Origin: Thermoplasmata archaeon | GTDB lineage: Archaea > Thermoplasmatota > E2 > DHVEG-1 | DNA length: 53,293 bases | Assembly: GCA_003942085.1 (NCBI GenBank) | Contig: DQIQ01000006.1 | Span: 1 to 53,293, forward strand | Direction: 5' to 3' | In this document: positions 1-53,293 of the stretch, in pieces | Layout of the letters: the number at the start of each line of letters is the position of its first letter | Numbering within the stretch: position 1 is the first letter of the stretch | Translations under genes and position numbers: made by a program | The notes under the pieces: model-generated | The model's database searches: none | Told to the model about the DNA's origin: nothing | The model's input: the letters and a program-made list of their open reading frames with translations, nothing else

Positions 1-663
1 GGACTGGAACTCACCGATCCCTACATTCACATAGTTTTTCTTAGGAAACACCCAGGCGTACCCAGCGACCCCATGAGCTTTGATGAACAGGTGGATCAGA
101 CGTTTCTTCGTAAAGAACGTCGTCAGCTGCTTTGGCGTCATCGGCTGTTCCTGCACCAGTGCGACACAAAGGACTTCAAGCTTTTTACACAGATTTGTTT
201 TCTCTGCAACCACACTGCGCATCCCATCGCAGCCAACGACCATTTGGGTTTCGATGGTTTGTCCATCGTCCAACATCACCGATACCTTGTCTTTCTGCAC
301 GACCACATCGACGACTGATTTACCACCCTGAAACACCGCTCCAGCCTGGACCGCTAGATTCAACAGTCCATGGTCAAAATCCTTTCGAAGCACCATCATG
401 AGCAAGGGTTTTTCCCTGATCAGATCAAGTTTGTATCGAAGGGAAGACGAATACGTGATACTCCCGTATGATACCGAATCGATAAAGGGTTCGATGTAGG
501 GAAACCGTTTCTGCACGCGAGTCGGTAGACCACCACCGCAGGCCTTCTCACGAGGGAACCGAGCTTTGTCCAAAACCAGAACGCTGACACCTTTTTCAGC
601 AAGATATTTCGCAGCAGTAGACCCTGCAGGCCCGGCACCGACAACGACCACATCATAGTTCAT
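1..663 (-). CDS. Geranylgeranyl reductase family FAD-dependent oxidoreductase (C-terminus cut by window edge)
   Basis: The reading frame starts at the ATG at 663 and stays open to base 1, giving 221 residues; the C-terminus lies outside the window. The N-terminus has the Rossmann FAD-binding motif VVVGAGPAGSTAAK, then the family signature FPREKACGGGLP near residues 37-48. VGCDGMRS (middle) and AWVFPKKNYVNVGIG (near the cut end) are typical of geranylgeranyl/digeranylgeranyl-glycerophospholipid reductases, which saturate the double bonds of archaeal isoprenoid lipids or of quinone side chains. It lies 22 bases after the carboxyltransferase gene on the same strand, so it is probably the last visible gene of that operon. 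The family also includes other flavin monooxygenases and reductases, so the substrate is inferred. It could either modify membrane lipids or act on an acyl or prenyl compound linked to the carboxylase genes. Confidence 0.8.
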   Translation of the reverse strand, partial: MNYDVVVVGAGPAGSTAAKYLAEKGVSVLVLDKARFPREKACGGGLPTRVQKRFPYIEPFIDSVSYGSITYSSSLRYKLDLIREKPLLMMVLRKDFDHGLLNLAVQAGAVFQGGKSVVDVVVQKDKVSVMLDDGQTIETQMVVGCDGMRSVVAEKTNLCKKLEVLCVALVQEQPMTPKQLTTFFTKKRLIHLFIKAHGVAGYAWVFPKKNYVNVGIGEFQS

Positions 664-685
664 AACAAAACCAACATACTCTGCT

Positions 686-2293
686 TTACATCCGGAAGAC
701 ACCAGGCTTCCAATCAGGGATCGGGGCGTTCAACGACGCAGATATTCCCAGGCCAAGGACCAGTCGAGTATCAACCGGGTCGATAATCCCGTCATCCCAG
801 ATGCGGGCAGTACTATAATACGGGTTGCCTTCAGCTTCATATTTTTTCAGGATCGGATCGGTCAGTTCCCGTTCCTCTTTCTTGGTCATTTCTATTCCTT
901 TTCTCCAGAGCTGATCCCGTTTTACGGTCAGAAGCACGGTTGCTGCCTGCTGACCACCCATCACCGAGATACGTGCGTTCGGCCACATCCACAGCTGCCG
1001 CGGACCATACGCCCTGCCGCACATCCCGTAGTTCCCGGCACCAAACGACCCACCGATGATCACCGTGAACTTCGGCACCTGCGCACAGGTCACTGCGGTG
1101 ACCATTTTTGCTCCATCTTTAGCTATACCGCCAGACTCGTATTTCCTGCCGACCATAAACCCAGTGATGTTCTGCAAGAAGACCAACGGTATCTTCCGTT
1201 GACAACACAACTCAATGAAATGAGTCCCTTTCAACGCCGACTCAGAAAATAGCACCCCATTGTTAGCAAGGATCCCCACCGGGTAACCCATGATCCGAGC
1301 AAACCCACAAACCAATGTTGTGCCGTACAATGCCTTGAACTCATGGAACCGTGAGCCATCAACGATACGGGCGACGATCTCCCTGACTTCAAAGGGCTGG
1401 CGCGGGTCTTTTGATAAAATCCCGTAGATTTCCTTAATGTCATAGACTGGCTCCTCAGGTTTTTTGATATCCAGATGCGTTTTTTCAGGCCGGTTGAGGT
1501 TCTCCACAATATTGCGGCTTATCCGTATCGCATCATGGTCATCCAACGCATAATGATCAGTAACCCCGCTTTCACGACAATGCACATCAGCACCCCCTAG
1601 CTGCTCAGCGGTGACCTCTTCACCAGTCGCTGCTTTCACCAAGGGCGGACCACCTAAAAAAATAGTCCCGGTTCCTTTCACGATGATAGTTTCATCAGAC
1701 ATCGCAGGCACATACGCACCACCAGCAGTACAGGAACCCATGACGACTGCAATCTGCGGAATTCTCAGCGACGACATCTTGGCTTGATTATAGAATATCC
1801 TGCCGAAATGTTCTCGATCAGGGAACACCTCATCCTGCATCGGCAGAAACGCACCCCCGGAGTCGACCAGATAGATACAGGGCAGGTTGTTTTCCAGGGC
1901 GATCTCCTGAGCACGCAGATGTTTCTTAACCGTGATAGGATAATACGTCCCACCGGTCACGGTCGCATCATTAGCGACAATCACGACTTCCCGACCATGG
2001 ATGATCCCGACACCGGTGACGATACCGGCAGCAGGTGCTTTATTGTCATACATATCAAAACCGGCCAGGGTATTGAACTCCATGAACGGGGTCTCAGCAT
2101 CAAGCAGCGCGTCGATACGCTCCCGGGCTAGCATCTTCTTGCGGGATTTATGAAGCTTCACTGCCTCATCACCACCCCCTTTCATCGCAGAGGTGATCTT
2201 ATCTTTCATATCCTTTGCGAGTTTCTCATAATGCGCGAAGTTTTCCTTAAACTCCTTACTTGAGGGATCAATCGTGCTTTCAATGGCTTCCAT
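686..2293 (-). CDS. Acyl-CoA carboxylase carboxyltransferase subunit, methylcrotonyl-CoA carboxylase beta type
   Basis: A 535-residue crotonase-fold carboxyltransferase that moves the carboxyl group from carboxybiotin to an acyl-CoA. The stretch [20 protein letters not shown] followed by [10 protein letters not shown], then [17 protein letters not shown] and [19 protein letters not shown], matches methylcrotonyl-CoA carboxylase beta chains much better than propionyl-CoA carboxylase beta chains; the length is also typical. I place the start at the ATG at 2293, one base after the stop of the biotin-carrier gene and with an AGAGG-type SD sequence; the TTG at 2302 lies too close to that SD. The tight spacing with the carrier and biotin carboxylase genes argues for one enzyme complex. 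The expected role is carboxylation of 3-methylcrotonyl-CoA in leucine breakdown, supported by the adjacent methylglutaconyl-CoA-hydratase-like gene. Geranyl-CoA carboxylase is the main alternative. Confidence 0.88.
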
Positions 2294-2294
2294 A

Positions 2295-2786
2295 TCATTC
2301 AACCTCTTTTTTTATCTCAGCGGTGAGCTGACCGATCTCAATTTGCTCTTTTTCTTTAAAATGAACCTTCTTTACTTTCCCATCGTACGGTGCTCGTATC
2401 AGGTATTCCATTTTCATTGCTTCGATGACCAACAGCACATCGTCCTTCTTCACTAACGAGCCTTCCCTGACTTTGATGGCGACGATCGTCCCGGAGATCG
2501 GCGAATGCAGGTCTCCTTCTTTTTTCTCTGTTGTTTTCCTGCCGGTCAGCTCAATGCGTTTTACTTTGAAGATGCTTCCATCAATAAAGACAAACTTGTT
2601 GTCCCCACCCTGGGAAATCACGCTTTTAATGACCCGGTCACCCAGCTGGATGGCAAGCTGCCCTGGTTTTAGTTCTGTTGCTGACACCGTGTATTCGTTA
2701 TTATCGTAGACGATGAAAAACTGGTTCTCCCGTCGTTCCACGGTAATATTATACACATGATTATTGTGCTCGTAGTTGATGAACAT
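2295..2786 (-). CDS. Biotin carboxyl carrier protein of the acyl-CoA carboxylase
   Basis: A 163-residue protein. Its C-terminal half (about residues 92-158) is a biotinyl domain with the attachment motif EAMKM, biotin being carried on Lys125. The N-terminal part (about 1-80) resembles the beta-rich region that joins biotin carboxylase to the carrier domain in methylcrotonyl/propionyl-CoA carboxylase alpha chains. Here these parts are split from the biotin carboxylase into a separate gene. The ATG at 2786 is preferred over a TTG at 2807: it sits 2 bases after the biotin carboxylase stop and has GGGGTG and GGAGG sequences upstream. The carrier shuttles carboxybiotin between the biotin carboxylase and the carboxyltransferase encoded on either side. 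A biotin protein ligase must be encoded elsewhere. Confidence 0.88.
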
Positions 2787-2788
2787 GG

Positions 2789-4285
2789 CTACACCCCTAT
2801 CCTCCAACGTCCCACATGCTGCCAGGGGGAATGCGGGTCTGCCTCTTTGTATCGGACAACCTCTTGTCGCTGGGTGTGCAGTGAATCATAAACGGCAAGG
2901 GCGATCAGTGCATCCAGCGGAAGCCCTTCTTTGGTCACCAACCAGTCACGGAAATAATCGTTGATGAAATGAGTCGTGATATTCCCTTTCCTAAACTCAG
3001 GATGCTCAAGGACTTTCTTTAAAAACGAAATATTCGTGGTAACCCCCAACACCACGTAATGGGACAGTGCCCAGATCATCTTATCAATACTTTCCTGCCG
3101 GTTCTCACTGCTCACTGTGAGTTTTGCCAGCATCGGATCATAATACGGACTAACCTTAAAGTTTGCTTCAACACCGGTATCGTTCCTGATATTAGGCCCG
3201 ATCGGAAGCTCGACTTTTTCAAGGGTCCCGATACTTGGAAGAAAACCATTGGAGGGATCTTCTGCGTAGATCCGGCATTCAAGAGCATGGCCACGTTGTA
3301 CCAGATCATTTTGCTTTATGGTCAACTCCATGCCACTGGCGATGCGAAGCTGCCATTTAGCAAGATCAACACCGGTTGTCATCTCGGTTATGGGATGCTC
3401 AACCTGCAGACGTGTGTTCATCTCCATGAAATAGAAATTCTGTTTACCGTCAACCATGAACTCGATGGTTCCTGCGTTCGTGTACCCGACTGTTCTAGCT
3501 GCAGCGACCGCGGCGTCCCCCATTGCTTCCCGGAGCTTTGGTGTCATCACGGGTGAGGGGGTCTCCTCGATGATCTTCTGATGTCGACGCTGAATGGAGC
3601 ATTCACGCTCGAACAGATGGATCACTTGACCATGCTCATCAGCAAGAATCTGAAATTCAATATGGCGCGGCCTGTCGATGTATTGCTCAAGGAAAACAGA
3701 ATCATTCCCAAACGCGGATTTCGCTTCCCGCTTCGCACTCTCGATGGATTGCTCCAGCTCAGATTCTGCGTGCACCACACGCATTCCTTTTCCTCCACCA
3801 CCGGCGGTCGCTTTCACCAGCAGAGGAAAACCAATTTTTTTGCCTTCCTTTAAAAGAGTCGAAAGATCCTGTTTTACTCCATGATAGCCGGGAATCACCG
3901 GGACATCAGCACCTGAAATTGTCTTTTTCGCCTCGATTTTATCACCCATCAATCGAATGACTTCCGGGGTCGGCCCGATGAACTTGATACCGGTGTCAGC
4001 GCAGGCTTTCGCAAAATCAGGGTTCTCCGCAAGAAACCCGTACCCAGGATGGATCGCCTCAGCATGAACGTGTGTCGCACTCTCAATGATCTTGGCGATA
4101 TTCAGGTAGCTTTCTGAGGGTGTAGGGTCGCCAAGGTTAATGGATTCATCAGCAAGCTGGACATGTGGTGAATGAGAATCAACCTCTGAATACACGGCAA
4201 CGGTCCTTATCCCCATCTCCTGACAGGCTTTGATGATCCGGACAGCGATCTCCCCACGATTCGCAATAAGCACTTTTTTAAACAT
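2789..4285 (-). CDS. Biotin carboxylase subunit of acyl-CoA carboxylase
   Basis: A 498-residue ATP-grasp enzyme that carboxylates biotin on the carrier protein using ATP and bicarbonate. It starts with the typical KVLIANRGEIAVRI, has the glycine-rich ATP loop AGGGGKGMRVV at about residues 161-171, and the metal and bicarbonate motif EMNTRLQVEHP at 288-298. The biotin carboxylase C-terminal domain follows, up to about residue 450. It stops before any biotinyl domain, so it is of the split type seen in archaeal and bacterial acetyl/propionyl-CoA carboxylases. The last 40 residues are less conserved. The ATG at 4285 lies 5 bases after the upstream hydratase stop, in a tightly packed operon. The substrate of the complex is set by the carboxyltransferase, not by this subunit. 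Confidence 0.93.
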   Translation of the reverse strand: MFKKVLIANRGEIAVRIIKACQEMGIRTVAVYSEVDSHSPHVQLADESINLGDPTPSESYLNIAKIIESATHVHAEAIHPGYGFLAENPDFAKACADTGIKFIGPTPEVIRLMGDKIEAKKTISGADVPVIPGYHGVKQDLSTLLKEGKKIGFPLLVKATAGGGGKGMRVVHAESELEQSIESAKREAKSAFGNDSVFLEQYIDRPRHIEFQILADEHGQVIHLFERECSIQRRHQKIIEETPSPVMTPKLREAMGDAAVAAARTVGYTNAGTIEFMVDGKQNFYFMEMNTRLQVEHPITEMTTGVDLAKWQLRIASGMELTIKQNDLVQRGHALECRIYAEDPSNGFLPSIGTLEKVELPIGPNIRNDTGVEANFKVSPYYDPMLAKLTVSSENRQESIDKMIWALSHYVVLGVTTNISFLKKVLEHPEFRKGNITTHFINDYFRDWLVTKEGLPLDALIALAVYDSLHTQRQEVVRYKEADPHSPWQHVGRWRIGV

Positions 4286-4290
4286 GGTGG

Positions 4291-5073
4291 TTACCTCTTC
4301 CAGTTCGGCTTTCGCTTCCCCAGGAACGCATTGATCCCTTCCTGTCCTTCCTGCGAAACCCGAAGCTCAGAGATCTTTTCAACCGTGAACTCCTTATATT
4401 TTTCAGTATCCATTTTGATGAGATTATTAATCAGATGTTTAATTTCTTTTATTGCGGTTGGACCGGAAGAGCGCACTTGTTCGACACAGGAGTTGACTGC
4501 ATCATCAAGTTTTTCAGGTGGAACGACCAGATCAATCAGTCCGATCTCATGAGCCTGTATCGAATCAAATCGTTCACCAGTGATAAAGAGTCGACGCATT
4601 TCCGCAGGGGTCATCCGTGGTGCGACAAACGTTGAAATCACCGCAGGAATAATCCCAAGCTTAACTTCGCTAAAAGCAAACATCACCTCAGGAATAGTAA
4701 CAGTGATGTCACAGACGGCAAGCAGCCCAATACCTCCACCAAACGCATGACCATTAATACGGCCGATCACCGGTTTGGGACACATATATATCGTCTCATA
4801 CATATCAAGGAGAAGACGACTGTCTTTCTTGTTTTCTTCCTTGGAAAAATTTACCATGTTTTTCATCCAGGAAAGATCAGCTCCAGCGCAAAAGGATTTC
4901 CCGTTACCGGTCAGGATAATTGCGGTGATTGAATCATCACCTAAGAGTTGTATAAAACACCGAGTCAGTTCGTTCATTAGCTGTTCATTCATTGCGTTAT
5001 GAACATCTGGTCGATTCAACGCCACGGTCGCAACATCGTTTTTTTTGGTATATTCAAGGGTTTCAAAGTTCAT
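4291..5073 (-). CDS. Enoyl-CoA hydratase/isomerase family protein, probably methylglutaconyl-CoA hydratase
   Basis: A 260-residue crotonase. The oxyanion-hole segments are FCAGADLSWMKNM (about residues 61-73) and HAFGGGIGLLAVCD; SEVKLGIIPAVIS follows, carrying the catalytic glutamate region. The GADLxWM sequence and the neighbouring carboxylase genes fit methylglutaconyl-CoA hydratase, which acts directly after methylcrotonyl-CoA carboxylase in leucine breakdown and gives HMG-CoA. The start ATG at 5073 has a strong GGGGAGG SD sequence. A TATA-like ATAAATTTATGG about 60 bases upstream suggests that this gene opens the carboxylase operon. Crotonase specificity is hard to read from sequence, so a general enoyl-CoA hydratase is the alternative. 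Confidence 0.85.
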   Translation of the reverse strand: MNFETLEYTKKNDVATVALNRPDVHNAMNEQLMNELTRCFIQLLGDDSITAIILTGNGKSFCAGADLSWMKNMVNFSKEENKKDSRLLLDMYETIYMCPKPVIGRINGHAFGGGIGLLAVCDITVTIPEVMFAFSEVKLGIIPAVISTFVAPRMTPAEMRRLFITGERFDSIQAHEIGLIDLVVPPEKLDDAVNSCVEQVRSSGPTAIKEIKHLINNLIKMDTEKYKEFTVEKISELRVSQEGQEGINAFLGKRKPNWKR

Positions 5074-5164
5074 CCTGCTACCTCCCCTTGGTACTGTATC
5101 GCACTCATAGGAACTTGATACATAAAGGTTTCCATAAATTTATCGACAATTGCCGATTTCTCCT

Positions 5165-5947
5165 CTATTTTCCCTTAAACACTGGTTTGCGTTTCTCCAC
5201 AAACGCAGTCACGCCTTCGTTAAAATCCTCTGTCCCTGCGGACCATGCAGCAGTTTTGCTTTCAAGCTCCAGATGCGAAATCATATCGTTATCCAAACCT
5301 TTATTAATCAGCAACTTAGCCTTTCCGACCGCGATAGGTGGAAGTGATCGAAACGCAGACACGATTTCCTCAACAGCAGCATCGAGTGATTCTGCATCTA
5401 CGACTTTGTTGATCATGCCAAGACGATAGCCGTCCTCAGCGGTAAACGTCTTTGACGTCAAGATATATTCACAGGCCCGTTGATAGCCGATCAATTTTGT
5501 GACAAACTGCGTCCCGCATCCAGGAGCAAGGCCGATACCGATGAACGCTGTACTCATCTTAGCATCCTTTACCGCGACAATCATATCACAGGCAAGGGCA
5601 AGAGACAGTCCTGCACCAAACGCAGCACCATTCACCGCAGCGATCACCGGTTTTTCCATGGTCCGTATCTCAATGACACAGCGATGGATCGCCCTGGTCA
5701 AATCCCGCAGGAACCGTGGTTTATCCTTGGCCGCATGCATTTCTTTGACATCCCCGCCGCCACAGAACCCTTTGCCTGTCCCCCGAAGCACCACCGCCCG
5801 TATTTCATTATTCTGGGCGACGCTCTGGAGCGCATCGTAGAGCTCATGGCCAAGTTTCATGTCAAAAGAGTTCAATCGCTCTGGACGGTTCAGCGTAATA
5901 GACGCGACACGGTCGTCAATGGTGATCTGAAGGGTTTCGTAGTTCAT
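5165..5947 (-). CDS. Enoyl-CoA hydratase/isomerase family protein
   Basis: A 260-residue crotonase with FCGGGDVKEM in the first oxyanion-hole region, NGAAFGAGLSLALACD in the second, and GIGLAPGCGTQFV where the second catalytic glutamate of classical hydratases would lie. That position holds no glutamate here (APGCG), so isomerase or another crotonase chemistry is possible. The CGGGD version of the first motif resembles PaaG/MenB-like members rather than the CAGAD of the neighbouring hydratase, so the two are distinct paralogs. I start at the ATG at 5947 instead of the TTG at 5968: a TATA box at 5971-5980 puts the transcript start almost exactly on this ATG. The gene lies 91 bases before the carboxylase operon on the same strand. 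Confidence 0.82.
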   Translation of the reverse strand: MNYETLQITIDDRVASITLNRPERLNSFDMKLGHELYDALQSVAQNNEIRAVVLRGTGKGFCGGGDVKEMHAAKDKPRFLRDLTRAIHRCVIEIRTMEKPVIAAVNGAAFGAGLSLALACDMIVAVKDAKMSTAFIGIGLAPGCGTQFVTKLIGYQRACEYILTSKTFTAEDGYRLGMINKVVDAESLDAAVEEIVSAFRSLPPIAVGKAKLLINKGLDNDMISHLELESKTAAWSAGTEDFNEGVTAFVEKRKPVFKGK

Positions 5948-5970
5948 TGTTCTTTGGGAAACACACAAAA

Positions 5971-5980
5971 GCTTTTAAAT
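5971..5980 (-). promoter_or_regulatory. TATA box for the 5165-5947 hydratase gene (leaderless)
   Basis: ATTTAAAAGC on the minus strand is centred about 28 bases upstream of the ATG at 5947. This is the spacing expected between an archaeal TATA box and a transcript start, so the mRNA would begin at or beside the start codon. No SD sequence is present, which agrees. Confidence 0.6.
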
Positions 5981-6007
5981 GTTAAGAGGAACACTATTTC
6001 AGATGTT

Positions 6008-8599
6008 CTAGGCTGGTTTTTTGTGTCTTTTTCTCTTAACCAGATCAATCAATTTAAACCATGAGACCGCAGCAATCCCAACAACCCCGGCAATACAAAA
6101 ATCGGTTAGGGGTATCGGTGAAAAATGGAAGAGACCTTGGAGAAGCGGAACTAGGAGGATCAATATAAGACTCAGCATCGCACCCGCTGCAACTAACCAG
6201 AGTGCTTTGTTCTTTGAGTAGATTGTTTTTATCAAACTGCGTGATCCAGAGAGATTCACGATGATAAGCATGATATTGGCAATGACCAAGGTGGCAAAGG
6301 AGAGCGTTCGGGCTGCGTCTTCATTCGCTGAAACCCCCTGGTAAAACCAGTAGAATACGAAGACCACCGCAACCAGGACACTGAGTCCTTGCAGAAAACT
6401 GTAGAGGAAATTCTTTCGTCCAAACAACCGTTCCTTAAGGTTTCTAGGGGGACGACTCATGATGTTTTTCTCTTCGGTTTCAGCTTCGAAAACCGTCGAG
6501 CACGCTGGATCAATAATCAATTCAAGAAAAGCGATATGAGCAGGTAATAAAACCAGTGGCCATCCCATAAGAACCGGGATGAGAGCCATTCCTGCGATAG
6601 GGACGTGCACAGAAAAAATATAGCTAATGGATTTCCGCAGATTATCAAAAATCCTTCGTCCCAGTCTCACGGCATGCACAATTGATGAGAAATCATCGTT
6701 AAGCAGCACGATTGCGGAGGACTCACGGGCGACATCGGTTCCTCGCTCGCCCATCGCAACCCCAATATGTGATGATTTCAACGCAGGAGCATCATTCACA
6801 CCATCTCCGGTCATCGCAACGATCTCACCGTTTGCCTTTAGGGCATCTACGATTGCGAGTTTCTGCTCAGGTACGACACGAGCAAAAATATTGACGGTCT
6901 TGATCTTCTCACGAAGCTCATCCTGACTCATCTGTGTGAGCTGCGGGCCGGTGATGAACGCATCAGGGTTCTTCAGACCTATCTGTCGGGCGATATGCTG
7001 CGCGGTCCCTGGGTAATCACCTGTGATCATAATCATTCGTATGCCTGCAGCGTAACATTCTTTCAACGAAGGGGCAACGGTGGTTCGCACCGGGTCGACA
7101 AACCCGAGCAGCCCGACGAACTCGAATTCAAAGTCATGCTGTTTTTCCGGTAAGGTGTCCTCTTTGTTGCTTGATCGGGCAACCCCGAGGACCCGAAGGC
7201 CAGTGTCGGTCATTTCTTTGACATGGACAAGGAGTTCTTTTGTTTGATCTTTGGTAAAATGACACAGGTCCGCTATCGCCTCTGGTGCACCTTTGGCGGC
7301 AACGACATGTTTCTGTTTATCTGAAGACTCCCAGACATGAGATAACGCCAGTAAATGTTTAGAGAGAGGATATTCGCGGATCAATTTCCACTGGTCATGA
7401 ATATGTTCCGTCTTGTGCAGAAACTTTTCAGTGGTGTTCTTAATTTCCTTTTCAATAGGGTCAAAGGGATCCCGCTGACTTGCGAGGTATCCGAACTCCA
7501 GGAGATCATGGAAACACTCAGGTAACGGCTTTGTCCCATTTTGCTGAACATCATAGAATTTATCATCACAAAAAAGAGAACTTAACATCATTTTATTTTG
7601 AGTCAAGGTCCCTGTTTTATCCACGCACAGCACGGTTGCAGCACCCAGCATCTCAATCGAACCGGTGTTTCTTGTGAGCACATGTCGTTTGGACATCCGC
7701 CAGGCACCTAAGCTCATGAATATCATCAGCACGACAGGGAACTCCTCAGGGAGAATCGCCATGCTTAGACTCAGACCAGCGAGGAACCCAACAATCCAGT
7801 CCCCACGTGTTATCCCATACACGATGATGACCAGGCTACATAGGATAAGACCGCCGATAGCGAAATTTTTCACAAGCCTACCTGTTTCTTTTTTCAGGAG
7901 AGTTTCTTCAGTAGTGATCTTCTGTAATGCTTTGCCGATCTTACCCATCTCGGTATGGCTTCCCACCCCAGTGACCCTAGCGATCCCATGACCCTGCACG
8001 ACTAGGGTCCCTGAGAAGACAAACGGTAAATCATCTCCACCTGGTTGTGTAATCGATGCTTTTCCGTCCCACTCTGATTTTCGTACCGCAAGGGATTCAC
8101 CGGTGAGCAGTGATTCATCAATGGTGAGATTCGAAGAAAAAATAACGACCGCGTCAGCAGGAACACGATCACCTTCCCGAAGAATAATATGGTCCTCTCT
8201 TACGACCTCACGGCCAGGGATACGTTTTTGCTGCCCGTCCCTGATCACCAGCGCACGGGGGCTTGAAAGATTCTTTAACGCCTCAAGAGCACGCTCTGTT
8301 TTTCTCTGCTGATAAAACGTTATCCCAACCACGACAAAAACAAAGATAATCAACATTAGCGCATCTTGCTTTTCCCCAAGCAGAATGTATATAAGACCTG
8401 CCCCGAGCAGCAGCAATAGCATCGGTTCAAGTATGACGTGAAGCAAAATGACGAAAACATTCTGTTTTTTCTGCGAAGGAAGTTCGTTGTACCCTTCATC
8501 TTTCAGACGTTTCTGTGCTTGCGCCTCAGAAAGACCTGTTATCGCTTCAATACCGTTCTTGGCAGATGTATCCAGGGGAGTTTGCTCTGATGCTTTCAT
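6008..8599 (-). CDS. P-type cation-transporting ATPase (type II-like)
   Basis: An 863-residue membrane pump. In order it has an N-terminal cation-ATPase domain (LSEAQAQKRLKDEGYNELP), two helices at about residues 50-95, the actuator domain with TGES at 166-169, helices 3-4 with PEEFP at 284-288, the phosphorylation site DKTGTLT at 327, TGD and TGDGVNDAPALK in the hinge, and a C-terminal bundle of about six helices. The layout is that of type II (Ca2+/Na+/H+-like) pumps. Helix 4 reads ILPEEFPVVL where Ca2+ pumps usually have PEGLPA, so the ion is uncertain. It lies in the plasma membrane. The gene stands alone, 60 bases downstream of the hydratase start on the same strand; no partner gene indicates the ion. 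Confidence 0.9.
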   Translation of the reverse strand: MKASEQTPLDTSAKNGIEAITGLSEAQAQKRLKDEGYNELPSQKKQNVFVILLHVILEPMLLLLLGAGLIYILLGEKQDALMLIIFVFVVVGITFYQQRKTERALEALKNLSSPRALVIRDGQQKRIPGREVVREDHIILREGDRVPADAVVIFSSNLTIDESLLTGESLAVRKSEWDGKASITQPGGDDLPFVFSGTLVVQGHGIARVTGVGSHTEMGKIGKALQKITTEETLLKKETGRLVKNFAIGGLILCSLVIIVYGITRGDWIVGFLAGLSLSMAILPEEFPVVLMIFMSLGAWRMSKRHVLTRNTGSIEMLGAATVLCVDKTGTLTQNKMMLSSLFCDDKFYDVQQNGTKPLPECFHDLLEFGYLASQRDPFDPIEKEIKNTTEKFLHKTEHIHDQWKLIREYPLSKHLLALSHVWESSDKQKHVVAAKGAPEAIADLCHFTKDQTKELLVHVKEMTDTGLRVLGVARSSNKEDTLPEKQHDFEFEFVGLLGFVDPVRTTVAPSLKECYAAGIRMIMITGDYPGTAQHIARQIGLKNPDAFITGPQLTQMSQDELREKIKTVNIFARVVPEQKLAIVDALKANGEIVAMTGDGVNDAPALKSSHIGVAMGERGTDVARESSAIVLLNDDFSSIVHAVRLGRRIFDNLRKSISYIFSVHVPIAGMALIPVLMGWPLVLLPAHIAFLELIIDPACSTVFEAETEEKNIMSRPPRNLKERLFGRKNFLYSFLQGLSVLVAVVFVFYWFYQGVSANEDAARTLSFATLVIANIMLIIVNLSGSRSLIKTIYSKNKALWLVAAGAMLSLILILLVPLLQGLFHFSPIPLTDFCIAGVVGIAAVSWFKLIDLVKRKRHKKPA

Positions 8600-8679
8600 C
8601 TATGGACAGGGGGAACAAACTTCCTAGATATAGGTCTTTTCATTTGGATAAAAAGAAAGGAAAAGAGGGGTCTCTTGAG

Positions 8680-10476
8680 TTACTGAGGAGGGTACCCGCC
8701 AATCTTCAAGGTCGGGTCACCTAGGAGTATGAACTCCTCGACGGTGAACGTGTCACCAGGTACATCGGTGATGTACCCGTTCTGCATCTGTGTCATCATC
8801 TCTCCAAGATGCTGGCTGCTGTTGTACGCGGAGAAGAACTCGAAAGACATTTTCCCAGCACCATCTTCGGTACCGCCAAACGCCGTACGGGTTGCTCCAA
8901 TCGTCGCTATCGCACCGCCATTCTCATAGTTGACAAACGCCCAAGCGTAACAGGGGATTCTTTTTGATGTATTCACTTTGAGGGTTTTGGCCAGAATATC
9001 GAACAGCCGATACGATCGATAGTTGAGAAGGTCCTGAAGGATAAAATCGATTTTTGCGGTCAGACACGCATCAAAAAACATGACAGGGAGTTTATAGCCG
9101 TTCTGCAAATCCTTGATGTAAGAGGTATAATAATATTTCATCTTCATGCCACTGGGGGTATAGGTGCCCATCCCATGTTCAAATCCATGGCCTGAATAGT
9201 CAAGGAACCCTGCGCCCTCAGTAATGGCGCCTGAAATTGTTCGTCGATTAAAATTACCTTTCGACGTCCAGATGGTCTTTGGTGTAAACTGCGACATGAT
9301 CCCCATTATAATCATATTGTTCTCTTCGCCATCGTTTCCCTGTGACCAGCGGAACGTGTTTCCTCCGATTAAGATCATTGTGTTAAACCAGGTGCTGCCA
9401 AAGGTCTCCGTCTCATAGTGGATGATTTTATCTACCGTGATGTTTACTTCCTGCAGCGAGGCACAGGCGAGTCGACCGAGGTGAACATCAGGGAAGAGAT
9501 CAACGTGATCACTTGACTCACCAAACTGATTATTGTTGTTGGTGTCCCAACTGGAAAAATTGCCATGGGCGTCATAGATATCAGAATAGTACATATCCGT
9601 AATCAACTCTTCATCCCAACTCCAGAGCATGGCATAGCTTCGTCGTATGGGGAGCTTGTCGACACCGCCAACAAGTAGTACTGATGAGACTGCATTTGTT
9701 TCAATCGCATCCTTAATGGCATATTTGATCTGCTCTGGGAGATCACGACCAGTGAAATGATCGGCGATCCACTCGGTTGTCATCAGGGTCGTCTCAATAT
9801 TATATAGATTCTTATGCATAACCAGAGGCTGAAGCGCTGCAGAGAATTCTTCAGGGGCAATGATGAGTAACTTGTTGTCGGCAGAAAGTACTGAGATGCT
9901 TTTTGATTGCTCATAGGTCACAATGATTTGCACGTCAGGAGTGAAGAGAAGACTCTGTTGTTGTGGCGAATAGAGAAGAGGATAATATTGAACAGAAAGA
10001 AGGATAACATGGTCATTTCCATTGAGACCAGCACCAATCCGATAGCTCAGGCGAGATAAAGGATAGGTACTTGTACTTGAATATACTGCATCGTTTTTTA
10101 CCTGTTTTTCGTTTGATGGTTGCAATGGTACACTAGACAAGGGTGTTGGCTGAGCTGCAGGGACAATCTCCTTTGCAAGCTCTTTTACTTGAACTGAAGA
10201 AGTCGTGAAAGAGACGTCCGTTATAATCGTGCCAAACGGAAACGTGAACAGTTTTGTGTAAACCGGTAACATAGGATTGCCGGGTGCTGTTGCAGAGGAG
10301 GTTGCTTCCTTGATCTGAACCGAGATATAATTATTCTGATCGGTAATCACAGGCTCAGAGAATTGTATCTCTTCTTGCATCGATATTTCTTTACTTGGTA
10401 TGTTTGTTGCAACAACTGCTCCAAAACCATTTATCACTAATACTCCCACCAGGAGAATTGGTAGTATTTTCTTCAT
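8680..10476 (-). CDS. Secreted C25 (gingipain-like) cysteine peptidase
   Basis: A 598-residue secreted protein with an N-terminal signal peptide (residues 1 to about 23) and a pro-region typical of the family. The C25 caspase-fold domain spans about residues 200-590. The likely catalytic pair is His430 in YSGHGFEHG and Cys471 in FFDACLTAK. A DIYDAHGNFSSWDTNNNNQFGE segment at about 299-320 is shared with the two C25 proteins at 24969-27956 and looks like a calcium-binding loop; the LLGDPTLKIGGYP ending is also shared. No C-terminal anchor is seen, so it may be released outside the cell. It probably cuts extracellular protein. The ATG at 10476 has a GGGG SD element and a TATA box at 10515-10522. 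Confidence 0.85.
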   Translation of the reverse strand: MKKILPILLVGVLVINGFGAVVATNIPSKEISMQEEIQFSEPVITDQNNYISVQIKEATSSATAPGNPMLPVYTKLFTFPFGTIITDVSFTTSSVQVKELAKEIVPAAQPTPLSSVPLQPSNEKQVKNDAVYSSTSTYPLSRLSYRIGAGLNGNDHVILLSVQYYPLLYSPQQQSLLFTPDVQIIVTYEQSKSISVLSADNKLLIIAPEEFSAALQPLVMHKNLYNIETTLMTTEWIADHFTGRDLPEQIKYAIKDAIETNAVSSVLLVGGVDKLPIRRSYAMLWSWDEELITDMYYSDIYDAHGNFSSWDTNNNNQFGESSDHVDLFPDVHLGRLACASLQEVNITVDKIIHYETETFGSTWFNTMILIGGNTFRWSQGNDGEENNMIIMGIMSQFTPKTIWTSKGNFNRRTISGAITEGAGFLDYSGHGFEHGMGTYTPSGMKMKYYYTSYIKDLQNGYKLPVMFFDACLTAKIDFILQDLLNYRSYRLFDILAKTLKVNTSKRIPCYAWAFVNYENGGAIATIGATRTAFGGTEDGAGKMSFEFFSAYNSSQHLGEMMTQMQNGYITDVPGDTFTVEEFILLGDPTLKIGGYPPQ

Positions 10477-10514
10477 ATGTACCCCTTATTAAATCACTCT
10501 TATAGAAATCATAG

Positions 10515-10522
10515 TATATAAA
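10515..10522 (-). promoter_or_regulatory. TATA box for the first C25 peptidase gene
   Basis: TTTATATA on the minus strand is centred 42 bases upstream of the ATG at 10476, predicting a leader of about 16 bases that contains GGGG. The intergenic region is shared with the divergent leuS promoter. Confidence 0.55.
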
Positions 10523-10569
10523 TTTTCGTTACTGAAATTTGGTCATTGACTAAACGAAGAGATACGAAA

Positions 10570-10579
10570 TATTATATAA
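10570..10579 (+). promoter_or_regulatory. TATA box for leuS
   Basis: TATTATATAA is centred about 36 bases upstream of the LeuRS ATG at 10611, predicting a very short leader of about 9 bases. No clear SD sequence is present. Confidence 0.55.
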
Positions 10580-10610
10580 AACAAACCTTATTTCCGACTA
10601 GATTACATCC

Positions 10611-13436
10611 ATGGAAGAAAACAATTACGATTACGTCGCTGTCGAGCAGAAATGGCAAGATAATTGGTTTGAGGCAAACATCAACGTAGCTCGCAGGGAA
10701 AAAAACAAGAAATTTTTCATTCATTTCGCGTACCCTGGCGTCTCCGGGTACCTCCATGTGGGCCATATGCGTGGATTTACCTACTGTGACGTCATCGCCC
10801 GCTACAAACGGATGACAGGTTATGACGTGCTCTTTCCAGCTGGATTTCATGCCTCAGGAATACCCTCGGTCGGTTTTGCAAAAAAGGTGGAACGACAGGA
10901 CCCAGACACAATCAGACTGTTGAAACAAAACGGATGTACCCCGGAGTGCATCAAAAGATTAACAGACCCTATCGAAGTCATCAATTACTTCAGTAAAGTC
11001 TACGTGGATGACTACTGGAAACGATTTGGTTTTTTCATCGATTACACCAGGCTGATGAATACGATCTCTGACGGGTATAAGAAATTCATCCAATGGCAGT
11101 TCCATAAACTTCATGATAAAAAACTCCTAATCCAGAAACCACATTATGCGCCCTACTGCCCAAACTGCGGACCGGTCGCTGTCGATAAATCAGAAACCGA
11201 TGTCTCCCAAGGAGGCTCGGCTGAAATCCTTGATTTTACGGTCCTTAAATTCACGCTCAACGATGGGACGATCCTCCCTGCTGCAACCCTTCGACCAGAA
11301 ACAATCTTTGGGGTCACCAACATGTGGGTGAACCCAACCGTCGAATACCACACTGCACTGGTCAATTCAGAAACATGGATCTGCTCTAAAGAATGCATAC
11401 AAAAACTCTCGTATCAGTATGACCATGTCAAACCTTTAGATAAAACCATCATAGGCAAAGACTTGATAGGTAAAACCTGCATCGTCCCGGAGACAAACAG
11501 AGAAGTCCCGATTCTTGCTGGCGTATTTGCTGATCCATCTGTTGCCACCGGTATTGTCATGTCAGTACCTGCTCATGCGCCCTACGACTGGATCGCACTT
11601 GTCGAATCAAAAGAAAACATAGAGGCAATCAAAATCATCGACGTTAAAGGATTTGGCAATAACCCGGCAAAAGAAGCATGTGACCAACTCGGCATCAAAA
11701 GCCAGACTGAGACAGAAAAACTCAACGAAGCAACCGACCTTGTCTACAAAAAAGAATTCCACACCGGAGTGCTCAACGGGAAATGCGGCAAATACGCTGG
11801 CATAAAGATCTCTGAAATAAAGGACACCGTGAAAAACGATCTCATCCAGAGGAATCTTGCAGCAACGATGAAGGAATTCTCTGAGCCAGTCATCTGCCGA
11901 TGCAAAGAAAACGTAGTGATTAAACAAATCCCTGATCAATGGTTCATCAAATACAGCGACGCGCCACTTACTCAGGAATCAAAAGACTATGCTGCGACCA
12001 TGAATATCTACCCGCCGGAGTACAAAGATGAGCTCCCAAAGATCCTTGACTGGTTCGGTGATCGTGCAGCGATCCGACTGGGGTCATGGCTTGGAACAGA
12101 GTTTCCCTACAAGAAAGACTGGATTATTGAGCCAATCTCAGACTCAACGCTGTATCCTGCCTATTATGTAATTTCATCGTATGTGAACCAAAAAAAGATA
12201 GCGATACCCGACATGACTGATGCATTCTTCGACTACGTGTTCCTAGGGATTGGATCTCCGAAAGATAAAATCTGGCAGACCATCAAATCCGATTTTGATT
12301 ACTGGTATCCGGTTGATATCAATCTAGGTGGAAAAGAGCATAAGACGGTCCATTTCCCGGTCTACATCATGAATCATGTCGCAATCATGCCAGAGCAGAA
12401 ACGCCCACAGGGGATTTTTGTGCACTGGTGGGTGACCCAGAAAGGAAAAGAGAAAATCAGTAAATCAAAAGGTGGTGCTGAGCCGATCGTTGAGGCAGCG
12501 GTCACCTACGGTGTCGATGCCATGCGTCTTTACTATCTGCATATTGGATCACCATTTGTTGATATTGAATGGGACCCTGAGACCGTACTCAAATACAAAA
12601 ACCGCATCATCAACATCTGGCGGTTGGTCGGACAGATTGCTTTACTCAAAGATGGAAAACAGGAGAACCTTGATAACTGGTTGAAAAGCAGCCTCCAACG
12701 ACGCATAAAAAAGATCCTTACGGCGTTTGAAGCCTTAGACCTCCGGGTCGCCTCCAACGAAATCTACTTTGAACTCCAAAAAGACCTCCAATGGTACCTG
12801 AAACGAGGAGGCGCAAATCAGAAATTACTCCATCATTTTGTTCGCAGCTGGATCGTACTGATGACCCCGATCACCCCACATCTTGCTGAAGAATTTTGGA
12901 TAACACAGGGACAGAAGCAGTTCGTCTCCAATGAACCATACCCAGAGTTCAACTCTAAAGACATCTCTGAAAAAGACGAGGTAGGCGAATACCTCCTGAA
13001 CCGAGTCATTGATGACACCATCGAAATCATGAATGTCACTAAGATTGCTCCGAAAAAGATCTGTATCTACACCTCACCAGCATGGAAACAAAAAATCTTC
13101 AGGAAAGCGATAGCGTCTGCTGCGGGGAATAATTTCAACGTCGGATCACTGATCAAGGAAACCCTGGTGGACCCGGCCATGAAGTCGCTGGGCCAGCAGG
13201 TGTCTCAGTTTGTTGCAAAGATAGCACCGGAGATAAAAACCTACAGTGAGATTGACCGGGCTAGATTCATGATTCCTCTTGACGAAAAAAAACATCTCTC
13301 CGATGCAAAAACGTATCTCACCGATGCTCTTCATTGCCCGGTTGAAATCTACAGTGCAGATGATGCAGACCTCAATGACCCGGCAAAGAAAATAAAGTTC
13401 GCCACACCCTTACGACCCGCCATATATATAGAATAA
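10611..13436 (+). CDS. leuS: Leucyl-tRNA synthetase (archaeal type)
   Basis: A 941-residue class I aminoacyl-tRNA synthetase that charges tRNA-Leu. The HIGH-type motif is HVGH at residues 49-52 within GYLHVGHMRGFTYCDVI. A zinc-finger-like CPNCGPV lies near residue 184. An editing (CP1) domain includes TLRPETIFGVTNMWVNP and VPAHAPYDW. The KMSKS loop is KISKSKGG at about residue 614. An anticodon-binding domain and an archaeal-type C-terminal extension follow. Length and insert positions are those of archaeal/eukaryotic LeuRS rather than bacterial LeuRS. The next gene, a small zinc-ribbon protein, starts 10 bases downstream and is probably co-transcribed. Confidence 0.97.
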   Translation: MEENNYDYVAVEQKWQDNWFEANINVARREKNKKFFIHFAYPGVSGYLHVGHMRGFTYCDVIARYKRMTGYDVLFPAGFHASGIPSVGFAKKVERQDPDTIRLLKQNGCTPECIKRLTDPIEVINYFSKVYVDDYWKRFGFFIDYTRLMNTISDGYKKFIQWQFHKLHDKKLLIQKPHYAPYCPNCGPVAVDKSETDVSQGGSAEILDFTVLKFTLNDGTILPAATLRPETIFGVTNMWVNPTVEYHTALVNSETWICSKECIQKLSYQYDHVKPLDKTIIGKDLIGKTCIVPETNREVPILAGVFADPSVATGIVMSVPAHAPYDWIALVESKENIEAIKIIDVKGFGNNPAKEACDQLGIKSQTETEKLNEATDLVYKKEFHTGVLNGKCGKYAGIKISEIKDTVKNDLIQRNLAATMKEFSEPVICRCKENVVIKQIPDQWFIKYSDAPLTQESKDYAATMNIYPPEYKDELPKILDWFGDRAAIRLGSWLGTEFPYKKDWIIEPISDSTLYPAYYVISSYVNQKKIAIPDMTDAFFDYVFLGIGSPKDKIWQTIKSDFDYWYPVDINLGGKEHKTVHFPVYIMNHVAIMPEQKRPQGIFVHWWVTQKGKEKISKSKGGAEPIVEAAVTYGVDAMRLYYLHIGSPFVDIEWDPETVLKYKNRIINIWRLVGQIALLKDGKQENLDNWLKSSLQRRIKKILTAFEALDLRVASNEIYFELQKDLQWYLKRGGANQKLLHHFVRSWIVLMTPITPHLAEEFWITQGQKQFVSNEPYPEFNSKDISEKDEVGEYLLNRVIDDTIEIMNVTKIAPKKICIYTSPAWKQKIFRKAIASAAGNNFNVGSLIKETLVDPAMKSLGQQVSQFVAKIAPEIKTYSEIDRARFMIPLDEKKHLSDAKTYLTDALHCPVEIYSADDADLNDPAKKIKFATPLRPAIYIE

Positions 13437-13446
13437 GAGGTGGTTT

Positions 13447-13632
13447 ATGCCAAAGAAATACATAAGAGTATGCCCGGAATGCAGCAGCACCGACACCCAA
13501 CCTGACATGTCGGCGGACTCCTACGCCAAAGGACTTCTCAATTCATGGCGCTGTAACAACTGTGGCTACACCGGATTGTTTTTCCCAGAATATACTTCCG
13601 AGGATGCAAAAAAGATAAAGGAAAAAAAATAA
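13447..13632 (+). CDS. Small zinc-ribbon protein
   Basis: A 61-residue protein with two zinc knuckles, CPECSSTD near the N-terminus and CNNCGY in the middle, which fit one treble-clef or zinc-ribbon metal site. The C-terminus is lysine-rich. An AGAGGTGG SD sequence precedes the ATG at 13447. It follows leuS by 10 bases and is probably in the same transcript. Such archaeal zinc ribbons are common and mostly uncharacterised; a nucleic-acid or protein contact role is plausible but nothing more can be read from the sequence. Confidence 0.75.
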   Translation: MPKKYIRVCPECSSTDTQPDMSADSYAKGLLNSWRCNNCGYTGLFFPEYTSEDAKKIKEKK

Positions 13633-13648
13633 GAGAAAAAAGCCTTGA

Positions 13649-16600
13649 TTATTTTCTTTTTCTCCATTTGATATAGAGAATCGCACTGATGAAGACTAGT
13701 ACGACGACAAGACCCACCATGATCAGGGCAAGGGTCATCGGGAATGAGGCGACATTGACAGAAAACACCTCTGATTCTCTGGCGTTCCCCGCATAATCGG
13801 TGACGTTGATTTTCATTTCGTAGTACCCGTCTCCCTCTGTTGCATTAAAATCCCATTTAAAGGGAGAGGAATCCAGGGGATCGCCGTAAGTTGTCCAGCT
13901 GCTCCAATTCAGCTTATCCTCAGAATAGCGATAGTACAACAAGGCATCCATGATACCGCTGCCATTTTGATCATTGCCTAGTCCTTCAACCGTGAAGTTA
14001 TCAGCCCAGGTCAATTCGGTAACCACCGCAGGCAGATCAATAGAAACAGACGGTGCTGAGATATCCTTTCGGATGACGATTGCCTGACTATCAGAGGTGA
14101 CCGACAAGGTGTTGCCCAGCGTGTCATTGATTTTGAAATAAAGGTAGTAGATATCGCCTTCAGCCATCTGATCCCAATAGTCCTCTTGTAAGCTCCAGGA
14201 GTTCCCATATGTATCGGTGTCGTAGATGCTTTCATTTACATTGGTTGCAATCGTGGTCCAGAGTGTCTCAAAATTCGGGCGATATTGAATCGTATCGAGA
14301 CGATAATCATCCTCGAATACCACCGAGAACTGCGGCCGCTCCTTAAACCACAGACTATCACCCCCAGAAAAGCTGGGGAAATCAGGTGCTTTCCAATCAT
14401 ATAAAAACGAGATATCACCTGTAGCTGGGAAGGCTTCAACATTGCTTGCGTTATCAGTGGCAACCGTGCAAAGCTCAAAGAAACCACCGTGTTGGTTTGG
14501 ATGATTCGTGAAGTTAAAATGCCATATCGGTAAAGATCTTGTTGAGTTTGCAATCAAAATCCAATCCCCGGAAAAGTTATTGATTTGCGAATACCGATAA
14601 TACAGGTCGACTCGTTTTATGCCGCTTGCATCGACGTTCGGAGTTCCCGTGTCATTCGATGTCGCGTTGATTAAAACAAACGATGAATTATACCTCTTTT
14701 TCATCCCCTGGGCCTTGACATGCGATGTCGGCTTCTTCGTGTCTTGTTTAAACGATACTGTTTTTGAGGCAGTATTTCCAGCAAGATCAGTAATGTTGAA
14801 GGTTAGGCTACGTAATGAGGTTATGTTATTAAAGTGTGGCAGCATGGAGATATTCATCGTCAGAGTCTGCCAGGCGTTTGTCCCGTTATCTCCAGTACAC
14901 AACGCAGAAGAGGTGCTTAGCTGGGTGACATTATTAAGGATGTATTCTAGAGCATAGACAGCGGATTTCACGCGTAACCCTGTCCCGTTATCCTTCACTT
15001 TAATGGTAAACACCGGGACCACCTCTTGAAGCCATCCTGCAGTGGCAGGGGTAAAACTACTGCTGTTGAGGAACGGTTTTTGAATATCTGAGGTAAGCGT
15101 AACATACCACCGGAAAAGCTTCGGATTTAAAGAAAGATTTGAAAGATTTGTTGAAGAAAAATCAGCTTGGAGTCGTACCGTTCTCTCAAGAACCAAACCA
15201 CCGAGCGTCAAACTAGTTTTATTTTGTAAATCCTTCAGAATATTGCCGTTCTTATCAAGTAGCTTAAACGTAATACTACTCAATGGATAGACCAAGGAGG
15301 AATAATCCGCATAAAACGAATCCCACCAGAGGGACTCAGGCAGTCGAATGGGCTCAGAGATGATACGACCCGCGACTTCTTTTGTTGATGTGGTAAACTT
15401 TCCTAGACTATACAGAACACCGTTCTCATCAGCGATGAAGACCAAACCATTGGAGATTACGGGGGATCCACGGACCGGAGCTGCGGTCCAAATAGGGAAG
15501 GTATCATACGTCCAGGGGCTAACCCCGGTGGTAGCGTTTATTGAATAAATCTTACCTGCGGGAGTACCGATGTAGATATGGTTGTCTGCATACGCAGGAG
15601 ATGAGAGAAGCACACTTTCAGAGAAAAGTGGTATCGAGTAAATCTTAAAGGTCCATCGTGTTGTCCCGTTCACGGTATGTAGCGCATAGACGGTTCCCTC
15701 AGGAGAAGCAACGTACAGCATACCTTCATAGACTGCAGGGGTTGAATCAGCTGCTACGTTTTCAAAGGATGACGCTAGCTCACTTACTGTTGCATTCCAC
15801 AGTATAGTTCCATCGTTGAGATTCAGGGCAACAATCTTTGTCACCGCTTTTTTATTGACCACTGCTTTACAGGTGATAAAGACGGTATCTTCATAGATGA
15901 CCGGGGATGCGTGGCCTACGGCACCAATTGCTTTACCCCAGATTTTTTCCCCATTTAGATTCAGAGCAATGACACTATCGTTATCGGTCGAACTACAGGC
16001 AACAATGACCTTGTCGTTCGTGACCGCAGGGGTAGAAAAACTCGAGGCAGGTAAGGAATATTCCCATCCTTTGACGCCCGTATCCAAATTTATTGTAAGG
16101 AGTTTGTTATTGGTATATCGATTTTTTTCATTCAAGTAAGTCCCATTGTCTCCCCCCCATGTGCATATGAAAATTGTATTACCGGCGACGACTGGAGAAG
16201 CATCGTAACAAATCTTCTGACCATAGGAGAAGTCCCATTTCAGGGTGAGATTCTTGGTCAGATAACCATAGATATGGTTTTCATGACCGCCACTGTCTTT
16301 TTGACCCGTGGCAACAATCACGAAATCATCGGTCACTGCGGGAGAGTTCACCACATTGTAATCAAACTTTATTTCAGACGTATTTACCTGTGGGTCACCC
16401 TCGCTTAATCCTTTAGGGAGGACTACTTTATATTGATGGAGCGATCGTTCATTTGAAAGGATGTAGACGTTTCCATTACCGATGACCGGGTTGCAAAAGC
16501 CTCCACCAACGTATTCACCACCAAACCAATAGAGGTTGTTTGTCGCGGCTCCCTTACCGCTTGAGGCTCTCGTGTTTCCAGCATCAAATCCAAACAGAGG

Positions 16601-17809
16601 CCATTCATCTTGGATTAAAGAAATCGAGATCGTTCCGTTTTCTTTGATTACTTTTTTTCGTTGATCAATTCGATAGTACGTTGAAAAAGAATCTTGCCAA
16701 TGGGTTTTATTTTGCCAGGTGATCGCCCAGCTGAAAATCCGCGGTGAGGTTGAAGGTGTTGTAGTCGACAGGTTTGCTCGAATTTTCAGTTTATTATACT
16801 TCGTACCATAATTTAAATTTGACAGATTGTTTAGATAGACGGGAGCTGTTACAAATCCGTTATGGTTTCCAGGTAACACGGTATCTTCAACCTCGGGATA
16901 TCCTGATCCGTTGAAATATAAAACCTGATATCGAGCCTCGGCTCCTGCTTGTTGATAATCATCCCAGGTGAGAAGGTCCCAGTAAAAAGTCTTATAATTT
17001 GTTGATATATTTTTTGGATCTATTGCATTTGTTGTCTCGGCACTTGCATAATCCAAGGTATAACCTGTTTCAGTCCGAGTTGTAACTCCTATGAAGTCAG
17101 TCGATAAGGTACATGTTCTGAATAAAAATGGGAAGTACGCAACGACGGAGATGTCGATGTAGTTCTCTCCATCGACTGCGTATTTTATCGCACCGCCAGT
17201 AATAAAGTAATTAAAAGAAGAATCTGATCCGTTAGCTTGTTCATAACTCAAGCGTTGCCATCCTCCAATCGTGAGACGACTGGAATTATAGTAATAAAAA
17301 TCAATACGAGCATTGGCATTTGTTTTTCCATTCCACGTAACTTTAATGTTGCTGACGGTTTCTACTCCAATGTCTATCTTGAAGCGAAAATGTTGAATGA
17401 TGTATTTTTGTATGGTCGATGAGGATCGTGCTGCATATTCTTGGTCAATTTTTTTTAATTTGTAAATATCGTTACTGCCGAGTTTGACTTCGCGACTCAG
17501 ATGGTTTTTCGGAGCGAAAAACTTTGCTATAGGTAAAAAGAAAAATGATTGATATACATAGGCTTCATGATCTTTCTGCGTAAAATTATACGGAATCAGG
17601 CTGACCTCCTGATTTAGGACGATTTCACCGGCTTTTACGTCACAGTTCGTGGTAGTTACATTTTCCTTATTGTCAAATGTATCTTCCCATACTCCATCAG
17701 TAGGATAGACTGTGGCAGCCATCGTTGTACTGGGAAGGACGAATCCTATCACTAAGAAAATAATAATCCCGAAGGTAATTGACTTACTCATGGAACGCAT
17801 AGTTTGCAT
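13649..17809 (-). CDS. Large surface protein: PQQ-type beta-propeller, Ig-like domains, C-terminal anchor
   Basis: A 1386-residue exported protein. Residues about 10-32 form a signal peptide ending TTMAA. A beta-sandwich N-terminal part follows, then at about 400-850 repeated PQQ/WD-like propeller blades recognisable from VTDDFVIVAT, VVAGNTIFICTWGG, VYEGMLYVASPEGTVYALH and ADNHIYIGTPAGKIYSI. About 900-1350 hold several Ig-like/adhesion domains (for example SGIKRVDLYYRYS and SGIMDALLYYRYS). A single transmembrane helix with a KWRKRK stop anchors it at the C-terminus. Many NxS/T sites suggest glycosylation. Such proteins are usually cell-surface binding or adhesion proteins; a cofactor-dependent enzyme activity is not supported. 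The start ATG at 17809 has a GGAGA SD sequence. It converges with the zinc-ribbon gene 16 bases away. Confidence 0.85.
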   Translation of the reverse strand: MQTMRSMSKSITFGIIIFLVIGFVLPSTTMAATVYPTDGVWEDTFDNKENVTTTNCDVKAGEIVLNQEVSLIPYNFTQKDHEAYVYQSFFFLPIAKFFAPKNHLSREVKLGSNDIYKLKKIDQEYAARSSSTIQKYIIQHFRFKIDIGVETVSNIKVTWNGKTNANARIDFYYYNSSRLTIGGWQRLSYEQANGSDSSFNYFITGGAIKYAVDGENYIDISVVAYFPFLFRTCTLSTDFIGVTTRTETGYTLDYASAETTNAIDPKNISTNYKTFYWDLLTWDDYQQAGAEARYQVLYFNGSGYPEVEDTVLPGNHNGFVTAPVYLNNLSNLNYGTKYNKLKIRANLSTTTPSTSPRIFSWAITWQNKTHWQDSFSTYYRIDQRKKVIKENGTISISLIQDEWPLFGFDAGNTRASSGKGAATNNLYWFGGEYVGGGFCNPVIGNGNVYILSNERSLHQYKVVLPKGLSEGDPQVNTSEIKFDYNVVNSPAVTDDFVIVATGQKDSGGHENHIYGYLTKNLTLKWDFSYGQKICYDASPVVAGNTIFICTWGGDNGTYLNEKNRYTNNKLLTINLDTGVKGWEYSLPASSFSTPAVTNDKVIVACSSTDNDSVIALNLNGEKIWGKAIGAVGHASPVIYEDTVFITCKAVVNKKAVTKIVALNLNDGTILWNATVSELASSFENVAADSTPAVYEGMLYVASPEGTVYALHTVNGTTRWTFKIYSIPLFSESVLLSSPAYADNHIYIGTPAGKIYSINATTGVSPWTYDTFPIWTAAPVRGSPVISNGLVFIADENGVLYSLGKFTTSTKEVAGRIISEPIRLPESLWWDSFYADYSSLVYPLSSITFKLLDKNGNILKDLQNKTSLTLGGLVLERTVRLQADFSSTNLSNLSLNPKLFRWYVTLTSDIQKPFLNSSSFTPATAGWLQEVVPVFTIKVKDNGTGLRVKSAVYALEYILNNVTQLSTSSALCTGDNGTNAWQTLTMNISMLPHFNNITSLRSLTFNITDLAGNTASKTVSFKQDTKKPTSHVKAQGMKKRYNSSFVLINATSNDTGTPNVDASGIKRVDLYYRYSQINNFSGDWILIANSTRSLPIWHFNFTNHPNQHGGFFELCTVATDNASNVEAFPATGDISFLYDWKAPDFPSFSGGDSLWFKERPQFSVVFEDDYRLDTIQYRPNFETLWTTIATNVNESIYDTDTYGNSWSLQEDYWDQMAEGDIYYLYFKINDTLGNTLSVTSDSQAIVIRKDISAPSVSIDLPAVVTELTWADNFTVEGLGNDQNGSGIMDALLYYRYSEDKLNWSSWTTYGDPLDSSPFKWDFNATEGDGYYEMKINVTDYAGNARESEVFSVNVASFPMTLALIMVGLVVVLVFISAILYIKWRKRK

Positions 17810-17919
17810 ATTTTATCTCCATATATAGATTTTTAATTGTTTATATTACTTTTGCTCGCTTATCTTTTTAAGGAGTAAATAGTAATTTATCATCAGTTAT
17901 AGTATAATTATGCGAAATG

Positions 17920-17927
17920 TTTATATA
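17920..17927 (+). promoter_or_regulatory. Orphan TATA box (possible small RNA promoter)
   Basis: GCGAAATGTTTATATATTAG is a good archaeal BRE plus TATA sequence on the plus strand, predicting a transcript start near 17951. No protein gene on this strand follows. Read on the minus strand, the same A+T block could also serve the large surface-protein gene with an 88-base leader, so the direction is uncertain. Confidence 0.35.
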
Positions 17928-17986
17928 TTAGTTTTGGAACTATTTTTTGATTGAGGTCATCCCACTTTGTTATCAACGTCCTCCTT

Positions 17987-18010
17987 AAAAAGGTTATTAT
18001 TTAATAACCT
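17987..18010 (-). terminator. Hairpin and T-run after the glycerate kinase gene
   Basis: Perfect 8-base arms AGGTTATT (17991-17998) and AATAACCT (18003-18010) enclose a 4-base loop. In the minus direction they are followed by TTTT at 17990-17987. It lies 17 bases after the glycerate kinase stop and looks like an intrinsic-type terminator. Confidence 0.6.
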
Positions 18011-18026
18011 AAAAAAAGATGACATA

Positions 18027-19361
18027 TCACTGCAATATTATTTGGATATCCATCACATTTGTCCCGGTCGGACCAGTAAAAAGAGCATCACCTAACCCGT
18101 CGAAAAAAACATAGGAGTTGTTTTCCCCTAAAAAACTAGAAATATGGAGATTTTTTTTCAGGGCACGCACTGAAGTAAAACCATCAGCCAATGCACCAGC
18201 AGCCTTGCTATTGCCATCGATCCCGTCGGTAGCAAACGAAGCGATAACCATATCGGTTCCAGCAATCTCCTTTACACTGCTAAGAACTAATTCTTGGTTT
18301 CGACCGCCCGTACCAACTCCCCTGAGCTTCACGGTTGGCTCCCCACCGGTAATAAACGCAGCAGACCCTTGGGAAAGACTCGTCTTTACCCTGCTGATCA
18401 GATATCTGCCAAGAATCCGTGCCTCCCCAGTCATTGACGACGTTATCAGTTTCGCATCATACCCAAGTTCCAAGGCTTTTGTAAGAGCACCTTGACACGC
18501 ATGTTCGTTATTTGCCACAATGAAATTAAATATCTTGTCAAAGATAGGATCATTTTCCTTTACCGTCTCAGGAATATCCCCCGCAATCCCTTCTTCGATC
18601 AAGCTGCGTACCGCTGCTGACACAGCCGACCATAGGTTATATCGAGTAAGGATTTCTTTTGCGTCTGAATATGTCGTTGGGTCAGGTGCTGTTGGACCTG
18701 ATGCTATCGACGAAATCGGATCAAGGACGACATCAGAAATAATAAGGGAAAGGACAACAGCTTTTGTTTGTTGGGCAAGCTGTCCACCTTTCACCAGCGA
18801 TAGATGTTTACGGATCGTGTTGATTTCATCAATGGTCGCCCCAGATCGAAGCAACAGATTGACTGTTTCTTGAAGATCAATTAACGGAATACGAGGTTTG
18901 CAGAATAACGAGGATCCACCACCAGAGATCACGACAATCACGACATCGTCCTCACCACAGGAACCGAGCAGACCAAGGATCTTATCAGCACCACGAATGC
19001 TCTCTATGTTAGGAAGAGGATGCCCCCCGACAATAACCTCTATATAATCATGGGTGATTTTCGCAGAGGGATCATTGGTGATGACCACGCCTTTCGTTAC
19101 AGTCACAGCATCACAGACTGCTTGCGCCATCCCCACACTTGCCTTCCCAAAACCCACCAGAAAGAGATGATCGAAAGAAGATAGATCAATGGTTTCCGCA
19201 GGGAAAACCATCTGGGAACCATGAAACAATTCTTTTACCACACGAGATGGCTCTACGGCAGCTATTGCAGCAGCAAGCATATCAAGGATATCCTTTCGTT
19301 TCTGCTGCAGAATCGGGGTGCTCCCATTCAACACCAAATCATCATAATTTTTAAACAACAT
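18027..19361 (-). CDS. Glycerate 2-kinase (DUF4147/MOFRL family)
   Basis: A 444-residue protein of the MOFRL-type glycerate kinase family, which phosphorylates glycerate, usually to 2-phosphoglycerate in archaea. Visible signatures are VGFGKASVGMAQAV, VGGHPLPN, VVISGGGSSLFCKPR, IIRKHLSLVKGGQLA-type sequence, VASGPTAPDPTTYSDA, and the C-terminal MOFRL block with GGEPTVKLRGVGTGGRNQEL and SFATDGIDGNSKAAGA. An upstream in-frame start at 19427 would overlap the SRP54 end by 53 bases, so I choose the ATG at 19361, 13 bases after the SRP54 stop. The product may feed non-phosphorylating sugar-acid or serine breakdown into lower glycolysis. Co-transcription with SRP54 is likely from spacing, but a shared function is not implied. 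Confidence 0.88.
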   Translation of the reverse strand: MLFKNYDDLVLNGSTPILQQKRKDILDMLAAAIAAVEPSRVVKELFHGSQMVFPAETIDLSSFDHLFLVGFGKASVGMAQAVCDAVTVTKGVVITNDPSAKITHDYIEVIVGGHPLPNIESIRGADKILGLLGSCGEDDVVIVVISGGGSSLFCKPRIPLIDLQETVNLLLRSGATIDEINTIRKHLSLVKGGQLAQQTKAVVLSLIISDVVLDPISSIASGPTAPDPTTYSDAKEILTRYNLWSAVSAAVRSLIEEGIAGDIPETVKENDPIFDKIFNFIVANNEHACQGALTKALELGYDAKLITSSMTGEARILGRYLISRVKTSLSQGSAAFITGGEPTVKLRGVGTGGRNQELVLSSVKEIAGTDMVIASFATDGIDGNSKAAGALADGFTSVRALKKNLHISSFLGENNSYVFFDGLGDALFTGPTGTNVMDIQIILQ

Positions 19362-19374
19362 GCTTCCAAGAGAC

Positions 19375-20706
19375 TCATTTCCCAAAATCAAGTTGTCGCA
19401 TGAGATTTCTACGCATCTTCCGATCACTGGAAAAACCTTTCATCATCCGCTTCGTCATATTATAATATTTTAATACCTCTTTGACGTCCTTATTCTCCAC
19501 GCCAGCCCCTTTGGCTATCCGTCTAATCCGCGATGCTTGGATGAGCTCTGGGTTTTCCCGCTCATCATTGGTCATCGAATCCATAATTATCTTGAATCTC
19601 TTCAGCTTATTCTGCGTCTCATCCATATCAACATTTTTCAATTTCCCGGACATCCCGCCAGGGAGCATCTCAGCAACCTTCGACAACGGACCCATCCCAG
19701 ATATCATATTCATCTGCTCATACATATCATTGAGGTTGAACTTGCCAGACATCATTTTTCGCGCGGTCTTTTCCGCATCCTTTCCCTTTAAACTTTCTTC
19801 AGCACGCTCCAACAAAGATTTAAGGTCACCCATTCCTAACAGCCGTGAGATGAAACCAGAAGGATCAAATTTCTCAAAATCAGCAGAATGCTCACCAGTT
19901 CCCACAAACACGATCGGTGCGCCAACCTCAGATGCTGCACTTAACGCACCACCACCTTTAGCAGTGCCATCAAGCTTCGTGAGAACAATACCGGTGATGC
20001 CAATCGCATCGTTGAACGCTTTTGCCTGCGGACCAGCCTGTTGACCCATCGCGGCATCCATCACCAAGAGTTTCTCATCGGGTTTGATTGCCTTAAAAAT
20101 ATCCTTCATCTCAGAAATCAAATCATCCTCCAGCTTATGACGCCCGGAGGTATCAACAATAACCACATCAGCGACTCGCTTGAATTTATCAAGCCCGTCC
20201 TTGATCACCTTCACCGCTTTTTTCTCATTCTTATCCCCATAGAATAGTACCTCGACCTGTTCGGAGATCTGCTTTAACTGCTCGTAGGCTGCTGGCCGGT
20301 GGACATCACCAGCGATCAACGCAGGCCGTAGTCCTTTCCGCTTGAAATACGTCGCCAGCTTCCCGCAACTAGTGGTTTTCCCCTGACCGTAAAGCCCGAC
20401 CATCATGATGACCTGCTTTCGGATCGCAAGCTCCCGGGACGCTCCCACAATATGGACCAGCTCATCATAGACGATATGGATAACATGTTCCCGGTTCGTC
20501 ATCCCTGCAGGTGGTTTTTCCTCCAGTGCACGCTGCTCGATTTTTTTAGAAAGCTCAAGAACAAGTTTGACATTGACATCTGATTGCAACAACGCCCGTT
20601 GAATGTCCCGGACGACTTCTTTTACAAGCTGGGCATCGACGTGGACCGCGTTAGCAATCTTTTTGATTGTACGTTTTAACGAATCACCGAGATTATCTAG
20701 CACCAT
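19375..20706 (-). CDS. srp54: Signal recognition particle 54 kDa protein
   Basis: A 443-residue SRP GTPase. The N domain is helical (residues 1 to about 90). The G domain carries the P-loop GLYGQGKTT at 104-112, the G3 region DTSGRHK and the G4 motif TKLDG. The methionine-rich M domain at about 300-443 (MSGKFNLNDMYEQMNMISG, then MTNDER) binds 7S RNA and signal peptides. It directs ribosomes making exported or membrane proteins to the membrane, a heavily used route judging from the number of secreted proteins in this window. The ATG at 20706 is the first residue of the usual N domain. It is followed by the glycerate kinase gene. Confidence 0.97.
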   Translation of the reverse strand: MVLDNLGDSLKRTIKKIANAVHVDAQLVKEVVRDIQRALLQSDVNVKLVLELSKKIEQRALEEKPPAGMTNREHVIHIVYDELVHIVGASRELAIRKQVIMMVGLYGQGKTTSCGKLATYFKRKGLRPALIAGDVHRPAAYEQLKQISEQVEVLFYGDKNEKKAVKVIKDGLDKFKRVADVVIVDTSGRHKLEDDLISEMKDIFKAIKPDEKLLVMDAAMGQQAGPQAKAFNDAIGITGIVLTKLDGTAKGGGALSAASEVGAPIVFVGTGEHSADFEKFDPSGFISRLLGMGDLKSLLERAEESLKGKDAEKTARKMMSGKFNLNDMYEQMNMISGMGPLSKVAEMLPGGMSGKLKNVDMDETQNKLKRFKIIMDSMTNDERENPELIQASRIRRIAKGAGVENKDVKEVLKYYNMTKRMMKGFSSDRKMRRNLMRQLDFGK

Positions 20707-20828
20707 AGGAATCTAATTTGTGACATAGGAGAAGACAGATTAAAAGGTATCGTCATTTGGTTTTTCCCAGACCTCTTGCACAAATATATATACAATTACC
20801 CTGATTGAGCAGCGGAGGATGACATGAA

Positions 20829-23087
20829 ATGAATACCTTTAAGAAACTTATTGGAATAATAATTGTAAACATCTTTCTTGTTACAAGTTTTAGCGGATGC
20901 GTCCAGCAACCAGGACCTGGCAGCAATATCATTATAATCCCTTCAGTGAACACTCTACATTCAGACAACCCGAAATACTCGATGGCATCACACTACTCCT
21001 CAGAGGAGATTACAATCAATCCGCACACACCACAATACAGTCTTCCCCTCGACCTTTCAACAATCGTTAATTATGATAGCATCGACAGCGTGTTTACGCT
21101 CACGGATCAGCAGAAGGTACTGTTGAGAAGCAACGGATTTTTTGTCAGGGATTTTGGTGCACAGAACGATACGATAGAACCATACAATTACCTAAAAAAC
21201 CGCAATATCCCTATTTTCGTTACCTCTGATACGCTCCTGCATCTCTATCATATCCTGTTCGATCAAACATTGAAAGGAATCGAAGAGCGAGAATTATTCG
21301 ATGACATTCTTGCCCTCAGTCTCGCCTTATATGACAAATCAAGACAAGAATACGACACATTTTCAGACCCTGATTTAATGGAAGCAGCCAGACGGAACGT
21401 CGGTTTCTTTGGCGTTGCCCTTTCGCTCTTGCAAACACCAATAGATGGATATGATAATTCAGAGAATATCACCACTGTTTCCTTCTCGATTCCTACCTAC
21501 GTTCAAGACAATGTAACAAAAGAAATCTCTTCTATCGAAGCACACGCGGGATTTGAGGATAGCTCCCTTTTCCACTACAAAGAAGATTACTCCCAATATC
21601 AACCACGCGGGCATTATACCCAAACTGAGAAACTCAAACGATACTTCAAAGCCATGATGTGGTACGGACGGATCGCTTTCTTACTGCGCGGCAGCGACAT
21701 CATCAATGACAACGATGCGAAAATCGCAACCATTCAAGCCTGTCTCATTTCGACTGCGCTTCCCTCAGTGACAACACATGCTGAGTCTGTTGAAAAAATC
21801 TGGAACAGAATCTATGTCGTTTCTGCGTTCTTTGTTGGCAGCGCTGATGATCTTATCCCGTTTGAGTACCTCACCACCATCACAGAGGTGTTCGGAACAC
21901 AGTTCAACACCACTGAATTTACCAATGAGACAAAAATGATGGATCTCCTAGGCAAGTTAGCGCAGTTGCGAAGCCCACAGATCTACGGAGGAACAGGAAA
22001 CGTCGGCATCCAACCACCGTTCACCAAAGAACAACTCAATGAGGTCCTCGAAAAAACAAAAGGAATGCACCTTCTGGGCCAGCGGTTCATCCCGGATTCC
22101 TATATGTTTCAAAACCTGGTCTCACCAACCACTAGTCGGTATACCGGCAGTGGAATACCATTTTCGTATGGGATGGGACAACGGATCATGCCACGAGGTC
22201 TTGACATCATGACGCTCCTTGGCTCGACAAGAGCACGGGCGATCCTTGATGCTGAGGGTGATTCCGCCTATGAGTTCTATGACCGGCAGATAGATGCGCT
22301 CTCAACAAACTTTTCATCATTGAATGTGACCGAGTGGAATCGCAATCTTTACTGGGGTTGGCTTTACGCCCTTAAACCTCTCCTCGGCACCTTTGATACC
22401 CGTTACCCTTCGTTTATGCAATCCGACGCCTGGGCAGATAAAGAACTCCAGACCACGCTTGCTTCATGGACGGAACTGAGACATGATACGATCCTTTATG
22501 CAAAACAATCGTACACACCAAGGATCACTTCCGTACCACCGGAGGAGAAATCGGTGGTTGGCTATGTCGAACCTGTCCCTGAGTTCTACCAACGAATCCT
22601 TGCTCTCACGATGATGACACGAACAGGTCTTACCAGTCTTAAGGTGTTGAATACAACAGAAACGCTTCGTTTTAACTCCCTAGAAACACTCCTCAGCCGG
22701 TTACTCAGCATTTCAACAGATGAGCTCGAAGGAAAGGAATTGAACGACAGTGACTATAGTTTCATACGGGGCTTTGGCGTGGAGCTTGACCGTATCGTCA
22801 GTGGTGTGAATACCCAAGGAAAAGAGACCACCATCGTTGCTGACGTCCATACCGATACGAATACCGAACTCGTGCTTGAAGAAGGCGTCGGCTACGTCGA
22901 CCTGATGATCGTCGCCTACAAAAGCCCAGATGGTCAAATCATTGCTGGAGCAGGCCCGGTGCTCAGCTATTATGAATTCAAACAATCAATGTCGGACCGT
23001 TTGACAGATGAACAATGGAAACAGCAGCTAAAGAATGGACAACAACCAGACCGACCTGCATGGATCGATAGCTTTGTCACCGAATAG
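20829..23087 (+). CDS. DUF3160 family lipoprotein
   Basis: A 752-residue exported protein. The first 20 residues are hydrophobic and end at a lipobox-like FSGC, so Cys24 may be lipid-modified and anchor the protein outside the membrane. The body matches the DUF3160 family: FTLTDQQKVLLRSNGFFV near residue 90, IPIFVTSDTLLHLYHILFD, and a C-terminal VADVHTDTNTELVLEEGVGY. The last is a metal-site-like HTD segment close to the end. The family's function is unknown to me. An SD sequence GGAGG lies 10 bases before the ATG at 20829, and a TATA-like ATATATATAC at about 20783-20792 upstream. The next gene is convergent. Confidence 0.75.
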   Translation: MNTFKKLIGIIIVNIFLVTSFSGCVQQPGPGSNIIIIPSVNTLHSDNPKYSMASHYSSEEITINPHTPQYSLPLDLSTIVNYDSIDSVFTLTDQQKVLLRSNGFFVRDFGAQNDTIEPYNYLKNRNIPIFVTSDTLLHLYHILFDQTLKGIEERELFDDILALSLALYDKSRQEYDTFSDPDLMEAARRNVGFFGVALSLLQTPIDGYDNSENITTVSFSIPTYVQDNVTKEISSIEAHAGFEDSSLFHYKEDYSQYQPRGHYTQTEKLKRYFKAMMWYGRIAFLLRGSDIINDNDAKIATIQACLISTALPSVTTHAESVEKIWNRIYVVSAFFVGSADDLIPFEYLTTITEVFGTQFNTTEFTNETKMMDLLGKLAQLRSPQIYGGTGNVGIQPPFTKEQLNEVLEKTKGMHLLGQRFIPDSYMFQNLVSPTTSRYTGSGIPFSYGMGQRIMPRGLDIMTLLGSTRARAILDAEGDSAYEFYDRQIDALSTNFSSLNVTEWNRNLYWGWLYALKPLLGTFDTRYPSFMQSDAWADKELQTTLASWTELRHDTILYAKQSYTPRITSVPPEEKSVVGYVEPVPEFYQRILALTMMTRTGLTSLKVLNTTETLRFNSLETLLSRLLSISTDELEGKELNDSDYSFIRGFGVELDRIVSGVNTQGKETTIVADVHTDTNTELVLEEGVGYVDLMIVAYKSPDGQIIAGAGPVLSYYEFKQSMSDRLTDEQWKQQLKNGQQPDRPAWIDSFVTE

Positions 23088-23091
23088 GACA

Positions 23092-23835
23092 TCAGACGTA
23101 TAACTGAAAAGTTGAAATCAACCTACCTAAGTCTTTGTCTTCAATAACGACATCAGCACATTTCGCTACACAGGCATCCTCAGGGTTAAACGCGATACCA
23201 AGGCCGCACACCTCAAGCATAGGAATGTCAAAACACGAATTTCCAACCGCAGCACATGCTTCCAAGGGGACGCCTAGTTTCTGGGCAAGAACTTTTACGA
23301 CAGCATCCTTCTGTTTTAACTCGACATGCAAGACTCCCTCGCCGGTGAGACGCCCATCCGATCCTACCTTGACTGCATTTGCAAACACATACTCAATCCC
23401 AAGATCATTGGCAACCCGGTCAGCTAACATGTCTAGACCAGCACTGACAATGGCGGTATGTATCTGATGCTCATTCAGAAAGGATATACATTCCTTGGCG
23501 CCTTTAATAAACGGTATCGTATTCAGAACACTCTGAATGGTTTCTTTTTTGACATGCTGCCCGTTTTTTTTCCACAACGAGACATCCCGTCTGATGAATT
23601 CCAGATAATCGATATCCCCGCGAAGATATGGCATGATGGATCGTTCATTGGTGGTCCCAAAGTGCTCATGGATATAGCGCCAAGAGCTTACTGTATCCAG
23701 AAGCACGCCATCCATATCAAAAAAAACCAAGGAAATGGAACTAATCTTTTTTTTCCGCAGTGGAGGCGATGATTTATCTGTTCGGTAACAGGGATAGGTG
23801 CAGGTTGTTTTCATCCGGGTCGAGCCATAGACCAT
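23092..23835 (-). CDS. HAD-superfamily phosphatase, SerB-like
   Basis: A 247-residue HAD hydrolase. Motif I is FFDMDGVLLD at about residues 38-47 (nucleophile Asp). Motif II lies in AIVSAGLD, motif III is a lysine near VELKQKDAV, and motif IV is VGNSCFDIPMLEVCG. A helical cap between motifs I and II, and VFANAVKVGSDGRLTGE before the end, place it in the phosphoserine-phosphatase-like (HAD-IB) group. Serine phosphatase activity is plausible, but the motif IV spacing differs from classical SerB, so another small phosphate ester may be the substrate. The first 33 residues precede the HAD fold, and an ATG at 23814 is an alternative start; TATA-like sequences at about 23840-23860 fit either choice. 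It converges with the DUF3160 gene. Confidence 0.75.
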   Translation of the reverse strand: MVYGSTRMKTTCTYPCYRTDKSSPPLRKKKISSISLVFFDMDGVLLDTVSSWRYIHEHFGTTNERSIMPYLRGDIDYLEFIRRDVSLWKKNGQHVKKETIQSVLNTIPFIKGAKECISFLNEHQIHTAIVSAGLDMLADRVANDLGIEYVFANAVKVGSDGRLTGEGVLHVELKQKDAVVKVLAQKLGVPLEACAAVGNSCFDIPMLEVCGLGIAFNPEDACVAKCADVVIEDKDLGRLISTFQLYV

Positions 23836-23956
23836 CCGCTATAAAAACGTTTATATCCATAAAAAAAACTGCTCAGCAATAATCTTTTTTTCACCTGAAA
23901 GTTCCCTATGAAGATAACGGTTAACTTTATGAAAGATCGGTTCTTACCCCCAGGCT

Positions 23957-24889
23957 ATGAAAAACCTTGCAGTCGGCGTCTTCCATGATGACTTGCTCAG
24001 TCGAGAGCTAGGGAAAAAAGGAACAGAAAGTGATATCCTGATGTGCAACAAAAAAACCGATGACGAAATCTTTACGTTTCTTTCCCCGGTCGAAGACAAG
24101 CTTAGTCCAAAAAGTCAAATCATGTCTGGCATTGATGCTGCTGTTGTTTCTGTCGGCTCGTTTACACCGGAGGTTGGTGAGACCATTCTGATGCTTGATG
24201 CATTTGGTATTTCAAAAGGCATCATAGTCGTCCCCCCGTATACGGACATGACCCCGATACAGAAATTACTGAAAGGAACGTCGCTGGCATCATTTCAAAT
24301 TCAAGAACGAGACCCAGCGGGCATTGTAAATCACCTGCATACCATCACTCCTCAACGAGATCTCAGTTCAGCTCCTGTGGTCATGATTGATCATTCGTTC
24401 AGCGTAAAAGGAGTAGGTGAAGTCATCCTTGGGTTTGTGAAAAAAGGAATCCTACATAAACATGACACCCTCCAGCTTTTCCCAGCAAACAAAGAAATCA
24501 TCGTCCGTTCGATTCAGATGCAAGATGCAGATTTCGATGAAGCAGAGGCAGGCTCCCGGGTTGGTCTTGCTATCAAAGGAGCGACCGCAGAGGAAATGAA
24601 ACGAGGATCCATTCTATGCAAGACAGATAGTGCGACGTTACGCTCGACCATCACCTTATCATTTACAAAAAACCGTTTTTACTCCGAGGAAATCCGGCAA
24701 GGACTTTTTCATGTGACTGCTGGGATGCAGACGGCCCCTGCTAACATTACGAAAATCAACAACGGGTCTCTCACCGTAGAGTCTGAGAAAGCGTTGGTGT
24801 ACATGCAGGATACGCGAATGCTGCTGATGAATCTTAATGCAAAGAAGCTGCATGTCATGGGTCACGGAACACCATTACAATCCCCATAG
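23957..24889 (+). CDS. EF-Tu/SelB-like protein lacking a recognisable GTP-binding P-loop
   Basis: A 310-residue protein built like a translation GTPase. The first 120 residues keep the general fold pattern of a SelB/EF-Tu G domain (AVVSVGSFTPEVGETILML then DAFGISKGIIVV), but no GxxxxGKS/T P-loop, DxxG switch or NKxD motif is visible. About residues 135-225 form a clear EF-Tu domain 2 (MIDHSFSVKGVGEVILGFV, then HDTLQLFP, then GSRVGLAIKGA); a domain-3-like end follows. It is therefore probably a pseudo-GTPase paralog of archaeal SelB/EF1A, with an RNA or ribosome contact role that I cannot specify. A TATA-like sequence at about 23924-23931 fits a leaderless start at the ATG at 23957. Confidence 0.65.
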   Translation: MKNLAVGVFHDDLLSRELGKKGTESDILMCNKKTDDEIFTFLSPVEDKLSPKSQIMSGIDAAVVSVGSFTPEVGETILMLDAFGISKGIIVVPPYTDMTPIQKLLKGTSLASFQIQERDPAGIVNHLHTITPQRDLSSAPVVMIDHSFSVKGVGEVILGFVKKGILHKHDTLQLFPANKEIIVRSIQMQDADFDEAEAGSRVGLAIKGATAEEMKRGSILCKTDSATLRSTITLSFTKNRFYSEEIRQGLFHVTAGMQTAPANITKINNGSLTVESEKALVYMQDTRMLLMNLNAKKLHVMGHGTPLQSP

Positions 24890-24923
24890 GAGTTTGATTT
24901 TGGGATTCCTTTACCAGAAGAAT

Positions 24924-24935
24924 ACATTTATTAAG
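24924..24935 (+). promoter_or_regulatory. Promoter element shared by the tandem C25 genes, copy 1
   Basis: ACATTTATTAAG occurs here, ending 33 bases before the ATG at 24969. The identical 12 bases lie at 26481-26492 before the next C25 gene. It contains a TATA-like TTTATTAA, giving a predicted leader of about 11 bases. Confidence 0.5.
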
Positions 24936-24968
24936 TATAATAGATACTATATAGCCTGGGGAAATTCT

Positions 24969-26480
24969 ATGAACAGACTTTGGATGAATTTTGGAAAGAA
25001 ATCACTTGTACTGATGATTGTATGGTTTGGTTTTATCCTCACGCCAACAATGACCGTTGGGATAACCAAAGGCCAGGAGAATCGAATTAGTTATGCCAAC
25101 AATAGCCCTCTAAAAAATAGCGGACCATCTATCTACGATCTTCTCATCATCGCGCCACGACAATATGCCGAGGCGTTACAGCCACTTATTGTTCATAAGG
25201 AAGCGGTGAATGTTCGAACACATCTGGTCACCCTGGATCAGATATATCAGCAGATGTACTGGCAGGGAAGGGACGGACCTGAAAAAATAAAATATTTCAT
25301 TAAAACTGCTAAGGAAGAATGGGGGATTACCTACGTCATGCTGGTAGGAGATTTCCAAAAGATCCCGGTGCGGTATGTGTACAACGCTGATAACAACTCG
25401 TTCTGGGATGAACCTTGTTTCATCTCTGAGCTGTACTATGCGGACCTGTATGATAAAAACGGGAACTTCTCAAGCTGGGATATCAGCAATAACGGGATAT
25501 ATGGAGAATGGTACGGAGATGTCGCGAAAGATCCTGACATCGACCTGTACCCTGATGTGTACGTCGGACGGCTTGCATGCATCAACGAAGCAGAGGTAAA
25601 AACCATGGTGAAGAAAATCATCACCTATGAGACGACCGCGTATGGACAGGACTGGTTCCATCGGTTTGTAGTCATCGCTGGTGACACCTATCCTGCGTCT
25701 GAGAATCCGAACTGGACCGGTAACGAAGGAGAAGTAAATACCCTTAATGCGATCGAGAACATGTCAGGATTCGAACCCACGAAGCTGTGGACCTCAGACC
25801 TTTCGTTCACAGGACCGAAAGTCGTCATCCGTGCAATAAATAAAGGTTGCGGTTTTTTGTTATTCGAAGGGCACGCCAACGCGTTCTCATGGAGCACCCA
25901 TCCGACGAATGATTCAGGCACCTGGATCGACGGACTGAACACGGTTACCATGGATCTTCTGAGGAACAAGCAGATGCTCCCGGTGTGCGTCGTCGGCGGC
26001 TGTCACAATAACGAATTCGACGTCACCCCAAGGAATATTCTCAAAGGGCTGAAAGAAGAAGGATTACATTATTTCAAGAGTGGGGGGGTACCGTTCGGCT
26101 CGTTTTGGAAATACACCTGGATACGGGAATGCTGGGGATGGAAGCTTGCCAGGATCAGCCAAGGAGGATCGATTGCAACCATTGGATGCACCGGCCTGGG
26201 GATGTCTAAAGAAGATAAACAATCCTTCAGTGGCGCAGGGGATTACCTTGAGCCGACATTCTTCCATGAATACGGGGTCAATGGCACCACGATCCTTGGG
26301 AAGGCATGGGGAAACACCATTACCGATTATCTGCAACACTACCCAGTTGACTGGCAGACACCCGCGGCAAAAGATTCCGCTATCGATGCCAAAACCGTAC
26401 AACAATGGGCTCTCTTCGGAGACCCAAGCCTCAAGATCGGCGGATATTCACCGTCTGAAATGAATGGCGCGACAAGGTAA
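24969..26480 (+). CDS. Secreted C25 (gingipain-like) cysteine peptidase, tandem copy 1
   Basis: A 503-residue exported protein from the ATG at 24969; an in-frame start at 24837 would overlap the preceding gene and bury the signal peptide, so it is rejected. Residues 11-30 form the signal sequence. The C25 domain begins almost at once (YDLLIIAPRQYAEALQPL), without the long pro-region of the copy at 8680-10476. The probable catalytic residues are His302 (FEGHANAF) and Cys345 (VVGGCHNNEF). A Ca2+-loop-like YDKNGNFSSWDISNNGIYGE lies at 161-180, and the protein ends ALFGDPSLKIGGYSPSE. It is very similar to the next gene, so a local duplication is likely. The presumed role is extracellular protein digestion; processing and specificity are unknown. 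Confidence 0.85.
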   Translation: MNRLWMNFGKKSLVLMIVWFGFILTPTMTVGITKGQENRISYANNSPLKNSGPSIYDLLIIAPRQYAEALQPLIVHKEAVNVRTHLVTLDQIYQQMYWQGRDGPEKIKYFIKTAKEEWGITYVMLVGDFQKIPVRYVYNADNNSFWDEPCFISELYYADLYDKNGNFSSWDISNNGIYGEWYGDVAKDPDIDLYPDVYVGRLACINEAEVKTMVKKIITYETTAYGQDWFHRFVVIAGDTYPASENPNWTGNEGEVNTLNAIENMSGFEPTKLWTSDLSFTGPKVVIRAINKGCGFLLFEGHANAFSWSTHPTNDSGTWIDGLNTVTMDLLRNKQMLPVCVVGGCHNNEFDVTPRNILKGLKEEGLHYFKSGGVPFGSFWKYTWIRECWGWKLARISQGGSIATIGCTGLGMSKEDKQSFSGAGDYLEPTFFHEYGVNGTTILGKAWGNTITDYLQHYPVDWQTPAAKDSAIDAKTVQQWALFGDPSLKIGGYSPSEMNGATR

Positions 26481-26492
26481 ACATTTATTAAG
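26481..26492 (+). promoter_or_regulatory. Promoter element shared by the tandem C25 genes, copy 2
   Basis: ACATTTATTAAG, identical to 24924-24935, ends 30 bases before the ATG at 26523. It starts at the last base or so of the upstream gene's stop region. A GGGGA SD sequence follows closer to the ATG. Confidence 0.5.
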
Positions 26493-26522
26493 CCTTCAAT
26501 ATATTTATAAAAGGGGATATAA

Positions 26523-27956
26523 ATGAAAATAGCAGTATCTAGAACATTGATGACGGCTGGCGTAGTCTTTCTTTTCTTTGTACCAGCTGTCGGGCCGATC
26601 ACTCTTGGAACCATGAACGATGCCCAACCTTCGCTCTTTATCAGAGAGCCGGGTCAGTCCAACGTCAATATCTACTCACTGCTCATCATCACTCCAGCGG
26701 TTTTTAAAGAAGCACTCCAACCCCTTGTGGTTCATAAAAAATCAATAGGTCTCAGTACCAGACTTGTCACGCTTCGCGAGGTCTATCACCAGATGTACTG
26801 GCATGGTCGCGACAATGCAGAGAAAGTCAAATACTTCATAAAAACAGCGATGGAAGAATGGGGAGTGCGCTATGTCTTGCTCGTTGGGGGAAGAAGCAGC
26901 CAGTTCCAACCGACCTGGTACTGCCCGGTACGATACGTCAGCATGGTCGATGACTGGGATGCTGAATATCTGAGTGATCTGTATTTCGCTGATATTTATG
27001 ACTCATCAGGAAATTTTTCCAGCTGGGATAGTGACAACGACGGCATCTACGGGGAATGGTACCCAGGGCAAACAGCCCAGGACATAAACATCGATCTAAC
27101 CCCTGATGTTGCAGTTGGCCGTCTCCCCTGTCGTAGTGAAGAAGAAGTCGAAACCATGGTCCGGAAGATCATCACCTATGAGACGACTGCGTTTGATCAA
27201 CCATGGTTTGCAACTATGCTTGTTGCCGCCGGTGATACCTACCCGCAGACCCAAAATGCGAATTGGACTGGACCTGAAGGTGAATATTACGGCAACCGTG
27301 CTATAGAAAACATGAGCGGATTTACCGCGACCCGACTTTATACCTCTGATCAAACCTTTACCGATAAAAAAGATGTGATCAGAGAATTCCGCGCTGGATG
27401 GGGGTTTGTGTACCTTGTCGGTCATGGCAGTCCGAAGCAATGGGGAAACAATGCACTGAACGGTACAGCGTTTGTTCAAGGACCGAACAGCAATGATATG
27501 TGGCGTTTTCGAAACAAGAACAAACTGCCGGTCTGCGTCGTCAGCGGTTGTCATAACAGTCAGTTCGACGTCTGCCTGAGACGCGCGTTCAACGCGTCCA
27601 CTCGCTGGAAACAAGAAGGTATCCCAGAATGCTGGAGTGAACGAATACTTCGCGAACCGACCGGTGGTTCGATCGCAGCACTCGGGTGCACCGGGCTCGG
27701 ATACACAAAAGAAGACAAGATCTCCTTTAAAGGCGGCATCAATGAACTTGAGGGAGCATTCTTCCATGCGTACGGACAGGATCATGTTACAGTTCTTGGA
27801 GATACCTGGGCTGCAGCCATCACATGGTACAGACAGACGTATCCGGTCGCATGGAATTCATCTGGATTGGGCGACTCATGGATCGATGTAAAGGTCATAC
27901 AGTCTTGGGCACTGCTCGGGGATCCCAGCCTTCAAATCGGTGGTTATCCAGAGTAA
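26523..27956 (+). CDS. Secreted C25 (gingipain-like) cysteine peptidase, tandem copy 2
   Basis: A 477-residue exported protein with a signal peptide at residues 1 to about 24. The C25 domain starts at YSLLIITPAVFKEALQPL. The probable catalytic residues are His301 (LVGHGSPKQ) and Cys343 (VVSGCHNSQF). YDSSGNFSSWDSDNDGIYGE at 159-178 has the D-x-D-x-D-G spacing of a calcium loop. The end is ALLGDPSLQIGGYPE. It differs from its neighbour by a short insert (RSSQFQPTWYCP) before VRYV and by a longer segment after the catalytic cysteine. Its own promoter element and GGGGA SD suggest separate transcription of the tandem copies under the same control. Confidence 0.85.
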   Translation: MKIAVSRTLMTAGVVFLFFVPAVGPITLGTMNDAQPSLFIREPGQSNVNIYSLLIITPAVFKEALQPLVVHKKSIGLSTRLVTLREVYHQMYWHGRDNAEKVKYFIKTAMEEWGVRYVLLVGGRSSQFQPTWYCPVRYVSMVDDWDAEYLSDLYFADIYDSSGNFSSWDSDNDGIYGEWYPGQTAQDINIDLTPDVAVGRLPCRSEEEVETMVRKIITYETTAFDQPWFATMLVAAGDTYPQTQNANWTGPEGEYYGNRAIENMSGFTATRLYTSDQTFTDKKDVIREFRAGWGFVYLVGHGSPKQWGNNALNGTAFVQGPNSNDMWRFRNKNKLPVCVVSGCHNSQFDVCLRRAFNASTRWKQEGIPECWSERILREPTGGSIAALGCTGLGYTKEDKISFKGGINELEGAFFHAYGQDHVTVLGDTWAAAITWYRQTYPVAWNSSGLGDSWIDVKVIQSWALLGDPSLQIGGYPE

Positions 27957-27989
27957 TTTGTCGCGTATTCTCCTAGGCGAAAGGAATAG

Positions 27990-27997
27990 TTTTAAAA
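27990..27997 (+). promoter_or_regulatory. TATA box for the Lsm gene (leaderless)
   Basis: TTTTAAAA is centred 28 bases before the ATG at 28022, so the transcript should start at that codon. This decides the start against the GTG at 28001. Confidence 0.6.
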
Positions 27998-28021
27998 AGG
28001 GTGCTCTCCTTACCTTTTGCC

Positions 28022-28237
28022 ATGTCCTTACCGCTAGATGTCTTAGAAAAAGCAGTGAACCAAAAACTTCTCCTTCTGTTAAAGGATGGAAGACACATCG
28101 AAGGCAAGCTTTTAGGATATGATGAATACATGAACCTGGTGCTCGATGAAGTCGAAGAAACCAAGGACGAAACCAAGCGCCGACTCGGGAGAATTATCCT
28201 GAGAGGCAGCAATGTTGTCAGTATTGCCTTTATATAA
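28022..28237 (+). CDS. Sm-like archaeal protein (Lsm/SmAP)
   Basis: A 71-residue Sm-fold protein. Sm1 is visible as [28 protein letters not shown] (described in pieces: [14 protein letters not shown] at about 23-36, MNLVLD next) and Sm2 as [11 protein letters not shown] near the end. Such proteins form hexamer or heptamer rings that bind U-rich RNA and take part in RNA processing. A highly charged [10 protein letters not shown] loop lies between Sm1 and Sm2. The ATG at 28022 is the natural start, placed by a TATA box 28 bases upstream. Immediately downstream lies a candidate structured small RNA with a U-rich single-stranded stretch, a possible ligand. Confidence 0.93.
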
Positions 28238-28244
28238 TCGAAAA

Positions 28245-28254
28245 GCATATATAG
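28245..28254 (+). promoter_or_regulatory. Promoter of the candidate small RNA
   Basis: CGAAAAGCATATATAGG has an A-rich BRE followed by a TATA element at about 28245-28254. It predicts a transcript start near 28277, which is exactly where the long terminal stem of the candidate RNA begins. A second TATA-like TTTATTAAG at 28268-28276 is a weaker alternative. Confidence 0.45.
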
Positions 28255-28276
28255 GGGTTATTACTATTTATTAAGT

Positions 28277-28357
28277 GGAAGGAATTGGGCTGGTAGTTGT
28301 TATTTTGTTAGAGTGCATCCCATCCCCTCCTAGTGAGGCCAGCCGTCCTTCCCTTTT
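28277..28357 (+). ncRNA. Candidate structured small RNA between lsm and hutU
   Basis: The terminal stem is perfect: GGAAGGA (28277-28283) pairs with TCCTTCC (28346-28352), and GGCTGG (28288-28293) with CCAGCC (28339-28344), separated by an ATTG/G internal loop. A CCTC/GAGG hairpin (28326-28329 with 28335-28338, loop CTAGT) stacks directly on it. The remaining inner region is unpaired: a U-rich UAUUUUGUU stretch (28301-28309) and a C-rich GCATCCCATCCCCTCC (28315-28330, partly in the hairpin). A T-rich run (TTTTATTCTTCTT) follows the stem, like an archaeal terminator. It has its own TATA box 27 bases before the stem, and hutU has a separate promoter. It is not a tRNA. Expression is inferred, not shown. 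Confidence 0.5.
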
Positions 28358-28412
28358 ATTCTTCTTGTAACAAAGTTTTTGTATATCGTATTCTTTGTGC
28401 AAACACGAGATA

Positions 28413-30065
28413 ATGACACGAGACGTGAAGGTCCAACGAGGCAGCACACTTCGATGCAAAGGATGGAAACAAGAAGCGATCCTACGTATGCTGGAAAACA
28501 ACCTTGAGAACGCAGAAATCCCAGAGAAATTGATCATCTACGGCGGTACAGGAAAGGCAGCGAGGAACTGGAAATGTTACGATGCGATCGTTTCGGCACT
28601 CACAAATTTAGGTCATGATGAAACCCTGCTGATCCAATCAGGAAAACCTGTCGCAATCTTTCAGACATGGTCAACCGCACCACGCGTACTTATCGCAAAC
28701 TCAAATCTTGTTCCTCATTGGAGCACCTGGGAAAAATTCAGACAGCTCGAACAACTCGGACTGACGATGTACGGACAGATGACCGCGGGATCCTGGTGCT
28801 ACATTGGGACTCAGGGGATAATCCAAGGAACCTATGAGACGTTTGCTGCATGTGCACGAAAACATTTCAAAAGCGATCTTCGCGGAAAAATCGTTCTCAC
28901 CGGTGGTCTGGGCGGCATGGGTGGAGCTCAACCACTCGCTGTGACCATGAACCATGGGGTGTGCCTAGCTGTTGAATGCGACGAAAAACGGATCGACCGG
29001 CGAATCAATGCAGGATTTTGTGATAAAAAAGAAACAGACATTGACAAAGCAGTCGACCTTGTGACCCAAGCAAGAGATGAAAAAACACCACTTTCAGTGG
29101 GTGTTCTTGGCAACTGTGCCTCCATCATGCCGGAGCTTGTCAAAGATGGATTCAGACCAGATGTGGTCACCGATCAAACCTCAGCGCACGATGAACTAAA
29201 CGGATATGTTCCCGCTGATTATTACGGACGCTCCCTGAAACAAGCCAATGAGTTACGAACGAAGAACCCAAAGAAATACATCCAGCAATCCATGGAAAGC
29301 ATGAAACAGCATTGTAAAGCGTTGCTTGATTTTCAGAAAAAAGGATCTATTGTTTTTGATTATGGAAATAACCTCCGTGGCCAAGCTTTAAAGGCAGGGT
29401 TAAAGAACGCGTTTGAATACCCCGGTTTTGTCCCCGCGTACATCCGCCCGATGTTCTGCGTCGGTCGCGGACCATTCCGCTGGCTAGCACTCACTGGGAA
29501 CCCAGAGGACATTTTAAAAACAGATAAAGCAGCGTTGAAGATGTTCCCGGAAGATATTGTCCTGACTAACTGGATTTCCCTTGCCGAGAAACACCTGCCC
29601 TGGGAAGGACTGCCTGCCCGCGTCTGCTGGCTGGGGTATGGAGAGCGTGCTCAATTTGCCCTGATCATCAATAAAATGGTGCGAGAAAAAGAAATCGGTC
29701 CGATAGCAATCACCAGGGATCATCTTGACAGCGGGAGCGTCGCATCCCCGTACCGAGAAACAGAATCAATGCGGGATAAAAGCGATGCCATCGCAGACTG
29801 GCCGCTCCTCAACGCGCTCTTGAACTGTGCAGCTGGAGCTGACAGTGTACAGATACATAACGGTGGTGGCGTCGGCATCGGTCTTTCCACCCATGCAGGT
29901 ATGGTCGTTGTCTGCGATGGAACAAAAGAAACCGATGAGCGAATCAAGCGGGTTTTTACGACAGACCCCGGGATAGGTGTCGCACGACATGCGGATGCAG
30001 GATATAAAGAATCAATTGACCTTGTAAAAAAAACCGATATCCGTATTCCTATGATAAAAAAATAA
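28413..30065 (+). CDS. hutU: Urocanate hydratase
   Basis: A 550-residue NAD+-dependent enzyme that converts urocanate to imidazolonepropionate, the second step of histidine breakdown. Signatures are [13 protein letters not shown] near the N-terminus, [28 protein letters not shown] (the NAD-binding glycine-rich region), [14 protein letters not shown], and GQALKAG then [12 protein letters not shown] with GRGPFRW; the length matches the family. The ATG at 28413 is chosen over a TTG at 28395. A TATA-like GTATATCG at about 28380-28387 predicts a near-leaderless mRNA. Histidine ammonia-lyase, which makes its substrate, is the next gene on the opposite strand, with ends 30 bases apart. Confidence 0.97.
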
Positions 30066-30095
30066 AGAAAAAAATTATAAATATAAACCTAATAA

Positions 30096-31619
30096 TCAAC
30101 CTAAGTTGCCGACGACTGCTTCGACCTCACGCAGGATCTCACAGGATTTTACCAGCTCCTTCATCCGCGTATGATCAGGATACAATGGTCGATCCTCGTC
30201 TAAGAACTTCACGTATTTTCTGATGATTTCTTTTGCCTTGGTGACTCCCTTTCCGAATTTGTAGTCACGGAAATCAAGAGCCTGGGCGGCAGCCATGAAC
30301 TCGATACCAAGGATACCGTACGCGTTATCAAGGATCTGGAAATTCTTTATCGCGGTGTTCATCCCCATGGAGACGAAATCCTCCTGATCCGCAGCAGCAG
30401 GAATCGATTGGACAGACGCGGGGGCGGAAAGGATCCGTTGTTCCACTATGAGTGTATCTGCCGTGTACTGACTTAGCATCAACCCAGAGAACATCCCAGC
30501 ACCTTTCGTCAAAAACGCGGGAAGCCCAACACTCAAAGCTGGATTATTCATCCGGTTCATCCGTCGTTCAGACATGACCGAAACCATCGTTATGGCGATA
30601 CCCGCCATATCCATCGGCAATGAAACCGGAGTGCCTTGGAAGTTCGCCCCTGAGAGCTGCAGGTTTTCATCTGGGAAGAATATCGGGTTATCCCCAACTC
30701 CGTTCAGTTCGATTTCTACCTGAGATCGAGCATACGCAAGCGCATCATGAGCGCTACCGATCACTTGCGGGGTCGAGCGCATCGAATAAGCGTCCTGAAT
30801 TTTACATTTCATCTTCCCTTCAATAAGATCGCCACCTTCTACCAGCTTTAGGATTGCCTTCGCGCTCTGTACTGCACCAGCAAACCCGCGGGCCTCAGGG
30901 ATCTTCACATTATAAGGCTTCATATTCGCCTTCAAAGCCTCAAGAGACATCGCCGCAGCAATCTCAGCTTGTTTCAGCCAATTATTCGCATCATACAGGA
31001 ACAATGCACTCATAGCGGTTAGAAGATTTGAACCGTTAATGATCGCCAGACCATCACGTGCTTGCAACCCGGGGATTGGAATTCCTGCTTTCTTCAGAGC
31101 ATCCCGCCCATCAAGCAGCACACCCTGATAATATGCTTTCCCTTCTCCCATCATAAGCAGTGCTATTTGCGCCATAGGAGCAAGATCACCACAAGCTCCG
31201 ACCGATCCTTTCTGGCACACAAACGGTGTGACGCCTTTATTTAACATTTCAACAAGAGTCTGTGTGATCTCAGGACGACATCCGGAGTTCCCATGAGCAT
31301 GCACGTTCACCCGCGCCACCATCGCACCCCGGACATACTCAAGAGGTGCGGGCTCCCCAATCCCTGCAGCGTGATTATAAATAAGATATTTCTGGAATTC
31401 TTTCATCTGAGCATCATTCAGAACCATTTCGGAGAACTCCCCAATACCGGTATTCACCCCGTACATGATCTCATGGGCTTTGATCTTGTCCTCAAGCATC
31501 GCACGACATCGGGTAATCCGCGTCAGTGCATCAGGATGAAGTTTTATACTCTCATTTTGCCTTGAGACCTTTACAAGTTTTTCAATGCTTAATCCAGATC
31601 CGGTAATTACAACGGTCAT
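30096..31619 (-). CDS. hutH: Histidine ammonia-lyase with Ala-Cys-Gly in place of the usual MIO triad
   Basis: A 507-residue MIO-type aromatic amino acid lyase, presumed to remove ammonia from histidine to give urocanate. YGVNTGIGEF (Tyr53), HAAGIGEP (His83) and HGNSGCRPE are typical of histidine ammonia-lyases. The MIO segment reads GSVGACGDLAPMA, so the triad is Ala142-Cys143-Gly144; nearly all members have Ala-Ser-Gly. The codons GCT TGT GGT are clear on the minus strand. Other family parts (NFQGTPV, SERRMNRM, QEDFVSMG) are present and the gene is intact. The position next to hutU supports histidine as substrate, though NFQGTP differs from the NFHAEP of bacterial enzymes. The ATG at 31619 has a GGAGG SD; a TATA box (TTTTATAC) lies at 31656-31663. 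Confidence 0.85.
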   Translation of the reverse strand: MTVVITGSGLSIEKLVKVSRQNESIKLHPDALTRITRCRAMLEDKIKAHEIMYGVNTGIGEFSEMVLNDAQMKEFQKYLIYNHAAGIGEPAPLEYVRGAMVARVNVHAHGNSGCRPEITQTLVEMLNKGVTPFVCQKGSVGACGDLAPMAQIALLMMGEGKAYYQGVLLDGRDALKKAGIPIPGLQARDGLAIINGSNLLTAMSALFLYDANNWLKQAEIAAAMSLEALKANMKPYNVKIPEARGFAGAVQSAKAILKLVEGGDLIEGKMKCKIQDAYSMRSTPQVIGSAHDALAYARSQVEIELNGVGDNPIFFPDENLQLSGANFQGTPVSLPMDMAGIAITMVSVMSERRMNRMNNPALSVGLPAFLTKGAGMFSGLMLSQYTADTLIVEQRILSAPASVQSIPAAADQEDFVSMGMNTAIKNFQILDNAYGILGIEFMAAAQALDFRDYKFGKGVTKAKEIIRKYVKFLDEDRPLYPDHTRMKELVKSCEILREVEAVVGNLG

Positions 31620-31742
31620 CGAATTGCCTCCTTTTCCCTGAAAAGGCTGTACGGGTATAAAATAAGTAGGTATTAAGTTTCTCGCTAATTCTTCCTAAGA
31701 AACCCACTATTTAAATGATAAAAAAAGGAAAAAAGTAGGTAC

Positions 31743-33107
31743 CTATGGAGCGATGACGACCTCAAGGACAAAGGGGCCGAGTAGAAAACCGGTTGCTTGT
31801 TTTGTGACCTGATCAGCATTTGATGCATCTGCAGCCACCGTGATGAGAATCTTCCCTAATCTAAAGACCATAGCTTTTGACTGCATGGAACCCTGAGCGT
31901 TCAGGACCGTTTGCTCACTGGTCGATTGGACATTGATCAAATTGAACAGACCACCGGTAATCAAAATCGTCGCTTTGACATCGCTTGCATTCGCATCACC
32001 GATGTTGTTGATCTGCGCAGTGACTCCAAGACCACCAGAGATACTACTGATCTCAAGAACCGGTCGTTGTTGCACTGGTTGCTGCGCCATCTGAGCTAAT
32101 GTCGCTAAAATGAGCCGTGAGAATCGAGTCGAATAGGTGATATTCATTCGATCGATGGTGTCATTGGCCGAATGATAGTAATCGTTGAAATGATACTCAT
32201 GATAAAACACGGCATCATACCCATATTCCCAGAAATAGTAATGATCACTCCCCCAGGTTTCTCCCTGAGGAAACAGTTGGATACCTATATAATCAGAATA
32301 TATCACACTAATGTCCTGGGTGAAGCTGACAATCCATTCAGAGGCAGGATTTTCAAATATCTTCCCCACTATCCCATCTGAGCCTGTCGCGGTAAATCCA
32401 ATCATATCTGCATTTAAAACCGCGACAATAGATTCGTTGCTGTTATAGGCATCCTGAACATAATGATAACTGCCGATCAACCCTTGTTCTTCTCCAGAGA
32501 AGGCAACAAATCGTACCGTATGATCAAAATCGTAATTCCTCATAATCTCAGCTGCGGCAAGAACCGCGGCGACACCAGAACCGTCATCGTCTGCACCAGG
32601 TCCAGCGGCGACAGAATCGTAATGACCACAGATGATGAAAATATTCGTGGTATCATTCCCATATAACGTTGCCTCAACATTACTGCCTGATACCGTAGCA
32701 TCGGTATAGTTATGGTAGCGAACCACTAGACCCATGTTCTGAAACGTATCAAAGATGTAATGGGCTGCCTGATCACAGGATGGAGTCCCTGTTTCCCGAG
32801 GCCCGAAGCTGGTAAGATTCTCTAAATACCCAAGGATGAGCGGTTCATTTAACTGTTGAAGCAATTCGATGATATTGACATCGGCGGTGTTAGGAGCCAT
32901 CGGATGACTCGGAGATGATCGGTGAGCGACCTGTACATTAACAAGGTCGTCCCTACTTTCTACAAAGGCAGGATGATGAGGCGTCCCATTTGATGAAATG
33001 TTCGACGTCCCTGCAAGCGTATAACCTGGTATCGTCAAAAGACCAGTAATAATAAAAACAACAATTGCCTTCATAATAACATTCCTTCTAGATGTGATTG
33101 ACCTCAT
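31743..33107 (-). CDS. Secreted M28 family zinc aminopeptidase-like protein
   Basis: A 454-residue exported metallopeptidase. A hydrophobic signal sequence spans about residues 13-33. The M28 domain at about 70-340 carries the expected two-zinc ligands: GHYDS (His), DDDGSG (bridging Asp), SGEEQGL (Glu-Glu), LNADMIG (Asp) and HSAND (His). The C-terminal 110 residues form a beta-rich tail (SSISGGLGVTAQINNIGDANASDVKATI), a CARDB/Ig-like module. It likely trims peptides outside the cell, complementing the C25 endopeptidases. Two ATGs are possible: 33107 (GGGGAT upstream) and 33074 (AAGGAA upstream), both giving a signal peptide. From 33107 the sequence SRRNVI precedes the hydrophobic part and resembles a Tat motif. 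Confidence 0.87.
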   Translation of the reverse strand: MRSITSRRNVIMKAIVVFIITGLLTIPGYTLAGTSNISSNGTPHHPAFVESRDDLVNVQVAHRSSPSHPMAPNTADVNIIELLQQLNEPLILGYLENLTSFGPRETGTPSCDQAAHYIFDTFQNMGLVVRYHNYTDATVSGSNVEATLYGNDTTNIFIICGHYDSVAAGPGADDDGSGVAAVLAAAEIMRNYDFDHTVRFVAFSGEEQGLIGSYHYVQDAYNSNESIVAVLNADMIGFTATGSDGIVGKIFENPASEWIVSFTQDISVIYSDYIGIQLFPQGETWGSDHYYFWEYGYDAVFYHEYHFNDYYHSANDTIDRMNITYSTRFSRLILATLAQMAQQPVQQRPVLEISSISGGLGVTAQINNIGDANASDVKATILITGGLFNLINVQSTSEQTVLNAQGSMQSKAMVFRLGKILITVAADASNADQVTKQATGFLLGPFVLEVVIAP

Positions 33108-33243
33108 TTTAATATCCCCAATATATTCTTATCAACTACTTGTATATATTTCGTTGCGCTATATATATATTTTTGTACATAGCAATAAATGCCAAGAAGA
33201 AGGCCTATCTGAGATAAGAAAGCATCTGAAAGAGGTATGACGC

Positions 33244-34767
33244 CTAGGTCAACGGACCTTGTTTCCACAGATCATCACGCATCGATCGCCCGGTTTTTTT
33301 CTCCCATTCCTTAATGGGAACCGAATGCTCCTCTCGGATTTTATCCCCATATCCCAAGCCGTTATAGGAACAGAACGGGATAATGCCCTCCTCTGTTGTA
33401 TAATGGATACAACACCGCTCAAGCCGATGAAGATTCAGGTTAAACGTATCCATGAACCACATGGATCCAACAAACAGGGATTTATAATGGAATCCTCGCA
33501 GAGAATCATAACTCCCACCGACCGCAGCATCGATCAAGATTTTTTTAAGGTCAAAATCCTTTGGTGCTTTTTCCTTATCGACAAATTTATCAACGTTCTT
33601 AAGAAATGCAGCGGCAACCCGGACCTTTTTCAAAGGACCTTTTATCTTCGTCTGCTCGTTGATAAACGCCATGAACTTCTCAACATCGATAAACCTGGTG
33701 ATCGGTAATGGTTTTCCATCCTCATAGAAAATATAAGTAGCCCCGCCACATCCAGGATGAGCGGTAAACTCGACTTGCTTTTCACCTTTCAACGACTCAA
33801 TTAACTCGGAGATAGGAAAAACAAAGGGAACAGGATAGAAATCATCCCGGGAGATCTGACCGTTGAACTCTTTTTCAATGACTTCCATCATACTGACATA
33901 ATCGACACGCTGTTTCTCCCGTTTTTCATCCTTGAGCTTCGTTATCCGCCCACAGAACGAAACAGGCTGGAAATTCACGCCACGGACGATGTCGATATTA
34001 TCGAGGGCAAATTGTATTATCTTGCCAGTCTCATGAAGATTCTTTCCACCGATGAGCACCGGGACGAGAACCGCTCGTAAATTAGCTTTTCTGAAGTTGG
34101 CAATCGTCTGCGTCAGCTGGTCAATCCACGGGTTCGTCTCTCTGGTGACCCCATCAAAACTCATATACACCGTGTTGACCTTGGATTCCTTCAGCTTCTT
34201 ACAATACTCTACGCTTTCTGCAAGTTTAATGCCGTTGGAATTCAGTTGAATATGGGAAAAACCCGCTTCCCGCGCCATCCGAATAATTTCAAAGAGATCC
34301 TCACGGATCGTCGGCTCACCCCCTGTTATTTGAATGGCTTTGGAGCCCAAGGGTCGTTCGTTGCGTGCCTGCTGCAGCATTTTTTTAATCTCATCTAAAG
34401 AAGGCTCATAGATATATCCTGATGCCCCGGCGTTCATAAAACAATATCCGCACCGAAGGTTACATCGGTTGGTGATCAACAGATTCGTCAGCACACTCTG
34501 CGACCGATGCTCGGGATACAACATCGGGCCATCAAACAACGTTGTTTTCACATCAGGGATCGGATCCCCACGTTTTTCAAATTTCATCCACCGTTTGTAC
34601 AAATTAACGTCACCGAAGTAAATATCTTTAAATTCACCATGTTCGCTGCATTTTTTAGAAATCCAGACTTTTCCGTCTTCCTCGATGATTTTTGCATCAA
34701 TTTTATGGATTTTTCCTTCTTGGAAGCACGCTGGGCATACCGAGGATGTCGTTTCTAATTCATTCAT
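33244..34767 (-). CDS. tes: Radical SAM protein of the tetraether lipid synthase (Tes) family
   Basis: A 507-residue radical SAM enzyme. The SAM cluster motif is CNLRCGYCF (CxxxCxxC) at about residues 104-112, followed by NAG and the GGEPT SAM motif. Extra cysteines, CPAC near the N-terminus, KKCSEHGEF, FQPVSFCGR, HPGCGG, RCCIHY and PFCSY, fit the multi-cluster layout of the archaeal Tes family that joins two phytanyl chains to make biphytanyl tetraether lipids. The N-terminal CPxC ... CSEHGEFKDIYFGD block is typical of that family. I assign Tes by resemblance from memory; other radical SAM proteins share the N-terminal block. The ATG at 34767 has GGAGAAGG upstream; a TATA box at 34813-34820 serves a leader of about 23 bases. 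Confidence 0.75.
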   Translation of the reverse strand: MNELETTSSVCPACFQEGKIHKIDAKIIEEDGKVWISKKCSEHGEFKDIYFGDVNLYKRWMKFEKRGDPIPDVKTTLFDGPMLYPEHRSQSVLTNLLITNRCNLRCGYCFMNAGASGYIYEPSLDEIKKMLQQARNERPLGSKAIQITGGEPTIREDLFEIIRMAREAGFSHIQLNSNGIKLAESVEYCKKLKESKVNTVYMSFDGVTRETNPWIDQLTQTIANFRKANLRAVLVPVLIGGKNLHETGKIIQFALDNIDIVRGVNFQPVSFCGRITKLKDEKREKQRVDYVSMMEVIEKEFNGQISRDDFYPVPFVFPISELIESLKGEKQVEFTAHPGCGGATYIFYEDGKPLPITRFIDVEKFMAFINEQTKIKGPLKKVRVAAAFLKNVDKFVDKEKAPKDFDLKKILIDAAVGGSYDSLRGFHYKSLFVGSMWFMDTFNLNLHRLERCCIHYTTEEGIIPFCSYNGLGYGDKIREEHSVPIKEWEKKTGRSMRDDLWKQGPLT

Positions 34768-34812
34768 AGCTGTCAACCTTCTCCAGAATTGAAAAGGACT
34801 ATATGGCTTTTT

Positions 34813-34820
34813 CTTTATAG
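34813..34820 (-). promoter_or_regulatory. TATA box for the Tes-like gene
   Basis: CTATAAAG on the minus strand is centred 50 bases before the ATG at 34767. It gives a leader of roughly 23 bases carrying the GGAGAAGG SD sequence. Confidence 0.45.
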
Positions 34821-34851
34821 CTTTAACTATGTCATCAGCCTTTTCTGACAG

Positions 34852-34920
34852 AAAAATGGGATGGGATGGGGCAGGCCAGATAGAAAAGATGGTGTTCGGC
34901 CTGCGCCATATTAGTGTTCA
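34852..34920 (-). ncRNA. Candidate hairpin RNA or structured leader upstream of the Tes-like gene
   Basis: On the minus strand ATGG-c-GCAGGCC (34909-34898) pairs with GGCCTGC-c-CCAT (34877-34866) around a 20-base loop: 11 base pairs with one mismatch. CCCATCCCA follows, then five T residues (34856-34852), as in a terminator. A TATA-like CTTTTATAG at 34951-34943 predicts a transcript start near 34920. It could be a small RNA of about 70 bases, an attenuator in a long Tes leader, or the terminator of such a leader. The CATCCCATCCC tract also occurs in the lsm-hutU candidate. Confidence 0.35.
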
Positions 34921-34958
34921 GAGACAGACCAGTGCCGTTCGTCTATAAAAGACTACGC

Positions 34959-34979
34959 TGTCAAAATATCATTTTGACA
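34959..34979. promoter_or_regulatory. Perfect inverted repeat, possible operator
   Basis: TGTCAAAAT (34959-34967) and ATTTTGACA (34971-34979) are exact reverse complements with a 3-base spacer, the shape of a dimeric repressor site. It lies between the divergent Tes-like and rpe genes, about 40 bases upstream of the rpe TATA box and just upstream of the minus-strand TATA at 34943-34951. Confidence 0.4.
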
Positions 34980-35019
34980 AAATAACAGGATGAGGATTCC
35001 TTCGAGAAGAATCATTTGG

Positions 35020-35027
35020 TTTTATAA
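35020..35027 (+). promoter_or_regulatory. TATA box for rpe
   Basis: TTTTATAA is centred 35 bases before the ATG at 35059, predicting a leader of about 8 bases without an SD sequence. Confidence 0.55.
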
Positions 35028-35058
35028 GGCCCTGAACCATACCATCAGATGATCAATA

Positions 35059-35706
35059 ATGGTGATAGTCGCTCCTTCGATTCTCTCCGCAGATTTCACA
35101 AAACTAGGTGATGAAATCAGGGCTGTTACCGATGCAGGAGCAGAGTGGCTCCACATCGATGTCATGGACGGTCATTTCGTCCCTAATATCACGATAGGAC
35201 CAATCGTCGTAGAAAATATCAGAAAAAAAACATCGTTATTTCTTGATTGCCATCTCATGATAGAGCATCCTGAGAAATACGTTGATGCGTTTGTCAAGGC
35301 AGGAGCTGATCTGATCACGATCCATCAGGAGACTGCACCAGACTCGCTCCCCATCATCAAACATATCAAGGAATCAGGATGTAAAGCAGGTATCTCCATC
35401 AATCCAGAGACACCCTTTGAAACAATACGTAATATCATCCCAGAGGTCGATTTAGTGCTGATTATGTCTGTACATCCTGGATTTTCTGGGCAAAAATTTA
35501 TCCCGGAGGTCATACCAAAGCTCAAGGAAGCTGCCGAGATGATTAAAAAGACAAAAAAACAGATCTACCTTCAGATTGACGGTGGTATCAACGATCAGAA
35601 TGCCGATCTTGTTAAAAAAAACGGGGCTGATGTGCTGGTCGCCGCCAGTTTTATTTTCAAAGGAAAAGATTATAGTAAGGCGATCAAACAGTTAAAAGAA
35701 GCCTAG
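35059..35706 (+). CDS. rpe: Ribulose-phosphate 3-epimerase
   Basis: A 215-residue TIM-barrel enzyme that interconverts ribulose 5-phosphate and xylulose 5-phosphate. The N-terminal VAPSILSADF, the metal and catalytic region HIDVMDGHFVPN, DCHLMIEHPE, MSVHPGFSGQKF and IDGGIN with its catalytic Asp are all in order, and the length is normal. It works in the pentose phosphate branch, a route that is incomplete in many archaea. It converges with the triosephosphate isomerase gene, the ends being 7 bases apart; both are small-sugar-phosphate isomerases. The inverted repeat at 34959-34979 may control it. Confidence 0.95.
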   Translation: MVIVAPSILSADFTKLGDEIRAVTDAGAEWLHIDVMDGHFVPNITIGPIVVENIRKKTSLFLDCHLMIEHPEKYVDAFVKAGADLITIHQETAPDSLPIIKHIKESGCKAGISINPETPFETIRNIIPEVDLVLIMSVHPGFSGQKFIPEVIPKLKEAAEMIKKTKKQIYLQIDGGINDQNADLVKKNGADVLVAASFIFKGKDYSKAIKQLKEA

Positions 35707-35713
35707 TTTTTTG

Positions 35714-36385
35714 TTATATACCAGAAATCAGATCTCTAAGGACCTCTTCTTTATTTTTTGCTTTCACGACACCACTGGCAAGAAGCACCCCGTCAGCACC
35801 AAGTTCAATAGCCTTTGTAACATCTTTACCGTTTTTCACTCCAGCACCGCAGAGGATCTTGACGGTTTTATTGAGGCTACGTACAGCATTTACGGTCGAG
35901 CTCACAATACCAGGATCTGCGGATGTCACTGAGATATCACCACCAATAAGCTCAGGAGGTTCCACCGCGATCATTGATGGTGAAAAGGTCGATACTGCTT
36001 TTGAGGTTGCGACATTATTGGTACAAACCAGAGTATCGAGTCCAAGTTCCTTTGCCCGTCTTATACAGGTATCGATATCAGCAAGAATAAGACGGTGCTC
36101 GCTATGATTAATAAGTGTACCGACTGCACCAGCAGATTTCACTGCCTCGGGGAGCGTCCATCCTGTGCTGCTCCCTGGTTTTATAGGATCAATATGCTGG
36201 GCATAAATTGGAAGGCCTTGCTCTTTTGCACAATGAAAGATATCGCAGGCTTGCACCGCTATTGCCATGCTCACGTCGGTTTCTTTTGAGAGCTTTTCCA
36301 TCAAACTGGCGAGCTCAAATGCGTTCATTCCGGTTGCTTCTGTGTAGGTCTTTACATTTAAAACAATCGCTGGAGTCTTCAACAT
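35714..36385 (-). CDS. tpiA: Triosephosphate isomerase (archaeal short form)
   Basis: A 223-residue TIM-barrel enzyme linking dihydroxyacetone phosphate and glyceraldehyde 3-phosphate. The substrate lysine lies in VLNVKTY near the N-terminus, the catalytic histidine in NHSEHR, and the catalytic glutamate in AVEPPELIGG. The phosphate-binding end has LCGAGVKNGKD and ADGVLLASGVV. At 223 residues it is the short archaeal type that usually forms tetramers. The ATG at 36385 has a GGTGAGG SD sequence. It serves glycolysis or gluconeogenesis. Confidence 0.95.
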   Translation of the reverse strand: MLKTPAIVLNVKTYTEATGMNAFELASLMEKLSKETDVSMAIAVQACDIFHCAKEQGLPIYAQHIDPIKPGSSTGWTLPEAVKSAGAVGTLINHSEHRLILADIDTCIRRAKELGLDTLVCTNNVATSKAVSTFSPSMIAVEPPELIGGDISVTSADPGIVSSTVNAVRSLNKTVKILCGAGVKNGKDVTKAIELGADGVLLASGVVKAKNKEEVLRDLISGI

Positions 36386-36532
36386 ATGAGGTCCCTCACC
36401 TAACTACTCAACGCAGTAATAGGATAGGAAATTAAATAAGCTTTCTTTAAAAGAACATGACCAATCAATATCTTTCTTTTCAACCAAAGATGAAAAAAGG
36501 TTTTAATGGATAGTACACAACGGGAGATCACT

Positions 36533-37645
36533 TTATTTTGTCACCACAATCGTCAGGACATCTTGATCCTTAAGCACATGTTCAAGGCCGACCTTCTGAC
36601 CAGAATGCTTCGCAGAAGGACCCCACACGGAGGCATATCGAAAATTCCTGTGAATATCACGATGGATTTGTCGACATGCATCGGCGATGGTCTGACCTTC
36701 TTTCAAAATCATCGGTTGTTCATAATCGGCTTTCTTTCCAACCGGTTTCAGATAGATACGAATCAATCGCAGATGTAAAAAAATCTGCTCTCTCAAATGG
36801 TCCAAGTTCTGCTTATTTCTCGCAGAAATCGCACACACATCCCATCGTTTCTGGTGCAATCTACTGATAGCGTTTTTTAGTACATCAGGCAAAACAAGAT
36901 CGGTCTTATTGATGACCACCAGAGCAGAAATATACACACGGTTTTGCGCAAAAGCATCAATGAGTTGATCCTCGGTCAAGTCATCCCGTAGTGTGATATC
37001 CGCATTGATCACAAACTCTGATGCTATGGACTTAATAAGAAGCTCATTGAGATGAGTCAAGGGGACGGTCGAATTTACAATGATTCCACCATACGCTTTT
37101 TTACTGATGACAATATCAGGTTTCTTCTGATTTATTCGCACTCCTGCTATCTCAAGCTCCTTTTCAATTAAATCAATCTGTTGAAGATTAAACGCATCGA
37201 TCATTAAAAGGAGTAGATCCACACTTCTCACCGCAGAAATAACCTCTCTGCCCCGTCCCCTTCCTTTGGAGGCTCCAACGATAAGACCAGGTAAATCAAG
37301 GATCTGAATCTCTGCTCCTTTGTACTTCATCATACCTGGAATCGTTTCTAATGTCGTAAAATCATATTCACCCACTTTACTGTCTGCGGCAGTGAGCTGA
37401 TTGAGAAGCGTACTCTTTCCAACACTGGGGAACCCGACAATACCAACAGTCACATCACCGGTTTTTTTGACAGAAAAACCCTTACCTTTTCCCCCCGCGC
37501 TTTTTCGCTTCTCTCCGACTTCACGCAACCGAGCCATCTTTGCCTTAAGCCTGCCGATATGATGTTCTGTTGCTTTATTTTTCTGAGTTTTGAAAATCTC
37601 ATCTTCAATTGCTTTAATCTGTTTTTCTATTGAAGTATTATCCAT
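36533..37645 (-). CDS. DRG/Rbg-family GTPase with TGS domain
   Basis: A 370-residue GTPase of the developmentally regulated GTP-binding protein (DRG) family, found in archaea and eukaryotes. A coiled N-terminus (residues 1-50) precedes the P-loop GFPSVGKS at 71-78, the G3 motif DLPG, the family's KGRGRGRE just after, and NKTD as G4. The C-terminal 75 residues are a TGS domain ending KDQDVLTIVVTK. DRG proteins associate with ribosomes and are thought to help stalled or stressed translation. I take the ATG at 37645: a TATA box at 37675-37685 predicts a 7-base leader, and the longer frame from 37705 overlaps the arcC end. Confidence 0.93.
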   Translation of the reverse strand: MDNTSIEKQIKAIEDEIFKTQKNKATEHHIGRLKAKMARLREVGEKRKSAGGKGKGFSVKKTGDVTVGIVGFPSVGKSTLLNQLTAADSKVGEYDFTTLETIPGMMKYKGAEIQILDLPGLIVGASKGRGRGREVISAVRSVDLLLLMIDAFNLQQIDLIEKELEIAGVRINQKKPDIVISKKAYGGIIVNSTVPLTHLNELLIKSIASEFVINADITLRDDLTEDQLIDAFAQNRVYISALVVINKTDLVLPDVLKNAISRLHQKRWDVCAISARNKQNLDHLREQIFLHLRLIRIYLKPVGKKADYEQPMILKEGQTIADACRQIHRDIHRNFRYASVWGPSAKHSGQKVGLEHVLKDQDVLTIVVTK

Positions 37646-37704
37646 ATATGTACGGACTCTGAATGCACAGGAAGCATATAAAAAACACGTCTTTAAGAAA
37701 TACA

Positions 37705-38643
37705 CTATCTATGGACAATCAACGTTCCGGTTTTCCCCTGGAGCGCTTCCCACCCTTGTTCAATATTGGAGATGATGACCCGTTCTCCACCAAATTCCAT
37801 GAAACGCAGAGCAGCAAGAATCTTTGGTCCCATGCTCCCTGGAGGAAATTCCCCGGCAACGTAATATTCTCGCAACTGGCTGTATGTCACTTTATCCAAC
37901 GGCTGCTGTAATGGTGTCCCATAATGAAGGTAGACTTTTTCGACATCAGTTAGAATGAGCAACACCTGTGCATCGATTGCCTCAGCGAGTCGCTCAGCTG
38001 CGAGATCCTTATCAACCACTGCTTCCAAACCATCAAGACCCCAGCCTTCTTTTTCGATGACAGGCATGCCACCACCACCAGATGCGATGACAATGATGCC
38101 ATCATCCAACATTTTTCTGATGATTTCCCCTTCCACGATTCGCATCGGATCGGGAGAAGGAACGACCATTCGCCATCCACGAGGCAAGCGGGTCATATGA
38201 TAGCCTTCTTTTAACATCTTAAACGATTCATCTTCTGTATAATACGGTCCGATAGGTTTGGTCGGATTTAAAAGAGAGGGATCCTTGGGATCGACAATGA
38301 CCTGGGTGATCAGCGCGATAACAGCTTTACCGATATGCTCTCGTTTTAACGCATTCGAGAGACATTGCTGGACCATGTACCCTATCAACCCTTCACTTTC
38401 AGCTACGCAAATACCCAGCGGCATCTCAGGAGTGATGTCCTTTGCGGTTTGATTCTGAAGAACAAGTGCTCCCACCTGCGGACCGTTCCCATGGGTAATG
38501 ACGACATCCCAGTCGACTTTCACCATCTGGACGATCGATCGGCAGCTCTCCCGCGTGTTTGCGAATTGTTCATAGATGGTACCTTTCTGCCCTTTTTTTA
38601 TTAAAGCATTACCACCAAGTGCAATCACAGCGCGTTTCTTCAT
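37705..38643 (-). CDS. arcC: Carbamate kinase
   Basis: A 312-residue amino-acid-kinase-fold enzyme that makes ATP from carbamoyl phosphate and ADP, or the reverse. It starts KKRAVIALGGNALIKKGQ, has ITHGNGPQVGALVLQN, the substrate loop PTKPIGPYYTE, VIASGGGGMPVIE, DKDLAAERLAEAI and LILTDVEKVYLHYG, and ends GPKILAALRFME ... IVHR. The ATG at 38643 is supported by a TATA box at 38671-38678, giving a leader of about 4 bases; earlier in-frame starts are not conserved. No arginine deiminase or ornithine carbamoyltransferase gene lies in the window, so the source of carbamoyl phosphate is open. It diverges from pcm. Confidence 0.95.
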   Translation of the reverse strand: MKKRAVIALGGNALIKKGQKGTIYEQFANTRESCRSIVQMVKVDWDVVITHGNGPQVGALVLQNQTAKDITPEMPLGICVAESEGLIGYMVQQCLSNALKREHIGKAVIALITQVIVDPKDPSLLNPTKPIGPYYTEDESFKMLKEGYHMTRLPRGWRMVVPSPDPMRIVEGEIIRKMLDDGIIVIASGGGGMPVIEKEGWGLDGLEAVVDKDLAAERLAEAIDAQVLLILTDVEKVYLHYGTPLQQPLDKVTYSQLREYYVAGEFPPGSMGPKILAALRFMEFGGERVIISNIEQGWEALQGKTGTLIVHR

Positions 38644-38670
38644 GACAGGGTGTTTAGAATAGATTCTTGG

Positions 38671-38678
38671 TATAAAAA
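38671..38678 (-). promoter_or_regulatory. TATA box for arcC (near-leaderless)
   Basis: TTTTTATA on the minus strand is centred about 31 bases before the ATG at 38643. It is part of an 87-base divergent promoter region shared with pcm. Confidence 0.55.
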
Positions 38679-38696
38679 TCAGATGGTGCAAGGACA

Positions 38697-38704
38697 TATA
38701 AATG
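38697..38704 (+). promoter_or_regulatory. TATA box for pcm (near-leaderless)
   Basis: TATAAATG within CATATAAATGCC is centred about 31 bases before the ATG at 38731, so the leader should be only about 5 bases. Confidence 0.5.
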
Positions 38705-38730
38705 CCATACGATTTCTCCAATAGAAACAT

Positions 38731-39369
38731 ATGTACGAAGATGAACGAGAGCGGTTAATCATCAATCTTTTGCAGAATGGTTATATCAAAACAGAACCGG
38801 TCAAACAAGCGTTTCTGACAGTTCCTCGAGAAGCATTCATACCAGATTTTTTAAAGACTTATTCTTATGTCGACACACCTTTGGACATAGGACAAGGCCA
38901 GACCATCTCAGCACCACATATGGTTGCGATTATGTGCGAGGCATTGGATATTAAAAAAGGTCAAAAAATCTTGGAGGTTGGCACAGGATCTGGGTATCAT
39001 GCTGCAATTGTTGCACAGCTTGTTGGAGAGACGGGAAAGGTGTACACTATTGAACGATTTGAGTCACTTGCAAAAAAAGGCAAAGAAAATCTTAAACAGA
39101 TCGGGTGCACAAACGTAATCGTGGAAGTAGGTGATGGGTCCTGTGGACTTCCGTCGTATCAACCGTATGACCGAATCTATGTCACCTGTGCTGCACCCTG
39201 TATGCCTCAGCCATTGATTGATCAACTTCATGATCCTGGAAAATTGCTTGTCCCCATTGGGGACATGTACTGTGAATTAACCCTCCTTGAAAAGGAAAAA
39301 GGAAAGACAGCAGTGCACCATCTCGGAGGATGCGTGTTTGTACCACTTGTCGGAAAATACGGGCACTAA
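38731..39369 (+). CDS. pcm: Protein-L-isoaspartate O-methyltransferase
   Basis: A 212-residue SAM-dependent enzyme that methylates isoaspartyl residues so that damaged proteins can be repaired. Visible motifs are VPREAFIPDF near residue 30, DIGQGQTISAPHMVA (substrate region), the SAM-binding ILEVGTGSGYHAAIVA at about 82-97, VGDGSCGLP, YDRIYVTCAAP and KLLVPIGD. The length is typical. It converges with the adenosine-specific kinase gene, the ends being 1 base apart. Confidence 0.95.
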   Translation: MYEDERERLIINLLQNGYIKTEPVKQAFLTVPREAFIPDFLKTYSYVDTPLDIGQGQTISAPHMVAIMCEALDIKKGQKILEVGTGSGYHAAIVAQLVGETGKVYTIERFESLAKKGKENLKQIGCTNVIVEVGDGSCGLPSYQPYDRIYVTCAAPCMPQPLIDQLHDPGKLLVPIGDMYCELTLLEKEKGKTAVHHLGGCVFVPLVGKYGH

Positions 39370-39370
39370 A

Positions 39371-39874
39371 TCAGAGTTTATATCCGATATCGCGTAACAA
39401 TTTCTTTCTCCAAGTAATATCATCTTTATTCTCTATACCTTTCGGGATGTATCCATCGATGACCCCGAGGATTCCCCGGCCAATTTCCCCGCCTTGTCTT
39501 GCTTCCGCAACCACAACCTTTGTAGGATTGGCAGAAGCACAGAAAATCGAACAAACCTCAGGAACATTTTTTATCGTATTCAACACATTCAGTGGATAAC
39601 AGTCCTTCATGAAAATGATAAAGGTATGACCAGCACCGATATTCACCATGTTTTTCTCTGCAAGTTTCTTAAGAGTGCTGTCGTTTCCTTCGCTACGGAC
39701 TTTACACGCACCACTCGCCTCGCAAAAGGCAATTCCAAACTTTCCGGCGGGGGTCGTATTCATCATCGCTTCGTACAGGTCTTCAACAGATTTGATGAAA
39801 TGGGTCTGCCCTAAAATGAAATTCAGATCATCGGTCTTTTCGATTTCCATAATCTTGAGTTTTAATTCATCCAT
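39371..39874 (-). CDS. Adenosine-specific kinase family protein (PF04008-like)
   Basis: A 167-residue protein of the small archaeal and bacterial family known from one member reported to bind or phosphorylate adenosine. Recognisable parts are LNFILGQTHFIKSVEDLYEAM, FGIAFCEASG, GHTFIIFMKDCYPLNVLN (in pieces: HTFIIFM, YPLNVLN), VCSIFCASANPTKVVVAE and RGILGVIDG. The family assignment is fairly secure; the enzymatic role is much less well established. The ATG at 39874 has a GGGGAG SD sequence 7 bases upstream, and a TATA-like CTTAAATAC at 39918-39926 predicts a leader of about 21 bases. Confidence 0.8.
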   Translation of the reverse strand: MDELKLKIMEIEKTDDLNFILGQTHFIKSVEDLYEAMMNTTPAGKFGIAFCEASGACKVRSEGNDSTLKKLAEKNMVNIGAGHTFIIFMKDCYPLNVLNTIKNVPEVCSIFCASANPTKVVVAEARQGGEIGRGILGVIDGYIPKGIENKDDITWRKKLLRDIGYKL

Positions 39875-40257
39875 ACACAACTCCCCTGATTTAATAAAAA
39901 AAAGAATAGAACGACAGTATTTAAGCATATAACAGAACAAAATCTTTCGAAATAATACCTGTCAAACCAAATTTCATAAGATAGTAATTACTATTATTCA
40001 TCATTTAGTTTTTGTTAATTATCTATTATCGGAGCGCATCGATACACATTGCAATATAAGTAATTTATTTCAATTAACATAAAAAGAAATATGCTGTGTC
40101 GCAATCAACTGGGGATTACGAATCAGACAAGAATCCTGGGATTTACCTACCGAAAGGTATTTACGGTTAACACGTCAAGAGTCTCTCAGAAATGAGTAAT
40201 TACAACCTTGCGTTCTTAAGTAAATCTTCTGAATCATACCATGGGAATTCGGTATCT
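39875..40257. other. Gene-free A+T-rich interval of 383 bases
   Basis: It holds the promoter of the adenosine-kinase-family gene at its left end and the downstream region of the secreted PKD protein at its right. A 14-base palindrome ATAGTAATTACTAT lies at 39981-39994, and a short hairpin (TACCT/AGGTA) near 40145-40160. Short peptide-like open stretches occur on both strands but none has a credible start. I see no tRNA and no clear RNA gene. Confidence 0.5.
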
Positions 40258-41316
40258 TTAATTTCCGCCCAGTATTTGTTTGAGTATGATGAACTGCAAC
40301 TGGTAATACAATACATACTGTCGTGTCGCCCTATCGATTAAACGACCGTTTGCATCGTAGGCAGTCACCGAGGTCTCATACAAACCACTGGTTAATGAAA
40401 AGGATCCATCGAAAGAATTTCCAGTAAGGTTATTAGAGGTCACATTCCATTGTTCATCAACGAAAAACCGGTTCTTCATCTCAAAGATTACTTTGCGGAC
40501 TGATTCCGATCCTGTTGCACCAACGGTCATTCCACCAGTGCTAATGATAAGGGCCATATTTTGTAGGTCAAGTGCATAGATATAGCCATAGGTTTTGTCA
40601 AATATAAAGAATTTCAAGTAAAGATAGCCTGGTTTGCAGTTAGTGAACTGAATTTGCGATGCAATAGTAATATGATAGATCGAAGACCAGCCACTTTGCT
40701 TCCCATAAGGATCTTTCGCTCTTACGGTTATGTTGTAACTTCCATTCTCTGCCCATTGGTGGGTCGTTTCCGTATGTTCACCAAACGCATAAGGCCCGAG
40801 CCAATCACTTATATTCCCATCACCCCAGTTCCACTGATAGTACACTTGATCTCCTTCAGGATCAGGAGCGACTGTTTCGAACTTCAAGTCGACACCTCGC
40901 CCGGCATTCGTAGGTCCATCAAGGACCACTGGTTCGAATGGTGGCGAATCAGCTGCAGTTATGAAACTCCAGATTGGGCCAGGAGTAGATTCTTGTAGGC
41001 TGTTATGAGCGACAATCTGCCAAAAGTAGGTGGTATTTAACAGAAGCTGACTCGGTCTATACATAGTTTCTGTTTGATTTGCAACGACAAGGGGTGGTGG
41101 ACTTTCTGATCCTAAACGGACATCGTAAGTAAGATTTGTTTCACCACCGGTCCATTGTAACTCTATAAAAATGGTGACTCCGCTTGAACCGGATGAAGGA
41201 ACCGGCTGACTGGGTTCTGCAGGAGCATCCGCAGAAGCATAGGGCATGCCTATGGTTGAGAAAGTGGTCATCAGCATTCCTACACAAATAATATATTGTA
41301 TAAATTTTTTGTTCAT
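40258..41316 (-). CDS. Secreted protein with fibronectin-III-like and PKD domains
   Basis: A 352-residue exported protein. A signal peptide covers residues 1 to about 30 (YASADA). Residues about 35-120 form a fibronectin-III-like domain (LQWTGGETNLTYDVRLG ... TTYFWQIVAHN). A PKD domain at about 128-218 follows (APDPEGDQVYYQWNWGDGN). The last 130 residues contain a domain shared with the neighbouring 41463-43907 protein, recognisable by GYLYLKFFIFDKTYGY and GLYETSVTAYDANGRLID. No anchor is seen. Function is unknown; PKD and Fn3 modules usually mediate surface or carbohydrate contact. The ATG at 41316 starts the signal peptide. Confidence 0.8.
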   Translation of the reverse strand: MNKKFIQYIICVGMLMTTFSTIGMPYASADAPAEPSQPVPSSGSSGVTIFIELQWTGGETNLTYDVRLGSESPPPLVVANQTETMYRPSQLLLNTTYFWQIVAHNSLQESTPGPIWSFITAADSPPFEPVVLDGPTNAGRGVDLKFETVAPDPEGDQVYYQWNWGDGNISDWLGPYAFGEHTETTHQWAENGSYNITVRAKDPYGKQSGWSSIYHITIASQIQFTNCKPGYLYLKFFIFDKTYGYIYALDLQNMALIISTGGMTVGATGSESVRKVIFEMKNRFFVDEQWNVTSNNLTGNSFDGSFSLTSGLYETSVTAYDANGRLIDRATRQYVLYYQLQFIILKQILGGN

Positions 41317-41422
41317 ATGATCCCTCTTTATTTTCCTTTTACCTCATATACCTTTTTACTCTATTTTATTCTTCAATGCTACCAAAGATGTGTTTATATT
41401 TGAATATTTTTGAGCAATACTA

Positions 41423-41461
41423 TCATTTATCATATGAAATTGGGAGATGAATGATAAATGA
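41423..41461. repeat. Inverted repeat between the two PKD-protein genes
   Basis: TCATTTATCAT (41423-41433) and ATGATAAATGA (41451-41461) are perfect 11-base arms with a 17-base spacer. It lies directly after the stop of the upstream minus-strand gene. It could end that transcript or shape the leader of the next gene; no T-run follows. Confidence 0.4.
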
Positions 41462-41462
41462 A

Positions 41463-43907
41463 TCAGTTACGAATCCGATGGATGTCCCTTAGGCGTAGAA
41501 GATGACTCTGAGCAGGAGCAGTGGCGTATCTACCAATGCGAATGAAGAAGACCGTAGAGAGAGTATATTTATCCACTAATGTTCCATTAATATCATAAGC
41601 TGTGACATTGAGTTCGTACACCCCGCGAGAGACGTTCATAGTGCAGGAGAAACCATCAGAGCCATTATCATCGATAACTACCATATCTTCAACAGCCATT
41701 TGATTCATCGCTTTAAATGTGACTGACTTGACTACATCAGTTGTATACGCTTGTAAATTAAGTTCATGGCTAGTCCATATAATAACGACCCCGAGACGAT
41801 CAAGGAAATTAGAGTAGATATAGGATTTATTGAAGGAAAAAAGTTTTATATATATATACCCAAGTTGTACACTAGAAAAGTTCACTTGTTCTGCGATTAC
41901 CATAGGATGTATTACAGACCAGTTACTTTCACCGCCTCCAATATCCTTTGCTTTTACGCGTAAACTATAGTTACCATCGCTAGCCCATGTGTAGGACTTT
42001 GTCATATGTTGGCTGGAATTAAAAGGACCGAACCATTCAGTAACGTTCCCATCGCCCCAATCCCATTTATAATAAATTTGGTCTCCCTCAGGATCGGTCG
42101 CGTTAACAGTAAAGTTAAAGGTGATGCCGTTTCCTCCAGCTGATGGTCCATGGACCTGTAGGTTTCCAGGTGGAAAGTCTGGGTGGTTGAGTATGGAGAA
42201 CGAACTATTTGATGTATCTGACCCGACGTTAAGAGCTTCGTCAGTGGCACTCACACGAATAAGATACAGATTACCATCGGGAACGATTATTGTATTCCAT
42301 ACATAAATACCGGTATTATCTTGCTGAGAAGCGATCTGATTCCAACTGCTTCCATCATCCGCACTATACTCAATAAGAATGGTGCCATTCAGATCCATGG
42401 TAAAATTATCATATGCAACCCATTGAATGGGGATTTCTCCAGACACCACTTCCCCGCCATTCGGATAGATAACCAGCACCTGTGGCGGAACCGTATCAAT
42501 ATTGTCAATAGAGAACGCATTATCAGATGTATCTGACCCGATGTTAAGGAACTCATCAGTTGCACTAATCCGAATGAAGTAGCCAGAACCATCAGGGACG
42601 ACGGTTGTATTCCACGTGTAAAGCCCCGTATTATTCAACTGAGAAGCGATCTGATACCAACTGCTTCCATTATCAGCACTATACTCAATAAGGATTGTGC
42701 CACTAAGGTCAATGGTAGAAATATCAGAAGCAGACCATTGAATGGTGAGCTCTCCAGTTGCTACTTCCCCGCCATTCGGAGAGATAACTGTTACCGCCGG
42801 CGGAATGGTGTCAATATATCCAGAGGGGTACACCCAGGGATGAAAGTCCGTATTGTTACCAGATGCGTTCACAACATAAGGTGTCTCCCAGGTCCCTGTT
42901 ATCGTATTGATCAAAGCAGCAGGATAAATTATTCGATAATTATCCCAGTAGTTTCCCGTAGTTCCATTATCCCATGCATTAGATGACGAATTGAGATAGG
43001 TAGAGACATGAATCGTATTATTCAGGAAATTGTTATGATAGAATTGATTGTTACTGCTATTAGATAGCTGTATTGCTCTGTTGTTATTTAGGAAATTACA
43101 ATTATTAACCAGTAGATGCTGATAGTTAGATGTAACAATACCAGAATCGGTGAACTGTGTAATTGTACAATATGACACTGTTGAATTTGCACCATCTTGT
43201 GCAACTATACCCACTAGTGCATTTCGTAAGGTCAGATTCGAAATGGTAATCATCTGATACCCGTTAATACGGACAATCCCACTATTATTGAGCCCTCCAT
43301 CAAGGACGGTTGTGACTTGGTTCTCTCCGATCAAATTCAGGTTTTTATTTGGCAAAATCGAGGTGTTCAAATAAATCCCTTCATGGATAAAAATCGTACC
43401 GTTTGGAGCAAGAACTGCAAGGGCATCGTTGATATATCGCAGTGGATAGTCAACCGATCCATCCCAAGGACCGGCTTGATTATTCACATCGACGTGGATG
43501 TAACTGAGATAGTTTTCGAACACAAGCATAAAATAGGTATTCGTTTGGACACTGTTATTAGATGAGTCTATTGCCCAGATATAAAACGCGTAGGTCCCAG
43601 CTAGAGAAACATTATCGACTTCAAAGTAATACTGGCTGCCGCCTATATTCACCATTGATTCATTAATAGGGGTGAAACCAACAGGTCCAGTGATGATAAT
43701 TCTGACATCTGCGACACTTACGTTATCGGTTACATTACATGATTGGTGGAGGTAAAAACCTGGATCTGTCCGAACACCGGCATGGGGTCCATAGGATATC
43801 GATGTGATAACCGGTGGTTCGGTATCATCTGCAATAACCATTGATATTGGTGTCAATAATGCAATAGAAATACCTATAATCAACGCAATCTTTATCATTT
43901 TTCGCAT
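41463..43907 (-). CDS. Secreted parallel-beta-helix and PKD protein with tandem repeats
   Basis: An 814-residue exported protein. After the signal peptide (residues 1 to about 27) comes an Ig-like domain. About 130-350 form a right-handed beta-helix of the NosD/pectate-lyase type, seen in ITISNLTLRNALVGIVAQ and LNNNRAIQLSNSSNNQFYHN. Two near-identical repeats of about 105 residues follow, each with SPNGGEV/YPNGGEV, ILIEYSADxGSSW and DTVPP/DTIPP. A PKD domain comes next (NATDPEGDQIYYKWDWGDGN). The C-terminal domain resembles that of the 40258-41316 protein (GYIYIKLFSFNKSYIY, GVYELNVTAYDINGTLVD). Beta-helices of this kind often bind or cut polysaccharide, but catalytic residues cannot be identified. 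The ATG at 43907 with GGGGGA upstream is chosen over a TTG at 43928. Confidence 0.82.
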   Translation of the reverse strand: MRKMIKIALIIGISIALLTPISMVIADDTEPPVITSISYGPHAGVRTDPGFYLHQSCNVTDNVSVADVRIIITGPVGFTPINESMVNIGGSQYYFEVDNVSLAGTYAFYIWAIDSSNNSVQTNTYFMLVFENYLSYIHVDVNNQAGPWDGSVDYPLRYINDALAVLAPNGTIFIHEGIYLNTSILPNKNLNLIGENQVTTVLDGGLNNSGIVRINGYQMITISNLTLRNALVGIVAQDGANSTVSYCTITQFTDSGIVTSNYQHLLVNNCNFLNNNRAIQLSNSSNNQFYHNNFLNNTIHVSTYLNSSSNAWDNGTTGNYWDNYRIIYPAALINTITGTWETPYVVNASGNNTDFHPWVYPSGYIDTIPPAVTVISPNGGEVATGELTIQWSASDISTIDLSGTILIEYSADNGSSWYQIASQLNNTGLYTWNTTVVPDGSGYFIRISATDEFLNIGSDTSDNAFSIDNIDTVPPQVLVIYPNGGEVVSGEIPIQWVAYDNFTMDLNGTILIEYSADDGSSWNQIASQQDNTGIYVWNTIIVPDGNLYLIRVSATDEALNVGSDTSNSSFSILNHPDFPPGNLQVHGPSAGGNGITFNFTVNATDPEGDQIYYKWDWGDGNVTEWFGPFNSSQHMTKSYTWASDGNYSLRVKAKDIGGGESNWSVIHPMVIAEQVNFSSVQLGYIYIKLFSFNKSYIYSNFLDRLGVVIIWTSHELNLQAYTTDVVKSVTFKAMNQMAVEDMVVIDDNGSDGFSCTMNVSRGVYELNVTAYDINGTLVDKYTLSTVFFIRIGRYATAPAQSHLLRLRDIHRIRN

Positions 43908-44095
43908 AGGAGTTCCCCCATAACGCAATATATGTACATGTGTCTCATTACTAATAAAACTTTCTATATATTTTTTCCGATAAATAGATGTCCCAAACCC
44001 TGTAAAACAGGTCGAATTTAAACAAATCCTTCCTGAAGCGAGATCATATCAAATTCTCGATGGTTTTCCAAGAGGAAAATAAGATACATACAAAA

Positions 44096-45355
44096 TTATG
44101 GTTTTATAGTCAAAAAAGTGGTTGTCCCTTGAGGAACCACCAGCACGCTTGCCTTGTTCCCAGCTATTTCAAAGGCTTTTGCTAATGCGCAATCAGGGGT
44201 TTTTTCTTTATTAAACCTAAAAAGACCTTCAACATCCGGCGTGCTCATCTTGGAAACAAAAATAACAGGATGGTTTTCTACTGCCATTCGATGATAATAC
44301 GCTTTATGTGCACCAATAATAAAATTTTTATTCAAAGCGTTTTGAATTTCATCAGATGATTTGTATTTTTTTAACCAATCGACATACAACTGGCTCCCAT
44401 GCCCGTCAGGGCATTCAGCGACGAGTATGATGACACCGTGGGGTTTTACAATTTGACATGCGGTATGAAGTGCTTTCATCGCCTGATATAAATTGAGGTC
44501 ATGCGGATGTCCGTTTGCCGCAGTAATCACGATATCCGGTGATTCTGCAATCTCTATTTTATACATGGTGTCAACGAGTTTCACCCCTGCATCCATGACT
44601 AATTCGGGAGCTCCAGCCCAAGCACCGACGATCCGATGATGCGAATTTTGTACCACGCTGAGAACAAAGTCACAACCTGTCAGATGCATCGCCTCATTCA
44701 TTTCCTGATGAATCGGATTTTCTTTCAACACACCCATGCGTGAATATTTCTCAAACAGCAAACTATGGTTTCGCTGAATCGTACTTTTCGAAGAAATCCC
44801 TGGGAGAATGCTTTTGCGTGTTCCACCATACCCGGCGAAATAATGATATTCAATGTCTCCAAGAAGGATCTTGAAATCAGCTTCTACGTATTGCCTGAGG
44901 ATTTCGATTTCGTTGCCTCGTGTGGTTTTCCCAACATTCACATGCTGTGCATGGACCGCGTCATTCGAAATAACCATGTAATTGCGATAGATTTTATCCC
45001 CGACGAGCTCTTTGATAACATCATCTGATGGTGGATTATGAGTACCTGTCGCGACAATAATGCAGATATCATGATCATCCACTCCAGCGTCTTTTAGTTC
45101 CTGCAGGACTGGCGGTAACAACATTTTTGTCGGGCATGGCCGCGTATAATCATCAATTACAATGGCAATAGTCTTCCCAGGGCCCACCATGGCAGAGAGC
45201 GGTTCTGTTCCTAAAGGAGCTTGCAATGCTTCAGTAATCATGAGCTCGGGCTGCTTGGGTTGGATAACCTCTTTTGGAAAAACAACATCAAGAAGATTCT
45301 TATCAGGGACATTTAGATTCAATGTTCCTTTTCCGTATGGGAGCTCAATGCGCAT
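44096..45355 (-). CDS. LarA-like nickel-pincer racemase family protein (DUF2088)
   Basis: A 419-residue protein of the lactate racemase LarA family, whose founding member isomerises D- and L-lactate with a covalently bound nickel-pincer nucleotide. The residues corresponding to the cofactor and nickel ligands are present: ATGTHNPPS (His), GDIEYHYFAGYGGTRKS (His and the cofactor-binding Lys), and QRNHSLL (His). No larB, larC or larE genes, which make the cofactor, lie in the window, and LarA relatives act on many 2-hydroxy acids, so the substrate is unknown. It follows the ribosomal L24e gene by 13 bases on the same strand and may be read from the ribosomal promoter. Confidence 0.8.
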   Translation of the reverse strand: MRIELPYGKGTLNLNVPDKNLLDVVFPKEVIQPKQPELMITEALQAPLGTEPLSAMVGPGKTIAIVIDDYTRPCPTKMLLPPVLQELKDAGVDDHDICIIVATGTHNPPSDDVIKELVGDKIYRNYMVISNDAVHAQHVNVGKTTRGNEIEILRQYVEADFKILLGDIEYHYFAGYGGTRKSILPGISSKSTIQRNHSLLFEKYSRMGVLKENPIHQEMNEAMHLTGCDFVLSVVQNSHHRIVGAWAGAPELVMDAGVKLVDTMYKIEIAESPDIVITAANGHPHDLNLYQAMKALHTACQIVKPHGVIILVAECPDGHGSQLYVDWLKKYKSSDEIQNALNKNFIIGAHKAYYHRMAVENHPVIFVSKMSTPDVEGLFRFNKEKTPDCALAKAFEIAGNKASVLVVPQGTTTFLTIKP

Positions 45356-45368
45356 TTTTTCTATCCGC

Positions 45369-45560
45369 TCAAGCCTTTGCTTTTTTCGAATAGCTCTTCG
45401 TCCATCGTACCCGCCGCGGGATACGACCCAATTTCAACAAGTTTTTCTGGCACTTCATTTTACAAAAAAACAGAGCAGTACCGTCCTTTTTTACAAATAA
45501 TTTTCCAGTCCCAGGTTCGATATCTGTTCCACAGAATGAACAAGTCCTTTTCTCGACCAT
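45369..45560 (-). CDS. rpl24e: 50S ribosomal protein L24e
   Basis: A 63-residue zinc-ribbon ribosomal protein. The two zinc pairs are CSFCGTDIEPG and FFCKMKCQ, with the family ending RIPRRVRWTKSYSKKAKA (RKVRWTxxYR-like). I take the ATG at 45560, which has a GAGGGGAA SD sequence; the upstream in-frame codons overlap S28e and are not conserved. The order L7Ae, S28e, L24e is a well-known archaeal cluster. Confidence 0.93.
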   Translation of the reverse strand: MVEKRTCSFCGTDIEPGTGKLFVKKDGTALFFCKMKCQKNLLKLGRIPRRVRWTKSYSKKAKA

Positions 45561-45573
45561 GTTTGTTCCCCTC

Positions 45574-45786
45574 TTATCGCGGCCCACCAAGCTTCTTTGC
45601 TTCTCGTTGGGTTTCACTTAACATCAGAATGTCGCCTAATCGAACCGGCCCCATCACGTTACGGGTGATAATCTTTCCTTTATCCCTTCCGTCCAAGACG
45701 CGAACTTTCACCTGAGAGGCTTCTCCAGCCATCCCTGTTCGTTCGATGACTTCGACGACTTCACATGGGGTTCCTTCGATAACCAT
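45574..45786 (-). CDS. rps28e: 30S ribosomal protein S28e
   Basis: A 70-residue archaeal/eukaryotic ribosomal protein. [39 protein letters not shown] and [11 protein letters not shown] are the usual signature of S28e, including the conserved C-terminal segment. It starts at the ATG at 45786, 4 bases after the L7Ae stop, and ends 13 bases before L24e, in one operon. Confidence 0.97.
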
Positions 45787-45790
45787 ACTC

Positions 45791-46162
45791 TTAACCCTGC
45801 TTCTTTTCTGTTTCTAGTTTTTTAATGATGTTTTCAACAAGATCTTTTTCTCGCCCAGGGTTCACAATCGCAATAGCACTGGTCGGAATACCCAGGCCTG
45901 CAGCATTCCCAAGTTCTTCTTTGCTAGGGACATAGGTATAAGGAACGTTTTTTTCTTCACACAGAATCGGCATATGAGCAAGAATTTCCTCAGGCGTGAC
46001 ATCCTCGGCCATGATCACTATCTTTGCTTGGCCGCGTTCGACATACTTTGTCGCCTCATTCGCGCCTTTTCCTAGCTTTCCACCATCTCGAGCCTTTTCT
46101 ATCAATTCATAGGCTAAATCTTGCAGTTCTTTTGATGCTTGAAATCGTACGTACATCGGCAT
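45791..46162 (-). CDS. rpl7ae: 50S ribosomal protein L7Ae
   Basis: A 123-residue protein that binds kink-turns in rRNA and, in archaea, also box C/D and H/ACA guide RNAs and RNase [25 protein letters not shown] is visible in pieces ([12 protein letters not shown] near residues 37-48), followed by [20 protein letters not shown] and [17 protein letters not shown]. It opens the L7Ae-S28e-L24e operon. A TATA box at 46236-46245 predicts a leader of about 50 bases with a strong AAAGGAGG SD; L7Ae leaders in some archaea bind L7Ae itself. Confidence 0.97.
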
Positions 46163-46214
46163 GTTATTTTAGCCTCCTTTCAGAGCTTTCATCGATTCCA
46201 TTCCTTAGGAAATG
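46163..46214 (-). promoter_or_regulatory. Structured leader of the L7Ae operon
   Basis: The predicted leader begins with a hairpin, CCATTTCC paired with GGAATGG (46215-46198, one bulged T). It then has GATGA and CTGA elements (46193-46180) that resemble box C and box D, and ends with AAAGGAGG before the start codon. An upstream CCACCTT (46223-46217) is complementary to AAGGAGG except for one mismatch, if it is transcribed. I could not draw a convincing kink-turn. Confidence 0.35.
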
Positions 46215-46235
46215 GTAAGGTGGGAATAGAGCCCC

Positions 46236-46245
46236 CATATAAAAA
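46236..46245 (-). promoter_or_regulatory. TATA box for the ribosomal protein operon
   Basis: TTTTTATATG on the minus strand predicts transcription from about 46214, leaving a leader of roughly 50 bases before the L7Ae ATG. Confidence 0.55.
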
Positions 46246-46251
46246 CCTTTT

Positions 46252-47370
46252 TCACAGACCGGGTAATGGGACACGTTCAACTTCCAGTCTATCTGCGGTC
46301 GGGTACTCTTCGACGATGTAACATCGATAGCCTTGTTTTGATAGAATTGGAGCGATTTTCTCCAGCAACCATGCTGCAAGTTCGATTCGCTTCTTTTCAG
46401 AATCAAGGTACAGCAGATGCGAGGGAACCTTGTAGGTTTTTTTTAACAAAGAGCAGAGAGGCTGCAGCGAAACACCTGAAGGATAAATAGCGCCCTTTAC
46501 CAAAGTTCCTTCTTTGGTGACCACATCAAAGGGCTTTGCGACCTGTTTTGCGCGTCGTATGATTCTATTCTTAAGTTGAATGCCATCCTTAAATGAAACA
46601 GAACAATAATGGACACCGATATCAAAATCTTTTTTCTGAACCATACTTACTATCTTTCGAGCAGTCTCTTCACTTCCTAGTACTGCCGCTGAAATATCGT
46701 TTTTCACTAGATATCCTCTGGCATTAAATGCCATAGCATTTCGCTCAGAAAATTCCAATTCGTTCAGATTGATCCATTGAATCCCTTGTTCATTGGCCCA
46801 TGAAATCAACGTAAGGATTTCTTTTTCCATTTTTGGAATAACCGGAATTTCGATTGCGACATCGACTGTGGTTCCTACCATGGTCTTTATCGCCTGTCTA
46901 ATGGAACTTTTATCCATTGCTTTCCAAGTGCTTACCATGGGGTGAAAACGTACCTCATCCAGACCAGATGAAACTAAATCAGTGAGCTGATCTGCATTTT
47001 TCAGCGCAGAAGTATACAGATGAATATGGAATTTTTCCCCGAAGGTCTGCTTAAGAAGCGTAATGTAGGTTTGGGCTCGCTGCCACACCACAAGAGGATC
47101 ACCGCCGGTGATTCCAGCACCAGAGGCTTTGATGCACTCTGCCTCACATATGAGTGTCTCGATATCCTGTTCATTTTTTAGTTCCCATTCATCAGCAAAA
47201 ATCCTATCGGTGCCACCTTTCTTAAAACTCAGCGGGCAGTAAAAACACTTCGTCGAACATACTCCAGTGATAAGTATGACCATTTTGGACCCTTTTGCAC
47301 ACATTCGACAAGCAGGGGAGAGCGGAGTGATGTATTCGCTGTCGTTGAGCCAGGGTGTGATGGTTTTCAT
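46252..47370 (-). CDS. Radical SAM protein related to pyruvate-formate-lyase-activating enzyme (COG2108-like)
   Basis: A 372-residue archaeal radical SAM protein. CRMCAKG at about residues 20-26 is a first cysteine pair. The SAM-cluster motif CSTKCFYCP follows in ITGVCSTKCFYCPLS, then ITGGDPL in place of the usual GGEP. TIM-barrel strands with ELEFSERNAM lie in the middle. The C-terminal 100 residues (IIRRAKQVAKPFDVVTKEG, then PLCSLLKK) are typical of this uncharacterised archaeal group. The substrate is unknown. The ATG at 47370 is chosen over a TTG at 47376. It lies 89 bases upstream of the L7Ae start on the same strand, with the ribosomal promoter in between. Confidence 0.75.
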   Translation of the reverse strand: MKTITPWLNDSEYITPLSPACRMCAKGSKMVILITGVCSTKCFYCPLSFKKGGTDRIFADEWELKNEQDIETLICEAECIKASGAGITGGDPLVVWQRAQTYITLLKQTFGEKFHIHLYTSALKNADQLTDLVSSGLDEVRFHPMVSTWKAMDKSSIRQAIKTMVGTTVDVAIEIPVIPKMEKEILTLISWANEQGIQWINLNELEFSERNAMAFNARGYLVKNDISAAVLGSEETARKIVSMVQKKDFDIGVHYCSVSFKDGIQLKNRIIRRAKQVAKPFDVVTKEGTLVKGAIYPSGVSLQPLCSLLKKTYKVPSHLLYLDSEKKRIELAAWLLEKIAPILSKQGYRCYIVEEYPTADRLEVERVPLPGL

Positions 47371-47450
47371 AAACAATTCCGGTGATACTATCCTGCAATG
47401 AAAAGATTCATCCCCTTTAAAAAACCATTGTTTTTCAAAGAGGGACTCAT

Positions 47451-48263
47451 TTATTCTTTTTGTTTGAATAATTTCTTATTGGCGATTGCGACATAGGTCG
47501 TATCGATTTCAAAGCCGATATAGTTCACACCAAGTTTTTGACAGGCAAGAGCGGTCGACCCAGTGCCCATGAAAGGGTCAAGGACAAGAGTGTTTTTTTT
47601 ATACCCATGGAGTTTAATGCACATCTCAGGGAGTTTTTCAGGGAATACCGCTGGGTGCACCCGGGCGATCTGTACCGTTTCGTAAGGGATAAACCAAGTG
47701 TTTCCTCGTCCCCGAAGGTCACCTGATGCTTTTTTCCAGCGACCGACATTGGTTTTATCCTGGTACTTCACACCGATGGCAAGATGATCCAAAGCAACGT
47801 CCCCAGTTTTTGTGAAATGAAAGATGTACTCATGACAGTTGCTCAGATAGCGTGGGCTGTTGACCGGTTGGTAGTGTCCAACAGCGATATCATCAGAGAT
47901 TGCTTTGTAGTGACCGACATCAGCTTTGGGAATAGCTATAGATTTGATCCAATGAATCGTGTTTTGTAGCATATAGTGCTTATGGAACCGGTCCGCCAGA
48001 TCTAATGCAACCCACGGATCAGATGGCTTTCCACCGACATTGAGGAAAAACGATCCGTTTTCATTCAACACAGATTTACATGCTTTTGCGATTTGTTCCA
48101 TCCAATCCAGATATTCGTTTCGTGGTCGCACATCGTTATACGAACGATATGGTTTCCCGATGTTATACGGCGGAGAGGTGACAATAACATCGACGGATCC
48201 TGAATCAATCTGAGGGAGACCATGGAGACAATCCATACAATGGATTCTATTTATTTCTAGCAT
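47451..48263 (-). CDS. Site-specific DNA methyltransferase (amino-methylating, TSPPY type)
   Basis: A 270-residue DNA methyltransferase. Motif IV is TSPPYNIG at residues 29-36 (catalytic). The SAM-binding motif [18 protein letters not shown], lies near the C-terminus at about 228-244, so motif IV precedes motif I as in the beta group. [17 protein letters not shown]-like HWIKS and [12 protein letters not shown] complete the pattern. It transfers methyl groups to adenine N6 or cytosine N4; the target sequence cannot be read. No restriction endonuclease gene is adjacent, so it may be an orphan used in regulation or self-marking. It diverges from glutamine synthetase. The ATG at 48263 has a GAGGAT SD sequence. 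Confidence 0.9.
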
Positions 48264-48327
48264 CGGAGATCCTCATGAATATTTCTTGAATTTTTCTCTG
48301 TAGTATAATATGTATATCCATAAAAAA

Positions 48328-48335
48328 TTTATAAT
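48328..48335 (+). promoter_or_regulatory. TATA box for glnA (leaderless)
   Basis: TTTATAAT is centred 27 bases before the ATG at 48358, so the transcript should start at that codon. This favours 48358 over the in-frame ATG at 48310, which lies upstream of the TATA box. Confidence 0.6.
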
Positions 48336-48357
48336 AGGTACTGTTTCCAATGTCCCA

Positions 48358-49659
48358 ATGACCCAACAACAGATAAAAAAAGAAATCGAAGTACATCATA
48401 TCAGATGGATCCAGGTTCATTTCACCGATCTCATGGGAGGTCTACGGGTCTTTCATGTCCCTGCAGACCGATTCATAAAAGATGACGTCATAAGCAACGG
48501 CTCACGTTTTGACGGCTCCTCGGTCGGATTCCGCAAAGTAGAACGCTCTGACATGATCGCGGTCCCTGACCCTGATACGTTCCTTGTGCTGCCTCATCTT
48601 GAAGGAGAGGCGCTCATCCGGGCAAATCTCTGCGATGTGGACTATAACCAGTATCGTGCAGGACCACGATATATCCTCCAGAGAGCCGTAGATTCCGCAA
48701 TGAGCCAAGGATACGATAGCATCATGATTTCACCGGAAGTCGAATTTTATGTCTTCAACCATAACGAGGATAAATTCACGGAAATTAAGGCAAACCAAGG
48801 TTACTTCATTGCCCCACCGCTCGACAACGCAAAAGAATATCGGAAAAAACTTTCAGACGTACTGATGGACTGTGGATATCAGGTCAAATACCATCATCAC
48901 GAGTCAGGGAAATCACAACATGAAATTGAGATAACAGACCTTAATGCATTACCAGCGGCTGATTTCTGCTGCTTCTTCAAATACGTCGCACGAGACATCG
49001 CAACAACCTATAATTTCGACATCACCTTCATGCCAAAACCGTTCTCCAACGAAGCTGGAAGTGGCATGCACGCTCATATCGCGTTGCATAACAAAGGAAA
49101 GAACATGTTTGCTGATGATAACGATCCTTTTGGGTTGAATCAAACCGCGCGGTATTTCATCGGTGGAATCCTTGATCACTCCCGAGGGATCGCCGCTATC
49201 GCCAACCCTACCCTGAACTCTTATAAGCGATTGATCCCCCATTACGAAGCGCCTATCTATCTGGCCTGGGCGCCTCATAACCGCAGCAGCCTCATACGAA
49301 TTCCTTCAAAGAAGAATGTTGACGTCGAAGTACGAAACGCGGATCCTGCGGCAAACCCGTACCTGCTCTTCGCAGCATTAATCCATGCTGGTCTTGATGG
49401 TATTAAAAAGAAAATCAACTATGAACCGATCACGAAAAACATCTATAAGATGACCGATGAAGAAATCAAACAAAACAACATCAAACGACTCCCGACAAAT
49501 CTCATGGAAGCATTAGAAGAATTCAAACAAGATACTGTGCTAATGGATGCGATTGGTCGGGATGGTGCTGAGCTGTTCATTGATACAAAAACACAGGAAT
49601 GGCATCATTACATGGGAGAGATCACCGATCAGGATTACAAATATTATTTCCATTGTTAA
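48358..49659 (+). CDS. glnA: Glutamine synthetase, type I
   Basis: A 433-residue ammonia-assimilating enzyme that joins ammonia to glutamate using ATP. Recognisable parts are VHFTDLMGGLRVFHVP and NGSRFDGSSVGF at the N-terminus, the metal-ligand ISPEVEFYVF, SGKSQHEIEIT, MPKPFSNEAGSGMHAHIAL (in pieces: GSGMHAHI), the ATP-site NRSSLIRIP and VEVRNADPAANPYL. No adenylylation-site tyrosine region of the GSI-beta type is evident, which fits archaeal enzymes. The start at 48358 rests on the TATA box spacing; 48310 would add 16 residues. Glutamine synthetase is usually nitrogen-regulated, but no operator is recognisable here. Confidence 0.95.
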   Translation: MTQQQIKKEIEVHHIRWIQVHFTDLMGGLRVFHVPADRFIKDDVISNGSRFDGSSVGFRKVERSDMIAVPDPDTFLVLPHLEGEALIRANLCDVDYNQYRAGPRYILQRAVDSAMSQGYDSIMISPEVEFYVFNHNEDKFTEIKANQGYFIAPPLDNAKEYRKKLSDVLMDCGYQVKYHHHESGKSQHEIEITDLNALPAADFCCFFKYVARDIATTYNFDITFMPKPFSNEAGSGMHAHIALHNKGKNMFADDNDPFGLNQTARYFIGGILDHSRGIAAIANPTLNSYKRLIPHYEAPIYLAWAPHNRSSLIRIPSKKNVDVEVRNADPAANPYLLFAALIHAGLDGIKKKINYEPITKNIYKMTDEEIKQNNIKRLPTNLMEALEEFKQDTVLMDAIGRDGAELFIDTKTQEWHHYMGEITDQDYKYYFHC

Positions 49660-49701
49660 CCGCTATTATAATTAGGTTAATTGTACAAGGAGGAAAAAAC
49701 A

Positions 49702-49933
49702 ATGATAGAAAAAGATGAACATTTGATAACATACTGTGACTTGTATTGTGGAGATTGTTTTGGGCATAAAGGGACCATTGCTGATTTAGCCAGAGACCTG
49801 CGAAAAACTTGATTTCTTAACACCATCTCACGGTGATGCTCATATCAAGAATCTACGTAAAGTTAAAAAGAAAGGGACGAAAGAATTTATCAATGGAGAA
49901 AGACAGTGGTATTCGCCTGTTAAAAAACCTTAG
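49702..49933 (+). pseudogene. DUF3795-family gene broken by an internal deletion
   Basis: A strong SD sequence (AAGGAGG) precedes the ATG at 49702. The first reading frame gives 36 residues, containing YCDLYCGDCFGHKG and IADLARDLRK, the hallmark N-terminus of DUF3795 zinc-binding-like proteins, then stops at 49812. In the next frame, from about 49808 to the TAG at 49933, the protein continues with KLDFLTPSHGDAHIKNLRKV and a KEFINGERQWY ending, which is the C-terminal part of the same family. The cysteine-rich middle of about 70-90 residues is missing and the two ends are out of frame. It is a decayed gene, not two small genes. Confidence 0.75.
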
Positions 49934-50017
49934 AAAAGTGGGTTCGGCAGGATTCATCGATCGTTCTATAGTAGAATCATCCAAGACAACCTTAATTTTG
50001 GTATCTTTTGGTTTCTT

Positions 50018-50287
50018 CTAAATTTTTCCAATTTCAGCAAGAAGTGCGGCAATCTTTTTCCCTTTAGTCGTAAGCCAGATGTACCTTCGTCCACTAACTT
50101 TTTCTTCGCCTTCTTCTTTGATAAGACTAGTTTCTCGTAAAATCTTTATTCTTTTACTGACCGTATTAGTATCTTTCGTGTCTAATATTTCTAAAAGCTC
50201 GGAAAGAAAGAGTCTGTCTTTGTCTTGTAAAGCCACCAGGATCTCTATGGATTGTGATTTTTCAAGAACATCAAATATCTCACTCAT
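50018..50287 (-). CDS. Small winged-helix transcriptional regulator
   Basis: An 89-residue winged helix-turn-helix protein. Helices IFDVLEKSQSIEILVALQ and FLSELLEILD, then the recognition helix TNTVSKRIKILRETSLI, and a wing with GEEKVSGRRYIWLTTKGKKIA give the ArsR/MarR-like layout of many archaeal regulators. No metal-binding cysteines are present, so it is not a classical ArsR. The ATG at 50287 coincides with the transcript start predicted by TTTTATAC at 50313-50320. No obvious target gene can be named; it faces the pseudogene at its 3-prime end. Confidence 0.85.
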   Translation of the reverse strand: MSEIFDVLEKSQSIEILVALQDKDRLFLSELLEILDTKDTNTVSKRIKILRETSLIKEEGEEKVSGRRYIWLTTKGKKIAALLAEIGKI

Positions 50288-50571
50288 TACAAAGTGCTAA
50301 TAGCAAATCTATGTATAAAATTAACGTTTCAATTATTCATTCCTGGAGATATACGAATAATTAATAATCTGATACAATAATCATCTTGTCAGATATAACT
50401 GTTTACGAGAATAAATTAATCACTAGTCTCAAAAAACCGTTTGCATCCGATATCATCTTTGGTTAATGAAATTTCTTCAAACTTCGAATATTATATCACA
50501 GATTATTTTCCCAACATCATTCCTATAATTTCTCTGTAAAAAATCGTCAATTCAAACACATAGTCATTTCA
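50288..50571. other. Gene-free A+T-rich interval of 284 bases
   Basis: It contains the leaderless promoter of the winged-helix gene (TTTTATAC, 50313-50320, minus strand) and the downstream region of the next minus-strand gene. Nothing else is recognisable: no tRNA, no long hairpin, no open frame of note. Confidence 0.5.
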
Positions 50572-51216
50572 TTATGTTCCGGGACAATTAAATATTTCCT
50601 CTAGAGTTAATATTATTGTGAGTAAGTTATATCCTATATCAAGCCACAAAGCAAAAAACAGTATAAAAATTCCTATTGCCCCGAAAATTGCGCAGATAAC
50701 CGGGAATTGCCAAGCAGTAATTCCTAAGCTACACTGACAATCACAATTCGAATTTGATAATTGTGTTATTTCTCTATTAAGAGTGTTATCTTTGTTAATG
50801 GTATTAGTTATTTCCTTTTGCAGCCCTTTATTATTTACTTGATATTTTTCAATTATAGAATTTACCTTTGATTCATTAAGAATTCTAGAAAGGATTACAC
50901 CAACATTATACGCGTAATTGAGAAATTTTTTTGTTAAAATATGCGGAGTGAATATAGAGAATTTCATACCAGGTACAAAAAACCTATCGATACTACCTCT
51001 CATCTCAGATTTTAGTACTACTCCCCTAATCTCGTTATTGTTCGCTATATCTAAAATTGTTTGAAATAATAACTCTTTTTGATTAAATTTTTCTTCGCTT
51101 ATAATATCGGTGCTTGGTATCTGGTTTATTTTTTGCAATGAATTTGCCAATATAGGTGTATTCACTACGAGGAAAATTGAGAGCATGGCCCATAGGATTA
51201 TTTGTTTCCTTTTCAT
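50572..51216 (-). CDS. Exported membrane protein of unknown function with CDCQC motif
   Basis: A 214-residue protein that I do not recognise. A signal or anchor helix spans residues 5-25. A polar, lysine- and asparagine-rich middle with predicted helices follows (KVNSIIEKYQVNNKGLQKEI). Then comes a cysteine cluster, NSNCDCQCSLG, and two hydrophobic helices near the C-terminus (PVICAIFGAIGIFILFFALW and YNLLTIILTLEEIF). The codon choice is strongly A+T-biased compared with the housekeeping genes to the left. The ATG at 51216 has a GGAAGG SD sequence. A metal-binding or disulfide role for the cysteines is possible but unproven. Confidence 0.65.
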   Translation of the reverse strand: MKRKQIILWAMLSIFLVVNTPILANSLQKINQIPSTDIISEEKFNQKELLFQTILDIANNNEIRGVVLKSEMRGSIDRFFVPGMKFSIFTPHILTKKFLNYAYNVGVILSRILNESKVNSIIEKYQVNNKGLQKEITNTINKDNTLNREITQLSNSNCDCQCSLGITAWQFPVICAIFGAIGIFILFFALWLDIGYNLLTIILTLEEIFNCPGT

Positions 51217-51310
51217 CTTTAATTCCTTCCTTTTTCTCCATCTTTTGTTAATCAAATATTTTTATCATATCTCACATTATATTATAAATAAAAGATATAT
51301 ATCAACGTTT

Positions 51311-53293
51311 CTAATGTCCAAATGCATACACACCACCCCAATAGGCACCAAATATTATTCGAGGGTTGTTTCTCGCATTGTCCAATAGGATTGTATATTG
51401 ACCACCGGCATAATCACAGTTCCATTGGGAAATAACTCTATTCATCCAGATCAATGAATTCTGATGAACTAAATCAATACAGATAACATAACATGCAATT
51501 AAAGGATAATTTGCAGAAACAATCATCTTAGGATTTGTCTCATCACAAATTTGCATCACTGATATTGGTCTGTACCCTGACCCCATAAGTTTTTCTATAG
51601 AAATATTTTCCATTATATCTCCATTATTCAGGCTTAGACGTGTTAAATTTCTATGATACGTGTCCTCAAACCAAATACTGTCACCTCTTGGGTCCGCGGT
51701 CATTGTAAACCATGTCATATGAGAAAGGGATACATTCCATTTTTCAGAACAAGTATCTCCCAAATCATTTACAGCACAAGCTCCCACATCAATTGTTGGT
51801 GTCCAAATTGATTGATAAATATCAAAATAGATAACATTGTTAATAAATGTTGGACTTGCTTGACTTTTTCCCGTATATGGATAATACCAAATGGGCGTGA
51901 ATATATTTCCGCTTTTTTCAATATCTATTGCAAAGAGTCGGGATTTCTCATTGGATTTTTCTCCTAATATATATACCCTATTGCCATTTACACATGCTGA
52001 ATTCGATGTGGAAAAAACATCTGTACTCATTACTGTATAACCATCTTCAAGACTATAACCACTTAAAAAATCGCCATTGTCGCTATTAAATACATAGATA
52101 TTTCCATTTCTAATCGGTAATATTATCACTCCATTTTCCGTAATGGCAGGACTAAATATAACTCCTGGGCTTCCTGGAATTTCAGTCGACCATAAACATT
52201 CACCATCTTCATTATAATAAGGATCAACCATTATTATTTTATAACTATCGCAGATGATTACCTTATTATCTATAGAAACCATTGGTGTGGATGATGTTGT
52301 TGACCAATGTAATAAGTCTTCTGATTTCCAGACTCGATTCCCATTATAATCATAAACGATAAGGTTGTTTTCACCCCCTGGATATAAAAATGGACATGCA
52401 ACAATCTCTCCATTTCCAGCAATGCCATTCCCCCAATTTTGAGATTTCTCACTGTTTAAATCTTTTCTTATCCATGCCGTCATATTAAAATCCTCTAAAT
52501 AGGAATTTGTTATGCGACCTGAACCATAAGTCATTGTACCGTCTGTTATCAGACCAACATCATCCCATACGATCCCATCGCTTGGAATCCCCAGAATAGG
52601 ATATTCACCGTACTGCTGAAATTTGATATACACGTCACCAGAGAGAGAAACATAGTTCCCAATATTGATGGGACCATACTCAGCCCATATCGGAACCGAA
52701 CTCAGATATTGCCATAATCTTACCCAATTATAATTATCAGTACTCACCGCTATTCCATCTGCATTAGAATGACCTGTAAAGGAACTCGGCATTAAATCCA
52801 AATCATCAAAGTACTCCTTAGTCCAGAAATCTAAATTAAGATAGGAGGCGCCACTATTCATTTTTACATGCACAATAATCTCGTTAAGATTGTAATACCC
52901 GCTATCTTTTACATCCATCCTCCAGCAATTATCTCCGTTACTAGGGATTTGCTCCAGGATTTCCATACGTTCGTTCCTCCCATGATCCGTTGAACTACGA
53001 TAAGTCGACCATTCATCACCTAATGATACGGGTACAGGCATGTTAATAAAATCAGTTAAATGTGGATCACTGTGAACCATCGCTCCCCCCCATGCAGGAA
53101 GAATAAATTCTGGGTCAATATTTAGTATACCATCTGATTCAAGGTAGATATCATCCCATAGAATTCCATCGGCAGGTATCTGGTAATTGTCGTATTGCTG
53201 AAACTTGATATACACATCCCCTGAAATAGAAATCACACTTCCGATATCTGGGATTTGTAGAGGACCATATTCAGTCCAATACGGTATGGAACT
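51311..53293 (-). CDS. Secreted jelly-roll-repeat and beta-propeller protein (N-terminus cut by window edge)
   Basis: The frame is open to the right edge, so the N-terminus is missing; 660 residues are visible. The first part has at least two repeats of a MAM-like/jelly-roll domain with SGDVYIKFQQY, DGIxWDD and DGIAVSTDNYNW; the first is cut by the edge. The C-terminal 400 residues form a PQQ/WD-type beta-propeller (NNLIVYDYNGNRVWKSEDL, ENGVIILPIRNGNIYVFNS, NNVIYFDIYQS, IIFGAYWGGVYAFGH at the end). No C-terminal anchor is present. It resembles the architecture of the 13649-17809 surface protein but is richer in A+T. Function is unknown; a surface or secreted binding role is likely. Confidence 0.75.
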   Translation of the reverse strand, partial: SSIPYWTEYGPLQIPDIGSVISISGDVYIKFQQYDNYQIPADGILWDDIYLESDGILNIDPEFILPAWGGAMVHSDPHLTDFINMPVPVSLGDEWSTYRSSTDHGRNERMEILEQIPSNGDNCWRMDVKDSGYYNLNEIIVHVKMNSGASYLNLDFWTKEYFDDLDLMPSSFTGHSNADGIAVSTDNYNWVRLWQYLSSVPIWAEYGPINIGNYVSLSGDVYIKFQQYGEYPILGIPSDGIVWDDVGLITDGTMTYGSGRITNSYLEDFNMTAWIRKDLNSEKSQNWGNGIAGNGEIVACPFLYPGGENNLIVYDYNGNRVWKSEDLLHWSTTSSTPMVSIDNKVIICDSYKIIMVDPYYNEDGECLWSTEIPGSPGVIFSPAITENGVIILPIRNGNIYVFNSDNGDFLSGYSLEDGYTVMSTDVFSTSNSACVNGNRVYILGEKSNEKSRLFAIDIEKSGNIFTPIWYYPYTGKSQASPTFINNVIYFDIYQSIWTPTIDVGACAVNDLGDTCSEKWNVSLSHMTWFTMTADPRGDSIWFEDTYHRNLTRLSLNNGDIMENISIEKLMGSGYRPISVMQICDETNPKMIVSANYPLIACYVICIDLVHQNSLIWMNRVISQWNCDYAGGQYTILLDNARNNPRIIFGAYWGGVYAFGH

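Follow-up and report, generated by a model that had tools for sequence, protein, structure and literature searches.

Genetic organization of the lsm–hutU region

The window, a stretch of 53,293 nucleotides from a Thermoplasmata archaeon (contig DQIQ01000006.1), contains the lsm gene for an Sm-like protein (28022–28237, plus strand; Pfam LSM, E = 1e-22) followed on the same strand by hutU, the gene for urocanate hydratase (28395–30065; TIGR01228, 869.9 bits). Two tandem, similar open reading frames of ~500 amino acids with secretion-like N-termini are located upstream of lsm (24837–26480 and 26523–27956) and look like genes for related peptidase-type surface proteins. An earlier note made from the sequence alone had placed an independent small RNA with its own promoter and terminator between lsm and hutU, and the elements that it described were recovered here, all on the plus strand. 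The BRE/TATA promoter CGAAAAGCATATATA (28239–28253) is centered 27 nt 5′ of the first stem base. The RNA core of 76 nt (28277–28352; covariance model match of 90.5 bits, E = 6e-27) has its ends joined by two helices, P1 with seven pairs (GGAAGGA at 28277–28283 and TCCTTCC at 28346–28352) and P2 with six (GGCTGG at 28288–28293 and CCAGCC at 28339–28344). All four strands are paired in the predicted fold; compensatory changes bear out the 5′ strands, in far families in the case of P2, and the class alignment bears out the 3′ strands. An internal CCTC/GAGG hairpin is also part of the minimum-energy fold. The sequence CTTTTATTCTTCTT stands 3′ of the stem, and the U-rich tract at 28353–28367 is the presumed terminator; in most relatives P1 is likewise followed by a T-tract. 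The transcript probably extends from ~28275 to 28365, both ends being predicted, with hutU outside the RNA.

The folding energy of the sRNA (–25.3 kcal/mol, compared with –20.8 ± 3.0 kcal/mol for shuffled sequences; z = –1.5) was equaled by 16 of 200 shuffles and by itself is not clearly above chance. Searches with ARAGORN and Rfam produced no family match to tRNA, H/ACA, C/D guide RNA, RNase P RNA or SRP RNA, in agreement with the earlier note, which had argued against the first two identities. One tRNA aside, neither the sRNA in the window nor 20 related loci matched Rfam; low-threshold matches were rejected as chance only. The sRNA is absent from Rfam 15 and does not belong to DicF as a sequence family. 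As the fold z-score is weak and ARAGORN and Rfam gave no match, the case for an RNA gene rests on comparison.

Conservation across Thermoplasmatota

A DNA search of 59 genomes, from the same genus up to the same class, revealed the region in every member of the genus but one at 90–93% identity including the flanks; the exception (G002, 84% complete) showed the paralog only. In most members of the family, an island of 82–96% identity is confined to the promoter and RNA (query positions 2–120) and the flanks have diverged. The spacing between BRE/TATA and RNA is constant in relatives. The covariance model search of related Thermoplasmatota that the earlier note had advised was performed with a model built from 16 sequences, and 74 of the 80 class genomes gave a match. 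The stems carried compensatory changes and, when checked for loss in relatives that share this gene order, persisted. Across the phylum, 236 of 390 sampled genomes gave a match, and the remaining 154 reflect in part strict filters and incomplete genomes.

Pairing of the stems reached 98% in the class alignment, and two P1 pairs showed compensatory changes. RNAalifold missed P1 in the first MAFFT alignment because the P2–P1 spacer varies between 0 and 3 nt; later alignments were given the structure for the class and were model-based for far sequences. Of the 13 pairs, 11 had changed on both sides among the 25 far sequences, amounting in this alignment fitted to the structure to 49 cells versus 13.9 in shuffles, a value that none of 500 shuffles reached. 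The far RNAs share a common organization of P1, P2, an apical stem and the nearly invariant 13-nt loop UGCAUCCCAUCCC; the apical stem (UAGAG or UCAGA with UUCUA or UCUGA) and its loop replace the CCTC/GAGG hairpin.

The lsm gene is the conserved upstream neighbor: at 84 copies, out-of-class families among them, it precedes the sRNA by 55–205 nt in the same orientation. Some contigs appear twice in this count, and two of its entries represent a second copy in tandem, at a distance of 295 nt. For the majority of the window's own family, and likewise for several families beyond the class, lsm and the sRNA are immediate neighbors, with the sRNA on the 3′ side. An all-genome pattern scan returned 83 stretches, among them contig LSSI01000013.1 of 'Thermoplasmatales archaeon SM1-50', with Thermoplasmatota-type bins in all but two. 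JAJPHT010000022.1 ('Proteobacteria') and JAIVGT010000238.1 ('Halobacteriales') were rejected as carriers outside the phylum, as they probably are misnamed bins of the same phylum.

On this comparative evidence the element in the window is a real small RNA gene conserved across Thermoplasmatota, with its transcription predicted, which bears out the independent small RNA proposed earlier. The conserved BRE/TATA box and U-tract, together with a target encoded elsewhere, mark it as a predicted trans-encoded sRNA.

Complementarity to the ftsZ leader

The earlier note offered no function for the RNA, and the complementarity described here, like the phylum-wide spread, is new. The reverse complement of the sRNA loop recurs elsewhere in each genome between two co-directional genes, in sense orientation and directly before a Shine–Dalgarno sequence and start codon. 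The gene 3′ of this site is ftsZ (TIGR00065, 338.9 bits, above the cut-off) and the gene 5′ encodes a ribbon-helix-helix protein, for which CdrS is the top NCBIfam match, below the cut-off. In the ~50 genomes in which leaders were read, a second block, CUACCAG, usually accompanies the loop complement. The leader in the window's group consists of AGGGGATGGGATGCACCCC, a strong hairpin, CAACTACCAG and AATAGGAGG in that order.

The sRNA and ftsZ leader of the window's genome can form 16 and 10 contiguous pairs. The main block GTGCATCCCATCCCCT (28313–28328), which includes the phylum-wide loop, matches AGGGGATGGGATGCAC in its own ftsZ leader, and the second block CTGGTAGTTG (28290–28299), which covaries between families, matches CAACTACCAG in a helix that ends 4 nt 5′ of the Shine–Dalgarno sequence, which itself is uncovered. 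The complementarity lies near the ribosome binding site of the ftsZ mRNA, as expected of an antisense sRNA that targets this gene. In the joint fold both helices form and the leader hairpin is retained between them (–77.4 kcal/mol, compared with –23.6 and –36.6 kcal/mol for the monomers). Ungapped helix scoring was used in place of whole-length duplexfold, which was dominated by extra GAAGG/CCTTC pairing. In the leader at L072 (G000:C36) and in other leaders, hairpin arms GAAGG and CCTTC resemble the P1 arms of the sRNA (GGAAGGA/TCCTTCC). The target is on another contig in the window's genome; in G014, whose chromosome is a single contig, ~0.5 Mb separates it from the sRNA.

The two blocks can merge in family f7, giving 33, 32 and 28 contiguous pairs in G051, G053 and G056, respectively. 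The sRNA linkers GGUUGCAAAGGCAUCCC, GGUAGUAUAGCAUCCC and GGUAGCAGGCAUCCC in this family differ by genome and each is matched by its own leader. In family f10, pairing is shifted to a block of 19–20 nt that includes the stem strand. When leaders were permuted among genomes without regard to relatedness, 4 of 20,000 permutations were as good as the true assignment within f7, and none of 20,000 either in f7 and f10 combined or in all 19 genomes. Shuffled leaders performed as well in at most 4 of 200 cases in 42 of 43 class genomes; G046 was the exception, with no significant pairing relative to shuffled leaders. The leaders of the second ftsZ paralog in the same genomes, used as a control, showed no pairing with the sRNA (mean score 19.9 versus 48.9), and the sRNA is specific for one ftsZ paralog. 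Overall, pairing between the sRNA and the ftsZ leader is strongly supported by these sequence comparisons.

Outside the class, GGGATGCAC was present in sense orientation in 10 of 29 ftsZ leaders of other families and in antisense orientation in none of the 29. In 12 of 19 leaders, with representatives in families f38, f41, f42, f45, f48, f49, f51, f52 and f53, an exact or near copy of GGATGGGATGCAC precedes another ftsZ-family gene, which is short. In G204 the product of the short gene contains a tubulin/FtsZ domain and, here too, a CdrS-like gene stands 5′ of it. At L405 (755–1111 and 2–667, both on the minus strand), in a far family, the sRNA site accompanies a short FtsZ-family gene, in place of the usual long FtsZ, that lies 3′ of a CdrS-like gene. 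Pairing was short (9–13 bp) or absent in some out-of-class genomes when the nearest ftsZ was taken. The regulated ftsZ paralog seems to differ between families and, as pairing is retained while the paralog shifts, the pattern suggests that the link to FtsZ-family genes rather than to one locus is kept.

A model for control of FtsZ synthesis

The interpretation favored here, with a probability of ~0.86, is that the sRNA is a trans-acting antisense RNA of roughly 80–90 nt that controls FtsZ synthesis; Thermoplasmatota probably control cell division with antisense RNA. The two-part P1/P2 stem would present the loop UGCAUCCCAUCCC for pairing with GGGAUGGGAUGCA in the ftsZ leader, between the CdrS-like gene and ftsZ. 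The leader site can itself form a small predicted hairpin around AUGGGAUGCA that exposes the site and, therefore, a loop–loop contact between sRNA and leader hairpin would be a natural first step. The contact may then extend, with the P2 5′ strand CUGGUAGUUG opening and annealing to CAACUACCAG, a few bases 5′ of the Shine–Dalgarno sequence, so that the two-block pairing would bridge the strong leader hairpin. Most likely, ribosome loading would be blocked and FtsZ would be lowered relative to the upstream regulator. Repression is probably the direction of control, by analogy with DicF and DinR and with the way in which sRNA41 has been proposed to act within polycistronic mRNAs; the calculated accessibility of the Shine–Dalgarno sequence favored neither direction consistently. 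The position of the site between the CdrS-like gene and ftsZ suggests that FtsZ is controlled relative to the regulator, and the gene neighborhood suggests Lsm as a putative helper of the sRNA. We infer the order of the pairing events, as we do transcription, any role of Lsm and the physiological signal.

It is fairly unlikely that the sRNA is instead a housekeeping or multi-target RNA, with a loop that recognizes a protein or numerous mRNAs and with ftsZ as only one of several partners. The 13-nt loop is near-invariant throughout the phylum though the length of ftsZ pairing varies, each genome has a few extra GATGGGATGCA sites, above the reversed control, and one extra site near a tRNA is conserved in the genus. 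However, the 12-mer occurs just 2–5 times in most class genomes, sRNA copies and the ftsZ leader included.

Pairing with the ftsZ leader could alternatively activate or stabilize the mRNA, for example if structure in the leader were opened or a site of RNase cleavage masked. This outcome would fit with pairing that ends upstream of the Shine–Dalgarno sequence and leaves it uncovered, and has an archaeal precedent in the stabilization of some targets by Methanosarcina sRNA154 (PMC5867862). Nevertheless, it is considered unlikely: predicted Shine–Dalgarno accessibility showed no consistent rise when the sites were held unpaired, and the bacterial ftsZ-pairing sRNAs known so far repress.

That the shared sequence is a DNA-binding site at both loci, for example for the CdrS-like protein, with RNA pairing incidental, is very improbable. 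DNA binding is a property of ribbon-helix-helix proteins, and ftsZ has the regulator gene as its neighbor, but the two sites are always in opposite orientation relative to transcription and lie within transcripts rather than at promoters. Moreover, a hairpin separates the two blocks of the bipartite element, contiguous complementarity reaches 33 bases with covarying linkers, and the RNA stems covary. A chance intergenic hairpin, to which only the z-score of –1.5 lends itself, has a negligible probability in the face of phylum-wide conservation, compensatory changes and target covariation.

Loop-related sequences in cellular and viral genomes

Apart from the lsm-linked gene, the window's own genome carries a second, diverged sRNA copy (L002:187–257; G000:C54) with its own promoter and unlinked to lsm. 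Many relatives likewise have a second copy, with loop variants CATCCCATCCCTCC and CATCCCATCCCATCC. One member of the genus has an exact 25-nt copy of the loop region upstream of an unrelated gene (L167; G008:C117:27137–27161), which perhaps is a decayed sRNA copy. A further element conserved in the genus comprises a TATA-like box, GGGATGGGATGC and a TGCCAG/CTGGCA hairpin (L165, L166, L168, L170 and L171; weaker at L164 and G000:C89:11717). Its region at L164 is upstream of a tRNA-like start. The element could be another sRNA target or a sponge.

The invariant loop also occurs in viral sequence, on hairpins that score 28–34 bits with the model, in three IMG/VR contigs of which two are nearly identical: L425 (3986–4036), L427 (4344–4394, minus strand) and L429 (4967–5032, minus strand). 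The hairpins are located between structural genes and their stem differs from that of the host RNA. The L425 hairpin is beside portal, head protease and major head genes, and that in L429 is beside terminase. They are possible virus-borne copies of the host RNA. Among other viral matches, those in L430 and L431 were rejected as antisense and inside coding sequence, and those in L426 and L428 look like chance. A tentative and somewhat doubtful extension is that a dedicated sRNA–ftsZ circuit dates from the ancestor of Thermoplasmatota and, by setting FtsZ synthesis, forms a core of the archaeal cell cycle, and that the viral copies take over host division.

Comparison with known systems

To our knowledge, almost nothing is known about control of cell division at the post-transcriptional level in archaea. 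No sRNA for an archaeal ftsZ was described in the literature found, with subscription journals and preprints outside the search. The control of ftsZ in that literature is by the DNA-binding protein CdrS, which acts at transcription of the haloarchaeal CdrS-ftsZ2 operon (PMC7439475, PMC8406309); a text search of PMC8406309 for 'small RNA' gave zero occurrences. The operon resembles the target described here in that a ribbon-helix-helix gene is directly 5′ of ftsZ.

The ftsZ-antisense reading would account for an extremely conserved, unannotated RNA beside lsm and, through the loop copies, would tie it to viruses. If correct, the sRNA and its target form an unusually old pair that has been kept over the whole phylum with matched changes in RNA and mRNA. 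The pairing is a directly testable prediction in cultivable Thermoplasmatota.

Trans-acting archaeal sRNAs are exemplified by sRNA154, sRNA162 and sRNA41 of Methanosarcina mazei (PMC3510493; reviewed in PMC5867862), which similarly base-pair with polycistronic mRNAs, at their leaders or at internal ribosome binding sites. Their targets concern nitrogen or energy metabolism or a transcription factor, in contrast to ftsZ here, and they are unrelated in sequence to the Thermoplasmatota sRNA, with reported conservation within Methanosarcina.

Antisense action on ftsZ is already known in bacteria: DicF, DinR and StfZ are ftsZ-pairing small RNAs of Enterobacteria (PMC5069750, PMC10907235, PMC9628754). 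The Thermoplasmatota sRNA is like them in its complementarity to ftsZ mRNA near the ribosome binding site. However, there is no sequence or structural relation, as judged by the lack of an Rfam match, and the sRNA is a new, previously uncatalogued RNA family. DicF is prophage-borne, which recalls the viral loop copies, a notable if putative parallel. Processing of longer transcripts gives rise to DicF and DinR, whereas the Thermoplasmatota sRNA has its own predicted promoter; DinR needs Hfq, and the Thermoplasmatota sRNA adjoins an Sm-like gene. It is the age and conservation of the sRNA that are surprising. DicF, DinR and StfZ are narrowly distributed, whereas the Thermoplasmatota sRNA spans the phylum.
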